Below are positions 1 through 64,000 of a stretch of 64,000 bases of DNA, piece after piece. The notes under the pieces were generated by a model, which was not told where the DNA came from, did not search any database, and saw only the letters and a program-made list of their open reading frames with translations. The position numbers and the translations under genes were made by a program. Within the stretch, counting starts at the first letter, position 1, and each line of letters starts with the position of its first letter. The stretch comes from Nocardia anaemiae NBRC 100462 (GTDB taxonomy: Bacteria; Actinomycetota; Actinomycetes; Mycobacteriales; Mycobacteriaceae): assembly GCF_001612725.1 (NCBI RefSeq), contig NZ_BDAZ01000004.1, positions 124,001 to 188,000 on the forward strand, given 5' to 3'.

Positions 1-1079
1 AGTTTGCCGCCGTCGGCCAGATCGTCGACGAGTTTCAATCCGGCCACCGGTCCGCGAGCCATCGCGACGGCCACGGCATGGTTGAGCGCGATGATCGGAT
101 TGTCGACCAGCGCGAGCAGACGTTCGTAGAGCAGCATGATCTGCGGCCAATCGGTGGCCTGGTAAGTCGGCGCCTCATCGTGCAGTGCCGCGATGGCCGC
201 TTGCAGTTGATACGGACCGGGTACGCCGCGGGGCAGCGCCTCGGTGATCAGCGCGATGCCTTCGGTAACGGCTTCGGTGTGCCAGAGTGCGCGGTTCTGG
301 TCTTGCATCGGAACGAGTTCACCCGCGGGTCCGCTGCGGGCGGGTCGGCGGGCATCGGTGAGCAACATCAGCGCGAGGAGGCCGGTGACTTCGGCATCGT
401 CGGGCAGCAGACGGTGCACCAGCCGGGTCAGGCGAATGGCCTCGGCGCAGAGTTCCACGCGGTGCAGGCTCGGGCCCGAGGTGCTGGCATAGCCCTCGGT
501 GAAGATCAGATACAGCACGTGCAGCACGGCATCCAGGCGCGCGTCGCGGTGCGCGGCGGCGGGTGGGGCGAAGCCGACACCGCTGTCCTTGACCGTCTTT
601 TTGGCGCGGCCGATGCGTTTGGTCATGGTCGCCTCGGACACGAGGAATGCGCGGGCGATTTCGGCGGTGGTCAAGCCGCCGACCGCGCGCAAGGTCAGCG
701 CGACCTGAGCGGTGGGTGCGAGTGACGGGTGGCAGCACAGGAACAGCAGGACGAGCGTGTCATCGGAGTCGGTGGGTTCCCGGTCGGCGGGTGGGGTGAG
801 CCAGTCCTCGGGGAGTGCCCAGCGGGCCACGGTGTCCTCGCGTCTGCGGCGGGCCTGTTCGTTGCGGAGCAGGTCGGTCAGGCGGCGGGAGGCAACGGTG
901 ATCAGCCAGGCACGCGGGTTGTCCGGTATGCCCGTGTTCGGCCATTGGGTCGCGGCGGCGAGCAATGCCTCCTGCACCGCGTCCTCGGCGGTGTCGAAAT
1001 GACCGTAACGCCGTACCACCGCGGCGAGGACCTGCGGCGCACAGCTGCGCAGCAGGTCCTCGACCTCGGTGTCCGACAT
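1..1079 (-). CDS. ECF42-type RNA polymerase sigma factor (DUF6596), 3' end cut off
   Basis: Reading from an ATG at 1079, the frame stays open to the window edge, so about 359 residues are visible and the C-terminus is missing. The start reads MSDTEVEDLLRSC, followed by sigma-2 features (GHFDTAEDAVQEALLAAATQ, then WLITVASRRLTDLLR). A sigma-4 helix-turn-helix follows (LTTAEIARAFLVSEATMTKR), and after it a long C-terminal helical extension beginning near residue 175. Sigma-2, sigma-4 and a long TPR-like extension is the layout of the ECF42 group (known for the family). The start lies 5 nt after the stop of the YCII-related gene, which is the usual ECF42 partner, so the two are probably one transcript. 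It would direct RNA polymerase to its own promoters; no anti-sigma gene is visible here. Confidence 0.85.
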   Translation of the reverse strand, partial: MSDTEVEDLLRSCAPQVLAAVVRRYGHFDTAEDAVQEALLAAATQWPNTGIPDNPRAWLITVASRRLTDLLRNEQARRRREDTVARWALPEDWLTPPADREPTDSDDTLVLLFLCCHPSLAPTAQVALTLRAVGGLTTAEIARAFLVSEATMTKRIGRAKKTVKDSGVGFAPPAAAHRDARLDAVLHVLYLIFTEGYASTSGPSLHRVELCAEAIRLTRLVHRLLPDDAEVTGLLALMLLTDARRPARSGPAGELVPMQDQNRALWHTEAVTEGIALITEALPRGVPGPYQLQAAIAALHDEAPTYQATDWPQIMLLYERLLALVDNPIIALNHAVAVAMARGPVAGLKLVDDLADGGK

Positions 1080-1084
1080 CAGGC

Positions 1085-1498
1085 TCAGCTGAATTCGGGT
1101 GCGGACTCGATGATGGGCCGGACATCGGCATAGGCCGTCTCGGCGATGTGCGGCGGGGCCGGGCATTTGCTCAGTTCGGCCGCGATTTCGGTGGCGCGGT
1201 CGAAGCTCTCGCATTCGACGATCCAGTATCCCGCGAGTACCTCCTGCGTTTCGGCGTAGGGGCCATCGGTCACGAACGGTGCGCCGTTCTTGGTGGTGAT
1301 GCGGCGGGTGTGCACCGGTTCGGCCAGACCGCGAGTTTCGACCAGTTCACCGGATTCCTCCAACTTCTTGTTGAGGTTGCCCATGAACTCGGTCATCGCC
1401 GCGAAATCCGCGGCGGTCCATGCGGGTTTGCCGGTGTCCTTGCCGACCATGCCGTCGTAGTCCTGCTGCGAGCCGTAGCTCAGGATCATGTATTTCAT
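1085..1498 (-). CDS. YCII-related (DGPF) protein
   Basis: A 137-residue protein of the YCII/DGPF family, small ferredoxin-like-fold proteins whose biochemical role is not settled. It begins MKYMILSYGSQQDY. The family signature appears at residues 78-81 as DGPY, not DGPF, followed by AETQEVLAGYWIVE. The ATG at 1498 is preceded by a strong ribosome site (GGAGGAG). It sits directly upstream of the ECF42 sigma gene with a 5-nt gap. In this group DGPF genes are typically co-transcribed with, or targets of, the sigma factor (family knowledge), so a shared stress regulon is inferred. Confidence 0.85.
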   Translation of the reverse strand: MKYMILSYGSQQDYDGMVGKDTGKPAWTAADFAAMTEFMGNLNKKLEESGELVETRGLAEPVHTRRITTKNGAPFVTDGPYAETQEVLAGYWIVECESFDRATEIAAELSKCPAPPHIAETAYADVRPIIESAPEFS

Positions 1499-1863
1499 GA
1501 CAACTCCTCCGCTGTGGCGGCGCCCGGATGGCGCCGCTCGTCAGATACGTCGCAGCCGCTGACCATTCTCGGACATGCCTGCCGAAAAAACTTTCGACCG
1601 CGGCAGGTGGGCGATTGACGCAGACAGCGAGCAACCGATCCGGCGACGTCGCACGGGCACAGCGGTCGACGGTATGTGGATGCGTACAGGCTGCTGACCG
1701 CATTTTCGGGCCGCCCGCCGCAGGCGTCGTGCACCGCAGTATCGAACCGGACAATGTTCTCGTCGTCGGATTGCGGCTGATGGCCCGTCGACGATGTTCC
1801 GCCGCGCTTGTGCGATGGACAGCAGGTCGTGCGGCGGTGGTGGCTGCTCGATGAGGAGACCGG
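1499..1863. other. Intergenic region between divergent genes
   Basis: 365 bp between the YCII-related gene (leftward) and the serine hydrolase gene (rightward). It should hold both promoters. An open frame crosses it on the plus strand, but it has no ribosome site and no recognisable protein content. I see no strong inverted repeat. Confidence 0.5.
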
Positions 1864-3054
1864 ATGCGTGACATGCTGGGGCACATGGTGATCGATGGAG
1901 TTGTTGCGTCCGGGTTCGAGGCGGTACGAGAGGTATTCGCGGCGAATTTCGCCGAACAGGGGGATGTCGGTGCGGCGGTGACGGTATACCGGAATGGGCA
2001 GCCGGTGGTGGATCTGTGGGGTGGGCTGGCCGATCCGGAGGGTGAGCGGCCGTGGGAGCGAGACACGATGCAGCTGGTCTATTCGGCGACGAAGGGTGTC
2101 ACCGCGACCGTCGCGCATTTGCTTGCCCAGCGCGGTGAGCTCGACCTGGACGCGCCGGTCGCGCGATACTGGCCGGAGTTCGCGGCGGCAGGTAAGGGCG
2201 ATATCCCGGTGCGCTGGTTGTTGACCCATCAGGCGGGGCTGGCGGCACTGGACAAGCCGGTGCCGCTGGCGGATGCGCTGGCCTGGGACCCGATGGTGCA
2301 AGCGCTCGCCGCGCAGGCGCCGAACTGGCCGCCCGGCACCGCGCACGGATACCACGGACGTACGTTCGCCTGGCTCGTCGGTGAGGTTATCCGGCGGGCG
2401 ACGGGCCGCACGGTCGGGCGGATTCTGGCCGAGGATATCGCCGGGCCATTCGGTATCGACTTTTTCATCGGCTTGCCCGAGTCCGAACGGCATCGCGTCA
2501 GCCGACTCGTATTCGCGCCCAAGGTCGATCTGGCGACGGTCCCGGACGAGTTCATCCCGGCGGAATTCCGGCCGATGGTTGTCGCGATGCGGGATCCGCA
2601 GGCACTGGTCAACCGCGCCTTCGAGGTCACCGATCCGGCCGATATCGATTTCAACGATCCCGCTGTGCACGCCGTCGAGATCCCGTCAAGCAATGGCATC
2701 GGCACCGCGCGCGGCCTCGCCCGGCTGTATGCGGCGACCATCGGCGAGGTCGACGGCGCCCGCCTGCTGACCCCCGAAACCCGCGCCGCCGCGACACGCG
2801 AACAAACCGCGGGCGTCGACCGCGTCATAATGCTGCCCAATCGGTACGCGACCGGATACATGCTTCCCACCGAAGGTTTCCCACTCGGCGGCCCGAACGC
2901 ATTCGGCCATGCGGGCCGCGGCGGCTCCCTCGCCTTCGCCGATCCGGATACCGGCATCGCCTTCGCCTACGTCACCAACTACATCATCGAAGGCGCACCG
3001 GACCTGCGTGCCCGCAATCTCGTCGACGCGGTGACCAAGGCCGTAGCGGTCTAA
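1864..3054 (+). CDS. Serine hydrolase, beta-lactamase class C / EstB family
   Basis: A 396-residue protein of the class C beta-lactamase / penicillin-binding-protein-like esterase family. The catalytic motifs are in order: SATK at residues 74-77 (nucleophile Ser and general-base Lys), Tyr163 in HGYHGRT, and HAG at 349-351 in place of the KTG triad. HxG is typical of the esterase branch, so ester or lactone hydrolysis is more likely than antibiotic resistance (inference). No signal peptide is visible, which also favours a cytoplasmic esterase. GAGGAG lies about 8 nt before the ATG at 1864; a second in-frame ATG at 1885 is possible. Confidence 0.85.
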   Translation: MRDMLGHMVIDGVVASGFEAVREVFAANFAEQGDVGAAVTVYRNGQPVVDLWGGLADPEGERPWERDTMQLVYSATKGVTATVAHLLAQRGELDLDAPVARYWPEFAAAGKGDIPVRWLLTHQAGLAALDKPVPLADALAWDPMVQALAAQAPNWPPGTAHGYHGRTFAWLVGEVIRRATGRTVGRILAEDIAGPFGIDFFIGLPESERHRVSRLVFAPKVDLATVPDEFIPAEFRPMVVAMRDPQALVNRAFEVTDPADIDFNDPAVHAVEIPSSNGIGTARGLARLYAATIGEVDGARLLTPETRAAATREQTAGVDRVIMLPNRYATGYMLPTEGFPLGGPNAFGHAGRGGSLAFADPDTGIAFAYVTNYIIEGAPDLRARNLVDAVTKAVAV

Positions 3055-3058
3055 AGGT

Positions 3059-6000
3059 TCAGCGCAGGGTGCGGATCCACCGCCGGGTGTCGGCCGGGTC
3101 GATGACATCGTCGAGTTCCAGGACGGTAGCGGCGGTCAGTGCCTTGCCGTTGGCGTAGGCGAGTTGGACGAGGTTGTCGAAGGCTTCCTGGCGTTTATGG
3201 GGATCTTCGATGGCCGCGAGTTCCTTGGCGAAGCCGAGGCGGACCGCACCCTCCAGACCCATACCGCCGATTTCGCCCGTGGGCCAGGCGATGACGAAAC
3301 GTGGGGCCCGGAAGGAGCCTGCCGCCATGGCTTGCGCGCCGAGGCCGTAGCCCTTGCGGATGATGACGGTGCCGAGTGGGACGGTGAGCGCGGCGGAGTC
3401 GATGAACAGCTTGCTGAATTTGGTGACGGTCGCTTGTTTCTCCGCCTCCGGGCCGACCATGAAACCCGGTGTGTCGCATAGGGATACGATCGGCAGGCCG
3501 TGAGCATTGCAGAGTTGCAGGAATGCACTCAGCTTATCGGCGGCGGGTGCATCGATCGCACCGCCGAGGTGGTGACAGTCGTTGGCGATGAGGCCGAAGG
3601 GGCGGCCTTCCACCCGAATGAGCGCCGTGACCACACCGACGCCCCAATCGCGGCGCAGTTCCAGAACCGAGTCGACATCGGCGACCGCCGCGATGACCTC
3701 GCGGATATCGAAGGCGCGCAGCCGATTCTCCGGCACCACGTGGCGGGCGAGGCGTGGATCCGGTGCGGTCCAATCCTGCAGTGGCCCTTGGAAATAGGAG
3801 AGATAGCGGCGGGCGGCGGCGACCGCCTCGGCCTCGTCGGCGCAGACGATGTGTACGACACCGTTGCGGCGCTGGACGTCGATGGGGCCGATGTCCTCGG
3901 GTGCGTAGACACCGAGTCCGCCGCCCTCGATCATTGCCGGTCCACCCATGCCGATATTGGCGTCCGGAGTCGCGATGACCACATCGCACATGCCGAGCAG
4001 TGCCGCGTTGCCCGCGAAGCATCGTCCGGAGACGATGCCCACCAACGGAACTCGACCCGAGAGTGCGCCCATCGCGCGAAATGTCGTCACATCCAGGCCG
4101 GAGATGCCCGAGTAGTCGGTATCCCCTGGTCGCCCGCCGCCGCCCTCGGTGAAGAAGACCACGGGAAGGCGCTGTTCGTGTGCGAGTTCCAGCATGCGAT
4201 CGGTTTTGGCGTGATTGCGCATGCCCTGGGTACCGGCCAGCACGGTGTAGTCGTAGGACATGACCAGTGCGCGTGCGGCTTCCGCGCCGAATCGGTCGGC
4301 GTTGATGGTGGCGATACCGCCGATCAGGCCGTCCGCCGGTGTGTTGGCGATCAGATCCTCGGGGCTGCGCCGCAGGCGCTGTGCGGCGACGGCGAGCGCG
4401 CCGTATTCGAGGAAGCTGTCCTCGTCCACGAGGTCGGCGATGTTCTCCCGGGCCGTACGGCGGCCCAGATTGTGTCTTTTCGCGACGGCGGCCGGGCGGC
4501 CCGCATCGAGTCCGATCCGATGGCGCTCCCGCACCTCCGCCAGATCGGCACGCGCGGCATCCAGGTCGATCGCCTCGATATCGGCGGCCGGACCGTCGTG
4601 GTCGGCTGGAATCCAGGCGATCAGCAACGCATGCGGGTCGACCGTCGCGCCCGGTGCCACCAGATGGCGCGAAACACGCAGCGACTGCTCGGCCCGCAGC
4701 ACGTGCTGCATCTTCATTGCCTCGAGCACAACGACTTCCGCACCGGTCGGAACAATGCTGCCGGGCTCGGCCAAGCTCACGACGGTGCCGCCCATCGGCG
4801 ACCGCATGGCCTGCTCATCGGCTTCGAGCGCTACCTCGGGATCGCCACTCGCCGTCGGATCCACTACCGCCGGGTTCCGATGCTCGGCGCGCGAATGCGG
4901 CGAATTTCCTGCTGTCGAGCCACCCATTTGGGCCACTGTGGGTGCGTAATCACCTGCCCGACTGTGCAATTCGCCGATGTTCTCCTCGAACCAGGAAGTC
5001 GTCCTTACCCCATCGGCGAGTTGATTCAGCACCGCGCGCAACAGACTCGCGTTGGTATCGACACCCGCGATCACCGTTTCGGCCAGCGCGTCCGAACACC
5101 GCCGTATCGCAGCCGAATACGTCGGTGCCTGCGCAATAATCTTCGCCAACAACGAATCGAACTGCGCCCCTTGACGCATACCCGTGAACGCCGCGGTATC
5201 CACCCGAACTCCCACGCCGGTCGGCGCGGCGAATTCCGTCAACACACCGGTACTCGGCAAAACCTGCCCACCCGCGGTCACCATCTCGGCATTGATTCGC
5301 GCCTGCACTGCGAACCCCCGAACGCTCGAAAGCGGATCTCCGACAAAGCCATTCGCCTCAGCGTCATCGGCTCCGGCCGGACCAACGCGATCGGTGCGCA
5401 TCCTGAGCGACACAAGGTCGCCGAGAGCGAGTTCATGCAGCGTAGCGCCGCTGGCGAGGTCGAGTTGGACTGCCACCAGGTCCACGCCGGTCACCGCCTC
5501 GGTGACAGTGTGTTCGACCTGGAGCCGCGGGTTGACCTCGAGGAACCAGGCGTCGCTGGCGGTGACCAGGAATTCGACGGTGATTACACCGCGGCAGGAG
5601 ACCGATTCAGCTATACCGATGGCATCGCGGTGGAGGCGTTCTCGAAGGGCGGCAGGGAGATTGGGGGCCGGGGCGACTTCGACGAGTTTCTGGTGGCGGC
5701 GTTGGATGCTGCAGTCGCGGTCGCCGAGGGTGACGGCGCGGTATCCATCCGCGATTACTTGAACCTCGATGTGGCGGGCATCGGCGGCCAGCGCTTCGGC
5801 GTAGATGGTGTCGTCGCCGAAACTGGTGCGGGCTTCGGCTCGACAGCGGTCGAGTGAATCGGCGAGTGCGTCGGCTGTGTGGACCGCACGCATACCTCGT
5901 CCGCCGCCGCCTGCCGCCGCCTTGAGCATCACACCGCTCGGGTGGTCGGCGAAGAACGCGGAAATTTCTGCCAGGTCAGCGCCGACGGAAGTTGCGGGCA

Positions 6001-6385
6001 GCACCGGGACTCCCGCCTGTCGTGCGGCCTCGCGTGCCGACAGTTTGTTGCCGAAGATGCGCAGCACCTCGGGCGACGGCCCAACGAATATCAGACCGGC
6101 CGCCGCGCACGCTGCCGCGAAGTCGGCACTCTCACTGAGGAATCCGTAACCGGGATGCACCAGCGCATCGGCTCCTGCGCTCTTTGCCGCGGCGACAACG
6201 GCGGCGATGTCGAGGTAAGCGGCGGCACCGATGCCCGGCAGTCGGATCGCGTCATCGGCCAGACGCACCGGCAGTGTCGCCGCCTCTTCGCCGGTATACA
6301 GCGCGAGGGTCGAGTAATTCCGCTCGCGGGCTGTCCGGATCACCCGGACCGCCACCTCACCCCTGTTCGCCACCACCACATGCAT
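3059..6385 (-). CDS. Fused biotin-dependent acyl-CoA carboxylase (BC-BCCP-CT)
   Basis: A single polypeptide of about 1108 residues carrying all three activities of an acetyl/propionyl-type CoA carboxylase. Biotin carboxylase (about 1-465) has the ATP-grasp loop GGGGRGM and the catalytic EVNPRLQVEHTVTE segment. The biotin carrier domain (about 525-595) has EAMKMQH with the biotinylated Lys near 558. The carboxyltransferase half (about 610-1108) ends KALTAATVLELDDVIDP. Most bacteria split these into two or three proteins. The start is set at the ATG giving MHVVVANRGEVAVRV, which matches family N-termini; two upstream ATGs fall inside the palindrome at 6400-6421. The divergent TetR gene and shared operator suggest ligand-controlled expression. 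The acyl-CoA substrate cannot be told from sequence. Confidence 0.9.
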   Translation of the reverse strand: MHVVVANRGEVAVRVIRTARERNYSTLALYTGEEAATLPVRLADDAIRLPGIGAAAYLDIAAVVAAAKSAGADALVHPGYGFLSESADFAAACAAAGLIFVGPSPEVLRIFGNKLSAREAARQAGVPVLPATSVGADLAEISAFFADHPSGVMLKAAAGGGGRGMRAVHTADALADSLDRCRAEARTSFGDDTIYAEALAADARHIEVQVIADGYRAVTLGDRDCSIQRRHQKLVEVAPAPNLPAALRERLHRDAIGIAESVSCRGVITVEFLVTASDAWFLEVNPRLQVEHTVTEAVTGVDLVAVQLDLASGATLHELALGDLVSLRMRTDRVGPAGADDAEANGFVGDPLSSVRGFAVQARINAEMVTAGGQVLPSTGVLTEFAAPTGVGVRVDTAAFTGMRQGAQFDSLLAKIIAQAPTYSAAIRRCSDALAETVIAGVDTNASLLRAVLNQLADGVRTTSWFEENIGELHSRAGDYAPTVAQMGGSTAGNSPHSRAEHRNPAVVDPTASGDPEVALEADEQAMRSPMGGTVVSLAEPGSIVPTGAEVVVLEAMKMQHVLRAEQSLRVSRHLVAPGATVDPHALLIAWIPADHDGPAADIEAIDLDAARADLAEVRERHRIGLDAGRPAAVAKRHNLGRRTARENIADLVDEDSFLEYGALAVAAQRLRRSPEDLIANTPADGLIGGIATINADRFGAEAARALVMSYDYTVLAGTQGMRNHAKTDRMLELAHEQRLPVVFFTEGGGGRPGDTDYSGISGLDVTTFRAMGALSGRVPLVGIVSGRCFAGNAALLGMCDVVIATPDANIGMGGPAMIEGGGLGVYAPEDIGPIDVQRRNGVVHIVCADEAEAVAAARRYLSYFQGPLQDWTAPDPRLARHVVPENRLRAFDIREVIAAVADVDSVLELRRDWGVGVVTALIRVEGRPFGLIANDCHHLGGAIDAPAADKLSAFLQLCNAHGLPIVSLCDTPGFMVGPEAEKQATVTKFSKLFIDSAALTVPLGTVIIRKGYGLGAQAMAAGSFRAPRFVIAWPTGEIGGMGLEGAVRLGFAKELAAIEDPHKRQEAFDNLVQLAYANGKALTAATVLELDDVIDPADTRRWIRTLR

Positions 6386-6399
6386 GGCGCCAGTCTGCT

Positions 6400-6421
6400 T
6401 TGACATTGACGTCAATGTCAA
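6400..6421. promoter_or_regulatory. Perfect 22-bp palindromic operator
   Basis: A self-complementary 22-bp sequence made of TTGACATTGAC followed by its exact reverse complement, with no spacer. It lies between the divergent carboxylase gene and the TetR gene, 14 bp from the carboxylase start and 13 bp from the TetR start. It is most likely the site bound by the adjacent TetR regulator, controlling both promoters. Confidence 0.8.
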
Positions 6422-6434
6422 CGACGATGGATCA

Positions 6435-7046
6435 ATGACACAGGCAGGCTGGTCGGTCCGTGCGGCGCGGGAACGATCACATACCGACCGTCATCGCGCG
6501 CTGCTCGATGCCGCCGCCCGCGTCTTCGCCGAGCACGGCTACGACAAGACGACCGTCGCCGATATCACCGCCGCCGCAGGCGTTTCCCGCGCCACGATGT
6601 ATGTCTACTTCGCCTCCAAGGACGAAATCTTCCTCGCCCTCGCCGCCCAGGTCCGCGACGATTTTCTGGCCGCCCAGGAACCCGATATCGATACCGACGA
6701 TCCTCGAGCGATGCTCGCCGCCACCATCGATGCCTTCGCCGCCGCGGTCCGCACCGCCGGACCGATGCTGCGCCTCATCGATGAACGCGGCGCCGTCGAC
6801 GACCGAGTCGCCGTGCTCGCCGAGGAAATCGCCGAACGTCCCATCCGCCGCTTCACCCGCTACCTCGAACGCCTCCACACCGCGGGCCGCATCTCCCCGA
6901 TCGTTCCGCCACGAGTCATCGCCGAAACCATCGGCTATGCCTTGACCCGCGGCGCCCTCACCCGCGCGGACGCCACCCCACGCGCCCGCGCCACCTACCT
7001 TGCCCACATGCAGACGGTCGCCGAAACCCTCTTGTCCCCAACTTGA
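6435..7046 (+). CDS. TetR/AcrR family regulator of the carboxylase
   Basis: A 203-residue one-component repressor. The N-terminal DNA-binding domain reads RALLDAAARVFAEHGYDKTT, then VADITAAAGVSRATMYVYF, the canonical TetR helix-turn-helix with its YxYF end. The C-terminal part is the variable ligand-binding region and predicts no ligand by itself. The chosen start is the ATG at 6435 (MTQAGWSVRAAR); an upstream in-frame ATG at 6384 would place the operator inside the coding region. It is divergent from the acyl-CoA carboxylase with the 22-bp palindrome between them. An acyl-CoA or fatty-acid-derived effector is a reasonable inference. Confidence 0.88.
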   Translation: MTQAGWSVRAARERSHTDRHRALLDAAARVFAEHGYDKTTVADITAAAGVSRATMYVYFASKDEIFLALAAQVRDDFLAAQEPDIDTDDPRAMLAATIDAFAAAVRTAGPMLRLIDERGAVDDRVAVLAEEIAERPIRRFTRYLERLHTAGRISPIVPPRVIAETIGYALTRGALTRADATPRARATYLAHMQTVAETLLSPT

Positions 7047-7268
7047 TTCGCATCCGCCGCTAGTCGGATACAAACCTCTCGAGGCGATGCCACGCGGCAC
7101 ATATGCGCCCTGTTCCCCGCAACCTCATCGCGGCTGACCTCGTTCACAGGCCACCGCGGCGCCGGATACGACTCCGCCGCGATCGATCCATCCACTACCA
7201 GCCGAATCCGCGGCCCGCATCAACGTGACCCCACGCGGAAACCGCGTGAGTGGGATGCCGAGCCCTCC

Positions 7269-8786
7269 CTAGGCAATTCGCTTGCGGGCCTGGCCTCTCG
7301 GCTTGCGGCCAGATCGGATGGCACCCGCAGCACCGTCGAAGGTGAGTACCCCGTCCTCCAACGGCGCCTTGCGTAGTAGCGCGCGGTCGCGGAAGTAGTT
7401 GTTGATGACCTGCCAGGGGCCGCGGGCGCCCTGGCGAGGCATGACGCCGTCGCCGCGCTGGATGTAGCCGGAGGTCAGCGCACCGCCCATCAATGATTGA
7501 TCGGAGCGGTCGGCGTCTTCGGCGATCGCGACGACCTTGGTGTAGCCGTGCGCCTTCATGTGATTGAGGACGCGGCAGAAGTATTCGGCGGCCAGATCTG
7601 CCTTCAGCGTCCACGAGGCGTTCGTGTAGCCGAGGACAAGCATCGCGTTGGGGATGCCGTCGAGCAGGGTGCCTTTGTAGACCACGTGCTCGCGGGTCGA
7701 CACCGGCTCGCCATCCACCTCTAGTGTCGCGCCGCCGAGGATCTGCACGGTGAGACCGGTCGCGCTGATGACGATATCGGCGGGCAGTTCCTCCCCGGAC
7801 ACCAGCCGAATGCCGGTTTCGGTGAAGCGGTCGATGTGATCGGTGACGATCGATGCCTTACCGCTGCGCAGCACCTTGAACAGATCGCCGTTCGGGACGA
7901 CGCACAGTCGCTGGTCCCACGGGTTGTACGACGGCGTGAAGTGCCGCATATCGATCTGCTTGCCGAGTTGCATCCGCACCGCGGCCAGCAGGAGCTTCTT
8001 CGACAACTCGGGGTTGGTGCGCGAGAGCTGGAAGCTGGCCCGCTGCAACGCGATATTGCGCGCCCGGCCCGCCCGATAGGCGAGCTTCTCCGGCACTCGC
8101 GCGTACTTCATACCGACCGCGACCGGGTCGTCGGCGGGTAGTGCGGCGATGTAGGTGGGCGAGCGCTGCAGCATGGTGATGTGCGCGGTGTCGTCGGCCA
8201 TCGCCGGGATCAGCGTGATCGCGGTCGCGCCGCTGCCGATCACTACGACGCGCTTGCCGCGGTAATCGAGTCCCTCGGGCCAGTGCTGCGGGTGCACGAT
8301 CTGCCCACCGAAGTCGGCCTCGCCCGGAAACTGCGGACGGTATCCGTTGTCGTAGTCGTAGTAGCCGGTGCAGCCGACGAGGAAGTTGCTGGTGTAGATC
8401 TCGGTCTCGCCGGTCTGCTCGTCGAGCGCCTCGACGGTCCACCGTTCGGTCTCGCTCGACCAGCTGGCCTTGGTCATCTTGCGTCCGAACCGAATGTGCT
8501 CGGTGACGCCATATTCCGCCGCGGTGTCCTCGATGTATTGGCGAATGTGCGGCCCGTCGGCGAGCACCTTGGTGCCGATCCAGGGACGGAAGCCGAAGCC
8601 GAAGGTCAACATGTCGGAGTCGGAACGGATGCCCGGGTACCGGAACAGATCCCAGGTTCCGCCGATGGCGGTACGGCGTTCCAGGATCGTATAGCTGCGT
8701 CCGGTTTGCTCGCGGGTGAGATGGCACGCCATCCCGATGCCGGACAGGCCCGCGCCGATGATCAGTACGTCGACATGCCGCGTCAT
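7269..8786 (-). CDS. EthA-like FAD-dependent Baeyer-Villiger monooxygenase
   Basis: A 505-residue flavoprotein monooxygenase closely resembling mycobacterial EthA, which inserts oxygen into ketones and sulfoxidises thioamide prodrugs (family knowledge). Seen: the FAD Rossmann motif GAGLSG at residues 11-16, the conserved GGTWDLFRYPGIRSDSDM, the BVMO fingerprint FGGQIVHPQHWP, and the NADPH-binding GSGATA. The conserved NPWDQRLC and YTNASWTLKAD blocks match EthA as I recall it. The ATG start lacks a strong ribosome site. EthA genes are usually divergent from an EthR regulator, but here the upstream neighbour is an amino acid permease. An imperfect inverted repeat lies 60 bp upstream. Confidence 0.9.
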   Translation of the reverse strand: MTRHVDVLIIGAGLSGIGMACHLTREQTGRSYTILERRTAIGGTWDLFRYPGIRSDSDMLTFGFGFRPWIGTKVLADGPHIRQYIEDTAAEYGVTEHIRFGRKMTKASWSSETERWTVEALDEQTGETEIYTSNFLVGCTGYYDYDNGYRPQFPGEADFGGQIVHPQHWPEGLDYRGKRVVVIGSGATAITLIPAMADDTAHITMLQRSPTYIAALPADDPVAVGMKYARVPEKLAYRAGRARNIALQRASFQLSRTNPELSKKLLLAAVRMQLGKQIDMRHFTPSYNPWDQRLCVVPNGDLFKVLRSGKASIVTDHIDRFTETGIRLVSGEELPADIVISATGLTVQILGGATLEVDGEPVSTREHVVYKGTLLDGIPNAMLVLGYTNASWTLKADLAAEYFCRVLNHMKAHGYTKVVAIAEDADRSDQSLMGGALTSGYIQRGDGVMPRQGARGPWQVINNYFRDRALLRKAPLEDGVLTFDGAAGAIRSGRKPRGQARKRIA

Positions 8787-9153
8787 TGAGGTAATCCGTT
8801 TCGTCTGCTCTCACCCAGGCATCCTCGCCCGACCGTTCCTCAACATTACCTGTTATCTCAAGTAACGTCTAGTCGTACGCTTTCGAGAAGGCGTTGACGG
8901 CGGGGCTCTCTCGACGTTTGTCGCCTCCGTTACATGGTGATCAACTGCCCGAGCTTGGCTTGCTTGGTGGTTGCGGTGGGTGGCGGATTGCGTGGGGTGC
9001 GGGGGCGCGCATGGTGCGTGACTGCATCGTGTGCATTCGCGCAGATGAATTGCTTGGTGGTCGCCCCGGCGTGAACCGCGTCAGCTCGGCCGACCACAAT
9101 GGGTAGCCGACTCCGGCGGTCGGCCGGAGTCGGAGCACGCAGTGAGGGAGTTC
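8787..9153. other. Intergenic region between monooxygenase and permease genes
   Basis: 367 bp separating the leftward EthA-like gene from the rightward permease. It holds the imperfect inverted repeat at 8846-8865 and presumably both promoters. A 70-codon open frame on the plus strand has no ribosome site and no protein-like composition, so I do not call it. Confidence 0.5.
8846..8865. promoter_or_regulatory. Candidate operator of the EthA-like gene
   Basis: A 20-bp imperfect inverted repeat, TTACCTG and CAAGTAA around TTATCT, with one mismatch between the 7-bp arms. It is about 60 bp upstream of the monooxygenase start and sits in locally AT-rich sequence, as expected for a promoter or operator. 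Confidence 0.4.
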
Positions 9154-10575
9154 ATGACCAGCCCAACCCGGTGGCGACGCCGCCTGCCCGACTCCGCGAC
9201 GAGCCAGGCCGGGTCGCCGACGCTGAAGCGCAGTCTGGGTCGCATCGATCTCACGGCCATGGGTGTCGGCACGATCGTGGGCGCGGGCATCTTCGTCATC
9301 ACTGGTGTCGCCGCCGCCGAGAAGGCGGGGCCGTCGATCGTGCTGTCGTTCCTGCTGGCCGGAACCGTCTGCGTCCTGGTCGCGCTCTGCTACAGCGAAC
9401 TCGCGGCCATGGTGCCGGTCTCCGGCAGCGCCTACACCTACACCTACGCCACCCTCGGCGAGGGTCCGGCTTTCCTGGTCGGTTGGAATCTGCTGCTCGA
9501 ATTCGTCATCGCGGGCGCGGCCGTGGCGATCGGCTGGTCGGGCAGCGTCGTATCGGCGCTGGACTCCATGTTCGGCATCACCCTGCCCACCGCGATCACT
9601 GCGGGGCCGTCCGAGGGGGGCATCGTCAACCTGCCTGCCGTGCTCATCATCGGTGTCATCGTCGCGGTGTTGGTCGGCGAGGTCACGCTGACGGCCTGGA
9701 TCACCAAGGCCCTGGTCGCCGTGACGATCAGCGTGCTGGTCTTGGTCGTCGCGATCGGTGCACCGCATGTCGATATCGGCAATTGGACCCCGTTCGCGCC
9801 GTTCGGATTCGGCGGCATCATCGGCGGGGCCGCGATCGCCTTCTTCGCGTTCCTCGGATTCGACGTGGTCGCGGCATCCGCCGAGGAGGCACGAAACCCG
9901 CGCCGCGATATCCCGTTCGCGATCATCGGCACGGTCCTGATCGCCACCCTGCTCTACGCACTGGTCAGCGCCGTACTCACCGGCATCGCACCGTTCGCCA
10001 CCCTGAACAACGCATCACCGATCGCGACCGCCTTCGGGAATATGCACATCGGCTGGATCGGCAATGTCATCGTGATCGCCTCGATCATCGCGCTCACCAA
10101 GGGCCTATTGCTGATCGTCTACGCACAGGTGCGGCTGATGTTCGCGATGTGCCGCGACCGCCTGCTGCCGCGCGGCCTGGCCGAAACCGGTAAGAGGGCC
10201 ACTCCGGTCCGGCTGACACTGCTGCTCGGCGTCGTGTGCGCGACGATCGCCGGTCTGCTGCCCATCGATATCGTCGTGGAATTGGTGAATATCGGCGCGC
10301 TGTCGGCATTCGCGGTTGTTTGTGTCGGAGTGTTCGTGCTGCGCAAGCTGGAACCGAATCGGGAACGGCCGTTCCGCACCCCGTTGGTGCCGCTGGTGCC
10401 GATGCTCGCGCTGATCGGCTGCGTACTGCTGGCAACCACGTTGGACGCGCTCACCTGGGTGCGCTTCGCGGTCTGGGTACTCGTCGGCATTGCGGTCTAC
10501 CTGGGCTACGGCCGTAAACGTTCGACCCTCGCCGGCCCGACCATAACTGACTCAACGGTTTCTGCCGACCAGTAA
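9154..10575 (+). CDS. Amino acid permease, APC superfamily (CAT-like)
   Basis: A 473-residue integral membrane transporter with about 12 hydrophobic segments. The first reads MGVGTIVGAGIFVITGVAA, the APC signature of TM1 with the GAGIF substrate-contact turn. The next, CVLVALCYSELAAMVPVSG, gives the conserved YSELA and P-x-SGSAYTY motifs. This pattern fits the cationic amino acid transporter branch (YfnA/CAT-like), which takes up amino acids with protons. A ribosome site AGGGAG lies 7 nt before the ATG at 9154, so I prefer it over an upstream GTG at 9142. The C-terminus ends in a short polar tail. The substrate is not determined. Confidence 0.9.
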   Translation: MTSPTRWRRRLPDSATSQAGSPTLKRSLGRIDLTAMGVGTIVGAGIFVITGVAAAEKAGPSIVLSFLLAGTVCVLVALCYSELAAMVPVSGSAYTYTYATLGEGPAFLVGWNLLLEFVIAGAAVAIGWSGSVVSALDSMFGITLPTAITAGPSEGGIVNLPAVLIIGVIVAVLVGEVTLTAWITKALVAVTISVLVLVVAIGAPHVDIGNWTPFAPFGFGGIIGGAAIAFFAFLGFDVVAASAEEARNPRRDIPFAIIGTVLIATLLYALVSAVLTGIAPFATLNNASPIATAFGNMHIGWIGNVIVIASIIALTKGLLLIVYAQVRLMFAMCRDRLLPRGLAETGKRATPVRLTLLLGVVCATIAGLLPIDIVVELVNIGALSAFAVVCVGVFVLRKLEPNRERPFRTPLVPLVPMLALIGCVLLATTLDALTWVRFAVWVLVGIAVYLGYGRKRSTLAGPTITDSTVSADQ

Positions 10576-10714
10576 CCGGCGCGAAATTCGCCATTGGGAT
10601 TTTGCACGAATGCATTCCGAGTCATTGCGTCGTCGAGGCGAATTCGGCACGCTCTCTGGGTAAGAGCCACGGCGCACACCCTCGCGGCCGGGCCGGAGAG
10701 GACGACGACCCGAT

Positions 10715-11128
10715 ATGTCCGATGACGAGAAGCAGATCCGGATTCTGATCGAGCGGTGGGCGGCGGCGGTGCATACCGGCGATCTGGCCGGTGTGCTCAC
10801 CGATCACGCCGACGATATCGTGATGTTCGATGTGCCGCCGCCGAATGAAGGTGTGCGCGGCATCGACGCCTACCGGGACACCTGGCCCGGCTTCTTCGAA
10901 TGGCAGGCATCGGGTGCCACATTCGACATCGTCTCGCTGGAGGTGGAGGCGGGCGCAGACGTGGCATTCGCGCACGCACTGCTGCTGTGCGGCACCGCGG
11001 AGGATTTCGCCCGTGACCCGGCCAAGCGCCTGCGCATCACCTTCGGCCTGCGCAAACAGGACGGACGGTGGGTTGTGGCGCACGAACACCACTCCTTCCC
11101 CGACGACAGCCCGACACCCGAGGTCTGA
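10715..11128 (+). CDS. SnoaL-like / DUF4440 small protein
   Basis: A 137-residue protein with the NTF2-like cone fold expected of the SgcJ/EcaC and DUF4440 families: an N-terminal helix (IRILIERWAAAVHTGDLAG), the segment VLTDHADDIVMFDVPPP, and a terminal beta strand RWVVAHEHHSFP. Proteins of this type include isomerases and many of unknown role, and no catalytic assignment can be made. A purine-rich site (GGAGAGG) lies upstream of the ATG. The next gene starts 110 bp downstream on the same strand, so joint transcription is possible but not clear. Confidence 0.75.
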   Translation: MSDDEKQIRILIERWAAAVHTGDLAGVLTDHADDIVMFDVPPPNEGVRGIDAYRDTWPGFFEWQASGATFDIVSLEVEAGADVAFAHALLLCGTAEDFARDPAKRLRITFGLRKQDGRWVVAHEHHSFPDDSPTPEV

Positions 11129-11237
11129 GCTCATCCCGGTTCGCTACGGTGGCATCGAGCGCAACGATGCATCGACCACCGGTGGCGTGGTGGCACCGTT
11201 GCCGCGAATACGGCATCGAGTGCACCGGGAGTTCCAC

Positions 11238-12278
11238 GTGAATCAGCCTGATAGCGAACACTTTTCGAACCATGCGGGAACCCGCCCCGCGGCCTGGTAC
11301 GAGGACTGGACGGAGGTGCCCGATTCGCCGTGGCGGGATCGGCCCGAGCCCGGCGGCGAACGCGACTACCGCACGCTCACCTACGAGCGCGATGGGCGCA
11401 TCGCGCGCATCACCTTCAACCGCCCGGAGAAGGGCAACACGATCACCCCGGACACACCGATCGATCTCGCGCACGCCGTCGAGCGGGCCGATCTGGATCC
11501 GCGGGTGCACGTCATTCTGGTATCCGGACGTGGCAAGGGGTTCTGCGGCGGCTACGACCTGGATATGTTCGCCGAACAGGGCAGCCACGGCGTCGACGGC
11601 TCGATCGATACCACCGGCACCGTGGCCGATCCGGTGGTGCAGGCGGTCAACCACAATCCATGGGGCACTTGGGATCCGATGATCGACTACGCCATGATGA
11701 GCCGGTTCAACCGCGGTTTCGCCAGTCTGATGAACGCCGATAAGCCGACCGTCGCGAAACTGCACGGCTTCGCGATCGCGGGCGGCACCGATATCGCGCT
11801 CTACTCCGACCAGATCATCTGCGCCGACGACACCAAAATCGGCTACCCGCCCACCCGGGTATGGGGCATTCCGGCGGCGGGCATGTGGGCGCATCGCCTC
11901 GGTGATCAGCGCGCCAAGCGGCTGCTGTTCACCGGTGACTGCATCAGCGGAAAACAGGCCGAGGAATGGGGCCTCGCGGTCGAATCGTGTCCGGCCGACG
12001 AACTCGACGAGCGCACCGAGGCATTGGTGGCGCGCATCGCGCGCATGCCGATCAACCAGCTGATGATGGCCAAACTGGCGCTCAATTCGGCGCTGCATTC
12101 GCAGGGCGTGACGAATTCGGCGATGATCAGCACGGTATTCGACGGTATTTCCCGGCACACGCGTGAGGGCTATGCCTTCCAACTGCGTTCGGCCACTGTC
12201 GGTTTCCGTGAGGCCGTGCGCGAACGTGACGAACCATACGGCGACTACAAGCGCACCCAATTCCGCGCCGAGGAATAG
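11238..12278 (+). CDS. Enoyl-CoA hydratase/isomerase (crotonase) family protein
   Basis: A 346-residue crotonase-fold protein that should act on acyl-CoA thioesters. Seen: ITFNRPEKGNTI near residue 60; the first oxyanion-hole loop GRGKGFCGGYDLDMF; a long insert (about 105-145) rich in aspartate and tryptophan; and the second oxyanion loop HGFAIAGGTDIALYSD. The usual catalytic glutamates are not at the classical hydratase positions (VWGIPAAGMWAHR), so it may be an isomerase or hydrolase type. The GTG at 11238 is chosen because GGGAG lies 6 nt upstream. It is longer than the usual 260 residues owing to an N-terminal extension and the insert. It converges with the PaaK-like ligase gene, 5 bp away. 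Confidence 0.85.
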   Translation: MNQPDSEHFSNHAGTRPAAWYEDWTEVPDSPWRDRPEPGGERDYRTLTYERDGRIARITFNRPEKGNTITPDTPIDLAHAVERADLDPRVHVILVSGRGKGFCGGYDLDMFAEQGSHGVDGSIDTTGTVADPVVQAVNHNPWGTWDPMIDYAMMSRFNRGFASLMNADKPTVAKLHGFAIAGGTDIALYSDQIICADDTKIGYPPTRVWGIPAAGMWAHRLGDQRAKRLLFTGDCISGKQAEEWGLAVESCPADELDERTEALVARIARMPINQLMMAKLALNSALHSQGVTNSAMISTVFDGISRHTREGYAFQLRSATVGFREAVRERDEPYGDYKRTQFRAEE

Positions 12279-12283
12279 CGCGC

Positions 12284-13672
12284 TCAGCGGGTGTAGCGGT
12301 GCTTCACGCCGATCGGGAAGTAGTCCGGATCGCCGGTGGGCCGTAGTTCGACATGCGGAAGGTGACGTTCGGGCGGAACGTAATGCGCGTATTCGCTATT
12401 GCGGCGCAGCAATTCTTCGCGAATCGATTCGGCGACGCGCCGGGTGCGTTCGGGGGTATTCGGTTCGTCGGGGGCCAGTTCCACTGTGACGCGCAATGTC
12501 CGGTCGTGATCGGCATTCTCCCATACCTCCAGCACGAACTTCCCGGTCACCCACTCGCTGACACCCGGCTGTTCCAGCCCGATCGTCACCGTCTCCGGAA
12601 AGACATTCGCCCCGAAAATCGATACCGCGTGCAGTGACCGCCCGAAGACATAGACAAACGGCAGTTCGGGCCGGATTTCGGTACCGAGATCGAGGCCGCG
12701 GGCGGCACAGAACGCGAGCATTTCCGCATGCGAGACCACACCACCGTCATCGGCGATGTGATAACGGATCAGCGGAACCCCCGAGTCGGCGGTGAATGCC
12801 AGTGTGCCGTCGATGGATTCGAAATACCGATCCGCTGGATCGTATTGCAGCAGCGTGGGCAGCCGCCGACTCCCGAACAGTTCTTCCCCGGCGGGATGTT
12901 CGCCGAGAAACCGGCGGATCCGCACACTCAACGGCGTCTCGTTCCCGAGCACTCCCCCATCCGCGGTCCCGTACAGCGCGGCCACATCCCGCACCGGATC
13001 CAGCCCGGCCCGCTGTGCCATCAGATCGCGCCACTGCTCACTGATCACCTCACCGGCCAGTACGAGTTTCACCGCGTAGCGCGACCACTCGACGCCCGCG
13101 CGCAGGCCGGTGTCGATGACGTCCTTGAGAAACGGCGGATATCCCAGCAGCACAACCTGTTCGACGTGCGAACCCAGTTCCGGGATCACCCGCAAGATCT
13201 CCGATTTGTTATTGCCCGGCGCGACGATCGTCAGCGGCAGCCGCGCCGCCAATGTCCGCAGGCAGGACAGCGTGTACAGCCCGCCGACCCAGGTTCCCAG
13301 CGGAAAGCACACCACCGCGAGGGTGCGCGTGGTCGAGGCGGAGAAGCCGTCGACGAGCACCTGCGCGAACCGGCGCGTCGAGGCCGCCTCGTCCGCGGCG
13401 GTGCGCGGCCAAAAGGTCGGCGTCCCAGTCGATCCCGATGACACCGCGATCAGATCGCAGCTGGCGAGATCCCCGCCGCGGCAGCGTTCGGGCAGCGGAT
13501 AGCGGTGGTGGTAATTGGCCTTGGTCGTCAACGGCAACTGCTGGAAGGCCGTGGCATCGGTGATCTTCTCCGGATCGATGCCGTGTGCGTCCAGGAATGC
13601 CCGATACGCGGGCACGGTGGCCACGGTCCGTGCCACCGCGTCGAGTATGTGCTGATTCGGATCGACTGACAT
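12284..13672 (-). CDS. PaaK-like phenylacetate-CoA ligase family adenylate-forming enzyme
   Basis: A 462-residue member of the PaaK branch of adenylate-forming enzymes, which activate a carboxylate with ATP and usually pass it to CoA. The ATP loop is SSGSTGTPTFW near residues 78-88. Conserved downstream segments are YGTADGGVLGNETP and LIRYHIADDGGV, and the C-terminal domain ends with the short lid typical of PaaK. The start ATG at 13672 (MSVDPNQHILDAVART) has AAAGG 8 nt upstream. The substrate is unknown. The neighbouring enoyl-CoA hydratase-like gene suggests an aryl- or acyl-CoA pathway (inference). Confidence 0.82.
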   Translation of the reverse strand: MSVDPNQHILDAVARTVATVPAYRAFLDAHGIDPEKITDATAFQQLPLTTKANYHHRYPLPERCRGGDLASCDLIAVSSGSTGTPTFWPRTAADEAASTRRFAQVLVDGFSASTTRTLAVVCFPLGTWVGGLYTLSCLRTLAARLPLTIVAPGNNKSEILRVIPELGSHVEQVVLLGYPPFLKDVIDTGLRAGVEWSRYAVKLVLAGEVISEQWRDLMAQRAGLDPVRDVAALYGTADGGVLGNETPLSVRIRRFLGEHPAGEELFGSRRLPTLLQYDPADRYFESIDGTLAFTADSGVPLIRYHIADDGGVVSHAEMLAFCAARGLDLGTEIRPELPFVYVFGRSLHAVSIFGANVFPETVTIGLEQPGVSEWVTGKFVLEVWENADHDRTLRVTVELAPDEPNTPERTRRVAESIREELLRRNSEYAHYVPPERHLPHVELRPTGDPDYFPIGVKHRYTR

Positions 13673-13858
13673 CTGGCGACCTTTCTCCCCGTTGGCCGCT
13701 TCAACGGTACTGGTGTCGGATGCACGACAGGCGCGATCGTCTGATACTTCTTCTTCACGGCGTGGTCCCCGAAACGCGGCACCCGCTGCCACGATTGATA
13801 CCGGAAACGGTGGGATCGTGGCGCTCGATAGTCATTTCGAGAACGGGAGGACTGGGGG

Positions 13859-14983
13859 ATGTCGGATATGCGGGCGAAATTCGGGGTGCTCGGACCGGTA
13901 GAGATGACGATCGATGGGGTGGCGCAACCGCTCGGTGGCGTCAAACAGCGTGCGGTATTGGCGTATCTCGTTGTGAACGCGAACCGACCGGTTTCGACGG
14001 AGGCGCTGGCGCAGGCGGTATGGGAGGAGAATCCGCCGCCGGATATCCGGATCAGCCTGCACACCATCGTCTCGAATCTGCGAAAGCCATTGCGCGATGC
14101 CGGACTCGACGCGCGCACGATCCTTTCGCGCGCGGGCACGGGTTACCGGATCACGGTGCCCGCGGACAGCTGTGATGTCCAGCGGTTCCGTGCGCGCAAG
14201 GAATCCGGTTTGCGGGCCATGGCCGCGGGCCGATTCTCGGTGGCCGGCGAAGTGCTCGCCAGCGCGCTGGCGCAGTTTCGCGGGACCGCACTGGCGGATT
14301 TGCAGGGCCTCGGCTTCGCCGATGCCTTCGCCACCGCCCTGGACGACGAGCGGATCGGCGTCATCGAGGCCCGCGCGCAAGCCGAGATCGCGCAGGGTCG
14401 GGCCGACGGCGTCATCGCCGAGCTGGTCGAACTGGCCGATCGGTATCCGTTGCGCGAACCGCTGTGGGAGCAGCTGATCACCGCCCTGTATGTGAGCGGT
14501 CGACAGAGCGACGCACTCGAGGCGCTGCGCCGCTTGCGGACAACGCTCGTCGACGAACTCGGTATCGATCCGGTGGCATCGATTCGCGAACTCGGAGCCA
14601 AGATGCTGCGCCAGGAACCGCTCACCCCGCCCGCCGATGCCGTCGCATCCGCGCTGCGCGCCACCACCGTCGTCGACCTGATAGCGCCCGGATCCCAAGC
14701 GTACCTGCGGGATTCGAGCGGGCAGACCTTTGCGATCACCGGCCCGTTCACCCGCATCGGCCGACTGCCCGATAACGACATCGTGCTCGACGACGGCAAG
14801 GTCAGCCGCCATCACGCCGTGATCGTCAGCAATGGGGTGACGTGCGTGCTGAAGGATCTGATGTCCTCCAACGGTGTCTTCGTCGGCGGGGTTCGGGTCA
14901 TCGACGGAGCCGCGCTCACCGATGGTGTGACGATCCGTATCGGCGATACCGAATTCACCTTCGGCGTTCAGCCGCACAACTAG
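13859..14983 (+). CDS. EmbR-like transcriptional regulator (wHTH-BTAD-FHA)
   Basis: A 374-residue regulator with three parts: an OmpR-type winged helix (about 1-100, KFGVLGPVEMTIDG to SRAGTGYRITVP), a bacterial transcriptional activation domain (about 105-255), and a C-terminal FHA domain (about 275-374). The FHA phosphothreonine-binding residues are visible: FTRIGRLPDN, VSRHHAVI and SSNGVFVGG. The same order and length occur in mycobacterial EmbR (388 residues), which is bound and phosphorylated by PknH (family knowledge). Here a membrane Ser/Thr kinase gene converges on it and their stop codons overlap in one CTAG, supporting a kinase-regulator pair. GGGAGG lies upstream of the ATG. Confidence 0.9.
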   Translation: MSDMRAKFGVLGPVEMTIDGVAQPLGGVKQRAVLAYLVVNANRPVSTEALAQAVWEENPPPDIRISLHTIVSNLRKPLRDAGLDARTILSRAGTGYRITVPADSCDVQRFRARKESGLRAMAAGRFSVAGEVLASALAQFRGTALADLQGLGFADAFATALDDERIGVIEARAQAEIAQGRADGVIAELVELADRYPLREPLWEQLITALYVSGRQSDALEALRRLRTTLVDELGIDPVASIRELGAKMLRQEPLTPPADAVASALRATTVVDLIAPGSQAYLRDSSGQTFAITGPFTRIGRLPDNDIVLDDGKVSRHHAVIVSNGVTCVLKDLMSSNGVFVGGVRVIDGAALTDGVTIRIGDTEFTFGVQPHN

Positions 14984-17049
14984 CGGGCATGCTTATCGAA
15001 CCAGTTCAACAGTTCGGCTTCGGTTTTCGGCCCGGGAAGCGGGTTTTCCGGTACCAACGTGCAGAACTGGGAGATCAGGTGGGCGGTATCGTGCACGGCG
15101 ATCAGGCAGGTCCTGGTGCCGATATCCGGATCGTTGTCGAGGAAGCAGAAGAATCGGCCGACCTGCTCGTTTCCCTTCTGCCAGACTTCGTCGGAGCCCC
15201 CGCCACCGCAGCGGTGTCCGCCGAGCACCCCGACATCGGCGCGGTACAGGGCGGTGGCCGACTGACTGTCCGGAAATCCGAAGAACAGGGCGGCGGGGTA
15301 GTCGGGCGGCGTACTGCAGGCGATGGCGGCGTTCACCGTGCCGCCGGGCGGCGGCACGTGCCGACAGTTTCCCGAACCGAAGTCATTGCCGAGCCGCCCG
15401 AGGAGGGCGCGGTCCTCGGGCGTGAAATAGTCGGGGTCACGGGCGGCATCGTTGGTCAGGAACTGGCTGCCGCTGAACTTTGCCAGATAGTCGCGCTTCG
15501 CCTCATCGCTCGGTGACGACCAGATGAAGAAGGCCAGTGCCAGCTGGGCCTCATCGGTGACGACCAAGGACGGTTTCGGCGCGTCCGGTGACTCGGCGCG
15601 GTTGGCGACACACGCCTTGCGGCCGATCTCCTTGCCTTCGTAAATCACCGGCCCATCCACCCCGGCGGGGTCGCCAGGACAGTTCGTGGCCTGGAAGGTG
15701 CGGATCAGGAGGCTGTAGTAGTCGCGCAATGCGTCGAGATTGCGGAACCGCATGTATCGGACCGCGGACTCACTGGCGGCGGGGTGGTCCGGGCAGAAGA
15801 TGACCGCGACGGTCGTCGATGTATCGGGCTGCTCGTGCTGGCAGGTGGATCGTTTGCGGCCGGTCTGGGCGACGATCTTCAGCAAATCGATATCCGCGTC
15901 GCGCAACGCGGTGCCATCGGCGACCGCGGTGCCTTTGCGATCGGCGAGCAAGGTCCAGGCTCCGAATCCGGCCCCAGCAGCGATTACGGCGGCGAGCGCC
16001 AGGACGAGCGCCGTCAGCATCCGGCCTCGGCGGCGCGGTTGCCGCGCATCGGGCTGCTCGTCATCGGATCGCTCGGTATCGGGTTTCGAAGCAAGGGACG
16101 ACAGGTCGTCACGAGTCGCGGTATCGAGTGAACCGATTTGTCCTGCTTCATCTTTCGAGGTTCGCTCGTCGGTCGCGGACACCGCCGTGTGTCCCTCGGT
16201 GACCGCACCCGCGCTCGTCAGCGCCGCCTCCGCCGCATGCGCGAGATCCCCTGCCGCTCTATAACGTTCGCGCACGTCCTTGGCCATACCGCGCTCGATG
16301 ACGGTATCGAGCGCGGACGTCACATTCGGCCGGGTCGTACTCGGTCGCGGCACCGGCTCGAACAGATGCGCGCTGATGATCTCCGCGTCGGTGCTGCCCC
16401 GATACGGCCGTGCGCCGGTGAGGCATTCGTAGAGCACGCATGCCAGCGAGTAGACATCGACGGCGGGCGTGGTGTGCTCGGCCCGGAACCGCTCCGGGGC
16501 CATATAGCTGAACGATCCGATCACCGCACCGTGGGTGGTCAGGGCGTGATCGGCCTCCGAATGCGCGATACCGAAGTCGACCAGGTAGGCGAAACCGTCC
16601 GGCGTGAGCAGAATATTGTCCGGCTTGACGTCACGATGGACCAGACCTTCGGCATGTGCGGCATCCAACGCCGACGCGATCTGCCGGATCACCGCCACCG
16701 CCTGCGGCGCTGGCATCGGTCCCTTGCTCCGCAATACCGACGGCAGGCTGGCACCGTCCACCAGTCGCATATCGATGTAGAGGCGGCCATCGACCTCGCC
16801 GTAATCGTGAATCGGGATGACATGCGGTTCGCGCAGTCGCGCGGCCGCATCGGCCTCGCGCTGGAACCGCTCGCGGTACCCCTCGTCCTGCGCGAGCCCT
16901 TCCAGGAGCACCTTGATCGCCACACTGCGGCGCTTGCGCAGGTCGTAGGCCTCGTAGACCTCGCCCATGCCGCCGCGCCCGATCAGCCGATCCAACCGGT
17001 AGTGCCCGAATATCGAGCCCACGGTCAGTGGCTGGCGCTGGCTCGTCAT
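14980..17049 (-). CDS. Membrane Ser/Thr protein kinase (PknH-like partner of EmbR-like regulator)
   Basis: A 689-residue eukaryotic-like kinase. Cytoplasmic kinase domain (about 10-285): glycine loop IGRGGMGEVYEAYD, Lys46 in VAIKVL, HRDVKPDN (138-145), DFG (158-160) and the activation-loop to APE segment GSFSYMAPERF. An Asp/Ser-rich juxtamembrane linker leads to one transmembrane helix (about 344-368). The outer C-terminal domain of about 320 residues has ten or so cysteines (for example TCQHEQ, NCPGD, HRCGGGG, QFCTLV), suggesting disulfides in a ligand-sensing domain that I do not recognise. The start at 17049 is chosen for its GGAGG site 6 nt upstream; a further in-frame extension exists. 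It converges with the EmbR-like gene. Confidence 0.9.
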   Translation of the reverse strand: MTSQRQPLTVGSIFGHYRLDRLIGRGGMGEVYEAYDLRKRRSVAIKVLLEGLAQDEGYRERFQREADAAARLREPHVIPIHDYGEVDGRLYIDMRLVDGASLPSVLRSKGPMPAPQAVAVIRQIASALDAAHAEGLVHRDVKPDNILLTPDGFAYLVDFGIAHSEADHALTTHGAVIGSFSYMAPERFRAEHTTPAVDVYSLACVLYECLTGARPYRGSTDAEIISAHLFEPVPRPSTTRPNVTSALDTVIERGMAKDVRERYRAAGDLAHAAEAALTSAGAVTEGHTAVSATDERTSKDEAGQIGSLDTATRDDLSSLASKPDTERSDDEQPDARQPRRRGRMLTALVLALAAVIAAGAGFGAWTLLADRKGTAVADGTALRDADIDLLKIVAQTGRKRSTCQHEQPDTSTTVAVIFCPDHPAASESAVRYMRFRNLDALRDYYSLLIRTFQATNCPGDPAGVDGPVIYEGKEIGRKACVANRAESPDAPKPSLVVTDEAQLALAFFIWSSPSDEAKRDYLAKFSGSQFLTNDAARDPDYFTPEDRALLGRLGNDFGSGNCRHVPPPGGTVNAAIACSTPPDYPAALFFGFPDSQSATALYRADVGVLGGHRCGGGGSDEVWQKGNEQVGRFFCFLDNDPDIGTRTCLIAVHDTAHLISQFCTLVPENPLPGPKTEAELLNWFDKHAR

Positions 17050-17227
17050 CTCGTCCTCCGCGATGCAGACCGTAGCCGTTCGCTCGTCGGTCAACTGTAA
17101 GGTCGGCGGCCGGTCTTTCGCGGGCGCCTGCGGAAATGTTCCCCCTGATTGATCTTCGCCGGGCCCCGTTTGGTTAACCGCCGGTGCTCTCGCGCGGTCG
17201 ATCGGGCGTCGACGATAGAGTCATGGG

Positions 17228-17827
17228 ATGACCTGGACCGTGGGATTCGACCTCGATATGACGCTGATCGACTCCCGGCCGGGTGTGCGCAAGGCGATCG
17301 AGCAGTTGGTCACGGAATTCGACCTGCCATTGCGCGGAGCCGAATTGGCCGACCGACTGGGCCCGCCGCTGGCGATGCTGCTAGCCGAGGCCGGTGCGCC
17401 CGAGGAACTCATCCCGGCACTCGTGACGCGCTACCGCGAGATCTATCCGTCGATCGTGCCCTACATTCCAGCCATGCCCGGGGCCGATGCCGCATTGGCA
17501 GCCGTCCGGGCACACGGCGGACGGGTGCTCATCGTGACCGGGAAGCACGAACCGCTGGCCCGGCTGCACGTCGCCGAACTCGGGTGGCGCATCGATGAGG
17601 TGGTCGGTGATCTGTGGTCCGACGGCAAGGCGGCGGCGTTGCGCGAGCACGGCGCGGACCTGTTCGTCGGCGATCACGAGGGCGATATGCGCGGGGCGCG
17701 AGCGGCGGATGTGTACGCGCTCGGGGTCACCACCGGCCCCTGCGATGCCGACCAATTGCGCACGGCGGGAGCGGATTTCGTCCTCGATGAGCTGACCGAA
17801 TTCCCGGACTGGCTGGCCGCGCGCTAG
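17228..17827 (+). CDS. HAD-superfamily hydrolase
   Basis: A 199-residue haloacid-dehalogenase-type phosphatase. Motif I is DLDMTLID with nucleophile Asp8 and Asp10. Motif II is VLIVTGKHEP, and the late acidic motif is VGDHEGDMRGA. The cap between residues 20 and 85 is small and helical, as in the phosphoglycolate phosphatase-like subgroup, but the substrate is not predictable. The residue after the second Asp is Met (DxDMT), a common variation. It converges with a TetR gene; the two stop codons share one CTAG at 17824-17827. Confidence 0.8.
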   Translation: MTWTVGFDLDMTLIDSRPGVRKAIEQLVTEFDLPLRGAELADRLGPPLAMLLAEAGAPEELIPALVTRYREIYPSIVPYIPAMPGADAALAAVRAHGGRVLIVTGKHEPLARLHVAELGWRIDEVVGDLWSDGKAAALREHGADLFVGDHEGDMRGARAADVYALGVTTGPCDADQLRTAGADFVLDELTEFPDWLAAR

Positions 17828-18465
17828 CCCGCCGCACTCTCCAGCGCCTCGAACCGCAACGACAAGCCGTCCAGCAACGCACTCAACCCGGTTTCGAAGG
17901 CGGCGTCATCGATATCGCGCTGCCGTCCCGACAACAGATGCGCCTCGTCCAGATGCGGATAATTTCCGCGATAGACCGCCGCGTCCTCCGGGAATCCACC
18001 CGCGAACGAGCCTAGCGTCGACCCGGTGACGAAGAACCGCATCAGCGCACCCACCTGGGTGGCCTCCCGTCGCGGCCAACCCGCCGCGACCAGACCCCCG
18101 AAAACCGCATCGGCCTGCCGCAAGGCATTCGGTCGTCGCCCCATGCCCTGATTCAGGGCGGGCACCACCTTCGGATGCGCCGCCAGAGCGGCCCGATACG
18201 ACCTGGCCCAATCACGCAGGGCCACCCGCCAATCCGAGATATCGGTGAACATGGACAGATCGATCTGGCCGAGCACGGCATCGACCATCGCGTCCAGCAG
18301 ATCGTCCTTGGTTGCCACGTGATTGTAGAGCGATGGGCCCTGCACACCGAGTTCGGTGGCGAGGCGGCGGATCGAAACCGCCTCCAGCCCTTCGGCATCC
18401 ACCAGATCCAGCGCGGCCGACACGATGCGGTCGCGACTGAGCAAGGGGCGGCGGGGTCTTCCCAC
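17824..18465 (-). CDS. TetR family regulator with TetR_C-type effector domain
   Basis: A 213-residue repressor-type regulator. The DNA-binding domain reads RIVSAALDLVDAEGLEAVSI then RRLATELGVQGPSLYNHVAT, the YNHV ending of TetR(D)-like members. The C-terminal part (about 70-210) resembles the TetR_C domain. The start is set at the GTG at 18465 because CAGGAGG lies 5 nt before it; an in-frame TTG at 18486 lies upstream of that site. It is divergent from the acyl-CoA dehydrogenase gene, whose promoter region carries a pair of 17-bp direct repeats, so it is the likely regulator of that fatty-acid unit. Confidence 0.87.
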   Translation of the reverse strand: MGRPRRPLLSRDRIVSAALDLVDAEGLEAVSIRRLATELGVQGPSLYNHVATKDDLLDAMVDAVLGQIDLSMFTDISDWRVALRDWARSYRAALAAHPKVVPALNQGMGRRPNALRQADAVFGGLVAAGWPRREATQVGALMRFFVTGSTLGSFAGGFPEDAAVYRGNYPHLDEAHLLSGRQRDIDDAAFETGLSALLDGLSLRFEALESAAG

Positions 18466-18520
18466 GAAAACCTCCTGGTCGATCAATCCAGTGTCGCACG
18501 GGCGATACCCACAACATCAA

Positions 18521-18576
18521 ACTTGCGTCGTTAGTTTATCGATGGTTAGCATACAAGAAACTTCCGCTGTTAGTTT
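18521..18576. promoter_or_regulatory. Pair of 17-bp direct repeats between TetR and acyl-CoA dehydrogenase
   Basis: ACTTGCGTCGTTAGTTT at 18521-18537 and ACTTCCGCTGTTAGTTT at 18560-18576 match at 14 of 17 positions, with starts 39 bp apart. They sit in the AT-rich divergent promoter region, the second 16 bp before the dehydrogenase start. This looks like a two-site operator, though TetR proteins usually prefer inverted repeats. Confidence 0.55.
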
Positions 18577-18592
18577 TTGCCTCGGAGTCGTG

Positions 18593-19741
18593 ATGAACCT
18601 GGAACTCTCCGACGAACAGGCCGCCGCCAAGCGCCTGGCCGCCGAATTCGTCGACCGCGAGATCGCGCCGCATGCGACGGAGTGGGACCGGACCGAATCC
18701 GTCGATACCGCGATCGTGCGCAAATTGGGCGAAGTCGGCTTCCTCGGCCTGACCATTCCCGAGGAGTACGGCGGCAGCGGCGGCGACCACCTCACCTACT
18801 GTCTGGTGCTGGAGGAACTCGGGCGCGCCGACTCCGCGGTGCGCGGAATCGTCTCGGTCTCTTTGGGTTTGGTCACCAAGTCGATCAACCACTACGGCAC
18901 CGATGAGCAGAAGCGCACCTGGCTGCCGCGCCTGACCGCAGGAGCCGCACTCGGCTGCTTCGGCCTCACCGAGCCCGAAACCGGTTCGGATGCGGCGCAA
19001 TTGCGCACCCGCGCGATCCGCGACGGTGACGACTGGGTGCTGTCCGGGACCAAGATGTTCATCACCAACGGCACCTGGGCCGATGTCGCCCTCGTTTTCG
19101 CACGCACCGGTGGCGAAGGGCACCGCGGCATCACCGCCTTCCTGGTCCCGACCGACTCCCCCGGCTTCACCGCCCGCACCATCCACGGCAAGCTCGGACT
19201 GCGCGGGCAAGCCACCGCCGAACTCGTACTCGACGGAGTTCGGATCCCCGACAGTGCCCGGTTGCACGATGAAGGCAAGGGTTTCACCGTCGCGATGGCG
19301 GCGTTGGCCAAGGGCCGGATGTCGGTGGCCGCCGGTTGTGTCGGTATCGCGCAGGCCTGCCTGGACGCCGCCGTCGGATATGCCACCGAGCGCGAACAAT
19401 TCGGCAAGCCGATCGCCGGGCATCAGCTGGTGCAGGAGTTGCTCGCCGATATCGCTCTCGACGTGGATGCGGCCCGGCTCCTGGTGTGGCGCGTCGCTGA
19501 TCTGATCGACCGCGGTGCCGAATTCGCCGTCGAATCGTCGAAGGCCAAATTGTTCGCGAGCGAGGCCGCGGTGCGCTCGGCCGACCGGGCGCTGCAGGTC
19601 TTCGGCGGTTATGGCTATATCGACGAATTCCCGGTCGGCAAATATCTGCGCGACGCCAAGGTGATGACCCTGTACGAGGGCACAAGCCAGATCCAGAAGC
19701 TGCTGATCGGGCGTGCGCTGACCGGAGTCAGCGCATTCTGA
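18593..19741 (+). CDS. Acyl-CoA dehydrogenase
   Basis: A 382-residue FAD-dependent acyl-CoA dehydrogenase, catalysing the alpha,beta-desaturation step of acyl-CoA oxidation. Seen: N-terminal helical domain from MNLELSDEQAAAKRLAAEF; the flavin-binding CFGLTEPETGSDAAQ and MFITNGTWADV; and the C-terminal FGGYGYIDEFPVGKYLRD followed by YEGTSQIQ, whose Glu is the catalytic base in short- and medium-chain members. The ATG at 18593 is used; GGAG lies 6 nt upstream. It is followed after 34 bp by a FabG-like dehydrogenase on the same strand, probably one operon. Chain-length preference is not predictable. Confidence 0.92.
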   Translation: MNLELSDEQAAAKRLAAEFVDREIAPHATEWDRTESVDTAIVRKLGEVGFLGLTIPEEYGGSGGDHLTYCLVLEELGRADSAVRGIVSVSLGLVTKSINHYGTDEQKRTWLPRLTAGAALGCFGLTEPETGSDAAQLRTRAIRDGDDWVLSGTKMFITNGTWADVALVFARTGGEGHRGITAFLVPTDSPGFTARTIHGKLGLRGQATAELVLDGVRIPDSARLHDEGKGFTVAMAALAKGRMSVAAGCVGIAQACLDAAVGYATEREQFGKPIAGHQLVQELLADIALDVDAARLLVWRVADLIDRGAEFAVESSKAKLFASEAAVRSADRALQVFGGYGYIDEFPVGKYLRDAKVMTLYEGTSQIQKLLIGRALTGVSAF

Positions 19742-19775
19742 TGACCGCCGTAGCAAACTCCGAGGAGGACGTTCG

Positions 19776-20528
19776 ATGACCAGATTCACCGACCGGGTCG
19801 CCGTTGTCACCGGCGCGGCACAGGGTATCGGCGCGGCCACCGCGCAACTGCTCGCCGCCCAGGGCGCACAGGTCGCGGTGCTCGACCGCAATGCGCCCGA
19901 GCACACCGCCGAACAGATCGTCGCGGCGGGCGGCGCGGCCCGCGGCTATCTCTGCGATGTCACCGACCGTGCCGCGGTGGAATCCGTATTCGCTGAAATC
20001 GCAACCGATCTCGGCGGTCCGCACATTCTGGTCAACAATGCGGGCATCACTCGCGATGATCTGTTCTTCCGGCTTTCCGAGGACGACTGGAATGCGGTAC
20101 TCGCGGTCAATCTGACCGGTGTCTTCCACTGCACACAGGCGGTGCAGGAGTACATGGTCGCCCAGCGTTACGGCAAGATCGTCTCGCTGTCCAGCCGCTC
20201 GGCGCTCGGCAATCGGGGCCAAGCCAACTACGCCGCCGCGAAGGCGGGCATCCAGGGCCTGACCGCGACGCTCGCGCTCGAGCTCGGGCCGTACAACATC
20301 AATGTCAATGCCGTCGCGCCCGGCTATATCGCCACCGCACTGACAGCCGCGACCGCCGACCGGGTCGGGCTCACGGCCGAGGACCACCAGAAGGCCGCGG
20401 CCGAACGGACTCCGCTCGGCCGAGTGGGGCAGCCCGAGGAGGTCGCCGCGGTGATCGCGTTCCTGGCCAGTGATGAGGCGTCCTATGTCAGCGGCCAGAC
20501 GTTGTACGTCAACGGCGGAGCACGCTGA
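19776..20528 (+). CDS. FabG-like short-chain dehydrogenase (3-oxoacyl reductase)
   Basis: A 250-residue classical SDR. Cofactor motif TGAAQGIG at residues 12-19, NNAG at 87-90, the catalytic Ser near 139, and YAAAK with Tyr152 and Lys156. The C-terminus GQTLYVNGGAR is the standard FabG ending, so it likely interconverts 3-hydroxyacyl and 3-oxoacyl thioesters. GAGGAGG lies well placed before the ATG. It follows the acyl-CoA dehydrogenase by 34 bp, fitting a beta-oxidation-like unit under the upstream TetR regulator (inference). Confidence 0.9.
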   Translation: MTRFTDRVAVVTGAAQGIGAATAQLLAAQGAQVAVLDRNAPEHTAEQIVAAGGAARGYLCDVTDRAAVESVFAEIATDLGGPHILVNNAGITRDDLFFRLSEDDWNAVLAVNLTGVFHCTQAVQEYMVAQRYGKIVSLSSRSALGNRGQANYAAAKAGIQGLTATLALELGPYNINVNAVAPGYIATALTAATADRVGLTAEDHQKAAAERTPLGRVGQPEEVAAVIAFLASDEASYVSGQTLYVNGGAR

Positions 20529-20613
20529 ATCCAGCGGTGGCGACCGATCGGTATGCGACGTGGGGTATGTTCGCCGTTCGCGGCGGCCGCCGCTGACGAC
20601 TAGGGAGCAACCC

Positions 20614-20820
20614 ATGCGTACCAGGGTGAATCACTTGTTCGCAGCCACGCTCGTCGCGGTATTCGGGAGCCTCATCGTGGTGGTCGGTCCCGCCGCCGTG
20701 GCCCAGCCGCCGCCGTCCGGGCCTACGCAGGACTGTCAGGTCGGAGACACTCAGATCCAGGGACCCTACATCTGCGTCTGCGGCGAAGACGGGCAATGGG
20801 CGTGTCACGAACGGAAATAG
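20614..20820 (+). CDS. Small secreted cysteine-containing protein
   Basis: A 68-residue protein with a clear signal peptide: MRTRVNHLF, the hydrophobic stretch AATLVAVFGSLIVVVGPAA, then the likely cleavage after AVA. The mature part is only about 38 residues, with four cysteines (DCQVGD, YICVCGED, WACHERK), probably forming two disulfides. Function unknown; I recognise no family. GGGAG lies 6 nt before the ATG at 20614. It stands alone between the FabG-like operon and a convergent SDR gene. The AQPPPSGP segment after the cleavage site looks like a flexible linker. Confidence 0.65.
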   Translation: MRTRVNHLFAATLVAVFGSLIVVVGPAAVAQPPPSGPTQDCQVGDTQIQGPYICVCGEDGQWACHERK

Positions 20821-20829
20821 GTCGGACGG

Positions 20830-21549
20830 TCACCAGGGCACCGGGCCCAGCCGATTGAAGAAGCCGCCGGTAGGGCCGTCGGAACCGATGGTAGCGAGAT
20901 GCACGATGGCATCGGTGCCCTCGGTGACCGTTTGATGGCCTGAGTTGCCGTTCAAATCCGTTGCGGTGTAACCGGGATCGGCGGCATTGACCCGCATCTG
21001 CGGCACTTCGCGGGAGTACTGCGTGGTGATCATGTTCAGCGCGGTCTTCGAGGACGGGTAGACCAGCCCGAGGATCTGCGATTCGATCCGGCTCGGATCA
21101 GCGGTGATTCCGATCGAACCGATGCCGCTGGACACCATCACGATGCGCGGGTTGGTGGCCGCGCGCAGCAGCGGGAGAAAGGCGTGGGTCACCTGCACGG
21201 GTCCGAAAACGTTGGTCTCGAAGACATTTCGGAAATCGGCGGCCACGGTATCGGCTGGAGTGGCGCGCGTACCGCCGATACCGGCGTTGTTGATCAGCAC
21301 GTCCAGGTGCGGCGTCCGGCCCGCGATGGTCTCGGTGGCGGCCGCGATCGATTCGACCGAAGTCACATCCAACTGGACGAATTCGACGTTCAATCCCTGT
21401 TCGGCGAGTTCGAAAGCGGCCGCCTTGCCTCGCTCGACATCGCGGGCACCGAGGAATACCTGCCAGCCGAGTTCGGCCAGCCGCCGGACCGTCTCGCGGC
21501 CGATTCCCTTGTTCGCCCCGGTCACCAGGGCTGTTGTCGTATTGGTCAT
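20830..21549 (-). CDS. Short-chain dehydrogenase (carbonyl-reductase-like)
   Basis: A 239-residue SDR. TGANKGIGRE near the N-terminus is the cofactor motif, LDVLINNAGIG the structural NNAG, and YPSSKTALN the catalytic Tyr and Lys. The short length and loop pattern resemble carbonyl reductase-like SDRs that reduce small carbonyls with NADPH. The ATG at 21549 (MTNTTTALVTG) is used; an upstream in-frame start at 21570 is less likely. It is divergent, at 102 bp, from an XRE/MmyB-type regulator that probably controls it. Confidence 0.85.
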   Translation of the reverse strand: MTNTTTALVTGANKGIGRETVRRLAELGWQVFLGARDVERGKAAAFELAEQGLNVEFVQLDVTSVESIAAATETIAGRTPHLDVLINNAGIGGTRATPADTVAADFRNVFETNVFGPVQVTHAFLPLLRAATNPRIVMVSSGIGSIGITADPSRIESQILGLVYPSSKTALNMITTQYSREVPQMRVNAADPGYTATDLNGNSGHQTVTEGTDAIVHLATIGSDGPTGGFFNRLGPVPW

Positions 21550-21651
21550 GACTCGACCCTGGCCTGCCACCCGAATCCGGCTCCAGGGCCGATAACTCCT
21601 GGGACCGGCGGTACCACCCCGGCGCCCGCGCGCTGCGGCATCATCGAGGCT

Positions 21652-22521
21652 ATGGATCGCGCCGAACTCGCCAAGCTGCTGCGCCAGGCGCGGGCCCGGG
21701 TGCGGCCGCGCGATGTCGGGCTGCCCAGTGGTTTGCGTCGCCAGGTGCCGGGGCTGCGGCGCGAAGAGGTCGCGCAGCTGGCCGGTGTCAGCGTCGACTA
21801 TGTGGTCCGGCTCGAACAGGGGCGCGGACCGCGACCGTCGGTTGCGGTGCTCGGCGCACTCGCCCGCGCCCTACGGCTCGCCGATCCCGAACGCGATCTG
21901 CTGTTCCGGCTGGCCGGTTCGGCGCCACCACAGGAAGGCCGCATCAATATGGTGGTGCGCCCCAGCGTGCTGCGGCTGTTGGATCGGATGGCCGATCTGC
22001 CCGCGCTGGTGATCTCCGCGAAAGCCGATGTGCTGGCTTGGAATTCGATGGCCGCGGCACTGCTCGGGGACTTCTCGGCATGGTCGCCCGCCCGGCGCAA
22101 CATCATCTGGCAGTCCTTCCTCGGCACCGAACCCTCCCGCGTGGTCTTCACACCCGCCGAGGCCGAGGCGGCCGCCGAATCCTGGGTCAGTTCGCTGCGC
22201 AGCGCGAAGGCGGCCTATCCCGACGATCCGGATCTGGCTCGCCTCATCGCCGAACTACGTTCGCGCAGTCCGCGATTCGACCGTTTGTGGCGCGAAGGCA
22301 GCACCGGGAACTGGCGCAGCGCCACCAAGACCATCGATCACCCCGAGATCGGGCGGTTGATCCTGGATTGCGATGCGCTGTTCGTCCCCGACAGCGACCA
22401 GGCGGTAGTCGTGTACTCCGCCGCACCCGACACCCCCGCCGCCTCGGCACTCGAGTTGCTCCGCATCACCGGCACCCAGCAACTGACCGAGCAGCGCTGG
22501 CGCCCGGCCTCCAGCAACTAG
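21652..22521 (+). CDS. XRE-family regulator with MmyB-like ligand domain
   Basis: A 289-residue regulator. The N-terminal helix-turn-helix reads LRREEVAQLAGVSVDYVVR, the signature of the MmyB-type subgroup. The C-terminal domain from about residue 110 (RLLDRMADLPALVISAKADV) is the PAS-like MmyB ligand-binding region, described as binding hydrophobic ligands in some members. It is divergent from an SDR gene 102 bp away, a recurrent pairing in actinomycetes. The 3' end overlaps the first unit of a 35-bp triple tandem repeat, which also contains its stop codon and extends about 60 bp beyond. Confidence 0.88.
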   Translation: MDRAELAKLLRQARARVRPRDVGLPSGLRRQVPGLRREEVAQLAGVSVDYVVRLEQGRGPRPSVAVLGALARALRLADPERDLLFRLAGSAPPQEGRINMVVRPSVLRLLDRMADLPALVISAKADVLAWNSMAAALLGDFSAWSPARRNIIWQSFLGTEPSRVVFTPAEAEAAAESWVSSLRSAKAAYPDDPDLARLIAELRSRSPRFDRLWREGSTGNWRSATKTIDHPEIGRLILDCDALFVPDSDQAVVVYSAAPDTPAASALELLRITGTQQLTEQRWRPASSN

Positions 22522-22581
22522 CCGAGCAGCACTAGCACCCAGCACGCAGCAACTGGCCGAGCAGCGCAAGCGCCAGGCGGT
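22477..22581. repeat. 35-bp tandem repeat, three imperfect units
   Basis: Three units start at 22477, 22512 and 22547, each beginning CAGCAACT and continuing CCGAGCAGC. The period is exactly 35 bp. Unit 1 is inside the XRE gene and unit 2 carries its TAG stop. Units 1 and 2 differ mainly by G-to-A changes at corresponding positions. Because 35 is not a multiple of three, the duplications shift frame and may have changed the protein's C-terminus. Confidence 0.75.
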
Positions 22582-22744
22582 CCATCGCGACAGCCGACTG
22601 GGCGGCCGAAAAGCTCCTGCCGCATAGCTTTTCAGGACCTCGCAAAGGGTATACGTTCTGCGAGGTGGCCACCGGGTATGCGACGGGCCCGAAGCTGTGC
22701 GAGGAGGTGGACGCTACCCGCGTGGCGCGGGGCGCCAGCCGTCG

Positions 22745-23257
22745 TCACCGCCGAGGGTGCAGCAGCAGTTCGGCGATAGCTTGCACGCGGGCGCGGGTGA
22801 TGCCCATTCTCTGTTCCACGGCCAACGGGTGGTCGGTCGGTTCGAGTTCCACGGTCGGACGAACACCGACGGGCTGACTGTGCACCTTGGCCTTCAAGTT
22901 CAGAGTCGTCGGTTCGTATGCGGGCAACTCGGTGGACAGCCAGCCGAAATAGGGTGGCTCCTGTATCCGCTCGGGGCTGGTCCACAACTCCGTCGCGCGG
23001 GCGAAGCTGGACTCGCTCAGTGAAACCCATACGCCCCATTCGAATTCGTTCCCTGAGTCCGCGATGGGCAGGATCAGGCGCGCCCGGATGAAGAAGTGTT
23101 CGCCGCCGATCACACACTGCTCGTCGCCGAGGACGTTTCCCGAGCCGCCCGCCAGGCCCTCGTTCCAGTACGCGGGCGCCACCGTGCCATAGCTGAATGG
23201 CAGTCCATCGTGTTCCTGGCCGCAGCATGAGCACAGAAATCCTGGATCCGTTGACAT
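22745..23257 (-). CDS. DUF2199 domain protein
   Basis: A 170-residue protein of the DUF2199 family, function unknown. It starts MSTDPGFLCSCCGQEHDGLP; the CxCC..H arrangement could bind a metal. The middle part ERIQEPPYFGWLSTELPAYE and the tail PTDHPLAVEQRMGITRARVQ are typical of the family. A longer in-frame extension upstream lacks protein-like composition, so I set the start at the ATG at 23257. It is an apparently solitary leftward gene. The intervals before and after (about 125 and 220 bp) hold nothing else I recognise, apart from the repeat at 22477-22581. Confidence 0.75.
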   Translation of the reverse strand: MSTDPGFLCSCCGQEHDGLPFSYGTVAPAYWNEGLAGGSGNVLGDEQCVIGGEHFFIRARLILPIADSGNEFEWGVWVSLSESSFARATELWTSPERIQEPPYFGWLSTELPAYEPTTLNLKAKVHSQPVGVRPTVELEPTDHPLAVEQRMGITRARVQAIAELLLHPRR

Positions 23258-23382
23258 GCCGACAGCATAGAAATGCGACTTCCCGCTATCGATGGCGGCT
23301 GTCAGGCGATCGATAAGCCCCGATCGTCCGGTTTCCGCTTCTAGCGGCAATCGGGTCGAACTGTGGCAATCCGGTCGTGGTG

Positions 23383-24039
23383 CTATCCGGCGAACTCGTC
23401 GGCGAGGGTGTTCCAGAACATGAGTTCGTAGTTCTGGAAGAGTCTGGCGTACAGATGGGCGTCGCTCGGATTCAATTGTCCGGTGTCGATTCCGGACTGG
23501 ATGGCGGCGAGGGCTCGCTGTTCGTATTCGGGGGTGTCGGCGGCGAAGAAGTCGAAGAATGCGCAGGCCGGGTCGTCGAACTCGTAGTTGGTGCGCATGC
23601 TGTCGGCGACCGCTCGGCAGTAGCGGCCGAAGGTGGCGACATTCGCGTAGATACCGGCAGCCGCCGCGGAGGGCTCGGCGTTGAGTGCCAACCACGCGAC
23701 ATAGGCGGGATAGGCCTGACAACCCGCTCTGGGGAGTTCCATGCCCTGATCTGGTCCGACCGCCGCCACGAGTGCGTCCAACAGGGCCAGTGCCTGCTGC
23801 TCGCCGGGCGGGAGGCCGTCGAGGAACGCTCTGACATGCGGGTCGTCCGCCCGCGCCGCCATGGCGTGGAAGCTGCGCCAGTCGCTGCTGGTGATGCGCT
23901 GTTCCTCGGCGGCGATCGCCGCGAAGACCGCGCGCGGCGCCTTGCCCGCCGAGATGAGCGGAACCATGCGATTGTCGTCGTCGTGCGGGGCCAGCTCGGC
24001 CTGGATCCCGTAGAGCAGGTCACGAGCGGTAAGGGTCAT
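23383..24039 (-). CDS. TenA/PqqC-like helical protein
   Basis: A 218-residue all-helical protein resembling the TenA/THI-4/PQQC family. Family members include thiaminase II and haem-oxygenase-like proteins of varied function. Seen: ARDLLYGIQAELAPHDDDNR, the helix YANVATFGRYCRAVADSMRT, and YELMFWNTLADEF at the end, all in the expected order. The catalytic cysteine of true TenA is not evident, so thiamin salvage is unlikely. GGGAGG lies 7 nt before the ATG at 24039. It lies 61 bp downstream of the HxlR gene on the same strand. Confidence 0.65.
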   Translation of the reverse strand: MTLTARDLLYGIQAELAPHDDDNRMVPLISAGKAPRAVFAAIAAEEQRITSSDWRSFHAMAARADDPHVRAFLDGLPPGEQQALALLDALVAAVGPDQGMELPRAGCQAYPAYVAWLALNAEPSAAAAGIYANVATFGRYCRAVADSMRTNYEFDDPACAFFDFFAADTPEYEQRALAAIQSGIDTGQLNPSDAHLYARLFQNYELMFWNTLADEFAG

Positions 24040-24100
24040 CGGGAACCTCCCTGTGGGAATGCTTCCATTCAAGCGCTGTTCGCCCGCCCGCGACAGGTGT

Positions 24101-24511
24101 TCAGTCGCCGTGCTCCGCATCCCAGTGTCGGCGGGCGTCGGCGATGCGGTCCTTGTGCTCGCGCGACCAGTCGGCAAGCGCGCCGATGGCCGCAGCCAGG
24201 CTCTGGCCGGTCTCGGTGAGCCGGTATTCGACCTGTGGTGGGATCGTCGGGTAAGCGATCCGCTCCACCATGCCGTCGCGGCACAAGCGCTTGGTGGTCA
24301 GTGTCAGCATCCGCTGTGAGATACCCGGAATCGCCCGCTCCAACTCGCGGAAACGCCGCACTCCTTTGCTCAGTTCGACGATCACCAATACCGTCCACCG
24401 ATCCCCCAACCGGTCGAGCACATCGCGGATGCCGCAGTCGTCATCGCCACAGGGCCCGTCGGGAATAGTGCCCGCGACCTGCGCGGTGACCGCCGTGTTC
24501 GTGACCGACAT
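24101..24511 (-). CDS. HxlR-family winged-helix regulator
   Basis: A 136-residue MarR-like regulator of the HxlR family. Cys-containing N-terminus (PCGDDDCGIRDVLDRLGDRW), then WTVLVIVELSKGVRRFRELE and the recognition helix region GISQRMLTLTTKRLCRDG, ending in the wing PPQVEYRLTETGQSL. HxlR members often sense electrophiles or aldehydes through cysteines (family knowledge). GGAGG precedes the ATG. It is divergent, 80 bp apart, from an NmrA-like NAD(P)-binding enzyme, a common pairing, and likely controls it. Confidence 0.9.
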   Translation of the reverse strand: MSVTNTAVTAQVAGTIPDGPCGDDDCGIRDVLDRLGDRWTVLVIVELSKGVRRFRELERAIPGISQRMLTLTTKRLCRDGMVERIAYPTIPPQVEYRLTETGQSLAAAIGALADWSREHKDRIADARRHWDAEHGD

Positions 24512-24591
24512 GAAAGTGCCTCCTTATGCCGCGCGCCGCGGCCGCCGATGCTGGGTCGAATCCAGCAACTACAACAATCGGGAGTGTTGCG

Positions 24592-25500
24592 ATGATCCTG
24601 GTAACCGGCATCTCCGGAGCCCTCGGCGGCCTCGTCCACCGCGGCCTGTCCACCCTCGACGACCTGACAGTAGCGGCGGGCAGCCGCTCCGGTGACGACA
24701 TCACCACGCGCCGTATCGATTTCGACGACCCGGCGACGCTGTCCACCGGCCTGCGGGATGTCGATGTCCTGGTCCTGATTTCGGCCGGATACGCCGAAGA
24801 CGATGTGGTGTTGGCCCGCCACGGTGCGGTGATCGACGCCGCCGTGGCGGCCGGTGTCCGGCACGTGATCTACACCAGTCTCGCGGGATCCGGCGATCTG
24901 ATGACGATCGCCCTGCCACACCGCTGGACCGAAAAGCGCCTGGCCGCAGCGCCTTTCGACGTGACCGTCCTGCGCAATGGCCTCTACGCGGAGGTGCCGG
25001 TCGGACTCGCCGTCGCCGGTGCCGCCTCCTCGGCCGAATCGGATGTATTCGCGGCGGCATTCGGCACCGGCCGGATCTCGGTGGTGGCGCGCGAGGATCT
25101 GGCCGAGGTGGCCGTTCGGGTAGCCGCGGAAACCGAGCGTGATCTGGCCGCAGGGCAGCCCAGCAGACATGCGGGCAAGGTATACGAGCTCGAGGGTGTG
25201 ACCGCGATCGGCGGTCCGGATATCGCCGAGATCCTGAGCGAATCCCTCGCTCGCCCAGTCCGATACGCGCCGATATCGCTCGGCGAAATGCGGGATATGT
25301 TGCAGGGCAGCGGATTGGAGCCATACCAGATCACGCATACCCTCTCGCTGTTCGCGAATCTCGGTGCCGGACTACTCGAGGCATCGAGCACCGACCTCCT
25401 CGAGCTGCTGCCGAGCGCACCGCGCGACGTTCGGACACTCATCACCGACGCCGTGCAGGCGGGCGGGTTTCAGTCGGCATCGGTAAACGCGTCGCGCTGA
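24592..25500 (+). CDS. NmrA/QorB-like NAD(P)-binding oxidoreductase
   Basis: A 302-residue atypical SDR. The cofactor-binding N-terminus is MILVTGISGALGGLVHRGL, followed by VDVLVLISAGYAED and HVIYTSLAGS, as in the NmrA/QorB group of NAD(P)H quinone or redox sensor proteins. It lacks the classical YxxxK catalytic pair, as is usual for this subgroup. The ATG at 24592 has GGGAG about 9 nt upstream; an upstream frame is open but not protein-like. It is divergent from the HxlR gene. Its 3' end borders the Tn3 remnant that starts within about 30 bp. Confidence 0.85.
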   Translation: MILVTGISGALGGLVHRGLSTLDDLTVAAGSRSGDDITTRRIDFDDPATLSTGLRDVDVLVLISAGYAEDDVVLARHGAVIDAAVAAGVRHVIYTSLAGSGDLMTIALPHRWTEKRLAAAPFDVTVLRNGLYAEVPVGLAVAGAASSAESDVFAAAFGTGRISVVAREDLAEVAVRVAAETERDLAAGQPSRHAGKVYELEGVTAIGGPDIAEILSESLARPVRYAPISLGEMRDMLQGSGLEPYQITHTLSLFANLGAGLLEASSTDLLELLPSAPRDVRTLITDAVQAGGFQSASVNASR

Positions 25501-25531
25501 ACGGCAGGCCGGGTGAGGCCACGAATGTCCA

Positions 25532-25753
25532 GTCGCCACCGCGCTCGAGGAGTACGGTGCCCTGCGCCGCACCGTCTACGCCGCCCGCTACCTGTCCGAT
25601 CCAGACTATCGGCGCAAGATCTCCCGCCAGCTCAACAAGGGCGAATCCCTGCACGCGCTGCGCCGAGACCTGCTGTACGCGCACGAGGGCACGATCCGCG
25701 CCCGCCAACTCGACGACCAGACCGAGCAAGCCTGGTGCCTGCCCCTGGCCACC
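25532..25753 (+). pseudogene. Tn3-family transposase remnant, internal segment
   Basis: A 222-bp piece of a Tn3-family TnpA gene. The reading VATALEEYGALRRTVYAARY, then KISRQLNKGESLHALRRDL and EQAWCLPLAT, matches the conserved region just before the C-terminal domain. It has no start codon and stops matching at the LAT triplet, the point where the minus-strand copy (NAVIAWTTEYYG) and the downstream plus-strand copy resume. It is therefore the left part of a TnpA gene cut at one codon. Everything 5' of VATALEEYG is missing. Confidence 0.85.
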
Positions 25754-25764
25754 ATGGGCGGGTT

Positions 25765-25987
25765 CAGAACAGGTGTCGCGCACTCGCAGAGGCCGATAAC
25801 CGGTCGGCCCCAACTGGGTCGAGTTCGGCGTCGATGTCGACCTCGATGGCGCCGAAGAAGTTGATGTTCTCGCTGTGCGCCGGGCTGATGTGCGCGAGCA
25901 CTTCGTCATCGATCCGGCGTCCGGCTCGGCGCATCTGTTCCACGGCGAGCCCGTAATACTCTGTGGTCCAGGCGATTACGGCGTTGC
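25765..25987 (-). pseudogene. Tn3-family transposase C-terminal fragment, frameshifted
   Basis: Minus-strand copy of the TnpA C-terminus: NAVIAWTTEYYGLAVEQMRR, RRIDDEVLAHISPAHSENIN and FFGAIEVDIDAEL are readable. An extra A then shifts the frame (near 25813), and the rest, LGPTGYRPLRVRDT, is in another frame. It lies head-to-head with the plus-strand segment ending at 25753. Its 5' edge abuts the truncated alpha/beta hydrolase gene. Confidence 0.85.
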
Positions 25988-26247
25988 AGTGCCGGGCCCG
26001 GCACCCGGGAACCGGTGTCGCCGAACACACGGACCCGCGCACCGTCACCGAGATCGGTGACCACGGCGGCGGGATGCGGGCGGGTGCGTGCGGCAAGGCG
26101 GCGCATCAGCGGCAACGTGCGTGGGCTGACGGTTTCGCGGGGTAGTGCCAGCGCGTACGGGCGCAGGTCGCGGTGGTAGCGCCGGTACTGGCGGAACCGG
26201 ACAACCGGGTTCGTGCGGGTGGCCGGTGGGGTCGCTGCGCTGGTCAT
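25988..26247 (-). pseudogene. Truncated alpha/beta hydrolase gene
   Basis: The ATG at 26247 overlaps the P450 stop codon (ATGA), giving tight translational coupling. About 86 codons are readable: MTSAATPPATRTNPVVRFRQ, RDLRPYALALPRETVSPRT, then VVTDLGDGARVRVFGDTGS and RVPGPAL. At this point an alpha/beta hydrolase of the lipase/esterase type would continue into its HGGG oxyanion motif. Instead the frame runs into the inverted Tn3 transposase fragment, so the catalytic part is lost. The hydrolase identity is inferred from the N-terminal pattern only. Confidence 0.6.
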
Positions 26248-27449
26248 GCGGGGGTGAGCGACAGGTTCAGGTGCGCCAGGCGGCGCACGATCAGGCTGGG
26301 GACGTAGGCGGGTTCGGGGCCGCTCAACGAGAAGGTGGTGGTGGCGGCGAGCAGTGCACGCACGGCCTGGGTGGTTTCTTTGCGGGCGAGGTGGGCGCCG
26401 AGGCAGAAGTGGATGCCGCGGCCGAAGCTGTGGTGCATTTTCGGCTGGGCACGGTCGAGGTCGACGTGGTCGGGGTGGTCGAAGACGCGGGGGTCGCGGT
26501 TGGAGGCGCCCCACATCAGCATCAGTCGTGCGCCTGGATCGAGGCGTACACCGGCCAGCCGGGTGGGTGCGGTGGTGATGCGGAAATGGCCGCGGGACGG
26601 GCTCTCGATGCGCACCGCTTCCTCCACCAGCGCACCGATCCGGTCGGGTTCGGTGCGCAGGGTGGCTTGCAGTTGCTGATCGTCGGCCAGCAGCCGTACA
26701 GCGGTGCCGAGCAGGCTCGCGGTCGATTCCGCGCCCGCGGTGACCAGCTGCACCAGCAGCATCGCCCCCTGATCACGGGTCAGGGTTCCCGACGCGACCG
26801 CCGCGGCGACACTGCCCAGCACCCCCGTGTCCTGCCCCGGGCGGGCCTGGTCGAGGCGCTCGCCCAGATACCGGGCGAACTCGAGCACCGCGAGCGCGGC
26901 GCGGCCGGCGCGTTCGGGGCTTGCGATCCCGGAGACCAGATCGATCGCCGCGTCCGACCAGTCGGCGAGGCGCTGATGGTCTTCGCGCGGCAGCCCGATC
27001 AGCTCGCCGATCACCTGCACCGGGACCCGGTGGGCGACCGCGGCCATCCAGTCGCCGCCGCCGGAGGCGACCAGCCCGGCTATCGCCGGGGCGACCGCGG
27101 CGTCGATCAGCTCGGTCGTCTCGGCCACCGCACGCGGGCTGAACCGCGACATCACCAGTGCCCGCTGCGGGGTGTGTGCGGGCGGATCCGCGGTCGCCAG
27201 CACATCCACCCCAGCCCCGGCGTGGGCCACCGACACCGTCGCCGACCCCGACGCCGCCGACAGCACCGCGACCAGATTGCTCGAATAGGTTTGCGGATCG
27301 GCCAGCACGGTGCGGATCGCATCGAACCCGAGCACCACATACACCTGCTGATCAGGCAGATAATGCACGTCCCCGGTACCACGCAGTTGCTCGAGCAGCG
27401 GATACGGGTCCTGCAGTGCCTCGGCGCAGAACAGATCGGGAACAGCCAT
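26244..27449 (-). CDS. Cytochrome P450
   Basis: A 401-residue bacterial P450 that should activate O2 with electrons from a ferredoxin and reductase not present in this window. Heme-binding loop FGRGIHFCLGAHLAR with Cys349; I-helix AGAEST at 238-243 (the usual acid/Thr pair appears as E and S/T); ExxR with Glu277 and Arg280. The ATG at 27449 has GAAAGG 8 nt upstream. It is divergent from a TetR gene, with a 30-bp palindrome centred 31 bp before its start. It is coupled through ATGA to a hydrolase gene that a Tn3 remnant has cut off. The gene itself looks intact. Substrate unknown. Confidence 0.92.
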   Translation of the reverse strand: MAVPDLFCAEALQDPYPLLEQLRGTGDVHYLPDQQVYVVLGFDAIRTVLADPQTYSSNLVAVLSAASGSATVSVAHAGAGVDVLATADPPAHTPQRALVMSRFSPRAVAETTELIDAAVAPAIAGLVASGGGDWMAAVAHRVPVQVIGELIGLPREDHQRLADWSDAAIDLVSGIASPERAGRAALAVLEFARYLGERLDQARPGQDTGVLGSVAAAVASGTLTRDQGAMLLVQLVTAGAESTASLLGTAVRLLADDQQLQATLRTEPDRIGALVEEAVRIESPSRGHFRITTAPTRLAGVRLDPGARLMLMWGASNRDPRVFDHPDHVDLDRAQPKMHHSFGRGIHFCLGAHLARKETTQAVRALLAATTTFSLSGPEPAYVPSLIVRRLAHLNLSLTPA

Positions 27450-27464
27450 CACAACCAGCCTTTC

Positions 27465-27494
27465 ACACGTTGTATAACACGTTATACAACGTGT
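27465..27494. promoter_or_regulatory. Operator with perfect 14-bp arms between P450 and TetR
   Basis: ACACGTTGTATAAC, then AC, then the exact reverse complement GTTATACAACGTGT. Twenty-eight of 30 bp are in perfect dyad symmetry. It lies 15 bp from the P450 start and 25 bp from the TetR start, and includes AT-rich TATAAC elements that could be promoter -10 boxes. It is almost certainly the binding site of the adjacent TetR. Confidence 0.88.
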
Positions 27495-27519
27495 TCTCGT
27501 TCTGCGGTACCCTCGAACG

Positions 27520-28155
27520 GTGGTCGACGACACTGCTGCTCTGCTGCGCGAGTCCCGCGATTCGTTGCGGATGGTCCGCGAATTCGGTCCCGCCGAACGC
27601 GCGCGCCGCGCCGAGATCGCCGCGGTCGCACGCGCGATGGCCTCCCGGCACGGCTACAAGGGCGTCACGATCCGCGCGGTCGCCGCCGAGGCTGGCACCA
27701 CCCCGGTCACCGTGTACCGCTACTTCGGGTCCAAAGACGGTCTGATCCAGCACCTCATGGCCGACTGGGCCCTCGACACCCTCGACCGCCTCACCCGGCT
27801 ACCGGCCGATCCCGGCGCCGAGCCCGCCGACCGGATCGCCGCCGCGTTCTCCCAGGTCATCGACTGGGCCGCCGAGGACCACAACCTGCTGCAAGCCGGA
27901 ATGAACTCCGTGCACTCCGGCGACGGCCCCGGAATAAGGGTCTGGCGGCCGCTGTTCACCGAACTCGTCCGCGCCGCCCTCGCCGACCCCGGCTGGACCG
28001 ACGACCACGACCGAGCCCTGGTCCTCGGGCACGTCCTGACCACATGCCTGCTCGACCTGACGACCAATCCCGCCAGTATCACCGACATCCGCCATACCAT
28101 CGCCCGTGCGGCACACCTGCTCTTCGCCACATCCACCCCGAACTGCCGCCCGTAG
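27520..28155 (+). CDS. TetR family regulator of the P450 unit
   Basis: A 211-residue regulator beginning at a GTG. It has about 25 residues of N-terminal extension, then AEIAAVARAMASRHGYKGVT and IRAVAAEAGTTPVTVYRYFG, the TetR helix-turn-helix ending in VYRYFGSKDGL. The ligand-binding part follows from about residue 85. No ribosome site is evident, so translation may be leaderless from a promoter inside the palindrome. It is divergent from the P450 with a 14-bp-arm operator. Its stop lies about 65 bp before a Tn3 transposase fragment. Confidence 0.88.
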   Translation: MVDDTAALLRESRDSLRMVREFGPAERARRAEIAAVARAMASRHGYKGVTIRAVAAEAGTTPVTVYRYFGSKDGLIQHLMADWALDTLDRLTRLPADPGAEPADRIAAAFSQVIDWAAEDHNLLQAGMNSVHSGDGPGIRVWRPLFTELVRAALADPGWTDDHDRALVLGHVLTTCLLDLTTNPASITDIRHTIARAAHLLFATSTPNCRP

Positions 28156-28202
28156 CTCAGTACCAGCTGACGCACCGCTATGCAGCGCCTCCGGCCCATC
28201 GG

Positions 28203-28221
28203 CCACTACCCCGGATAACGG
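28203..28221 (+). repeat. 19-bp repeat, copy A
   Basis: CCACTACCCCGGATAACGG lies exactly at the left edge of the plus-strand Tn3 transposase fragment. A near-identical 19-bp copy (17 of 19) lies at 31489-31507 in the same orientation, just past the Rieske/dehydrogenase cassette. It may be a mobile-element end or a recombination scar. Confidence 0.5.
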
Positions 28222-28490
28222 TCTGGACCACAGAATATTGCGGGCTCGCTGTCGAGCAGATGCGCCGAGCGGGCCGTCGGATCGATGACGATGTGCTTGC
28301 ACATATCAGTCCGGCACACAGCGAGAACATCAATTTCTTCGGCGCGATCGAGGTCGACATCGACGCCGACCTCGCCCTGCTCGGGCCGACCGGCTACCGG
28401 CCGCTGCGAGTGCGTGACACGTTGTTCTCAGCCTGCTCACCGCAGCCGGGCACCGGCGGGCATATCCGCAGTAGGGGCCGCGGCTGGTGA
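28222..28490 (+). pseudogene. Tn3-family transposase C-terminal fragment
   Basis: Plus-strand TnpA C-terminus: VWTTEYCGLAVEQMRRAGRR, IDDDVLAHISPAHSENINFF and GPTGYRPLRVRDTLF, then a short tail to a TGA at 28490. It is open throughout but lacks the whole N-terminal protein and a start. It begins at the same TnpA codon as the inverted copy at 25765-25987 and picks up where the 25532-25753 piece ends. It is probably the right part of the original gene. Confidence 0.85.
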
Positions 28491-28508
28491 GTGCGGTCGA
28501 GACCCGGT

Positions 28509-29126
28509 TCAGTTTTCGAGGTAGGCGACGATGCCGCCGATGAGCGCTTCGATAGCGTCGTCGAGGTCGCCGTATGTGCCGAGAGTTCGCTCGGAGGTGA
28601 TGCCGCGCATGGCGGCCGGGATCAGCGCCGCGACCCGGCGCACCTTGACCGGATCGAGTTCCAGATCAGCGAAGGCCCGCTGGCATGCGTCGTCCCAGTG
28701 CGGTTTCCAGGACGCCAGCTCGGCGGCGGTGAGCGGGTAGTCGCGTTCGAGTTCGGCGTGGTCGCGGGGCAGCGCCGCGCGCAGCGTCTCGATGGCCAAA
28801 GACTCGGGGCGGCGCAATCCGATGGCCATCGCGTGGATGAGCGCGGCGACGCGTTCGCGCAGGGTGCCGTCCGGTTTGGCTGCTGCGGGCAGGTCCCCGC
28901 GCTTGTCGGCGGTGTAGCGCAGGACCGCGGCCCACAGGCCGTCGATGTCGCCGAACTGATATTTGACGACTCCCCAGGTCGCGCCGATGTCGCGGGCGAT
29001 CCGGTTGCCGGAAACCGCGGCGGGGTCCCCGGTCGACAGCGAGGCGATCGCCGCGTCGAGCATGGCTTCCCGCGATTGGATCCCGCGCTTGTTCGCGCGC
29101 CTCATGCCCGCCGCTGTCTCCGTCAC
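28509..29126 (-). CDS. TetR family regulator of the Rieske unit
   Basis: A 205-residue regulator starting at GTG 29126 (an ATG at 29105 is an alternative). The N-terminal region MRRANKRGIQSREAMLDAA is basic; the helix-turn-helix reads VSGNRIARDIGATWGVVKYQ with FGDIDGLW after it. It differs from the common YxYF ending, as in subfamilies associated with steroid or terpenoid catabolism (weak inference). It is divergent from the Rieske oxygenase gene, with a 9-bp-arm inverted repeat between them. Its 3' end lies 18 bp from the end of the Tn3 fragment. Confidence 0.85.
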   Translation of the reverse strand: MTETAAGMRRANKRGIQSREAMLDAAIASLSTGDPAAVSGNRIARDIGATWGVVKYQFGDIDGLWAAVLRYTADKRGDLPAAAKPDGTLRERVAALIHAMAIGLRRPESLAIETLRAALPRDHAELERDYPLTAAELASWKPHWDDACQRAFADLELDPVKVRRVAALIPAAMRGITSERTLGTYGDLDDAIEALIGGIVAYLEN

Positions 29127-29172
29127 GAGGGCCGATGCTACCTCGATCGACCTGGGGAATCCAGTTTCAACT

Positions 29173-29201
29173 AACCCTCTTGTATTCTTTCAAAGAGGGT
29201 T
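29173..29201. promoter_or_regulatory. Operator between TetR and Rieske genes
   Basis: AACCCTCTT and AAGAGGGTT form perfect 9-bp arms separated by 11 bp. It lies 47 bp upstream of the TetR start and 78 bp upstream of the Rieske start, in an AT-rich stretch with a TATTCT element. It is the likely binding site of the adjacent TetR regulator. Confidence 0.75.
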
Positions 29202-29278
29202 CTATTGTCGTGTTCGCCGGGCATGGAACCGACGTTCCGCGCCGACACGGACAGCCCGCGAAGACGTGGAGGATCGAG

Positions 29279-30325
29279 ATGGCCAAACCACCGCTGTCGA
29301 TGGAGCCGACGGGATGGTTCCAAGTCGCGTGGTGCACCGAGATCGAGGTCGGTGCGGTGCACAGGATGAAGTACTTCGGGCGTGAGATGGTGGCGTGGCG
29401 ATCGGCTGCCGGCGACCTCGCGGTCTTCGACGCCTACTGCGAGCACCTCGGCGCGCACCTGGGCTATGGCGGGCAGGTTCAGGGCGAGAACCTGGTGTGC
29501 CCGTTCCATGGCTGGGAATGGAACCGTGAGGGCCGCAATGTGTGCATCCCCTACGAGTCCCGCCCGAACAAGGGCCGCCGCATCCGCAGCTACCCCGTCG
29601 TCGAACGTAACGAGGCGGTGTGGATCTGGTACGACACCGCGGGCCGCGCACCGTATTTCGAGGTGCCGGACATGTTCGAAGCGTTCGGTGACGGCAAGAC
29701 CGCCGCGGACTACTACCCGCCGGTGCCTGCCGCGACATTGTTCCGGCCGGGCCTGGAACTGCATCCGCAATATGTGATGGAGAACGGCGTCGACTTCGCG
29801 CACTTCAAGGTGGTGCACAAGACGCCGTTCGTGCCGGAGTTCACCCGTCACGATTTCTCCGGCCCGGTGTCCTACGTCGATTTCACCATCGCCTTCGACG
29901 AGGACATCGCCGAGGACCAGGTCAACAGTGGTGTGGAATCGATCAACGCCGGATTGGGCTGTTCGATCACCAAGAGCTGGGGCATGGTCGACAACCGCAC
30001 CATGCCCGCGGTGACACCGGTCGACGAATACACATCCGATGTGCGCTTCACCGTGTGGATCGGCCGCAAGCCCGGCGACGAACGCCCCGAGATCGGCCGC
30101 TACGGCACGACCATGGCCGGATTCGTCATCGAGCAGTTCGAAGCCGACATCCACATCTGGGCGCATCAGCGCTACTCCGACCCGCCCGCCCTGTCGCAGA
30201 AGGAGTTCAAGGGCTTCACGGCGTTGCGCGAATGGGCCGTGCAGTTCTACCCCGACGGCGGACCCGCGGGCACCGACCCACGTCACCCCGACAGCGGCGC
30301 CGTGCGCCCGGCGGCCACCGCCTGA
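29279..30325 (+). CDS. Rieske non-heme iron oxygenase, KshA-like
   Basis: A 348-residue oxygenase component. The Rieske [2Fe-2S] ligands are Cys54/His56 (YCEHLGAHLGYGG) and Cys74/His77 (CPFHGWEW). The mononuclear iron site is ENGVDFAHFKVVH. The nearest family I recognise is 3-ketosteroid 9alpha-hydroxylase oxygenase (KshA) and related terpenoid or aromatic hydroxylases, which need a separate reductase not seen here. The ATG at 29279 has GGAGG upstream. The next gene, 54 bp downstream, is a dihydrodipicolinate-reductase-like dehydrogenase, so the two form an operon. Regulation is likely by the divergent TetR. The substrate is unproven. Confidence 0.88.
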   Translation: MAKPPLSMEPTGWFQVAWCTEIEVGAVHRMKYFGREMVAWRSAAGDLAVFDAYCEHLGAHLGYGGQVQGENLVCPFHGWEWNREGRNVCIPYESRPNKGRRIRSYPVVERNEAVWIWYDTAGRAPYFEVPDMFEAFGDGKTAADYYPPVPAATLFRPGLELHPQYVMENGVDFAHFKVVHKTPFVPEFTRHDFSGPVSYVDFTIAFDEDIAEDQVNSGVESINAGLGCSITKSWGMVDNRTMPAVTPVDEYTSDVRFTVWIGRKPGDERPEIGRYGTTMAGFVIEQFEADIHIWAHQRYSDPPALSQKEFKGFTALREWAVQFYPDGGPAGTDPRHPDSGAVRPAATA

Positions 30326-30379
30326 ACCTCCCCCCGACCCAGTACCGACGCGAACGTAACAGCCAGAAAGGCACTGCTC

Positions 30380-31465
30380 ATGAGCACCTCCGACAAGATA
30401 CGGGTATTCCAGGTCGCCACCGGCAACCTCGGCACCGAGATGATCGGCCGCATCCGCAACCACCGCGATCTGGAACTGGTTGGGCTGCACTGCTACTCGC
30501 CCGAGAAGATCGGCCGGGACGCGGGAGAGATCGTCGGTATCGACCCGGTCGGTGTGAAAGCCACCGGCACGATCGAGCAGATCATCGCCGCACGCCCCGA
30601 CGTGCTGACCTTCCACGGTGTGTTCCCGGACGAGGACCTCTACGAAAAAGTCCTCGAAGCAGGGATCAACGTGGTGACCACTGCGGACTGGATCACCGGC
30701 TTCCACCGCGACCGCAACCACTCACATCCCTCGGGCCGCAAGGTCAGCGAGGTCATCCAAGCGGCCTGCGAGCGCGGTAATTCCACGTTCTACGGCACCG
30801 GCATGAATCCGGGCCTGTGCCAGATCCTGGGGATCGTGCACACCGCCGACGTCGCCGATATCGAGAACGTCACCGTCACCGAATCCGTGGACGTGTCCTG
30901 CCATCACTCCGTGGACACCTGGAAGGCCGTCGGCTACGGCCGCCCGATCGACGATCCGACCATCCCCGATTCGCTCTACAAATACACCGCCGTATTCGCC
31001 GATTCGGTCTACCTCATGGCCGATGCCTTCGGCCTGGAACTCGACGAGGTGAAATTCAGCTACGAACTCGGCGCCTGCACCAAGGACGTCGACCTCGGCT
31101 GGTACTTCATGCCCAAGGGCTCACTCGGCGCCAATTACATCAAATACCAAGGCATGGTCGACGGCGTCGCACGAGTGGAGACCCACCTCGAATGGCAGAT
31201 GACCTCACACACCGACCCCGCATGGAACATCAAGGGCTGCTACATCACCCAGGTCACCGGCGACCCCAACATCTACAGCAAGCACATGATCTTCCCGCGT
31301 AAGGGCTTCGACCTGTCGAACCCGGAGAACTTCGCCTCCATCGGTATGACCGTCACCGGCCTGCCCGCCCTCAACGCCATCAAATCCGTCGTCGCCGCCC
31401 GACCCGGCATCATCACCAGCGCCGAGCTTCCCCTCCGCGGCTTCGCCGGCCGCTTCAACATCTGA
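30380..31465 (+). CDS. Dihydrodipicolinate reductase-like NAD(P)-dependent dehydrogenase
   Basis: A 361-residue protein with an N-terminal Rossmann domain (KIRVFQVATGNLGTEMIGRI) and an alpha/beta C-terminal domain, as in the dihydrodipicolinate reductase / 2,4-diaminopentanoate dehydrogenase-like group. It is much longer than DapB (about 245-270), so lysine synthesis is not its role. Members are often near P450 and Rieske genes in actinobacterial catabolic clusters (family impression, to be checked). AAAGG lies 8 nt before the ATG. It is co-oriented with the Rieske gene after 54 bp. A strong hairpin follows 30 bp after the stop. Confidence 0.78.
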   Translation: MSTSDKIRVFQVATGNLGTEMIGRIRNHRDLELVGLHCYSPEKIGRDAGEIVGIDPVGVKATGTIEQIIAARPDVLTFHGVFPDEDLYEKVLEAGINVVTTADWITGFHRDRNHSHPSGRKVSEVIQAACERGNSTFYGTGMNPGLCQILGIVHTADVADIENVTVTESVDVSCHHSVDTWKAVGYGRPIDDPTIPDSLYKYTAVFADSVYLMADAFGLELDEVKFSYELGACTKDVDLGWYFMPKGSLGANYIKYQGMVDGVARVETHLEWQMTSHTDPAWNIKGCYITQVTGDPNIYSKHMIFPRKGFDLSNPENFASIGMTVTGLPALNAIKSVVAARPGIITSAELPLRGFAGRFNI

Positions 31466-31488
31466 CCTCTCCCCGGCCACCGACTCTG

Positions 31489-31507
31489 CCACTGCCCCGG
31501 ATAAGGG
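31489..31507 (+). repeat. 19-bp repeat, copy B
   Basis: CCACTGCCCCGGATAAGGG, matching copy A at 28203-28221 in 17 of 19 positions and the same orientation. It overlaps the left arm of the hairpin at 31495-31521. Confidence 0.5.
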
Positions 31508-31521
31508 GCTGTTATCCGGGG
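31495..31521. terminator. Hairpin after the dehydrogenase gene, candidate terminator
   Basis: CCCCGGATAA, a 7-nt loop, then TTATCCGGGG: a perfect 10-bp stem 30 bp after the stop of the dehydrogenase gene. No T run follows, so it would be a non-canonical actinobacterial terminator. A smaller hairpin with the same TTATCCGGGG arm (CCCCG and CGGGG around TTATC) follows at 31574-31588. Because the arm also occurs in copy A at 28203, a mobile-element end is the alternative reading. Confidence 0.55.
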
Positions 31522-31747
31522 AAACATCGGATCCGGCCCGCGGCGATCCCGCCGCGGCGGCGACGTGAAATGACCCCGTTATCCGGGGCAACAGCGGAAG
31601 GCGGGGGTACCGATGGCCGCGAGCGTTACACTGACACTCCTCAGCGCTCGCCCCAGCAGCCGAGAAGCGCTCCTGGACAAGCGATCACGTGGAACTTTCG
31701 GCTGGGGTCCTCTGCCGCCACCAGTTCCACGTGATCGGCCGACCAAC

Positions 31748-33928
31748 TCAGGTGACGCGCTCGAGGGCGCGTAGGTCGGCGTCGAGTTTGCGGAAGAGCC
31801 AGTAGATGGCTACGAATGCTAGGCCGGAGCCTGCGCACAGGGCCAGCACCGAGTCGCGGACCAGGGGGAGTTCTGCTGGTTCGAGGAAGCTGAATCCGGC
31901 TAGCACGCCGACTAGTGGCACCGACGCTGTCACCGCTAGATAGGCCGTGATTCTGCGGCGCAGTGCACGGAGATGGGCGGCGTCGTGTGCCGATGTGCGG
32001 CCGTGGCGCAGGTAGATGGGATAGATACAGCGGACGACGTAGAAGGTGGAAAGAAAGAAGGTGTAGGCGACGGAGATGGTGCCCGCCACCAGAACGGTGG
32101 TCGCCGCATGGACCAGCAGCCGCGCCGGTAGGTCGGTGAACCAGACAAGCAGCATCACCCCTGTCACGGTCGCGCATACCGCGAAAAACAGGGTGTTCAT
32201 CGCACAGAGATCGCCCCAGAACAGTGTTCGCGACCGCACCCGCGCGAGGATCGCCTCGTCGTAGCGCTTTCCATCCCGCAAGCCGCGCGGAACCGCGAGC
32301 AAATCACGCGACATGTACGCGTAGATGAGGATGGCCAGCGGCGAGGCGCAGATGACGAAGATGATGACGCCCACGTTGAGCTGCCAGTTGGTGGCATCGG
32401 ACAGCCGCTCCCTGATCAGGTCCTGGACGTGCACGGCCATGTACATGGTGGCCAGGGTGACGCCGAACAGCGAAGACGACCACAGAATGGCGGTGGGCCA
32501 TCGGGAAAGGCGTGCCCGCCAACTTTTCGGCGGCGGATAAACGAGGTCGCGTGCCCGTTCCTCGAGGCACAGGTCGAGTTGCTGGGCGAATTCCGAACCG
32601 CAGGAGTAGCGGTCTTCCGGATCGGGTGACAGACACTTCAGCAGCACTCGGCGCAACGCCATGGGGCAGTCCGGCGGAAGTTCCGACAGGAACGTCGGCT
32701 CGATGGGTCTGCGCCGCAGTTCGAGCATGCGGGCCAGTGACGTTTCCGACTCCCCCGCGGAGGCTTCGTCCGCGAAGGGTCGGTGTCCGGTGAGCAGTTC
32801 CCACAGCATGACGGCGAGGGCGTAGATGTCGCTGCGAGTGTCGAGGTCGGCGGCGCTCGCCGGGGAGTCCGGATGGCAGGCTTCGAGTTGTTCGGGCGAC
32901 ATGTACGCCAGTGATCCGCCGAAGTACGCCAACGGGTTTGTGCCCTTGACGCGGGTGCTGAAGCTGACGTTGAAGTCGGCCAGTTTAGGGATTCCCTCGG
33001 CGCTGAGCAGCACGTTCGCGGGTTTGATGTCGCGATGCAGCACCCCTCGTTCGGATGCGTGCTGCAGGGCGTCGGCGAGTCGGCGGCCCAGCCAGGCTAC
33101 GGTCTCCGGCCAGGTCAGTGCGGAGGTCCGGGTCCGAACAGCCGATTCGGTGGGCCGAACCTCGCCCTTGTCGGCGAGTACCTTGTCGATGGCATCGAGC
33201 AGCAGTTGCCCACTGCGGTGTTCCGCGGGCGTCGAGCGCTGTAGGCGCAGCACGTCGAGCAGCGTTCCCCCGGGTAGGTATTGCATGTAGAGCAGCTTCA
33301 GGTCGCCGTCGGCGATGAGTCGTTGGTCGTAGATGCGCACGATGTATTCGTGGTCCAGTTGGGCCAGGGTCTGCGGCTCGTTGCCGTGGTTATGCGAAAT
33401 CTTGACCGCGACCAGTCGCTGCATCGATTGCTGTCGTGCGAGAAACACCTGGGCGAAGGCGCCTGCCCCGATCCGCATCAGCAGGTCGAAATCGTCGATA
33501 CGGTCGCCGACTTCGATGGCGTCGAGAGCGATTTGGGCACTTGGTCGAGCAATCATCGTGCTGTGATAGTCGCTGGTGACCTGTGCAAACCCTGCTGTGG
33601 CCGCATCGATTGGGTGCGAACCGCGCCGCAGGGCGTGCAATTCCTCGTAGACCAGCTCGGCGGGTAGCGGGCCGTCTCGCAGCTCGGCGAATTCCGCGCG
33701 GTAATCGGTCAGTCGTTTGGGAAAGTGATAACGAAGCCAGCGGTATTCGAGGTCGATCTTGATCAGTTCGATCAGTATCGTGCGTCGCTCGGTCGGGTTC
33801 CGGGGCAGGTACGCCGACAGATCGGGCGGGGACCCGGACGCCCAAGCCTCAGAAAACGATGCCACGACAGTGGCCAGCGTTGTGCGGGTCCGTTCAGCTG
33901 AATCGACCAGATCGATCGGCTCGTACAT
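31748..33928 (-). CDS. Large membrane Ser/Thr kinase with planctomycete-like N-terminus
   Basis: A 726-residue protein. Residues 1-135 hold a helical segment (ILIELIKIDLEYRWLRYHFP, KRLTDYRAEFAEL) resembling the N-terminal region of many planctomycete Ser/Thr kinases. The kinase domain (about 148-455) has IGAGAFAQVFLAR, Lys176 in VAVKIS and HRDIKPAN (298-305), but DFN at 318-320 in place of DFG, followed by YMSPEQL. A long insert (about 228-272) separates the lobes. From about 478 the protein is membrane-embedded with about six hydrophobic segments and no obvious outer sensor domain. The ribosome site is weak. No close neighbour suggests a pathway. Kinase activity is plausible but the altered DFG deserves a test. 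Confidence 0.85.
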   Translation of the reverse strand: MYEPIDLVDSAERTRTTLATVVASFSEAWASGSPPDLSAYLPRNPTERRTILIELIKIDLEYRWLRYHFPKRLTDYRAEFAELRDGPLPAELVYEELHALRRGSHPIDAATAGFAQVTSDYHSTMIARPSAQIALDAIEVGDRIDDFDLLMRIGAGAFAQVFLARQQSMQRLVAVKISHNHGNEPQTLAQLDHEYIVRIYDQRLIADGDLKLLYMQYLPGGTLLDVLRLQRSTPAEHRSGQLLLDAIDKVLADKGEVRPTESAVRTRTSALTWPETVAWLGRRLADALQHASERGVLHRDIKPANVLLSAEGIPKLADFNVSFSTRVKGTNPLAYFGGSLAYMSPEQLEACHPDSPASAADLDTRSDIYALAVMLWELLTGHRPFADEASAGESETSLARMLELRRRPIEPTFLSELPPDCPMALRRVLLKCLSPDPEDRYSCGSEFAQQLDLCLEERARDLVYPPPKSWRARLSRWPTAILWSSSLFGVTLATMYMAVHVQDLIRERLSDATNWQLNVGVIIFVICASPLAILIYAYMSRDLLAVPRGLRDGKRYDEAILARVRSRTLFWGDLCAMNTLFFAVCATVTGVMLLVWFTDLPARLLVHAATTVLVAGTISVAYTFFLSTFYVVRCIYPIYLRHGRTSAHDAAHLRALRRRITAYLAVTASVPLVGVLAGFSFLEPAELPLVRDSVLALCAGSGLAFVAIYWLFRKLDADLRALERVT

Positions 33929-34159
33929 CGGTAGCTCGAGATCAGCCCCAGGCGATCACGGCGGCTACCCGCGATATCGGCCTGCATCGGAGTCGCCCCA
34001 CAGTGTCTCCCTTCCACCGAGCCCCTCGCTCAAGGGTATCGCTCGCAACGATGGGGCAAATAGTCCGGAATTCTCTCCCTCCGGACAACCGATGAACGAG
34101 TCGCTGACGCCGTTGTAATTCGGTGGCCGCGCCCTTCGGCTCCGAATAGGCTCGGGCAG

Positions 34160-34891
34160 ATGCGCTTGCTGGTGCCGTACCACCTCGATGAATACCGCCC
34201 GGAGATGGATGTTCCGATCACCCCGGACGCGGTGGTCACGGCCGAGTTACCGGATGTCGACGATCCATGGGCACGGATGGCCGTGCTCTATGACGCGGTG
34301 GCGGATCGGGTCGCGGAGTCCGCGATTCGCGGGGAACGCGCTATCGTCGCCTCCGGCGATTGCACTACCGCGCTCGGCACGGTGGCCGGATTGCAAAGGG
34401 CCGGACTGGATCCCGCGCTCGTCTGGTTCGACGCGCACGGTGATGTGCAAACCCTCGAGACCTCCGCGTCCGGCTACCACGGCGGCTTCCCGCTGCGCAT
34501 GCTCGTCGGCTACGGCCGTCACCTCATGGCCGACCGCATCGGCTTGCGCGATATCCCCGAAGAGCGCGCGGTCCTGGTCGGCGGCCGCGACCTCGACCCA
34601 CCGGAAGTCGAATATCTGCGCACCGCGCGGATCCGGCACCGCCCGGTCGACGACCTCGGCGACCTCCCGGACGGCCCGCTCTGCCTCCATGTCGACTTCG
34701 ACGTGGTCACCCCGGACGACCTCCCGGGCCTACTGTTCCCCGCGCCCGATGGCCCCACGCTGGACGAGGTCTCAGCCGCTGTACGAGCGGTTCTCGCCAC
34801 CGGCCGGGTAGCCGCCTTCGGTCTGGCATGCACGTGGCGCGACGACGCCTCCGCCGCCGCGCACGTCCGCCCTCTGGTCGACTCCGCCTGA
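34160..34891 (+). CDS. Arginase-fold (ureohydrolase family) protein with altered metal site
   Basis: A 243-residue arginase/agmatinase/formiminoglutamase-fold protein, shorter than typical members (about 300). The second metal motif DAHGD is intact at 91-95, and HGG in SGYHGG resembles the substrate loop. The first motif, usually GGDHS, reads SGDCT at 65-69, so the metal-ligand His is Cys. The last motif, usually DxDxxDP, reads DFDVVTP at 179-185, with Thr replacing the third Asp. It may bind fewer metals or act on a different substrate. Solitary; it converges with the UvrA-like gene 3 bp away. Confidence 0.78.
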   Translation: MRLLVPYHLDEYRPEMDVPITPDAVVTAELPDVDDPWARMAVLYDAVADRVAESAIRGERAIVASGDCTTALGTVAGLQRAGLDPALVWFDAHGDVQTLETSASGYHGGFPLRMLVGYGRHLMADRIGLRDIPEERAVLVGGRDLDPPEVEYLRTARIRHRPVDDLGDLPDGPLCLHVDFDVVTPDDLPGLLFPAPDGPTLDEVSAAVRAVLATGRVAAFGLACTWRDDASAAAHVRPLVDSA

Positions 34892-34894
34892 TCT

Positions 34895-37201
34895 CTACCC
34901 GGCGGCCTTGTACTTGCGCAGGTACTCGCCGGTGAGCGAGGTCGGGTGGGTCAGCAATTCGGCGGGAGTACCGGTGAACACGACTTCGCCGCCGTCCTTG
35001 CCGCCGTCGGGCCCCAGATCGATCACCCAGTCGGAGTGGGCCACTACATCGAGGTTGTGTTCGATCACCACCACCGTATTGCCGCGGTCGACCAAACCGT
35101 CCATCAGTGCGAGCAGGGTGTCCACGTCCGACATGTGCAGGCCGGTGGTCGGTTCGTCGAGGACGTAGACGGTGCCGGTGTTCTGGAGTTGGGTCGCCAG
35201 TTTGATGCGTTGGCGTTCGCCGCCGGACAGGGTGCTCATGGCCTGACCGAGGCTGAGGTAATCGAGGCCCACCTCGTTCATCGTGCGCAGCTTTGCCGAC
35301 AGTGCCTTTTCGGTGAAGAAACCGAGGGCTTCTTCGGCCGACATGGCCAGCACATCGGCAATCGACTTGCCGCGCAAGGTCAGTGCCAGCACTTCATCGG
35401 AGAAGCGTCGTCCGTCGCAGGCATCGCAGTGGGTGGTGACCGGGTCCATGTAGGCGACCTCGGTGATGATCACACCGCGACCCTCGCACTGCTTACAGGC
35501 TCCGGTCGAGTTGAAACTGAACAGGCCGGGCGACTCCCCCGTCGCCTTGGCGAACAGCTTCCTGATCGGATCCATCAGGCCCAGATACGTTGCGGGCGTG
35601 GACCGCGACGATGCCCCGATCGCCGACTGGTCGACGAAGATCGCATCCGGATGCTCCCGGACGAACACATCGCGGATGAGGCTGCTCTTACCGGAACCGG
35701 CCACACCGGTGATCGAGGTGAGAATGCCGGTCGGCACCGCGACAGTCACATCTTTCAGGTTGTGCACATTCGCGTGCTCGATCAGTAGCGCGCCGTTCGA
35801 CTTACGGAAGGTCTGCTTCACCGTGAACGGCCTGCGCAATCCCGCACCCGTCGGCGTATCCGCGGCCCGCAATTCCGCGAAGGTGCCCTCGAATACCACC
35901 TGCCCGCCGTGCAGACCAGCGCGCGGCCCCACATCGACGATATGGTCGGCGATCTGGATGACATCCGGATCGTGCTCGACCACCAGCACCGTATTGCCCT
36001 TGTCCCGCAGCGCCTTCAGCAGGTTGTTCAACCGGCCGACATCACGCGGATGCAATCCGACGCTCGGTTCGTCGAATACATAGGTCATCCCGATCAGCGT
36101 GCTCGACAGATGTTTGATCATCTTGAGCCGCTGGCCCTCGCCACCGGACAGCGTCGAGGTCGGCCGATCCAGGCTCAGGTAGCCGAGGCCGATATCTGTC
36201 ACCCGCTGCAGCGCGGTCCGGATCGCGGCGGCCAGTCCCAGCGCGGCCGGATCGGTGATCTCATCGAGCACCGCCATCAGGTCGGTGATCTGCAGGCCGG
36301 ACCAGTCGGCGATATTGCGGCCATCGATCTTCGTCGCCAATGCCGCTTCGTTGAGCCGAGCACCACGACAGCTCGTGCAGACACCCTCGGTGAGGAACTT
36401 CTGCATCTGCTCGCGGGTCTTCTCGCTGAGCGTGGAGGTGTCGCGTTGCAACCGGGTGCGGGTGAATTTGGCCGCCAGCCCTTCGTAATTGGCCTTCCAG
36501 GTGCCCTTGGCGAAGGTCAGCTCCACTTTGCCGCCGGTGCCGTAGAGCAGGTCGGTGAATTCTTCCTCGCTGTAATCGGCCAGTTTCTTATCCGGATCGA
36601 AGCGCCCGGATTTGGCGTACATCTGCCAATCGCCGCTGTCCACCGCATAACCGGGCAGCAGAATCGCACCCTCGTTCAGCGATTTGCTCCGGTCCACCAA
36701 CCGATCCGGATCGGCGCGCACCGTGACCCCGAGCCCATCGCAGTCCGGGCACATCCCCTGCGGCACATTGAAGGAGTAGTTGTAGACGAATCCGGCTGAG
36801 GGCGAACCGAATCGGGCGAACATCGCCCGCACCATCGAGTAGATATCGGTCATCGTCCCCACCGTGGAGCGCGGTCCACCGCCGACCGGCTGCTGATCGA
36901 TGATGACCGGAGCCGTCAGATTCTCGATCGCCTCGGCATGCGGCCGCTCATAGCGCGGCAGGAAGTTGAGAATGAACGCGGGAAATGTCGCGTAGAGCTG
37001 GCGCTGGGACTCCATGGCGATCGTGTCGAAGACGATCGAGGATTTGCCCGACCCGGAGACGCCGGTAAAGACGGTGATCTTGTTCTTGGGGATTTCCAAC
37101 GAGACATTGCGCAAGTTGTGCTCACGGGCACCGAGCACACGGATGACATCCGGGGCGACGACGGAATCGGCAAAAGGCATGTCGCACACCATGCCATGCA
37201 T
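34895..37201 (-). CDS. UvrA-like ABC ATPase (short, drug-resistance type)
   Basis: A protein of about 768 residues with two ABC ATPase units arranged as in UvrA. Walker A motifs GVSGSGKSS and GVAGSGKSS, signatures LSGGEGQR and LSGGERQR, Walker B TYVFDEPS and VYVLDEPT. Zinc-knuckle cysteines appear as CPDCDGLG, CTSCRG, CKQCEGRG and CDACDG. It is well below the roughly 950 residues of housekeeping UvrA and resembles short UvrA paralogs linked to resistance to DNA-binding antibiotics (family knowledge). Three ATGs (37201, 37192, 37180) could start it; the first is used. A CRP-type palindrome lies 24 bp upstream. Confidence 0.88.
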   Translation of the reverse strand: MHGMVCDMPFADSVVAPDVIRVLGAREHNLRNVSLEIPKNKITVFTGVSGSGKSSIVFDTIAMESQRQLYATFPAFILNFLPRYERPHAEAIENLTAPVIIDQQPVGGGPRSTVGTMTDIYSMVRAMFARFGSPSAGFVYNYSFNVPQGMCPDCDGLGVTVRADPDRLVDRSKSLNEGAILLPGYAVDSGDWQMYAKSGRFDPDKKLADYSEEEFTDLLYGTGGKVELTFAKGTWKANYEGLAAKFTRTRLQRDTSTLSEKTREQMQKFLTEGVCTSCRGARLNEAALATKIDGRNIADWSGLQITDLMAVLDEITDPAALGLAAAIRTALQRVTDIGLGYLSLDRPTSTLSGGEGQRLKMIKHLSSTLIGMTYVFDEPSVGLHPRDVGRLNNLLKALRDKGNTVLVVEHDPDVIQIADHIVDVGPRAGLHGGQVVFEGTFAELRAADTPTGAGLRRPFTVKQTFRKSNGALLIEHANVHNLKDVTVAVPTGILTSITGVAGSGKSSLIRDVFVREHPDAIFVDQSAIGASSRSTPATYLGLMDPIRKLFAKATGESPGLFSFNSTGACKQCEGRGVIITEVAYMDPVTTHCDACDGRRFSDEVLALTLRGKSIADVLAMSAEEALGFFTEKALSAKLRTMNEVGLDYLSLGQAMSTLSGGERQRIKLATQLQNTGTVYVLDEPTTGLHMSDVDTLLALMDGLVDRGNTVVVIEHNLDVVAHSDWVIDLGPDGGKDGGEVVFTGTPAELLTHPTSLTGEYLRKYKAAG

Positions 37202-37224
37202 GACCGACAAAATGCCCGCGGTGA

Positions 37225-37240
37225 TGTGATGCAGATCACA
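37225..37240. promoter_or_regulatory. CRP-like binding site upstream of UvrA-like gene
   Basis: TGTGA-TGCAGA-TCACA, exactly the TGTGA-N6-TCACA consensus of CRP/FNR-family regulators including mycobacterial Crp. It lies 24 bp before the first ATG of the leftward UvrA-like gene. That close to the start it might repress rather than activate. Confidence 0.7.
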
Positions 37241-37286
37241 TTAATATCGATCGCGCATGACTCTGTGATTGCGCCCTGAACAGCGC

Positions 37287-37523
37287 TTATGGGTCAAGGA
37301 ACAGTCGTTCGCATGGAAGGCGCGGATAGCGACTGGTGTCCCCGAGGCCGATGCTGACCGCGTCGGGATAATGCCGCTTCCGGTGCTCGCTCGTGAATAT
37401 GAGCGCGGCGGTAAGGCAGGCGGCGTAGTCGAGGCGCACGCCGTGCAGGAACACGCTCAGATGTACATCCGGTTCGTTGGGACGCGGCGAAAGATAGTTG
37501 AGCTCTTTGTGTTTCGGGCTCAC
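37287..37523 (-). CDS. Hypothetical 78-residue protein coupled to the upstream gene
   Basis: A GTG start at 37523 overlaps the upstream stop codon as GTGA, indicating translational coupling. The protein begins VSPKHKELNYLSPRPN and continues VFLHGVRLDYAACLTAALIF; it ends CERLFLDP. Composition is balanced and protein-like. I do not recognise a family. It is hidden inside a longer open frame whose upstream part is not protein-like. It forms a two-gene unit divergent from the Scr1-type XRE regulator. Confidence 0.6.
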   Translation of the reverse strand: MSPKHKELNYLSPRPNEPDVHLSVFLHGVRLDYAACLTAALIFTSEHRKRHYPDAVSIGLGDTSRYPRLPCERLFLDP

Positions 37524-37870
37524 GATTCCTCGATGTCGCGAACATCGCTGGGCTGGATGGTCATTGCGTCGGCCTTGTCGAGATCGGCGTCCGAGTCGGA
37601 GATCCATCCGTCCTCGTCGACCGGTACCAGCAGGCCGTCCGCACCCTCGAAGATCGGACGGCTGTCGATGGGAGCGCGATGGAGTTTCTGCTGGGTGTCT
37701 TGGTGGTAGTCGTCGAGCAGACGACGCACGGACGGAGCTATTGGCGGGCCCGCCCACGCACGGACCGCGAGGGCGACCTGCTCGACCAGTTCGGGCGGTG
37801 CGCCCGTGTACGCGACGGGCGGTCCGGTGAACGGATCTCGTTGCGGAAGCTCTCGTTTCGGCGTGGACAT
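37520..37870 (-). CDS. Hypothetical acidic protein divergent from Scr1-type regulator
   Basis: A 116-residue protein beginning MSTPKRELPQRDPFTGPP. It is rich in Pro near the N-terminus and ends in an acidic stretch (WISDSDADLDKADAM). No family recognised. The ATG at 37870 has no clear ribosome site. The gene is divergent from the XRE/DUF5753 regulator, 152 bp away, and its stop overlaps the start of the next gene, so both small genes are likely made together. A role in the regulator module is inferred from position only. Confidence 0.6.
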   Translation of the reverse strand: MSTPKRELPQRDPFTGPPVAYTGAPPELVEQVALAVRAWAGPPIAPSVRRLLDDYHQDTQQKLHRAPIDSRPIFEGADGLLVPVDEDGWISDSDADLDKADAMTIQPSDVRDIEES

Positions 37871-38022
37871 GACGCAAGGGTGTGTCGAATGCCGACGCTC
37901 GGCGGGCCCGATAGGCGGGCTGCGTATATCTCCGCGAATCACCTGAGACCGGGCCATTTCTGGCCGTATGATCCTTCCGGTTCGGAACAAACCCATGCGG
38001 TGGAACGGAACAGGGGGAAGCA

Positions 38023-38940
38023 ATGCTGATCGTGACAAACGACGATGACGATCCCGAAGACACTGGCAGTACCCTGCCGCGACGCCAGCTCGGCCGGTTG
38101 CTGCGCGATGCGCGCACTGCGGCGGGCCTGAGCTTGGAATCGTCGGCACGCCTAATGGACTGGGGCAAAGCGACATTGAGCCGCCTCGAGAACGGCAAGA
38201 CAGGAAAGGTCAGACCCCGCGATCTGCAAGCTCTGGCGGAGCTGTACATGGTCAGCGCCGATGATCTAGCGGCATGGCAGGAACTTGCCGCGCAGGCCCC
38301 GGTCCGCTCCTGGTTGCGAACCTACAGTGATGTGCTCGCGACGAAGTTCAACACGTACGTCGAACTGGAATCAGCCGCAAGCGAATTGGCGAACTTTCAG
38401 CCACTGATCTTCCCTGGCTTGCTCCAAACCCACGCGTACGCAGACGCGATGAACCGCTCGGCCGAGCCTCGAATCTCGAACGAAGATCTGGACCGGCTGG
38501 CGGCGGTGCGGACCCGGCGACAGCACCTGATCACGCGGGCACGGAACCCGACCAGGTTGGTGTCGGTGATACACGAGAACGTTACGCGGACTGTGGTCGG
38601 CGGACCTGAGCTGATGGCTGCTCAGTTGCGGCATGTCGCCGACTTGAGTACGCGCGAAAATATCGAAGTCCGCCTATTGCCGTATCACGCAGGCTTCCCG
38701 ACCGGCCGAGTCCACGCCCCATTCATCGTGGTGACTTTTCCGAAGGACTCGCAGGGTAAGCCGGTGGAGCCTTCGGTGGTCTATGCGGAGAACTTTGCCG
38801 GGGATACGGTTCTCGAGAAGCGTGACGACGTGCAGCGGTTCCGAAAAGCGTTCCATACCCTGCTCGGGGCAACCCTGGACGCTGGCCTGACCCGGAGCCG
38901 TTTAAGAGAGATAGCAAGGAGTTATGACAGTGAACGTTGA
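38023..38940 (+). CDS. Scr1-type XRE regulator with DUF5753
   Basis: A 305-residue regulator of the type found in many copies in actinomycetes. The N-terminal helix-turn-helix reads LRDARTAAGLSLESSARLMD followed by WGKATLSRLENGK. The C-terminal DUF5753 region is recognised by LIFPGLLQTHAYADAM, RTRRQHLITR and HENVTRTVVGGPELMAAQLR. GGGGGAAG precedes the ATG. The DUF397 gene starts 17 bp before its stop, the classical Scr1 regulator plus DUF397 pair in which the small protein modulates the regulator (family knowledge). Confidence 0.92.
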   Translation: MLIVTNDDDDPEDTGSTLPRRQLGRLLRDARTAAGLSLESSARLMDWGKATLSRLENGKTGKVRPRDLQALAELYMVSADDLAAWQELAAQAPVRSWLRTYSDVLATKFNTYVELESAASELANFQPLIFPGLLQTHAYADAMNRSAEPRISNEDLDRLAAVRTRRQHLITRARNPTRLVSVIHENVTRTVVGGPELMAAQLRHVADLSTRENIEVRLLPYHAGFPTGRVHAPFIVVTFPKDSQGKPVEPSVVYAENFAGDTVLEKRDDVQRFRKAFHTLLGATLDAGLTRSRLREIARSYDSER

Positions 38941-39142
38941 TGTCGACCTAACCGGTGCGCAGTGGTTCAAGTCTCGGCGCAGCGATGCGGGAAAGGAGTG
39001 CGTCGAGGTGGCCTTCCTCAAGGGCGGTTTCGTCGGAATGCGGGACTCCAAGAACCCCACCGGTCCAGCGCTCGTGTTCACTCCGTCCGAGTGGGACGCC
39101 TTCACCGCGGGCGTCGGCAACGGCGAGTTCGACCGGGCATAG
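38924..39142 (+). CDS. DUF397 small protein
   Basis: A 72-residue DUF397 protein: WFKSRRSDAGKECVEVAFL, VGMRDSKNPTGPALVFTPSE, then WDAFTAGVGNGEFDRA, the standard family order. AAGGAG lies 5 nt before the ATG, and the gene overlaps the upstream regulator by 17 bp. In Streptomyces such proteins act together with their Scr1-type regulator. A strong intrinsic terminator follows 13 bp after the stop. Confidence 0.92.
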   Translation: MTVNVDVDLTGAQWFKSRRSDAGKECVEVAFLKGGFVGMRDSKNPTGPALVFTPSEWDAFTAGVGNGEFDRA

Positions 39143-39154
39143 GTTGCACCAGAG

Positions 39155-39181
39155 CGGCCCCCAGAATCCTGGGGGCCGTTT
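39155..39181 (+). terminator. Intrinsic terminator of the Scr1/DUF397 operon
   Basis: CGGCCCCCAG, loop AATC, then CTGGGGGCCG: a perfect 10-bp GC-rich stem with a tetraloop, followed by TTT. It sits between the DUF397 gene and the convergent lipoprotein gene and may serve both. Confidence 0.9.
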
Positions 39182-39183
39182 CG

Positions 39184-39498
39184 CTACTTGTTGAGGAAAA
39201 TCCCTGCGATATCGGCCTTTTTGATCGGGGTGTCCTGATTGACCTGCGCACCGCAGAGCAGATCCACCTGGATCATCGTGGCATCGACCGCCGTGCCCGC
39301 GGGCTCGTGATCATCTTTGGTCTGCTGCTTGATGAACTTGGTGATCGTGGTGCGCTTGGTGTCCTGATCCTGTTTGACGTAATCGCGGCAGGTGGTGTCG
39401 CCACCCTGGTTCAGCGCCCGCTCGATATCGGAGCAACCGGTCAGCAGTGCCGCGATCGCCGCGACCCCGAGTCCGGTCCGTAAGAGCGTGGCGTTCAT
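39184..39498 (-). CDS. Putative lipoprotein
   Basis: A 104-residue exported lipoprotein: MNATLLRTGLGVAAIAALLT then GCSDIERAL, a signal peptide with lipobox LTGC. The mature domain (CRDYVKQDQDTKRTTI, then VDLLCGAQVNQDTPIKKADI) has two further cysteines in a spacing loosely recalling the HdeA acid-stress chaperone; this resemblance is weak. The ATG at 39498 has AGGAGG upstream. It converges with the Scr1/DUF397 operon. Confidence 0.75.
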   Translation of the reverse strand: MNATLLRTGLGVAAIAALLTGCSDIERALNQGGDTTCRDYVKQDQDTKRTTITKFIKQQTKDDHEPAGTAVDATMIQVDLLCGAQVNQDTPIKKADIAGIFLNK

Positions 39499-39568
39499 AG
39501 AGATCCTCCTGGCGCTTCGGCGGGCGACCATGCCCACGACGACGCGTACAGCCTAGGCCAACCGACGG

Positions 39569-40711
39569 TTACGGTCGGAACGTGCGCAGCGGCACATTCA
39601 TCTCCGCGGGCGTGAGCGAACCGTGGTGGCCGATCAGCATGGATTCCAGCGGTTCGGCACCAGTTCGTACGACACCGCGCAGACCACGGGCCGCGACCAC
39701 GAGATCACCGATGCGCTCGGCGATATGTGGTGCCACGGTGGGGCCGAACCAGCCGCGATCGATCGCCTCGGCGCGGGCAATGACTTCGAAGTCGATGCCT
39801 AGAAATTCCTGCCAGGTCGCCGCCACATCCTCGGTGGCGCCGTCAACGGTGAAGACGTGGCGGGCGCGCGGTTCGCCGCCGAGTAGGCGTACGCCCTCGC
39901 GCAGTGCCTCGGTCTTGTCGTAGTCGATCCGGTCGGCGAGTTCCACCATGCCGTGATCGGCGGTCACGACGAGCGCGGCATCAGGTGGCAGATGTTCGGC
40001 GATGGTGGCGGCCAGCCGATCGACATGGGCGAGCTCCAAAAGCCAAGCGTCGGAGGATGGTCCGCGCACATGACCGGTCGTGTCGAGGTTGCCGTGGTAG
40101 GCGTAGACCAACGAGCGCGGGCCCGCGCGCAGTGCGGTGGCGACGCCGTCGACGAAATCGCCGACCGATACATGGGGACGGAATTCGCAGCCGCGCAGCA
40201 CCGCCCTGGTCAGCCCGGAACCCGCCTGCAGGCGCGGCGCAACCTGGGTCACCGCGATACCGTCGGCCGCGGCGCGTTCGAAAACCGTGGCGGCGGGCTG
40301 GAATTGCTCCGGCACCAGCTCGTGCAGCAGGTCGATCTTCGGTCCCGCGCCGTGCAGCCGCCAGGTCAACGCATTCAGCAGGCGGTCGTAGCCGGGCACG
40401 TGTATCAGGTATCCGGTGAACCCGTGCTCGCCGGGCGGCACACCGACACCGAGGGAGCTCAGGCTGACCGTGGTCGTGCTCGGGAAGCCCGCCGTCAGCG
40501 TGCGCTGCGCCAGCGCCGAAAGGAACGGCGCCGCATCGGAATTCGCGGCGAGTGCGTCCGCGCCGAGACCGTCGATCAGCAGCACACAGATCCGGTCGGC
40601 GGCGAGTTCGAGGCCGAGCCGATCGACCTCGCCGGGCACACCGAGCCCGGCGAGGAGGGAAGGGAATAGATCTGCCAAGGAGCCCGTGCCGTAGTGGGGC
40701 GTGATGAACAC
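39569..40711 (-). CDS. Alkaline-phosphatase-superfamily phosphodiesterase/pyrophosphatase
   Basis: A 380-residue nucleotide pyrophosphatase/phosphodiesterase-type enzyme. Metal and nucleophile motifs in order: CVLLIDGLGADAL, FPSTTTVSLSSLGVG (the Thr nucleophile region), YAYHGNLDTTGHVRG, LVVTADHGMVEL and IGHHGSLTPAEM. There is no signal peptide, so it acts in the cytoplasm. It likely hydrolyses phosphodiester or pyrophosphate bonds; the exact substrate is open. It lies 13 bp downstream of the SnoaL-like gene on the same strand, so the two may be transcribed together. Confidence 0.88.
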   Translation of the reverse strand: MFITPHYGTGSLADLFPSLLAGLGVPGEVDRLGLELAADRICVLLIDGLGADALAANSDAAPFLSALAQRTLTAGFPSTTTVSLSSLGVGVPPGEHGFTGYLIHVPGYDRLLNALTWRLHGAGPKIDLLHELVPEQFQPAATVFERAAADGIAVTQVAPRLQAGSGLTRAVLRGCEFRPHVSVGDFVDGVATALRAGPRSLVYAYHGNLDTTGHVRGPSSDAWLLELAHVDRLAATIAEHLPPDAALVVTADHGMVELADRIDYDKTEALREGVRLLGGEPRARHVFTVDGATEDVAATWQEFLGIDFEVIARAEAIDRGWFGPTVAPHIAERIGDLVVAARGLRGVVRTGAEPLESMLIGHHGSLTPAEMNVPLRTFRP

Positions 40712-40724
40712 GAGCTCAGGTTAC

Positions 40725-41036
40725 TCAGGCTTGGCCGGTCTCGAATCGACTGATTTTGCCGTCGCGCACGATGAAGCGCCAGGCGGTGCGCATCGAACCC
40801 CACCGGGAATTCGTGTAGTCGGCAACCAATTCGGTGCCGTTGTCGCCGACCGATTCGACATTCATGCGTCCATTGCTGCCGAAGATCTCGGAATCGGTCC
40901 ACTGGACCAGATTGCGCTCCACACCGTCATCGGACATGGTCGCGTCGTCGGTCAGGATGGCGTAGAAGCGGTCCTGATCGGCTCCATTCACTGCGGCGAC
41001 GAATTCCTGGACCGTGGGATCGAGCTGCTGTGTCAT
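40725..41036 (-). CDS. SnoaL/NTF2-like small protein
   Basis: A 103-residue protein with the NTF2-like pattern: MTQQLDPTVQEFVAAVNGAD, FYAILTDDATMSDDG, and a final strand WRFIVRDGKISRFETGQA. These cone-fold proteins include isomerases and many unknowns. The ATG at 41036 has AGAGGG upstream. It is followed at 13 bp by the phosphodiesterase gene and preceded by a TetR gene on the same strand. Confidence 0.75.
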   Translation of the reverse strand: MTQQLDPTVQEFVAAVNGADQDRFYAILTDDATMSDDGVERNLVQWTDSEIFGSNGRMNVESVGDNGTELVADYTNSRWGSMRTAWRFIVRDGKISRFETGQA

Positions 41037-41121
41037 CAGAACATCCCTCTCGAAGAGTGCGGTTGCATCGGAGGAGCAAACGTTCGGCTTCACTCTAGTG
41101 TCGGGTGCGCTCGCGCGGGTA

Positions 41122-41736
41122 TCACCCGCCGGGGCCGACCAGTGCGGTGAAGGTGCGCATGATGTCCTCGACCAGCGTGGGCGCGGTGGTCCCGAGCTGG
41201 ATGCTGCGCTTTTCGAGCTGACCGTCCAGCCACAGCGAGGCCATGCCGTGCGCCAGACTCCACCACATGACGGCCAGCGTGTCGGCTTTGTCGGCGGGCA
41301 GCAATCCGGCGGCGACGGCATCGGCAATGGTGTCGGCGAGAACATCGAAGGCCGCATCGCCCGCCGCCCGCGCGTCCGGATGCTTATCGGGTTGGGAGAG
41401 TTCCGGACGGAACATCAGCCGGAAGTAGCCGGGATTTTCCTGGGAGAACCGCACATAGGTTTCGGCCAGCGCGGTCAGTGCTCGCAGCGGGCCGTCGGCG
41501 GCGGCGCGCGCGTCGGCCAAATCGCGGCCGAGCTGTCGGAAACCCTGGACCGACAGTGCGGCGAGCAGGGCCGAACGATCAGCGAAATGGTGGTACGGCG
41601 CGCCGGTGCTCACGCCCGCCTCGCGGGCCACCCGCCGCAGGCTCACCGCGCCGAGGCCCTCGGTTTCGATCAGCCGCAGGCAGGCGGCGAGGAGCGTGTC
41701 GCGCAGCGCGCCGTGGTGGTAACTGGTCCGCGTCAC
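41122..41736 (-). CDS. TetR family regulator (WHG-type)
   Basis: A 204-residue regulator starting at GTG 41736 (TRTSYHHGALRDTLLAACLR). The helix-turn-helix reads VSLRRVAREAGVSTGAPYHH followed by FADRSALLAAL. The C-terminal MWWSLAHGMASLWLDG is the WHG-type effector domain. It is divergent from an epimerase/reductase gene, with a perfect 19-bp palindrome in between, so it most likely represses that enzyme and itself. There is no good ribosome site, and a TTG 3 nt upstream is an alternative start. Confidence 0.9.
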   Translation of the reverse strand: MTRTSYHHGALRDTLLAACLRLIETEGLGAVSLRRVAREAGVSTGAPYHHFADRSALLAALSVQGFRQLGRDLADARAAADGPLRALTALAETYVRFSQENPGYFRLMFRPELSQPDKHPDARAAGDAAFDVLADTIADAVAAGLLPADKADTLAVMWWSLAHGMASLWLDGQLEKRSIQLGTTAPTLVEDIMRTFTALVGPGG

Positions 41737-41790
41737 CAATCGAGCGTATTCGACGCCTGCTGGACAGCCTAACTATGCAGTGCTTAGATT

Positions 41791-41809
41791 ATCTGAGCGG
41801 CGCTCAGAT
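41791..41809. promoter_or_regulatory. Perfect 19-bp palindromic operator
   Basis: ATCTGAGCG, a central G, then CGCTCAGAT: perfect 9-bp arms. It is 39 bp before the epimerase start and 55 bp before the TetR start, and is the likely TetR binding site for both promoters. Confidence 0.82.
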
Positions 41810-41847
41810 GGGCGGGCCGCATTCCCTCCTTCGAAGCGGGTAAGCAT

Positions 41848-42897
41848 ATGAGCTCACGGGTACTCGTCACCGGCGCAACAGGATTCGTCGCAGGACACGT
41901 CATCGCCGAACTGCTCGAGCACGGATACGTCGTGCGTGGCACGGTTCGCGATCTCGGAAACACGGATAAACGCGCACAGCTGGTGGCACTGGCGGACAGG
42001 CTCGGCGGCGAGTTGGAATTCATCGCTGCGGACCTGAACGACGATGCGGGCTGGGCGTCGGCCGTTTCCGGCTGCGCGTTCGTGCTGCACGTGGCGTCAC
42101 CGCTGCCAGCGACGCCGCCAGACGACGAACGAGAACTGATCGATACCGCGGTCAACGGGACAATGCGGGTCTTGCGGGCATGTGCCAACAGCGGCGTCCG
42201 CCGGGTGGTGCTCACCTCCTCGATCGCCGCGGTGATCTACGGCCACGAGACCGATACGATGCGCACCGAATCCGACTGGTCGGTGGTCGAACGCAGTGCG
42301 GCCTACCAGAAGAGCAAGACACTGGCCGAGCGGGCGGCATGGGATTTCGCGGCGGATTCGGAACTGGAACTGGTGGTGGTGAACCCCGGAATGGTGTTGG
42401 GCCCGTTGCAATCCGCGGCGACGAGCACCTCGCACGAACCGGTGCGCCGACTGCTCGCCCGGGATGCGCCGGGTTCACCTCGGGTGGGGTGGGCAGTGGT
42501 GGATGTGCGGGATCTGGCGGTGGCGCACCGGTTGGCACTGGAGGCTCCCGAAGCGGTCGGGAATCGGTATATCTGCGCGGGCGAACATGTCTGGATGGCG
42601 GATATGGGACGGATGTTGGCCGAGGAGTTCGGGCCGCGTGGATACCGGGTGCCGACTAGGGTGATCCCCGATCTGCTCGTGCGTGCGATCGCCTTGTTCG
42701 ACAAGGGGATTCGATTGACCTTGCCGATGTTGGGCCGTACCGAACAGCTCAGCTCGGAGAAGGCGCGGCGGGAACTCGGCTGGTCGATGCGGCCGGTGCG
42801 GGAAACCGTGCTGGATACCGCGGAAAGCCTGATCGAGTACGGCGTGGTGCCACGCCCAGCGGGTGCGTCGGCGCGTCGGACAGCCGTGCATGCGTAG
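41848..42897 (+). CDS. NAD-dependent epimerase / dihydroflavonol reductase-like SDR
   Basis: A 349-residue extended SDR. Cofactor motif VTGATGFVAGHVIAEL at the N-terminus, the substrate-side LHVASPLPATPP, and YQKSKTLAERAAWD holding the catalytic Tyr and Lys. The closest group is the dihydroflavonol-4-reductase-like / aldehyde reductase family, which reduces carbonyls with NADPH. It is divergent from a TetR gene with a strong palindrome in between. A 69-codon membrane-protein frame follows 9 bp after its stop. Confidence 0.9.
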   Translation: MSSRVLVTGATGFVAGHVIAELLEHGYVVRGTVRDLGNTDKRAQLVALADRLGGELEFIAADLNDDAGWASAVSGCAFVLHVASPLPATPPDDERELIDTAVNGTMRVLRACANSGVRRVVLTSSIAAVIYGHETDTMRTESDWSVVERSAAYQKSKTLAERAAWDFAADSELELVVVNPGMVLGPLQSAATSTSHEPVRRLLARDAPGSPRVGWAVVDVRDLAVAHRLALEAPEAVGNRYICAGEHVWMADMGRMLAEEFGPRGYRVPTRVIPDLLVRAIALFDKGIRLTLPMLGRTEQLSSEKARRELGWSMRPVRETVLDTAESLIEYGVVPRPAGASARRTAVHA

Positions 42898-42906
42898 GGG
42901 CGGGCC

Positions 42907-43116
42907 GTGCTGATCGCGACACTCGTTATAGGCACGATCGGATTGGTGCGACGCTGGTTGGGCAGGCGGACCCCGGAGACGAAACCCAAGGTGCCGCAAT
43001 GGCGAAATGCGCTTCGGCGAACCGTCAGGTCGGCCAAGCGGCCGGGCCCGGCATTGGCGGCAGTGGTGACCTTGGCCGGGATCGTCTGGGTGGGACTGGC
43101 GCTCGCCCCCTGCTGA
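42907..43116 (+). CDS. Possible small membrane protein
   Basis: A 69-codon frame from a GTG at 42907, 9 bp after the reductase stop. It has a hydrophobic start (MLIATLVIGTIGLV), a very basic middle (RRWLGRR, WRNALRRTVRSAKR), and a second hydrophobic segment (ALAAVVTLAGIVWVGLALAP). This is compatible with two membrane spans and positive-inside topology. The ribosome site is weak and no family is recognised. It fills what would otherwise be a 244-bp gap between co-oriented genes. Confidence 0.4.
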   Translation: MLIATLVIGTIGLVRRWLGRRTPETKPKVPQWRNALRRTVRSAKRPGPALAAVVTLAGIVWVGLALAPC

Positions 43117-43141
43117 TCGGTTCGCCTGGTAGACAGGAAGG

Positions 43142-44029
43142 GTGACGGCTACGCGACGCAAGTTCCGGTTCGGTGTCACCCTGCTCGCTCCCGCTTCGCG
43201 GGCGGAGTGGATACGAAAATGTCGCAGGGCCGAGGAACTCGGCTACGACGTGGTCGGTGTTGCCGACCATCTGGGGTTGCCCGCGCCGTTTCCGGCAATG
43301 ATTCTCGCGGCCGAGGCGACCGAGCGGGTTCGGCTGACCACCTTGGTACTGAACACCCCCTTCTACAACGCGACGCTCTTGGCGCGCGAGGCCGCGACGG
43401 TCGATCAACTCACCGATGGACGGGTGGAGTTGGGGTTCGGAGCCGGATATGTCCGGGAGGAATTCGAAACGGCCGGAATCACTTTCGAGAGCGCGGGCAA
43501 GCGAGTCGAGCAGTTGGCGACGACCGTCGCGACATTGCGGCGGGTGTTCGCCGATCCGGAGTATCAGCCGCGTCCCGCACAACCCTCAGGCCCGCCGCTG
43601 GTCATTGCCGGTTGGGGCGATCGGCTGCTGCGGGTCGCGGCCGAATATGCCGATATCGTCGCATTGCCGGGTGCCGCACCGGCGTACAACGGCGGTCCGC
43701 TGCAATTCGTCGGGCCCGACGGCACCGAGGCGCGCATGGCACACCTGCGGGAGTTGCTCGGGTCGCGGGCCGAGGATGTCGAGTTGAATATCCTGCTGCA
43801 ACGGGTGGTTCCGCCGGATGAACGGTCGGCCGCCTTGGAACTGTATGGCCCGCATCTGCCCGCCGAGGTCGCCGACCGCCCCGAGGAGCTGCCCGCGTTG
43901 CTGATCGGCACGCCGAAGGAGATGGCGCGGCAATTGGAAGAGCGCCGTGAGCGCTTCGGATTCAGCTACATCTCGGTGCTCGAGAGCAGTATGGAGCCGA
44001 TGGGCGCGGTCATCGAACTGCTGCGCTGA
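43142..44029 (+). CDS. LLM-class F420-dependent oxidoreductase
   Basis: A 295-residue luciferase-like TIM-barrel protein: FRFGVTLLAPASRAEWIRK, YDVVGVADHLGLPAPFPAM, RVRLTTLVLNTPFYN and DGRVELGFGAGYVREEF. The C-terminal LLIGTPKEMARQLEERRER is also typical. This subgroup in actinomycetes generally uses coenzyme F420 (family knowledge). The GTG start at 43142 has AGGAAG almost adjacent, too close for normal initiation, so the start is uncertain. It converges with the MmcQ/YjbR-like gene. Confidence 0.85.
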   Translation: MTATRRKFRFGVTLLAPASRAEWIRKCRRAEELGYDVVGVADHLGLPAPFPAMILAAEATERVRLTTLVLNTPFYNATLLAREAATVDQLTDGRVELGFGAGYVREEFETAGITFESAGKRVEQLATTVATLRRVFADPEYQPRPAQPSGPPLVIAGWGDRLLRVAAEYADIVALPGAAPAYNGGPLQFVGPDGTEARMAHLRELLGSRAEDVELNILLQRVVPPDERSAALELYGPHLPAEVADRPEELPALLIGTPKEMARQLEERRERFGFSYISVLESSMEPMGAVIELLR

Positions 44030-44050
44030 ATGCGGGACCGCCGCGGCAGG

Positions 44051-44476
44051 TCAGTGCTCGACATTGTGTGCGGCAAGCCAGTCCGACGCCCGTTTGCGGG
44101 AGGCCCGGCTGAGCCAAGCGTCCTGGATGACCTCGGCCAACTCCTGCTTACTGAGTTCACCGATGCGGCTGCCGCGGACCAGCACCGACAGATGCCCGTC
44201 GAAATGCGGAGTAGTGAAAAACGGGGAATCCGGATCCTGTACCAGCGCAAGCTTGTCCGATTCCGAGGGCACCCATATCACGATCACATCGGTATAGCGC
44301 TCGCCGGTGTTCGGGTCGAATGCGTCGGGACGCGGATTGCGGAAAAACACGAAGGATTTCCCGCCGACCTGGTACACCGCATTGCCGTGTGGTCCATCCA
44401 CCCGATGGACGAACGGCATGCCGCTGGCCAGTTCGTGCACGTCGGCCACCTTGGCTCGTCGCGAAATCCTTGCCAT
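44051..44476 (-). CDS. MmcQ/YjbR-like (DUF419) protein
   Basis: A 141-residue protein of the MmcQ/YjbR family: VADVHELASGMPFVHRVDG, YQVGGKSFVFFRNPRPDAF and the tail LAEVIQDAWLSRASRKRASD. The fold is a double-wing cysteine-rich-motif-like domain with suspected DNA-binding ability; function unknown. The ATG at 44476 is used; an upstream ATG at 44560 would add 28 residues of poorer composition. It is divergent from the GAF regulator, with a TGTGAGCTCACA palindrome between. Confidence 0.75.
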   Translation of the reverse strand: MARISRRAKVADVHELASGMPFVHRVDGPHGNAVYQVGGKSFVFFRNPRPDAFDPNTGERYTDVIVIWVPSESDKLALVQDPDSPFFTTPHFDGHLSVLVRGSRIGELSKQELAEVIQDAWLSRASRKRASDWLAAHNVEH

Positions 44477-44587
44477 ATCAGCAGCGTAGACCGCGTGCAG
44501 CAGCGTTGAATCTTCAATGTCGAACGGTCGGTTTGGCGTCGAACACTCGACTGAACCCATATGCGTACGCCATCATGAGATAGCGAA

Positions 44588-44599
44588 TGTGAGCTCACA
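44588..44599. promoter_or_regulatory. 12-bp perfect palindrome before the GAF regulator
   Basis: TGTGAGCTCACA, perfectly self-complementary, 20 bp before the GTG of the GAF regulator. It contains CRP-type half sites but with a 2-bp rather than 6-bp spacer, so it is more likely a site for another factor or autoregulation. Confidence 0.5.
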
Positions 44600-44619
44600 C
44601 TAACGATGGGGTCAACGAG

Positions 44620-45840
44620 GTGGGACAATTCCGCACCCTCACCCAACAACGGGCCGCACTGGAAAAAGAATGGACCCGTTGGGCGACAGCTCCGAGTAGC
44701 ACTCTCCGCATACCCGCGGGCTCGACCTCGCTACGCGATGAGGTCATCCAATCCTGGCAACGCTCGCTGACGACCGTCGATCCGCATTGCACCGAGGCGC
44801 CCGGGCTGGACGATGTCCGCGATCGCTGGACCGAATCCCCACTGCGCCAACCGATTACCGAACTCGCCGGTGAGCTGCGCAGCATCTCCGAGGACTCCGG
44901 CTATGTCGCGGTCGTCACCGATGCCGCGGGCACCATCCTCTGGTCCTGCGGTGATCGCGCGCTGCGTCGCCAGGCCGAGGCGGTGAACTTCGCACCCGGC
45001 GGCTGCTGGGACGAAAGCCATATGGGCACCAACGGATTATCGCTCGCGCTGCACAGCGACCGCCCGGCCACCGTTTTCTCCGCCGAACATCTGGTCGCCG
45101 CATTACACGGCTGGGTCTGCTATTCCGCACCGATCCACGCGCCCGACGGTCGCCAGATCGGTGTGCTGGATTTGTCCAGTTCCTGGGAGCGTTCGCATCC
45201 GATGGTGCTGACCTCGGTCCGTGCGCTGGTCACCGCGGTCGAGACGATGTTGCGTGCGGCCGCACCGGCACCGGCACCCGGTGTGCGGCTGGAATGTCTG
45301 GGCGGTGCACGGCTGGTCCGCGATGGCAGGCCGGTGCCGTTGCCGCCGCGGCACCTGGAAATCCTGGCGCTGCTCGCCCTGGAGCCCGACGGATTCACCC
45401 CTGAACAACTACAGGCCGCGGTATATGGCGACCGTCCGGTGTCATCCAGCACGCTCAAGGCCGATGTCTCACATCTGCGGCGCACCACCGGCGGCGAGAT
45501 CAGCAACCGACGCTACATGCTCACCGGTCCGGTCTCCTGCGATGCGGTCGATCTGCTCGCCGCCGTGCAGGCTGGCGACACCACCTCTGCGGTCTGGCTC
45601 TACCGCGGACCGCTGCTGCCCGGTTCGGACACCCCCGGGGTGTTGCAGTGGCGCAACCATCTCGATGTCGGGGTGCGCACCGCGGTACTGGCCAGCGACC
45701 GCGCCGATCACGCCGTGGCCTTCGGCGAACGCTCCCCCGGCGATATCGAGGTGCACGAGCACGCGTTGCGCCTGCTGCCCGCCGACGATGTGCGCCGGGC
45801 CGTGGTCGTCGCCCGGTTGTACACCGCACTGCGCTCCTGA
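44620..45840 (+). CDS. GAF-domain transcriptional regulator of aldehyde dehydrogenase
   Basis: A 406-residue regulator. The N-terminal region has STSLRDEVIQSWQRSL and a GAF sensor (about 90-205; SGYVAVVTDAAGTILWSCGD, WDESHMGTNGLSLAL), as in AcoR-type activators. There is no AAA+ domain. The C-terminus is a winged-helix unit (PLPPRHLEILALLALEPDG, then VSSSTLKADVSHLRR). The order GAF regulator, aldehyde dehydrogenase, DUF779 recurs in actinomycetes. The GTG start lacks a strong ribosome site. The next gene, 88 bp downstream, carries an 11-bp-period repeat in its leader. Confidence 0.82.
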   Translation: MGQFRTLTQQRAALEKEWTRWATAPSSTLRIPAGSTSLRDEVIQSWQRSLTTVDPHCTEAPGLDDVRDRWTESPLRQPITELAGELRSISEDSGYVAVVTDAAGTILWSCGDRALRRQAEAVNFAPGGCWDESHMGTNGLSLALHSDRPATVFSAEHLVAALHGWVCYSAPIHAPDGRQIGVLDLSSSWERSHPMVLTSVRALVTAVETMLRAAAPAPAPGVRLECLGGARLVRDGRPVPLPPRHLEILALLALEPDGFTPEQLQAAVYGDRPVSSSTLKADVSHLRRTTGGEISNRRYMLTGPVSCDAVDLLAAVQAGDTTSAVWLYRGPLLPGSDTPGVLQWRNHLDVGVRTAVLASDRADHAVAFGERSPGDIEVHEHALRLLPADDVRRAVVVARLYTALRS

Positions 45841-45858
45841 GTCTCCCCTGTAACAGCG

Positions 45859-45879
45859 GCACCAACCTCGCACCAACCT
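45859..45879. promoter_or_regulatory. Two direct repeats with 11-bp period before aldehyde dehydrogenase
   Basis: GCACCAACCT occurs at 45859-45868 and again at 45870-45879. The period is 11 bp, about one helical turn, so both face the same side of the DNA. It lies 50-70 bp before the dehydrogenase start and is a candidate binding site for the upstream GAF regulator. Confidence 0.5.
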
Positions 45880-45928
45880 TCTCGGGACATAGTGGCCAGC
45901 AGGAGATTTCGCGAGGGAGCGCCCAGAC

Positions 45929-47446
45929 ATGATCTACGCCGAACCGGGGTCCGCCACCGGCATCGTCACCTACGCCAGTCGCTACGACAACTTCATCGGT
46001 GGTGACTGGGCGGCCCCGATCGAGGGCAGGTACTTCGAGAACCCCTCCCCGGTCGACGGCGAAACCTTCTGCTCGGTGGCGCGCTCCTCCGCGGCCGATA
46101 TCGATATGGCCCTGGAAGCCGCGCACAGCGCCACCGAGAAATGGGCCGCCACCTCCCCCGCGCAGCGCGCGAATATCCTCAACAAGATCGCCGACCGGAT
46201 CGAGCACAGCCTCGAACCCCTCGCCATCGCCGAAACCTGGGACAACGGCAAACCCATTCGCGAAACCCTCACTGCCGACCTGCCTTTGGCGGTCGACCAC
46301 TTCCGCTACTTCGCCGGGGCCATCCGCGCTCAAGAGGGCAGCATCGCCGAAATCGACGTCGACACCATCGCCTACCACTTCCAGGAACCGCTCGGGGTGG
46401 TCGGACAGATCATCCCGTGGAACTTCCCGATCCTGATGGCCGCGTGGAAGCTGGCACCGGCCTTGGCGGCGGGCAACTGCGTGGTGCTCAAACCCGCCGA
46501 GCAGACCCCGGCATCGATCCTGCTGGTGATCGAGCTCATCGCGGATTTGCTGCCGCCCGGAGTTCTCAACGTGGTCAACGGTTTCGGCGTCGAGGCGGGT
46601 AAGCCGCTCGCGGCGAGTCCGCGCGTGGCCAAGGTCGCCTTCACCGGTGAGACCACCACCGGACGGCTGATCATGCAATACGCGAGTGAGAACATCATTC
46701 CGGTCAGCCTGGAGTTGGGCGGCAAGAGCCCCAATATCTTCCTGCCCGATGTCATGGCCGCCGATGACGAATTCCTGGACAAGGCCGTCGAAGGCTTCGT
46801 CATGTTCGCGCTCAATCAGGGCGAGGTGTGCACCTGTCCGTCGCGCGCGCTGATCCATTCATCGATCTACGACGAATTCCTGGCCCGCTGTATCGAGCGG
46901 ACCAGAGCCATCAAGGGCGGTAATCCGCTCGACGACACCACCATGATCGGAGCCCAAGCCAGCAACGACCAATTCGAAAAGATCCTGTCCTATATCGATA
47001 TCGGCAGGCGGGAAGGCGCCCGGGTGCTCACCGGAGGGGAAGCACGCAAGGTGGACGGACTGCCGGGTGGGTATTACATCCAGCCGACGATTTTCGAAGG
47101 GACCAATACGATGCGGATCTTCCAGGAGGAGATCTTCGGCCCGGTGGTGGCGGTAACCAGGTTCGACACCGTCGAAGAGGCGACCATGATCGCCAACGAC
47201 ACCCTCTACGGCCTCGGAGCCGGGGTGTGGACCAGGGATATCACCACGGCCTACCGGATGGGCCGAGCAATCAAGGCAGGGCGAGTATGGACCAACTGTT
47301 TCCACGCGTACCCCGCACACGCCGCCTTCGGCGGCTACAAGAAGTCCGGCATCGGCCGGGAAAACCACAAAATGATGCTCGCGCACTACCAGCAGACCAA
47401 GAATCTGCTGGTCAGTTATTCACCGACAAAACTCGGATTCTTCTGA
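45929..47446 (+). CDS. NAD-dependent aldehyde dehydrogenase (ExaC/AcoD type)
   Basis: A 505-residue aldehyde dehydrogenase. [19 protein letters not shown] holds the NAD-binding Asn, [12 protein letters not shown] the catalytic Glu, and [12 protein letters not shown] the nucleophilic Cys. The terminal [18 protein letters not shown] matches the acetaldehyde / long-chain alcohol pathway group (ExaC, ThcA-like). GAGGGAG precedes the ATG. Its TGA shares one base with the ATG of the DUF779 gene, giving tight coupling. It oxidises aldehydes to acids; the substrate may be acetaldehyde or a related small aldehyde. Confidence 0.93.
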
Positions 47447-47850
47447 TGCATGGCAGAGTAGCCCGCGTCGCCATCACCGATCCCGCGCGAGAAGTGTTGC
47501 GGCGGTTGATAGAGCAGCACGGACCTGTGCTGTTCCACCAATCCGGCGGCTGCTGTGACGGCAGTTCACCGATGTGCTTCGGAGTACGCGAATTCCGGGT
47601 CGGCGGCGCGGATGTACTACTGGGTCGGCTGCCCTGGCATACCGAATTCTGGATCAGCGGCGACCAATTCGAACTGTGGAAACACACCCACCTCACCGTG
47701 GACGTGGTGACCGGGCGCGGCAGCGGATTCTCGCTGGAGGCGCCCGAGGGCGTGCGGTTCATCATCAGATCGCGACTGCTGACCGATGAGGAGACGGCGG
47801 CGTTGGCGGCGGGACCGCCACTGCGCACGGGAGCCGATCGGATGAGTTGA
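47446..47850 (+). CDS. DUF779 protein
   Basis: A 134-residue DUF779 protein: HGPVLFHQSGGCCDGSSPMC, then FRVGGADVLLGRLPWHTEFW, and a C-terminal SLEAPEGVRFIIRSRLLTD. The GGCCDGS cysteine cluster is the family hallmark and could bind metal or redox partner. It starts on the last base of the dehydrogenase stop (TGATG), so it is translationally coupled. The family almost always neighbours such aldehyde dehydrogenases; the exact role is unknown. A 13-bp-stem hairpin follows about 110 bp downstream. Confidence 0.88.
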   Translation: MHGRVARVAITDPAREVLRRLIEQHGPVLFHQSGGCCDGSSPMCFGVREFRVGGADVLLGRLPWHTEFWISGDQFELWKHTHLTVDVVTGRGSGFSLEAPEGVRFIIRSRLLTDEETAALAAGPPLRTGADRMS

Positions 47851-47959
47851 CTGCCGAAAAGGCAGTCGCTGGTACCTGATTGAGGCCCGCGGGTGCGTCC
47901 GCGGGCAACGATCCGGTGATCGGCCAGGGAGTCCGCAGCCCTCGGCCGACACCGGGAGG

Positions 47960-47993
47960 CCCCGCCGTCCCGCTGCAGACCGGGACGGCGGGG
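47960..47993. terminator. Strong hairpin between convergent DUF779 and SSADH genes
   Basis: CCCCGCCGTCCCG, an 8-nt loop, then CGGGACGGCGGGG: a perfect 13-bp GC-rich stem. It lies between two convergent genes and may terminate both. No T run follows. Confidence 0.75.
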
Positions 47994-48001
47994 TCCGGCG
48001 T

Positions 48002-49555
48002 CTACCGGCCGGGCAGGAAACGGAAGCTGCGGGCGAGCGTCATCAGCAAGCGCTGCCACTTGTCCTGCGAAATCACCGGCGGCGCATCGAGATTCATGAA
48101 TCGCGTGACGACAACGGTCTGCGGTTCGGTGAACTTCAGCAGACCGTCCGGACCGTGCCTGCGCCCGACACCGGAGATGCCCATGCCGCCCATCGGCGCG
48201 GCGGTGCTGCCCCAGGCCGGGGCATAACCCTCGTCGACGCAGACGGTGCCCGCGTGCAGCCGCTCGGCGATCCGCTCCCCCTCGGCCTTGCTCTGCCCCC
48301 AGACACTGGCGTTCAGGCCGTATTCGGTGTCGTTGGCCAGTTCGATCGCCTCCTCGACGGTCTCGACCGGGTAGATCGAGACCAGCGGGCCGAAGGTTTC
48401 GTTGCGGCCGCATTCCATCTCGTCGGTGACGTCGGCGAGCACGGTGGGTTCGAAGAACAGCGGTCCCAGATCGGGGCGCGCCTTGCCGCCCGCGAGCACC
48501 CGAGCGCCCTTGGAGGTCGCATCGGCGACATGCTTGGACACCGTCTCCAATTGCGCCTCGGAGATCAGACTGCCGATTTCGGCCGAATAGTCATAGGCTG
48601 CACCGAGTTTCGCGGCCTGTACGGCGGCGACGAACTTCTCGGTGAACTCCGCGGCGACCGCCTTCTCCACATACAGCCGTTCGATCGAAATACACAGTTG
48701 CCCCGCGTTGGAGAAACACGCGCGCACTGCCGCCTTGGCGGCCCTGTCCAATTTCGCGCCGCGGGTGACGATCATCGGGTTCTTGCCGCCGAGTTCGGCG
48801 GAGAAGCCGATGAGCCTGCGCCCGCACTGTTCGGCCAGGGTGCGACCGGTCGCGGAGGAGCCGGTGAACATCAGGTAGTCGCAGTTGTCCACGATGGCGG
48901 TACCGACGACGGTGCCCGGTCCGGGGATGACGGCGAGCAGGTCGCGAGGCAGTCCGGCCTGGTAGAGCAGTTCGGCGCTGGCCAGTGCCGAGAACGGGGT
49001 CTGGCTATCGGGTTTGACGACTACCGCATTGCCGGCGAGCAGCGCGGGAATCGAATCGCCGATGGACAGCAGCATCGGATAGTTCCACGGCGCGACCACA
49101 CCGACGACGCCCTTGGGCTGGTGACGCACGGTCGCCCGGTTGAGCACCGGGAAGGCGCCGGGCACGCGATGCGCGTCGAGCAGATCGGGCGCGACCCTGG
49201 CGAAATAGCGGGCCGCGAACATCAGGCCCATGATCTCTTCCTGCGCGGCCCAGCGTGCCTTGCCGGTTTCGGCCTGAATCACATCCATCAGGAATTCGCG
49301 CTGTTCGACGACCAATTCGCGGTATCGCTCGAGTACCGCGGCACGATCCTTGGCCGAACGCGCGGCCCAGCGCGCCTGCGCCGCCCTGGCCTTGTCGAAT
49401 GCGGCCGCCACGTCATCGGCGGTGCCGACGGGCACGCTGCCGAGCGCGTTGCCGGTGAAAGTTTCGGCGATCGTTTTGCGCGCACGGGTGTCCGGATCAG
49501 TGATCGCGGCGAGCGCACTCAGGCGGTCGAAGACTTCGGCATTCGGCGCGGGCAT
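48002..49555 (-). CDS. gabD2: Succinate-semialdehyde dehydrogenase (GabD2-like)
   Basis: A 517-residue aldehyde dehydrogenase: APWNYPMLLSIGDSIPALLA, SAELGGKNPMIVTRGAKLD with the catalytic Glu, and SNAGQLCISIERLYVE with the catalytic Cys. The sequence and length match the GabD2 group of succinate-semialdehyde dehydrogenases in mycobacteria and nocardiae, which feed succinate to the TCA cycle using NADP. GGAGG precedes the ATG. It stands alone, convergent with the DUF779 gene and divergent from the conservon, with 247 bp upstream in which I see no other gene. The exact substrate is inferred. Confidence 0.87.
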   Translation of the reverse strand: MPAPNAEVFDRLSALAAITDPDTRARKTIAETFTGNALGSVPVGTADDVAAAFDKARAAQARWAARSAKDRAAVLERYRELVVEQREFLMDVIQAETGKARWAAQEEIMGLMFAARYFARVAPDLLDAHRVPGAFPVLNRATVRHQPKGVVGVVAPWNYPMLLSIGDSIPALLAGNAVVVKPDSQTPFSALASAELLYQAGLPRDLLAVIPGPGTVVGTAIVDNCDYLMFTGSSATGRTLAEQCGRRLIGFSAELGGKNPMIVTRGAKLDRAAKAAVRACFSNAGQLCISIERLYVEKAVAAEFTEKFVAAVQAAKLGAAYDYSAEIGSLISEAQLETVSKHVADATSKGARVLAGGKARPDLGPLFFEPTVLADVTDEMECGRNETFGPLVSIYPVETVEEAIELANDTEYGLNASVWGQSKAEGERIAERLHAGTVCVDEGYAPAWGSTAAPMGGMGISGVGRRHGPDGLLKFTEPQTVVVTRFMNLDAPPVISQDKWQRLLMTLARSFRFLPGR

Positions 49556-49802
49556 CGGTGCCTCCTACTTGTGAGTAACCCCGGGATACACACAACATAC
49601 GCCGCGTGCGTTCTCCGCAGGAGTCTCTTGCCTCAGTTGGCGGATGACGATCCCTGTCCGGTACTCGTCCGAAACCGCGAGTCCTGCAAGAACACCCTGC
49701 TGACACAGGTCCAGCACCTCGAGCCCGAGGACAACCGGACTGTCAACTCGAGTCCCGCTCAGCGGGACGTGAGCAACGAAATGGTCACAACTGGTTTAGG
49801 TT

Positions 49803-52259
49803 ATGGCGATGTTCAGAGCGAGGCTCGGGGTCCGAACGCGGATTCTGGCGATCGCGCTCGTGCCGAGTCTGACTCTGCTCGTGGTCGGCGTGGGTGCGGC
49901 GGGATATCTGGTTGCCGAGGGAAATAAGGCCAAGGACTGGGCCGCACAGAATCAGCAGGCCATACCCGCCACCCGCGAATTGCTCGAGGCGGTCCAGAGC
50001 GAACGTCAGCTCACGCTGGCGGCGCTGACCGGCGACGAGAACGCCGCCCCCGCGCTCGGTGTCGCCCGGATGCGACTCGACGGCGCGCTGAAGGGCCTGA
50101 TCGACGCCGCCGCCGGACTGCGGGCAGTGGACGACTCGAAGATCGGCGACAACGCCGCGAACTTCATGACACTGTCCACGTCGATGAACCAGGTCCGTAC
50201 GCTTACCGATGCCGGTACGCTGCCCGCCCCGGACGCATACAACTTCTACAACCGACTACTCGACATCATCACCTTCGGCACCGAACTCGCCGAGCAGTCC
50301 GCACCGGATGCCGAGATCGGCGTGCATATCGCCGACGGTATGCGAATCTTCCTGGTGGCCGAGGCGATGTCGCGCAGCACCGCGCTCGCCGGGATGATCG
50401 TCAATGCGAACGGGCCGACCCCCATTCCGATGGAGGAGTACCTGCGCCAGATCGGCTTCTATCACGCCGAGGCCGCCAATCTAACGGGCGAACTGGACCC
50501 CAAGCAGCAGGAGAGCCTGCACACGCTGATGGCGGGCCAGGCCTGGCAGCAGCTGACCGCCATGGAAAACGCGCTGGCCCAACGCAATACCACGGCGACG
50601 AGCAGCACCTCCAGCTCGTCGAGTTCATCGGGTTCGTCGAGCAGCACCACCAAACAGCCGACCCAGCCACCTCTGCCATTGAGCACCCAGGAGTGGCACA
50701 GCGCGGCCAGCGAGGTGAACCGCGGGCTGATCGACGTGTGGATCGCTCAGAACAAGTACTCGCAGAAGTTGGCCGAGGACAAGGCCGCCGACGCTACCGC
50801 GCGTTCGGCGTGGGCCGGTGGCGGTGTCGTCGTGGTCAGCCTGCTGGCCTTCGTGATCGCGATCGTGCTGGCCAATCGAGTTATCAACCGGCTCAAGCGG
50901 CTTCGCGGTGAAACCCTCGCGCTGGCCGATGAACGGCTGCCCGAGCTGATGCGCCGCCTCGGCGAGGGGGAGCTCATCGATCCAGAGGCCGAATCCGCGG
51001 AACTGGATTACGGTCACGACGAGATCGGTCAGGTGGCCAAGGCCTTCCAGCACGCGCATGCCGCGGCCGTGGCGGGTGCGGTGACCGAGGCGCGCACCCG
51101 GGAAGGTGTGAAGGCGGTCTTCCTGAATATCGCGCATCGCAGCCAGATCGTGGTGCACCGGCAGCTGGAAATTCTCGACAAAGCCGAAGAGCGCCAAGAG
51201 GATCCGGTCCTGCTCGACACTCTGTTCCGGCTCGATCACCTCGCCACCCGCGAGCGTCGCAATGCCGAGAACCTGATCATTCTCGGCGGCGGTCAGCCGG
51301 GGCGGCAGTGGCGCAATCCGGTGCCGCTGATCGATCTGGTGCGCAGCGCGGTCGGCGAAACCCTGGACTACGCCAGGGTCCGCGTGTCACGGCTGCCCGA
51401 AATCCATGTGCTCGGCGCGGTGGTGGCCGACCTCATCCATCTGCTCGCCGAACTGGTGGACAATGCGACCTCGTTCTCGCCGCCGCAGTCGCGGGTGGAG
51501 GTGAGCGGCAATGTGGTCGGCAAGGGCGTGGTCACCGAGATCAGCGATCAGGGCATGGGCATGACCGAGTCAGAGATCGACCGGGTCAACGAGATGCTAC
51601 GCAAGCCACCGGATTTCGGTGTCGCGGCATTGTCTTCCGATTCCCGGCTCGGCCTGTTCGTCGTCGCGCAGCTGGCCGCCAGACACGGCATCTCGGTCCG
51701 GCTGTCGGAATCCGATTACGGCGGCATCCGCGCCATCGTGCTCATCCCCACGGCCCTGCTCGCCAACGAACAAGCCGCTCTGACAACCGATTCCGAGCCG
51801 ATGGAATCGGCACGCAGGCGACGGCATCCGGTCCCCTTTGTCGACTCCTCCCCCTACGGCGGCGCCACAACCGAGTCCGCGGTACTCACCGCCCCGCCGC
51901 TGGCACCGCCCGCCGTCGAAGCACCGCGCCCCGCGTTCGAGGCGCCGGAGCCCACCGCGCCCGACACCAGGCCCGCACTGCCGCGACGCAACCGGCAGGC
52001 CAGCATCGCGCCGCAATTGGCGCAGTCGACCCCGGCCGAGCCCGAAGTCGAGCAGCCGCCGGAGCGGGAACGCTCGGCGGAGCAGGCCCGAGATCTGATG
52101 TCCGCCATCGAGAACGGAACCAGGCAGGGCCGCCGCGCGGTCCCCGATGCCGGGCTGCCCGAGGTGGCTGCCGCCGAGCAAGTCGACACATATCAGGGAC
52201 CGAGCGGTAAACACTCGGATGAACAGGAAGGCAACGGTGACTTCTTCCAGCCCCGGTGA
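49803..52259 (+). CDS. Conservon sensor CvnA (NIT domain, HATPase)
   Basis: An 818-residue membrane sensor. TM1 near residues 12-35 (RILAIALVPSLTLLVVGVG); an outer nitrate/nitrite-sensing-type region (about 40-320) with a long serine-rich linker; TM2 near 336-360 (GGVVVVSLLAFVIAIVLANR). The cytoplasmic HATPase-type domain has LLAELVDNATSFSPPQ (N box) and ISDQGMGMTE (G1 box). A Pro/Glu-rich tail follows. It lacks an adjacent response regulator; instead it heads the four-gene conservon, which works with a Roadblock protein and a small GTPase. CvnB begins 23 bp before its stop. Confidence 0.9.
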   Translation: MAMFRARLGVRTRILAIALVPSLTLLVVGVGAAGYLVAEGNKAKDWAAQNQQAIPATRELLEAVQSERQLTLAALTGDENAAPALGVARMRLDGALKGLIDAAAGLRAVDDSKIGDNAANFMTLSTSMNQVRTLTDAGTLPAPDAYNFYNRLLDIITFGTELAEQSAPDAEIGVHIADGMRIFLVAEAMSRSTALAGMIVNANGPTPIPMEEYLRQIGFYHAEAANLTGELDPKQQESLHTLMAGQAWQQLTAMENALAQRNTTATSSTSSSSSSSGSSSSTTKQPTQPPLPLSTQEWHSAASEVNRGLIDVWIAQNKYSQKLAEDKAADATARSAWAGGGVVVVSLLAFVIAIVLANRVINRLKRLRGETLALADERLPELMRRLGEGELIDPEAESAELDYGHDEIGQVAKAFQHAHAAAVAGAVTEARTREGVKAVFLNIAHRSQIVVHRQLEILDKAEERQEDPVLLDTLFRLDHLATRERRNAENLIILGGGQPGRQWRNPVPLIDLVRSAVGETLDYARVRVSRLPEIHVLGAVVADLIHLLAELVDNATSFSPPQSRVEVSGNVVGKGVVTEISDQGMGMTESEIDRVNEMLRKPPDFGVAALSSDSRLGLFVVAQLAARHGISVRLSESDYGGIRAIVLIPTALLANEQAALTTDSEPMESARRRRHPVPFVDSSPYGGATTESAVLTAPPLAPPAVEAPRPAFEAPEPTAPDTRPALPRRNRQASIAPQLAQSTPAEPEVEQPPERERSAEQARDLMSAIENGTRQGRRAVPDAGLPEVAAAEQVDTYQGPSGKHSDEQEGNGDFFQPR

Positions 52260-52632
52260 TCTCAACTGGCTGCTCGACGATCTCGTCGATCGACTGGCAG
52301 GCGTGCGCTATGCGGTGGTGCTGTCCACCGACGGCCTGCTGCTCGGCCGCTCCACCGCGATGACCCGCGAGGACGCCGAACATTTCGCCGCCATGTCCTC
52401 CACCCTCTACGGTCTTGCCCGCAGTGCGGGCAGCCGCTTCGACGGCGGCGGGGTCCGCCAAGCCGTGATCGAACTCGATCGAGCGGTACTGTTCGTGACC
52501 TCCGCGGGCGACAACGCCTGCTTGGCACTGCAGGCGGCCGAATCGGCCAATCTCGGAATGGTGGCATACGAAATGAATGTCACCGTCCAACGTGTCGGCA
52601 CCTATCTATCCACCCCAGCGCGTTTGCCATGA
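52237..52632 (+). CDS. Conservon Roadblock/LC7 protein CvnB
   Basis: A 131-residue Roadblock/LC7 protein: LNWLLDDLVDRLAGVRYAVV, LSTDGLLLGRSTAMTREDAE and a terminal NLGMVAYEMNVTVQRVGTYL. The family binds small GTPases as a regulator. The GTG at 52237 has AGGAAGG 5 nt upstream. It overlaps CvnA by 23 bp and CvnC by 4 bp (ATGA). Confidence 0.92.
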   Translation: MTSSSPGDLNWLLDDLVDRLAGVRYAVVLSTDGLLLGRSTAMTREDAEHFAAMSSTLYGLARSAGSRFDGGGVRQAVIELDRAVLFVTSAGDNACLALQAAESANLGMVAYEMNVTVQRVGTYLSTPARLP

Positions 52633-53003
52633 CACACGGCGGTGGGCAATGGTTCGACGAGGAGGCCGGTCCGCTGGTCCGGCCCTATGCGGTCACCCGC
52701 GGGCGGGTGATGGGAGCAGGCCATGACCTGGACATGCTCACCGTGGTCGTCACGGCCGATCCGCCGCGCACGCTGCGGCGGACCGATCCGGAATACGCGG
52801 ATATCGTGCGACTGTGCCGAGCACCGCAGTCGGTCGCCGAGGTGGCGGCCTATCTGAAACTTCCCTTGGCGGTGACCAAGATTCTCGTCGGCGATCTGAT
52901 CGGCGAGGGCCACTTGATCTTCCGGGCGCCGGTGCAGCCGGAGGCGGGTCCCGGCGATCTCAACATATTGCGAGCGGTACTGGATGGCATCCGAAAGCTT
53001 TGA
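52629..53003 (+). CDS. Conservon DUF742 protein CvnC
   Basis: A 124-residue DUF742 protein: GPLVRPYAVTRGRVMGAGHD, then IVRLCRAPQSVAEVAAYLKL with PLAVTKILVGDLIGEG, a winged-helix-like end. The family is nearly always third in conservons; its role is unproven, possibly DNA binding. Start overlaps CvnB by 4 bp and its end overlaps CvnD by 20 bp. Confidence 0.92.
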   Translation: MTHGGGQWFDEEAGPLVRPYAVTRGRVMGAGHDLDMLTVVVTADPPRTLRRTDPEYADIVRLCRAPQSVAEVAAYLKLPLAVTKILVGDLIGEGHLIFRAPVQPEAGPGDLNILRAVLDGIRKL

Positions 53004-53592
53004 CCCGACCCGACCCGGTGCGACACCGCAGCTGGCGGCCTCTGTCAAGATTCTCATCGCCGGTGGTTTCGGCGTCGGCAAGACGACCATGGTGTCATCG
53101 ATCAGCGAGGTCGCGCCGCTGCGCACCGAGGAGTTGATCACCGAGGTCAGCACCGGAGTCGACGACCTGTCCGGCGTCGAACAGAAGACCACGACCACGG
53201 TCGCGCTCGACTTCGGGCGCATCACCATCGACCGAGACCTGGTGCTGTACCTGTTCGGCACACCCGGCCAGGACCGGTTCTGGTTTCTCTGGGATGAACT
53301 GTCCCGCGGCGCGCTGGGCGCGGTTGTCATCGCCGATACCCGTCGGCTCGGCAATTCCTTTGCGGCCGTGGACTTCTTCGAACGCCGGGGGCTGGCATTC
53401 CTGGTCGCGGTCAACTGCTTCGAGGGTGCGCCGGTCTACACGGTCGACGAGGTCCGCGACGCACTCGATCTCGACGATCACATCCCGGTCATGCTGTGCG
53501 ATGCCCGCGACCGCGCTTCATCCAAGGAAGTGCTGCTGAACCTGGTGCAGCACCTCATCGAACGGGCCGGGCGGTCTCCGGTCGCCACCTGA
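52984..53592 (+). CDS. Conservon small GTPase CvnD
   Basis: A 202-residue GTP-binding protein: P-loop GGFGVGKTTMVSSISE near residues 29-44, then DFGRITIDRDLVLYLFGTPG with G3-like GTPGQDR, and late VAVNCFEGA in place of the NKxD motif. In eukaryotes the related G proteins couple receptors; in actinomycetes CvnD is the switch of the conservon complex (Streptomyces precedent). It overlaps CvnC by 20 bp. No P450 gene follows, unlike some conservons. Confidence 0.92.
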   Translation: MASESFDPTRPGATPQLAASVKILIAGGFGVGKTTMVSSISEVAPLRTEELITEVSTGVDDLSGVEQKTTTTVALDFGRITIDRDLVLYLFGTPGQDRFWFLWDELSRGALGAVVIADTRRLGNSFAAVDFFERRGLAFLVAVNCFEGAPVYTVDEVRDALDLDDHIPVMLCDARDRASSKEVLLNLVQHLIERAGRSPVAT

Positions 53593-53598
53593 TCGCGG

Positions 53599-54582
53599 CT
53601 ACCGATATTCGAGCCGGGTGCTGATGACCGGGGCGCCGGGCCCGCTGGCCCGCCGCCTCGGTTCCGGGTTCCTGTGATCACTGGGCCGGGTGCCGCGCAG
53701 CCGCTTGAACGCCACGCTCAGCGCGAAGGCGTTGGCGTAGCCCACCTTCCTAGCGATCGTGCCTACCGTATGGTCGGTCTCCCGCAGCAGGTCCGCGGCC
53801 AAGGTGATCCGCCAGCTCGCGAGATAGGCCATCGGTGGTTCGCCGACCAGCGCGGTGAATCGCCGGGCGAGGGCCGCCCGCGATACTCCCACCTCGATCG
53901 CCAGGTCCGCCACAGTCCACGAGTGGGAGGGTGTGGCGTGCAGCAGCCGCAGCGCGGCACCCACTATCGGGTCGTCCAGTGCGCGGCACCAGGCCGGGGC
54001 ATTGGCGTCCGGGTTTTCGAACCAGCTGCGCAGCGCGGAGACCAGCATAAGGTCCAACAGCCGATCCAGCACCAGCTGCTGTCCCGGACGTTGTCTGACG
54101 ACCTCCTCGGCTAACATCTCCACCGCCGGAGCGGGGCTGTCTGCGGCAGGCACCACCAGCACGGCGGGAAGGGCCTGCAGAATCCGGTCGCTGAGCTCGC
54201 CCCGGCGCTCGAAAGCCCCGCTGAGTAGCACGGCGGCGCCCTCGTCCGGCGTTCCGCAGGTCCGAGCGAGCGCGGCGGCGTGCTCGACGCCCTCGGCCGA
54301 CGAGCAGTAGTCGGCGCTGGTCACCACCAGCGAAGGTGTGGTCGCGGGGTCGTCGGCAACCGCGTAGGGCACGTCGCCGCAGATGACGGCGATGTCGCCG
54401 GTCTCGATGAGCACCGGTTCGTGCCGGTCGGGAACGATCCAGGCATGGCCGTTCAGCATCGTGGCCAGCGTCAGCGGGGCACCGCTGGCTATCCGCATAG
54501 CCCACGGGGGTCGCATGATCGCCTGTCGGAAGACGGCGCCGCGCGCCCGCACATCCGCCAACAGCTCCGCCACGGCATCCAT
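53599..54582 (-). CDS. AraC-family regulator with cupin-like sensor domain
   Basis: A 327-residue regulator. The N-terminal cupin-type region (about 25-175) has PVLIETGDIAVICGDVPYAV; the C-terminal AraC double helix-turn-helix has WTVADLAIEVGVSRAALARR then GTIARKVGYANAFALSVAFK. It is divergent, 80 bp from the NmrA-like gene, with a GA(C/T)GTCTAGAC(A/G)TC near-palindrome at 54595-54608. The pairing with an NmrA/SDR enzyme is common, and it probably controls that enzyme. Ligand unknown. Confidence 0.9.
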   Translation of the reverse strand: MDAVAELLADVRARGAVFRQAIMRPPWAMRIASGAPLTLATMLNGHAWIVPDRHEPVLIETGDIAVICGDVPYAVADDPATTPSLVVTSADYCSSAEGVEHAAALARTCGTPDEGAAVLLSGAFERRGELSDRILQALPAVLVVPAADSPAPAVEMLAEEVVRQRPGQQLVLDRLLDLMLVSALRSWFENPDANAPAWCRALDDPIVGAALRLLHATPSHSWTVADLAIEVGVSRAALARRFTALVGEPPMAYLASWRITLAADLLRETDHTVGTIARKVGYANAFALSVAFKRLRGTRPSDHRNPEPRRRASGPGAPVISTRLEYR

Positions 54583-54594
54583 GCCCTTAGCGTA

Positions 54595-54608
54595 GACGTC
54601 TAGACATC
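54595..54608. promoter_or_regulatory. Near-palindrome between AraC and NmrA genes
   Basis: GACGTCTAGACATC; only one mirrored base pair breaks the symmetry around CTAG. It also contains the perfect 10-bp palindrome TAGACGTCTA. It is 13 bp from the AraC start and 55 bp from the NmrA start, and is a candidate operator. Confidence 0.5.
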
Positions 54609-54662
54609 AAGTGGAGCTTATCAGCCATGGATCGTCTGACCGCCAGCCGGTTGACTGGGGTC

Positions 54663-55508
54663 ATGTCTGAACTTCCAATTCTTGTCACCGGGGCCACCGG
54701 TAAGTCCGGCAGCCGCGTCGTCAGCCAACTGCGGGCCAAGGGGCTTCCGGTCCGCGCGGCGGCCCGGGGCGGTGAGCACGTTTTCGACTGGACCGACACC
54801 AGCACATGGGATGCTGCCCTCGAGGGCGCGCGGTCGGTCTACATCGTGCAGCTGGACGGCACGATGCTTGTCCGCCCGTTCATCGAGCGGGCGATTCACC
54901 ATGGGGTGCAGCGGGTCGTGCTGGCCTCGGGGCGCGGGATCGACAATCCGGACTACACCGAGGACAGCAGCGGTATTCTCGACGGCCTCCTCGATGCCGA
55001 GAACGCTGTGCGGGAGAGCGATCTGGAGTGGACGATCAGCAGGCCGGGCTGGTTCGCGCAGAACTTCAGCGAGGGCTTTTTCGCCGATGCCATCCGCGCG
55101 GGTGAGCTGCGGCTGCCGGGTGGCGATGGGGCTGCCAGTTTCGTCGATGCCGAGGACATAGCCGCGGTGGTGGTCGCCGCGCTGACCGAGGATCAGCACT
55201 CGGGCCAGATCTATGAATTGTCCGGGCCGCGGGCGGTGACGCTGGCCGAGGCGGTCGCCACGATCTCCGAGGTCGCCGGTCGCGAAATCCGCTACGTGCC
55301 GCTTTCCGTCGAGGACTACGTCGCCGAACTCGTCGAGCAGGGATTGCCGACTGCGGATGCCGAAGCCTTCGCTGACATGGTTGCGCCGATCAGGGAGGGT
55401 ACGGACGAGTACCTTTCCGACGGGATGCAGCGTGCCCTTGGTCGCCCGGCGCGGACCTTCGCCGAATTCGCCAAGTCCACCGCTGCCGCTGGCGGTTGGT
55501 CGGTCTGA
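54663..55508 (+). CDS. NmrA-like NAD(P)-binding protein
   Basis: A 281-residue atypical SDR: MSELPILVTGATGKSGSRVV for cofactor, VYIVQLDGTMLVRPFIE, and RVVLASGRGIDNPDY with no classical YxxxK. The C-terminal segment LAEAVATISEVAGREIRYVP is standard for the NmrA/SDR-a5 group. It is likely a redox sensor or reductase of small carbonyl compounds. The ATG at 54663 is used; GGGG lies upstream. Divergent from the AraC regulator. Confidence 0.87.
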   Translation: MSELPILVTGATGKSGSRVVSQLRAKGLPVRAAARGGEHVFDWTDTSTWDAALEGARSVYIVQLDGTMLVRPFIERAIHHGVQRVVLASGRGIDNPDYTEDSSGILDGLLDAENAVRESDLEWTISRPGWFAQNFSEGFFADAIRAGELRLPGGDGAASFVDAEDIAAVVVAALTEDQHSGQIYELSGPRAVTLAEAVATISEVAGREIRYVPLSVEDYVAELVEQGLPTADAEAFADMVAPIREGTDEYLSDGMQRALGRPARTFAEFAKSTAAAGGWSV

Positions 55509-55563
55509 CCGCCTAGGGGCTACCAACAGAATGATCTGCCAGGGTGGCGCGAGGACTCTCGCA

Positions 55564-55734
55564 TCACCCCGGTTTACGGGGTTGGAAAGTTTGCTGAAAG
55601 TGGCTGTGGCTCCAGTAGCCCTGTAGGACGGGGAGGCCGCGGGCGGCGGCTCTGGCCAGTGCGGCGGCAAAGGCGTTGTCCGGCACCGGAATCGCGGGTT
55701 CGGGTCGGGGTGGTCGAGCGCGGTTGCGTCGCAT
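55564..55734 (-). CDS. Possible small protein coupled to membrane protein gene
   Basis: A 56-codon frame whose ATG at 55734 overlaps the upstream gene's TGA by one base (TGATG). It begins MRRNRARPPRPEPAIPVPDN and ends HFQQTFQPRKPG, with an Ala-rich helix between. The coupling favours it being real. No family recognised. Confidence 0.4.
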   Translation of the reverse strand: MRRNRARPPRPEPAIPVPDNAFAAALARAAARGLPVLQGYWSHSHFQQTFQPRKPG

Positions 55735-56231
55735 CAGGCTTGATGCCACCAGGCGATGAACAGCACCACCCCACCGGCGGCCAACAGCAGCGAGACCGGA
55801 ATGGGCCACCACGGGCCGTGCCGACCGAGCAACCGGCGGGTCAGGCGCACCTGCACCGCGCCGAGTCCGGCCAGCGCCAGACCCCATACGGGCAGTAGCC
55901 CGACCCCGAGCAGGGCGTGCACCGTCCAGGCCCCGGCCAGCGTCGGACCGCCCCACGAATGTTCGAGATCATCGGCCGCGATGAGCGGATAAAAGATTCC
56001 GCGCACCGCAGCGATGGTTGCCAGAAAGACCAGAAACCAGGTCAGCAAGCCGACCGCACCGGCCAGCACCGAATGCACGACCGCACGCACCGCCAAGGCA
56101 TCCCGCGGCGCGATGAAAATACCGAGTAACCGGCGCGGGACCCGAAACCGGCTCGCTATCGGGCCGATACCGATGACCGGCGCAACCAACGCGTATGCGG
56201 CCCAACGCAACAGTGAGCGAACCGTGGTCAT
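55734..56231 (-). CDS. Four-helix membrane protein, function unknown
   Basis: A 165-residue membrane protein: LLRWAAYALVAPVIGIG, VVHSVLAGAVGLLTWFLVFL, WTVHALLGVGLLPVWGLALA, and a final IPVSLLLAAGGVVLFIAWWH. Basic loops (RFRVPRRLLG, VRLTRRLLGRHG) suggest cytoplasmic sides. No family recognised. It is followed by a coupled 56-codon frame and preceded by the Nudix gene, 39 bp upstream on the same strand. Confidence 0.75.
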   Translation of the reverse strand: MTTVRSLLRWAAYALVAPVIGIGPIASRFRVPRRLLGIFIAPRDALAVRAVVHSVLAGAVGLLTWFLVFLATIAAVRGIFYPLIAADDLEHSWGGPTLAGAWTVHALLGVGLLPVWGLALAGLGAVQVRLTRRLLGRHGPWWPIPVSLLLAAGGVVLFIAWWHQA

Positions 56232-56270
56232 GGCATCGACGGTATCCCGCGCGGCGCGTCCGCGGGCACC

Positions 56271-56687
56271 TCAGGCCAATCGGCCCGCATCGACGAGGTC
56301 GTCGAACAGCAGCTGATCGACCGGCGGCACCAGCGCGCGGTCGGCGTAGCAGAACCACGCGACCTCTTCGATCTCGCTGCTCGCCGCGAGGGTGCCACGA
56401 TAGTCGGCGGTGTAGCAGCTCATCCGTACCACCACATCGCTGGCCGGTCCGTGCAGTGCGGCCTCGTACGTGCCGACGTGGGCGACGGTTTCCGGAAGCA
56501 GCGCGACGGTCAACTCCTCTTCGATCTCGCGCAGCAGCGTCTGCAGATCGGATTCCGCGCCCTCGCGTTTGCCGCCGGGAATGTAGAAGATCTCCTTGCC
56601 CTTGGGACGCGCGCACAGAATGCGCCCGCCCTCGATGCGCACCCACGCGACCGTGTCGATCAGCTTCCGCACTCGCCCGTCCGCCAC
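56271..56687 (-). CDS. Nudix hydrolase
   Basis: A 138-residue Nudix protein with a complete Nudix box, GGKREGAESDLQTLLREIEE plus EL, at about residues 38-59. Upstream strands KLIDTVAWVRIEGGRILCAR lead into it. Family members hydrolyse NDP-X compounds with Mg2+; the substrate is unknown. The start is a GTG. It is probably co-transcribed with the downstream membrane protein gene. Confidence 0.88.
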   Translation of the reverse strand: MADGRVRKLIDTVAWVRIEGGRILCARPKGKEIFYIPGGKREGAESDLQTLLREIEEELTVALLPETVAHVGTYEAALHGPASDVVVRMSCYTADYRGTLAASSEIEEVAWFCYADRALVPPVDQLLFDDLVDAGRLA

Positions 56688-56712
56688 CGCCGCAGCCTAA
56701 TCGACGTATCGA

Positions 56713-57204
56713 TCAATGGGCATGCTGGAGGTCGGCGGGCAGGATCGAGCGCCCGCCCGCCGCGCCCGGACCGTCGACGAGGCGCAGGTCGCGTCCTTGT
56801 ACGCGTTCACCGCACTCGGCGCAGACCGGTTCGATCACCGTGGTCTTGCCGCAGGATTCGTGCACGGCCTGCACCGGCGGGCCATCGGGGGCGGCCCACT
56901 GGTCACCCCATTGCCGCATGGCATTGACGACGGGCCAGAGCGAGCGGCCCTTGGGGGTGAGCCGATAGTCGTAGCGAACCGGATTTTCCTGGTAGGGCAC
57001 CTTGACCATGATGTCGTGCGCGACAAGGTGTTCCAGGCGTTGGGTGAGCACATTGCGGGCGATGCCGAGGCGTGCGCGGAAGTCGTCGAAGCGGGTCACG
57101 CCGAACAGCGCGTCGCGCACGATCAGCAGGGTCCACCATTCGCCGACGACCTCCAGGCACTGGGCGACCGAGCAATTCATCTGGTCGAAGCTGGTCCTGC
57201 GCAT
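56713..57204 (-). CDS. HxlR-family regulator with zinc-like tail
   Basis: A 163-residue HxlR regulator: MNCSVAQCLEVVGEWWTLLI, the helix-turn-helix FDDFRARLGIARNVLTQRLE, the wing VRYDYRLTPKGRSLWPVV, and a C-terminal extension with CxxC (VCAECGERVQGRDL) that could bind zinc. GAGG precedes the ATG at 57204. It is divergent from the thioesterase and MFS unit, with a 17-bp palindrome overlapping the thioesterase start region. Confidence 0.9.
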   Translation of the reverse strand: MRRTSFDQMNCSVAQCLEVVGEWWTLLIVRDALFGVTRFDDFRARLGIARNVLTQRLEHLVAHDIMVKVPYQENPVRYDYRLTPKGRSLWPVVNAMRQWGDQWAAPDGPPVQAVHESCGKTTVIEPVCAECGERVQGRDLRLVDGPGAAGGRSILPADLQHAH

Positions 57205-57238
57205 GGGCCTCAGCATAGTCGGTTGCTTCAAAGAACTC

Positions 57239-57255
57239 ACTATCCTATGGTTAGT
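57239..57255. promoter_or_regulatory. Palindrome over the start region of the thioesterase gene
   Basis: ACTATCC, TAT, GGTTAGT: 7-bp arms with one mismatch around a 3-bp centre. It covers a possible ATG (57247), so the gene more likely starts at 57259 or 57262. It is a candidate HxlR site. Confidence 0.5.
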
Positions 57256-57258
57256 TTC

Positions 57259-58062
57259 ATGATGCAACTGACAAGTCGGCTGGGCGATGAGTTCGCACTG
57301 GCCGAGACCGACTACCGCATCTGGCGGGCCCAGATCGACAAGTCCTGGCGCGGGTGGACGGGACCGCACGGTGGTGTGATTGCCGGATTGCTCGTCGAGG
57401 TCGCCCGACGCGCGGGCGACGCCGATCTCCCGGTGCGCGCGGTGGATCTGCGGTTCCTCGGCCGACCGACCGAGGGTGTCTTCACCTTCCGCGCGATCGT
57501 GCACCCGGTGGGGCGCAGCACCGCGGTGGTCGAAGTGACGGCCGATCAGGAAGGCGTATCCGTCGCATCCGCCGCGGTCACCTTCGGCCGGACCACGCCG
57601 ACCGGCGTGCCCGAGCTCCCGCCGATCACCGCGCCGAACGTGCCCGCGCCGTACGACTGCGTCCAATTCCGGCTGCCACCCGAAATCGTGCCCGCGGGAG
57701 CGCATTTCGAGATCCGTCCGGCCGCAGGGCCGCTACCGCTGACCGGTGCGGACCAGGCCTGGATGTGCGCATGGATTTCGCTGGTCCCCGAGTTGCCGAT
57801 CGATGCCGCGACACTGGCGGTGCTGGCCGACGCACTGCCGCCCGGCTTCTTCCCCACCCTGACCACGCCGGTCGCGGTGCCGACGGTGGCCTTCTCGATG
57901 CATCTGCACACCGATCTGGCCCGGCCGACCCAACAGCCGGTCCTGGTCCGCGCGAGCAATGCCAGCACGGGCGGCGGTTGGTCGGTGGACGACATCGATA
58001 TCTGGGATCGCGGTGGCGCGCTGCTCGCCTCGGCTCGTCAAACCCGCCGAGTCCTCGGCTGA
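57259..58062 (+). CDS. Acyl-CoA thioesterase family protein
   Basis: A 267-residue double-hotdog thioesterase of the TesB-like type: FALAETDYRIWRAQIDKSWR, GPHGGVIAGLLVEVARRAGD with the typical GPHGG, and a C-terminal RASNASTGGGWSVDDIDIWD. It should hydrolyse acyl-CoA or other thioesters. The start is set at 57259 because the palindrome covers an earlier ATG; the site lacks a strong ribosome motif. The MFS gene follows at 15 bp, so they form an operon under the divergent HxlR. Confidence 0.8.
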   Translation: MMQLTSRLGDEFALAETDYRIWRAQIDKSWRGWTGPHGGVIAGLLVEVARRAGDADLPVRAVDLRFLGRPTEGVFTFRAIVHPVGRSTAVVEVTADQEGVSVASAAVTFGRTTPTGVPELPPITAPNVPAPYDCVQFRLPPEIVPAGAHFEIRPAAGPLPLTGADQAWMCAWISLVPELPIDAATLAVLADALPPGFFPTLTTPVAVPTVAFSMHLHTDLARPTQQPVLVRASNASTGGGWSVDDIDIWDRGGALLASARQTRRVLG

Positions 58063-58077
58063 ATCGGGAGATATGTC

Positions 58078-59589
58078 GTGAGTTCTGTCGTCGCGCCGAA
58101 AGATCGGATCGATCCCCGAGTGGTGCTCGCCATCGTTTCGGTCGGCGTTCTGCTGTCGAGTCTGGATCTGTTCATCGTCAATGTCGCACTGCCGAATATG
58201 GCGCGAGATTTCGGCGACACCCAGCTCTCAGGTCTGTCCTGGGTGCTCAACGCGTATGCGATCGTCTTCGCCGCGCTGCTGGTGCCCGCTGGGCGGCTCG
58301 GTGATCGCGGTAGTAATCGGACCACATTTCTGGTCGGCCTCGCGGTCTTCGTGCTGGGTTCGGGATTGTGCTCGGCGGCGTGGAATGTGCAGTCGCTGAT
58401 CGCTTTTCGGGTATTGCAGGCGGTGGGCGGGGCGATGTTGACGCCATCGTCGCTCGGCCTGGTGCTGGCCGCGACCCCGCCCGAGCGGCGACCGATGGCG
58501 GTGCGGTTGTGGGTGGCCTTCGGTGGGCTCGGGGCCGCGCTCGGTCCGGTGATCGGCGGACTGCTCGTCGAAATAGATTGGCGCTGGGTATTTCTGGTGA
58601 ATGTGCCGATCGGGTTGGTGGCGGTCGCCGTGGGGCTGCGGTCGCTGCCCCGCGTTCGCGGTGACGGTGGTGCGCTGCCGGACGTGTTCGGGGCGGTGAT
58701 GCTGATCGGCGCCATCGGGTCGCTGATCCTGGCGCTGGTCAAGGGGTCGGATTGGGGGTGGACCTCGGCGGGAGTGCTGATTTCGGTGGCGGTCGCGGTG
58801 GTTCTCGGGATCGCGTTCGGGGTTTCCTCGGCCCGTCACCACAGTCCGGTGGTGGATCCGGCGCTGCTGCGCGCACCGAATTTCGCACTCATGGCGGGCA
58901 ATTCGCTGTTCTTCCAGATCGCATTCGCCGGGATGCTGCTCTCGGTGGTGCTGTGGGCGCAGAACGTGTGGGATTGGTCGGCCTTGCGAACCGGGTTGGC
59001 GATCGCACCGGGCCCGCTGGTGGTGCCCGTCGTCGCGGTGCTGGCGGGTCGGCTCATCGGCCGGGTCGGTCCCGGTCCGGTGATCGCCGCGGGCGGTGTG
59101 TTATTCGGTGCGGGCATGGTGTGGTGGGCCCAGGCCATCACCCTCGAGCCCGATTATGTCGGTGGGTTGCTCGGCGGCATGGTGGTCGGCGGGCTCGGGG
59201 TCGGGCTCACGCTGCCGACCGCATTCGCCGCGGGCAGTGCCGGTTTGCCACCGCAGCGGTTCGCGACCGGGTCCGCGGTACTGAGCATGTCACGTCAACT
59301 CGGCCTTGCCGTCGGCGTCGCGGTGGTCGTCGCGACACTGGGCTCCCCCATCGGTGCGCAGGCGACCCTCGACGCCTTCCACCGAAGTTGGTACGTGACA
59401 GCCGCTGTCGCAGTGCTCGCAGGCCTGATCGGACTCGGTGCGCGCATGCCGGAACCGACTGTGGCACAAGCCAGCCAGAATTCGAGCTCGGTAGGTGTGC
59501 AGGCGGACAGCGGCGAGAGTCTGCTGGGCACCGAACGCCTCGAAGGTGCTGATCCGCTGAAAACCAAGGCGCGCAGCCAGTTTCAGTGA
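58078..59589 (+). CDS. MFS transporter, DHA2 (14-helix drug:H+) type
   Basis: A 503-residue exporter with about 14 hydrophobic helices. Motif A-like GRLGDRGSNRT and the long TM5 QAVGGAMLTPSSLGLVLAAT match the EmrB/QacA (DHA2) family, which export hydrophobic drugs with proton influx. It starts with a GTG. It lies 15 bp downstream of the thioesterase gene and opposite an HxlR regulator, giving an efflux unit likely induced by its substrate. Confidence 0.9.
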   Translation: MSSVVAPKDRIDPRVVLAIVSVGVLLSSLDLFIVNVALPNMARDFGDTQLSGLSWVLNAYAIVFAALLVPAGRLGDRGSNRTTFLVGLAVFVLGSGLCSAAWNVQSLIAFRVLQAVGGAMLTPSSLGLVLAATPPERRPMAVRLWVAFGGLGAALGPVIGGLLVEIDWRWVFLVNVPIGLVAVAVGLRSLPRVRGDGGALPDVFGAVMLIGAIGSLILALVKGSDWGWTSAGVLISVAVAVVLGIAFGVSSARHHSPVVDPALLRAPNFALMAGNSLFFQIAFAGMLLSVVLWAQNVWDWSALRTGLAIAPGPLVVPVVAVLAGRLIGRVGPGPVIAAGGVLFGAGMVWWAQAITLEPDYVGGLLGGMVVGGLGVGLTLPTAFAAGSAGLPPQRFATGSAVLSMSRQLGLAVGVAVVVATLGSPIGAQATLDAFHRSWYVTAAVAVLAGLIGLGARMPEPTVAQASQNSSSVGVQADSGESLLGTERLEGADPLKTKARSQFQ

Positions 59590-59765
59590 CCGCTGGTTGG
59601 GGGTCCGAATGATCAAGACCGGCTGGTCAGGGAGTTCGGTGGCAGGTCAACGGGCCGAGATCATCCCAAGCCCTAGATACAGGTCCAACGAGGCGCTGAG
59701 TTACGGATGGGGTGACCCTGCCGAGGCTCGGGTCGTCGATTGGAGATTCTTCGAGGGTTGGCGAC

Positions 59766-60656
59766 TTATGCGGGCGTGCGTTGTACCAATTCCTGGATGA
59801 AGGCGGTGACGTCCACGGGCTTTTCCTCTGCCATGAAGTGGCTGGCATCGATCGGCTGGTAGGTGGCGGCCGGGGCCCATTGCTGCCACAGGGCGGATGC
59901 GTCGAATCCGAGGCGCGTCCCCCAGTCCTGGGAGATCACTCCCACGGGCATGGCCAACTGGGTGCCTGCTTTTCGGTCGGCTCGGTCCATCTCGAGGTCG
60001 ATGCCGGCTGTGGCGCGGTAGTCGGCAACGATGGACGGTACCGCGCGCGTGGAACTATCGATGTAGTGCTGGCGTATGTGTGGCGGGAATGCGGTCCCGC
60101 TAGGGTCCCAGGCGTCGAGGAACGAGCTGAAGAAGTCTTCGGCGACTGCTTCGATCATCCGCTCGGGCAAGCCTTTTGGTTGCGCCATCAGATATAGGTG
60201 CCAGGCGACCGCTGCATCGACGCCGTGGAGCACGTCCCAGGTATCCATGGTTGGCAGGACATCCAGGATCCCCAAGTGGGTGATCTTCTCCGGGTGGTCG
60301 AGCGCGGCCCGAACCCCGACCAGAGCGCCGCGGTCATGGCCGATCAGGCTGAACTGTTCGTATCCGATTTCACGCGCGATATTGACGATGTCGTGCGCCA
60401 TGGTCCGCTTCGAGTAGGTGTCTGGGGTCGTTTCTTCGGGTTTGTCGCTCGCGCCGTAGCCGCGCAGGTCGGGCACGATAACCGTGTACCGTTCGGCGAG
60501 TTCACGAGCGACGTGCCGCCACATGAGGTGAGTTTGCGGGAAGCCGTGCAACAAGACGATGGGGTGGCCGTCACCGCCGGTGGCGACATTCAGATGGACG
60601 CCGCCTTCCCCGGGGAACTGTCGGTAGTCGAAGCCGTCGATCGTCGTGCCCGACAT
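59766..60656 (-). CDS. Alpha/beta hydrolase (epoxide hydrolase / haloacetate dehalogenase-like)
   Basis: A 296-residue alpha/beta hydrolase. Oxyanion motif HGFPQTHLMWRHVA, nucleophile elbow GHDRGALVGVRAAL with Asp, ILDVLPTMDTWD, and the catalytic His in DASHFMAEEKP. An Asp nucleophile in GHDRG is typical of fluoroacetate dehalogenases and epoxide hydrolases, not of Ser esterases. AAAGG precedes the ATG. The TetR gene lies 40 bp upstream on the same strand, so they are likely an operon. The substrate is not known. Confidence 0.87.
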   Translation of the reverse strand: MSGTTIDGFDYRQFPGEGGVHLNVATGGDGHPIVLLHGFPQTHLMWRHVARELAERYTVIVPDLRGYGASDKPEETTPDTYSKRTMAHDIVNIAREIGYEQFSLIGHDRGALVGVRAALDHPEKITHLGILDVLPTMDTWDVLHGVDAAVAWHLYLMAQPKGLPERMIEAVAEDFFSSFLDAWDPSGTAFPPHIRQHYIDSSTRAVPSIVADYRATAGIDLEMDRADRKAGTQLAMPVGVISQDWGTRLGFDASALWQQWAPAATYQPIDASHFMAEEKPVDVTAFIQELVQRTPA

Positions 60657-60696
60657 GGGCGTGCACCTTTCGTTGGTTGGATAGAGAAATGTGTCG

Positions 60697-61353
60697 TCAG
60701 GAGAAGATGGCCCGCAGCGGCGGTTCGGGTCTCACGCTTGCTCGCAGAGCGGGAATCAGGATGGTGTCGACCAGATATGCCAGGTATTCAGGTCCCGCAG
60801 GAAGCCCGTTCAGCCTGCGCAGAAGCAGTACGGACCCGGTGATTTCCTCGTAGGGGAACGGTTGCGCGCCCCCTGGTAGCTCTCCGCGGCCGATGGCCGC
60901 AGACATCACCGATGCTGGCAGTTTGGCCCCGGTCGGTCCGGTCGCTTCTTCGATATGGCGGCACAAGTCGGGTTCTTCCAGGCCCGCTTGGAGCAGCATC
61001 AAGCTCATTGTCGCGTCGGCCGAGCGCATGGTGGTGTCGAGCCGTTCACACAAAGCGATCAAGTCTCCCCGGAGGGAGCCGGTATCCACCGCGTCAGCCG
61101 AGTTGCCGGACGCGGGGCCGGCCTTGACGGCGGCGACCACCATGTCACGCTTGGTCTCCCAGCGCCTGTACAGCGTCGCCTTCGACGCGCGAGCACGACG
61201 CGCGACCGCCTCGAACGTCAACGCGTCATAACCGATCTCGCCAAGCAGTTCCAACACGCACGCGAGAATCTCGACCTCGCGCACTCGATCCCGAGGCCGT
61301 CCGGTACGCACCCCAGTGGCCGGATCCGCGGAACGCTCATTACGAAACGACAC
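60697..61353 (-). CDS. TetR family regulator upstream of the hydrolase
   Basis: A regulator of about 218 residues: GRPRDRVREVEILACVLELL, then YDALTFEAVARRARASKATL and YRRWETKRDMVVAAV, the TetR helix-turn-helix. The C-terminal region is the variable effector domain. A GTG at 61353 is used; an ATG at 61386 is possible. A near-palindrome of TACGAAACG and CGTACCGTA (26 bp, 61341-61366) covers the start region, a candidate autoregulatory site. It heads an operon with the alpha/beta hydrolase. Confidence 0.85.
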   Translation of the reverse strand: MSFRNERSADPATGVRTGRPRDRVREVEILACVLELLGEIGYDALTFEAVARRARASKATLYRRWETKRDMVVAAVKAGPASGNSADAVDTGSLRGDLIALCERLDTTMRSADATMSLMLLQAGLEEPDLCRHIEEATGPTGAKLPASVMSAAIGRGELPGGAQPFPYEEITGSVLLLRRLNGLPAGPEYLAYLVDTILIPALRASVRPEPPLRAIFS

Positions 61354-61587
61354 GTTCCGTACCGTATCAGGGCACCAACTCGACATCAATCGGCCGGCGA
61401 GTCATACCGAAAAGGACCTCTTGCGAAATCTCGAAGCGCCACGCGATCTCGGCATGCGCCACTCCGCGGCCAGCACGATGATCCGGGCCCGATTTTCGGC
61501 CGGTACTACGGCGACCCCTTGCGCAGCAGCAGACGATCCGTGGCTATTTCACGAGCGGACAATGTAGACAGCGAACTCATCCGGCCA

Positions 61588-62700
61588 CTACGCGACGTGG
61601 ACGGTGAAGCCGGTGTGGCCCATGGCGGCGGCGACGTGGTCGGCGGCGGTTTTCAGGTCGTGGGTCGGGGGTAGGGAGCCGTCGAAGGTGGTGACGGATA
61701 GGTCGTCGGCGGTGGTCTCCCAGGTGCCCACGATGCGGCCGTCGACGACCAGGACGGGAGAGATCCAGCCCGCGGCCCGGCTTACTCGGGACCGATGTTC
61801 GGTGCGGAGCAGTTCGGTGTCACCGGTGCCCGGTCCGAGGACGTATTGGTCGAAGGCGCCCAGCAGATGCACCGAGCCGTGAATCGGTTTCGTGGCGGCC
61901 AGTTCCTCGGCGTGTTCGGTGAGTATGTAGGCGCGGCGGCCTGCGATATCGACCTCGGTGAGTGCGTCCCCGAGTTCGGAGAACCACCGGCGCACCGTGG
62001 TCTTCTTCAGACTGTTGCGACTGAGCCAGGCATCGAATGCCTCCGGGGTCGCCGGGCCGTAGGCGCCGAGGTAACCGGTAATGGCCACGGGTGCGGCGGC
62101 ATCGGGTTCGGGCAGGCCACGCCAACCGTGGATCAGATGGGCCGGGCTGGTGAAGGTGACCCGATTGCCTTGCGCGGGACCGTGACACAGCGCTCCCTGC
62201 CAGGCCAACGGCTTGAGCAGCGCACCCCAGCCGGAGCGCAATTCGGCACCGAGCCGATGGAATGCGGGGTCGGCGACCAGCGCGTCGACCAGTTCGTCTC
62301 GGCTGAGCACCACGCCGTCGAGCACCTGCGCCACCGCATCGGCCAGCGCCGCGACCTCCGCCGGAGAAGCCCCGAAGGTGCGCTGCCACGCGGGCTTTTC
62401 CCAGGTGCGGGCGGAACCGATCAAGGACAGAGCCGCGGCCGCCATATCGGGGGCGAGCGCGTGCAGAGTTCCGCGCATGGCCCAGGTCTTCATCAAGGTG
62501 CCCGCCGCCAATTCCGGTAGTAGCGCACCTGGATCGGGTTTGCTGCGCCGTAGCGCCACCGCGAGATCCGCGGCCGCGGTCACTTGGGCCTGCACACCAC
62601 ACAGGCGCTCGACGATCTCGGTGACCCCGGCATCGTTGGGTGCGGCGACGAATTGCCTGCGCAGCCGCCAAGCGAAAACCTGCTCCCAGGTGACGTGCAC
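61588..62700 (-). CDS. AlkZ-like winged-helix DNA-binding domain protein (HTH_42)
   Basis: A 370-residue protein of the HTH_42/AlkZ superfamily. The pattern CGVQAQVTAAADLAVALRRS includes the QxQ motif that in AlkZ glycosylases provides catalytic contacts (family knowledge). Later SGWGALLKPLAWQGALCHG, LGAFDQYVLGPGTGD and SRVSRAAGWISPVLVVDGR match the family. Such proteins include DNA interstrand-crosslink glycosylases and self-protection proteins for DNA-alkylating products; many are uncharacterised. It is not preceded by a visible biosynthetic gene here. The exact activity is unproven. Confidence 0.8.
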   Translation of the reverse strand: MHVTWEQVFAWRLRRQFVAAPNDAGVTEIVERLCGVQAQVTAAADLAVALRRSKPDPGALLPELAAGTLMKTWAMRGTLHALAPDMAAAALSLIGSARTWEKPAWQRTFGASPAEVAALADAVAQVLDGVVLSRDELVDALVADPAFHRLGAELRSGWGALLKPLAWQGALCHGPAQGNRVTFTSPAHLIHGWRGLPEPDAAAPVAITGYLGAYGPATPEAFDAWLSRNSLKKTTVRRWFSELGDALTEVDIAGRRAYILTEHAEELAATKPIHGSVHLLGAFDQYVLGPGTGDTELLRTEHRSRVSRAAGWISPVLVVDGRIVGTWETTADDLSVTTFDGSLPPTHDLKTAADHVAAAMGHTGFTVHVA

Positions 62701-62766
62701 CTACGCCTCTCCTCTGTTCCGGCCGACCGGACCCAGCCCCTTACCGGATCCGATGCAGTGCCGGAT

Positions 62767-63714
62767 TCATCCCAGCACTGTGCTGCAGAACAGTACTCCG
62801 ACCGCGATCTCGAGAAGGCCAACTACCGTTGCCGCCATCACAGCGAGCAACGCGGTCCGGTTCGTCGCGCGATGCACCGCACCGACCGGTGCGACCAAGC
62901 GTTCGGCCCGATCCAGTACCGCGGTGGCCGCCGCGCTCATCGCCCCCGACGGCAGCGGTTCGGTCGCACCGACGATCGCGAGCAGACCCCCGAGCAGCGG
63001 CTCCCTGCCGTGTGTGCGCGCCGCCGTATCGTCGGCGCACATCTCGAGTAGTCGACCGATTTCGTGCACCCCATCGCTCACCAGACGCATGCCGGGCAGG
63101 GTGATCGCGATGCCGCGCAGGAATCGGAGCAGTCCGGGATGCCGCTCGCTCAGATGTGCGTGCTCGTGGGCGAGCACCGCGGCGAGCTGTTTCTCGCTCA
63201 GCGCGTCGACCGCCGCGCTGGTGACGACGATGGTGTCGGGCCGTCCGGCCACACAATAGGCTTGGCGCTCGGGCGAATCCAGCACGAGCGCACCGACGCC
63301 AGGCACTCGACGACCGACCATGCGAACCGCCCGTCCGTGCGCGATGGTCTTGCGCCGCATGTACAGCATCGCCCGTGCGGCATGCGCCAGCAGGCCGAGG
63401 AGCGCGACGGCGACCAGCGCCGCACAGGTCAAAGTCCCCAATTGGACCAGCAGGCCACCATGCAGGCGCATCGGTGTGGCCAACGCGGTATAGCAGTCGT
63501 GCAGCGTCTCGCCGGGATGCCAGTAAGTGGCGAATTCGACGATCAGCATGGCGGCCGCGATCACCCACGCACCCAGTGCGCCCGCGATCGCGACCAGCCA
63601 GGCGAGCACCCCGAGTCGGGGCGCGACGCCGCGCCGGGTGAGTCTGCGCAGCACGGTCGGGCCGAAGGTGGCCACCAAGCTGCCGTAGATCATCAGGCTG
63701 ACGGCTATGTTCAC
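62767..63714 (-). CDS. M56 family (BlaR1-like) membrane metallopeptidase
   Basis: A 315-residue membrane protease with hydrophobic segments near residues 3-20, 35-60 and 88-110, then a zinc site HEHAH at 183-187 in AVLAHEHAHLSERHPG, and more hydrophobic segments at the C-terminus. There is no penicillin-binding sensor domain, so it is shorter than true BlaR1. It starts 4 bp before the stop of the BlaI-like gene (ATGA), giving coupling. The pair usually senses an outside signal and cleaves the repressor; the target genes are not in the window. Confidence 0.88.
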   Translation of the reverse strand: MNIAVSLMIYGSLVATFGPTVLRRLTRRGVAPRLGVLAWLVAIAGALGAWVIAAAMLIVEFATYWHPGETLHDCYTALATPMRLHGGLLVQLGTLTCAALVAVALLGLLAHAARAMLYMRRKTIAHGRAVRMVGRRVPGVGALVLDSPERQAYCVAGRPDTIVVTSAAVDALSEKQLAAVLAHEHAHLSERHPGLLRFLRGIAITLPGMRLVSDGVHEIGRLLEMCADDTAARTHGREPLLGGLLAIVGATEPLPSGAMSAAATAVLDRAERLVAPVGAVHRATNRTALLAVMAATVVGLLEIAVGVLFCSTVLG

Positions 63715-64000
63715 GGCACCCCTGGGGTTTTGCGTGAGGTCAGTCGACGCAGCGCGGCACGCAGTCCGGCCGACTCCTCCTCACTGATCCGATCGACGAA
63801 ATGGCTGAGCACCAGATCCGAGCGGCCGCCGGAGCCGAGTGCCTCGAGCATGAGCCGCGCGCTGTGTTCCTCGCGTGTCATGGTCGGCCAATATCGATAT
63901 GCCTTGCCCGCGCGTTCGCGCGCCAGCCAGCCCTTGCGGTGCAGGTTGTCCATGGTCGACATGACCGTGGTGTAGGCAATACCGCGTTCGGCGGCCAGTT
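63711..64000 (-). CDS. BlaI/MecI-type repressor, 5' end outside window
   Basis: The C-terminal 96 or so residues of a BlaI/MecI/CopY repressor. Readable: LAAERGIAYTTVMSTMDNLH then RKGWLARERAGKAYRYWPTM, the helix-turn-helix and wing. The terminal dimerisation helices LMLEALGSGGRSDLVLSHFV follow. The 5' end lies beyond the window. Its stop overlaps the M56 start by 4 bp. The usual role is repressing its own operon and target genes until cleaved by the protease. Confidence 0.87.
   Translation of the reverse strand, partial: LAAERGIAYTTVMSTMDNLHRKGWLARERAGKAYRYWPTMTREEHSARLMLEALGSGGRSDLVLSHFVDRISEEESAGLRAALRRLTSRKTPGVP

Follow-up and report, generated by a model that had tools for sequence, protein, structure and literature searches.

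Genes and transposase remnants at the locus

The stretch of DNA analysed here, referred to as the window, comprises 64,000 nucleotides of the 8.6-Mb genome of Nocardia anaemiae (G000, contig C4, positions 124001-188000). It contains a gene for a cytochrome P450 (26244..27449, minus strand) and, divergent from it, a gene for a TetR-family regulator (27520..28155, plus strand; Pfam TetR_N, E 1.2e-14) with weak KstR-like matches that fall below the family cut-off. A palindromic site with 12-nt arms (27467..27492) lies between the two genes and, judged by its sequence pattern, is a putative operator. On the other side of the P450 gene is the 5′ fragment of a hydrolase gene of the hormone-sensitive-lipase type (25987..26247, minus strand), which is 87 codons long and cut before the HGGG motif; the fragment itself has no Pfam match, and full-length homologues are found at loci L029 (313 aa; Abhydrolase_3, E 3.5e-56) and L031. 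All of these elements of the P450 module are present between the transposase pieces, as the initial annotation had described. Membership in a P450 family is recognized by about 40% identity to the members of that family. The nearest solved relative of the window P450 is CYP144A1 of Mycobacterium tuberculosis (Rv1777, PDB 5hdi; E 9e-83 over residues 7-398), from which the Nocardia protein, apparently a CYP144-like homologue, differs in its TetR neighbour and in the hydrolase gene that accompanies some copies. Passages of one report describe CYP144A1 as kept exclusively within Mycobacterium (PMC4880925). A search for the P450 on plasmids gave no match at E 1e-60.

A second module (28509..31465) consists of genes for another TetR regulator (28509-29126, minus strand), a KshA_C/Rieske oxygenase (29279-30325, plus strand) and a DapB-like reductase (30380-31465, plus strand). 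It is followed by a Ser/Thr kinase gene (31748..33928, minus strand) with homologues elsewhere in genomes G120, G116 and G134; besides the window copy, the window genome holds only 69-70% matches to it.

The two modules are accompanied by three pieces of a Tn3-family transposase gene (tnpA), each alignable, with 83-94% per segment, to an intact TnpA frame of 1049 codons. Piece A (25533..25754, plus strand) corresponds to approximately codons 903-976 of the 1049-codon frame at L035 and has 96% DNA identity to a tnpA copy in G027, and piece C (25764..25986, minus strand) is an inverted and frameshifted tnpA 3′ end that runs from the residues NAV to the stop. Both match the Pfam family DDE_Tnp_Tn3 (PF01526; E 1.1e-20 for A and 4e-10 for C). 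Piece B (28223..28428, plus strand) is the 3′ end of a second tnpA copy in which the usual stop is absent; it has 91% identity to a copy in G039, and its peptide has no Pfam match at E 0.1. No intact tnpA was found in the window, which holds only these fragments. Further tnpA remnants are present on contigs C56, C63, C67 and C95 of the window genome (L004-L008).

The end of A and the start of C coincide within 2 bp on the tnpA reference. At L035 their counterparts (6132-6351 and 6350-6572) overlap by 2 bp and meet at 6350/6351, and they adjoin likewise in other intact copies; in the window, about 10 bp separate the end of A from the stop end of C. To judge from these alignments, A and C appear to be neighbouring parts of one tnpA whose 3′-terminal 223 bp have been inverted in place, a flip observed in the window genome only. 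Pieces B and C span the same region of tnpA with 86% DNA identity, so that at least two tnpA copies lie at the locus and the three pieces are not, as had been proposed, parts of a single transposase. Identity profiles do not discriminate between C and B as the partner of A; the precise match of the ends favours C.

The position at which B begins is less sharply defined. Its similarity to tnpA sets in some 14 nt inward of the A/C break, looser scoring carries it out to 28201, and its edge lies between reference positions 1044 and 1066 (a resolution of about 22 bp), as against 1050-1052 for the A/C break. The break point that the initial annotation assigned to all three pieces thus holds to within 2 bp for A and C, and for B it holds as a neighbourhood in which an identical codon is not demonstrable. 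The 84 nt upstream of B (28140-28223) were considered as decayed tnpA, a candidate that was rejected when shuffling gave no significant likeness (p 0.71 and 0.24 with two references, 500 shuffles).

An acquired island with an empty site in near relatives

The three tnpA pieces, the P450 module, the Rieske module and the kinase gene together make up a block of about 8.6 kb (25496..34107, with an uncertainty of about 15-40 bp at the left edge) that is absent from the same site in G120 and G116, whose rpoB genes have 98% identity to that of the window genome (which has two rpoB genes, on contigs C12 and C18). Window positions 25495 and 34107 are 12 bp apart in G116, and positions 25495 and 34116 are 70 bp apart in G120, such that an NmrA gene and the gene at 34.16 kb nearly abut. 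No tnpA was found at the empty-site join in either genome. This implies that the tnpA pieces came with the island and did not belong to its target, contrary to the initial proposal that a P450 unit had been inserted into one transposase. Among the 11 left-flank loci compared, both flanks occur together only in G120 and G116; the contig of G009 stops at the join, and G052, G011 and G073 carry the NmrA gene (71-75%) in different surroundings.

Parts of the block are highly identical to more distant species, and for this reason the sequence comparison favours an addition in the window genome over a loss in both relatives. The block combines absence from the corresponding site of near relatives with a likeness to distant species that exceeds that of a core gene, the core-gene comparison being with rpoB only. 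The suggestion of horizontal acquisition made at the outset is therefore borne out by an empty site in both of the genomes that hold the two flanks.

Tn3-family transposons generate a 5-bp target duplication. At the island edges, which are not sharp, no terminal repeat, recombinase or target duplication was seen (the duplication being judged by eye), and the duplications that had been anticipated at 25753 and 28222 were likewise not visible by eye. No Tn3-type terminal inverted repeat (a pair of 38 bp or longer) was found near the island, and a search with one integrase and one resolvase query gave no match to a resolvase gene in the window. With no repeat, recombinase or duplication seen at the edges, the final step may have been simple recombination instead of transposition.

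Two features were noted to the left of the island. Approximately 680 bp of the window (22697-23376) are missing in G120 between matching flanks, and similar sequence occurs in other genomes, for example G112 and G083. In G116 a 27-codon tnpA remnant (L115:10918-10998; window equivalent 23372) is located at the opposite edge of the NmrA cassette.

The modules in other Nocardia genomes and the organization of Tn3-family elements

The Rieske module has 97% identity to G039, 95-96% to N. stercoris (G006, in two pieces) and 94% to N. veterana (G102, from 29149 on), while rpoB, a single core gene, has 90, 89 and 89% identity to the same genomes. Among the matches listed, G120 and G116 show likeness only to the DapB-like part, at 76-77%. 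The order of P450 module, B remnant and Rieske module is the same in the window, N. stercoris and N. veterana, and the outer flanks in the latter two match neither the window nor each other; the same compound is thus found at other sites in two species. The P450-regulator pair and the Rieske oxygenase cassette have likely moved together between Nocardia species. In many genomes the Rieske cassette is present from approximately the stop of its TetR gene onward, without the stretch adjoining B (28430-28508). Its association with the transposon is established in only four genomes, the flanks of the other carriers having lain outside the tnpA search.

A search of 149 other genomes of this genus at E 1e-100 located the P450 module in 11 (identity 79-93%), among them N. 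aobensis (G035), N. cerradoensis (G002), N. macrotermitis (G107), N. africana (G037), N. flavorosea (G108), N. veterana and N. stercoris. The operator-like palindrome, sought with a loose pattern, is present in ten of these copies, the exception being G130, where the match covers part of the P450 only. The hydrolase gene is full length in two copies (N. veterana and N. africana), broken in two (N. stercoris and N. aobensis) and not found beside the P450 in the remaining seven, of which that of N. cerradoensis lies 357 bp from a contig end. The loss of the hydrolase 3′ part that was initially proposed for the window is supported, and in these comparisons it is one of several such losses.

In 9 of the 11 copies tnpA is absent from the inspected flanks, which spanned some 7-9 kb on each side for G035, G037, G107 and G108, were short on one side for G002 owing to the contig end, and covered only about 1.5 kb for G140, G103, G131 and G130. 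The two copies with tnpA, in N. stercoris and N. veterana, have breakpoints that differ from those of the window. This is largely the pattern, P450 modules with no tnpA or with other breakpoints, that the initial annotation had named as counting against its reading. In N. macrotermitis, a 22-codon transposon-integrase remnant about 2.5 kb from the P450 module (L033:6540-6605) favours a transposon past there, as read from the sequence, and N. africana and N. veterana have weak recombinase matches far from the module.

Transposons of the Tn3 family are characterized by a DDE transposase, long related inverted repeats and passenger genes (PMC7157771). The locus resembles them in its fragments of a Tn3-type DDE transposase gene, and relatives of the element have the repeats and encode a tyrosine or serine recombinase; it differs in keeping only tnpA stubs, in holding two serial cargo modules, and in the oxidative-enzyme nature of the cargo. 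The intact relatives have the order inverted repeat, tnpA, cargo, recombinase, inverted repeat. Both repeats, of 43-46 bp, are present in four elements (L035, L036, L074 and L075), and in L073 the second repeat was not found. The long repeats were detected by self-BLAST, a generic repeat finder having returned only mixed pairs of 70-90%. Annotation places cargo genes behind tnpA in L074 and L075, and L035 has these in common with them; in L036 the tnpA is decayed and separated from the integrase by 1.7 kb. In passages of one published paper, N. cyriacigeorgica has two Tn3 signatures, one of them truncated, and N. farcinica one, with no cargo or P450 link described there (PMC3751702). None of the titles listed in a literature search dealt with the present locus.

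Remnants of this organization are also found around the modules themselves. In G039 a tnpA 3′ end is followed by the Rieske module and then by an integrase remnant. The hydrolase tail of N. stercoris has beside it, no more than about 10 bp away, a plus-oriented tnpA 3′ tail of 45 bp (L132:7102-7146; E 1.2e-7 with the best and 0.003 with the worst of five references, the best of 20 shuffles giving 0.001), and a second tnpA tail follows the TetR gene, so that the P450 module lies between two plus-oriented tnpA 3′ ends. In N. veterana the hydrolase side has an inverted repeat and not a tnpA tail: a terminal-repeat remnant is located about 115 bp past the stop of the intact hydrolase gene, with a score of 15.8 against at most -8.1 in three 20-kb shuffles and 0.3 for the best chance-like site in the window. 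The G039 order, the N. stercoris tails and the N. veterana remnant fit two transposon cargo slots in series. The tnpA tail of G039 (L032:15530-17000) adjoins a different sequence, close to the tnpA position at which B begins.

Probable history of the compound and competing explanations

We consider it probable (roughly 0.72) that the locus holds the decayed remains of Tn3-family transposon cargo, in the form of a compound that was acquired horizontally and has spread between Nocardia species, a reading in which the link to an old Tn3-type transposon suspected from the start is supported. Two cargo modules would have been placed in series, each behind a tnpA 3′ end and in the same direction, with hydrolase-P450-TetR behind one end and TetR-Rieske-DapB-like behind the other. 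The compound would then have spread among Nocardia species and reached N. anaemiae within the island of about 8.6 kb, between the NmrA gene and the gene at 34.16 kb. Later, the last 223 bp of the left tnpA stub would have been inverted in a local event and the 3′ part of the hydrolase gene lost, and these two changes would account for the present arrangement of A, inverted C and a cut hydrolase. The island, the empty site, the presence of two tnpA copies and the recurrence of the compound in two other species are observed, whereas we infer the cargo status of both modules, the mode of their fusion and the flip. Points that weigh against this reading are the island edges without transposon features, the restriction of the flip to one genome, the shortness of the left stub in N. 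stercoris, the inverted repeat in place of a tnpA tail in N. veterana, and the many Rieske cassettes that lack the stretch adjoining B. The whole is ordinary mobile-element biology with a tidy cargo-stacking pattern.

The best-surviving alternative, which we nonetheless regard as improbable, is that the LAT/NAV point is a recombination hot spot of tnpA to which unrelated cargo has been joined repeatedly. Besides A/C, remnants start nearby in G050 (1030-1050, depending on the reference), G019 (1047-1049) and G008 (1052-1054), and the G039 remnant and B perhaps also begin in this neighbourhood, but the starts of remnants range widely, from about 600 to about 1200 of the reference. A rough hand tally of about 27 truncated copies in 40 genomes placed two within 5 nt of the break (p 0.17), and the hot spot was rejected as not significant; three near the break would give p 0.04. 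The G050 remnant comes from beyond the 40 genomes and was noticed post hoc. In G008 an internal tnpA deletion joins reference positions 117 and 1054 directly (L111, contig C39); a direct repeat inside tnpA was considered as its cause and set aside, the two compared stretches being unlike by eye.

Slightly less credible still is chance decay, in which several old tnpA remnants, unrelated to each other, would be found beside a native P450 unit by coincidence. Sequence of this gene is common: 25 of 40 genomes gave 45 matches, with intact copies counted in, many matches are 3′ remnants whose 5′ ends vary, and the window genome has further copies. Against this, two other species show the order of module, B and Rieske module at different sites, and the nearest genomes lack the block at the syntenic position. 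Insertion of a P450-TetR-hydrolase unit at one codon of a resident tnpA, leaving A and B as its two parts and with C carried in or duplicated, would explain why the end of A coincides with the start of C and why B starts within about 22 bp of the same point, but is very improbable given an empty site without tnpA, the 86% identity of B and C over one tnpA region, the occurrence of the module next to B but without A in N. stercoris and N. veterana, and edges at which no duplication was seen.

The reading as decayed transposon cargo replaces a single-event story with one in which a local flip in one stub can yield shared breakpoints. It also suggests a likely route for the joint movement of a P450-regulator pair and a Rieske cassette between Nocardia species, and indicates that transposase tails can mark old cargo borders. 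A more tentative extension, which we think possible without favouring it, is that the tnpA 3′ ends of this Tn3 subgroup serve as homology handles, recombination among the tnpA genes of distinct transposons stacking catabolic cargo modules and leaving the tails as scars between them; were this so, short tnpA tails would mark cargo borders across Nocardia genomes. Outside the island, the window carries one further trace of the same Tn3 subgroup, a terminal-inverted-repeat remnant beside a TetR gene (61476-61518, minus strand), with a score of 22.2 as compared to at most 0.3 elsewhere in the window.
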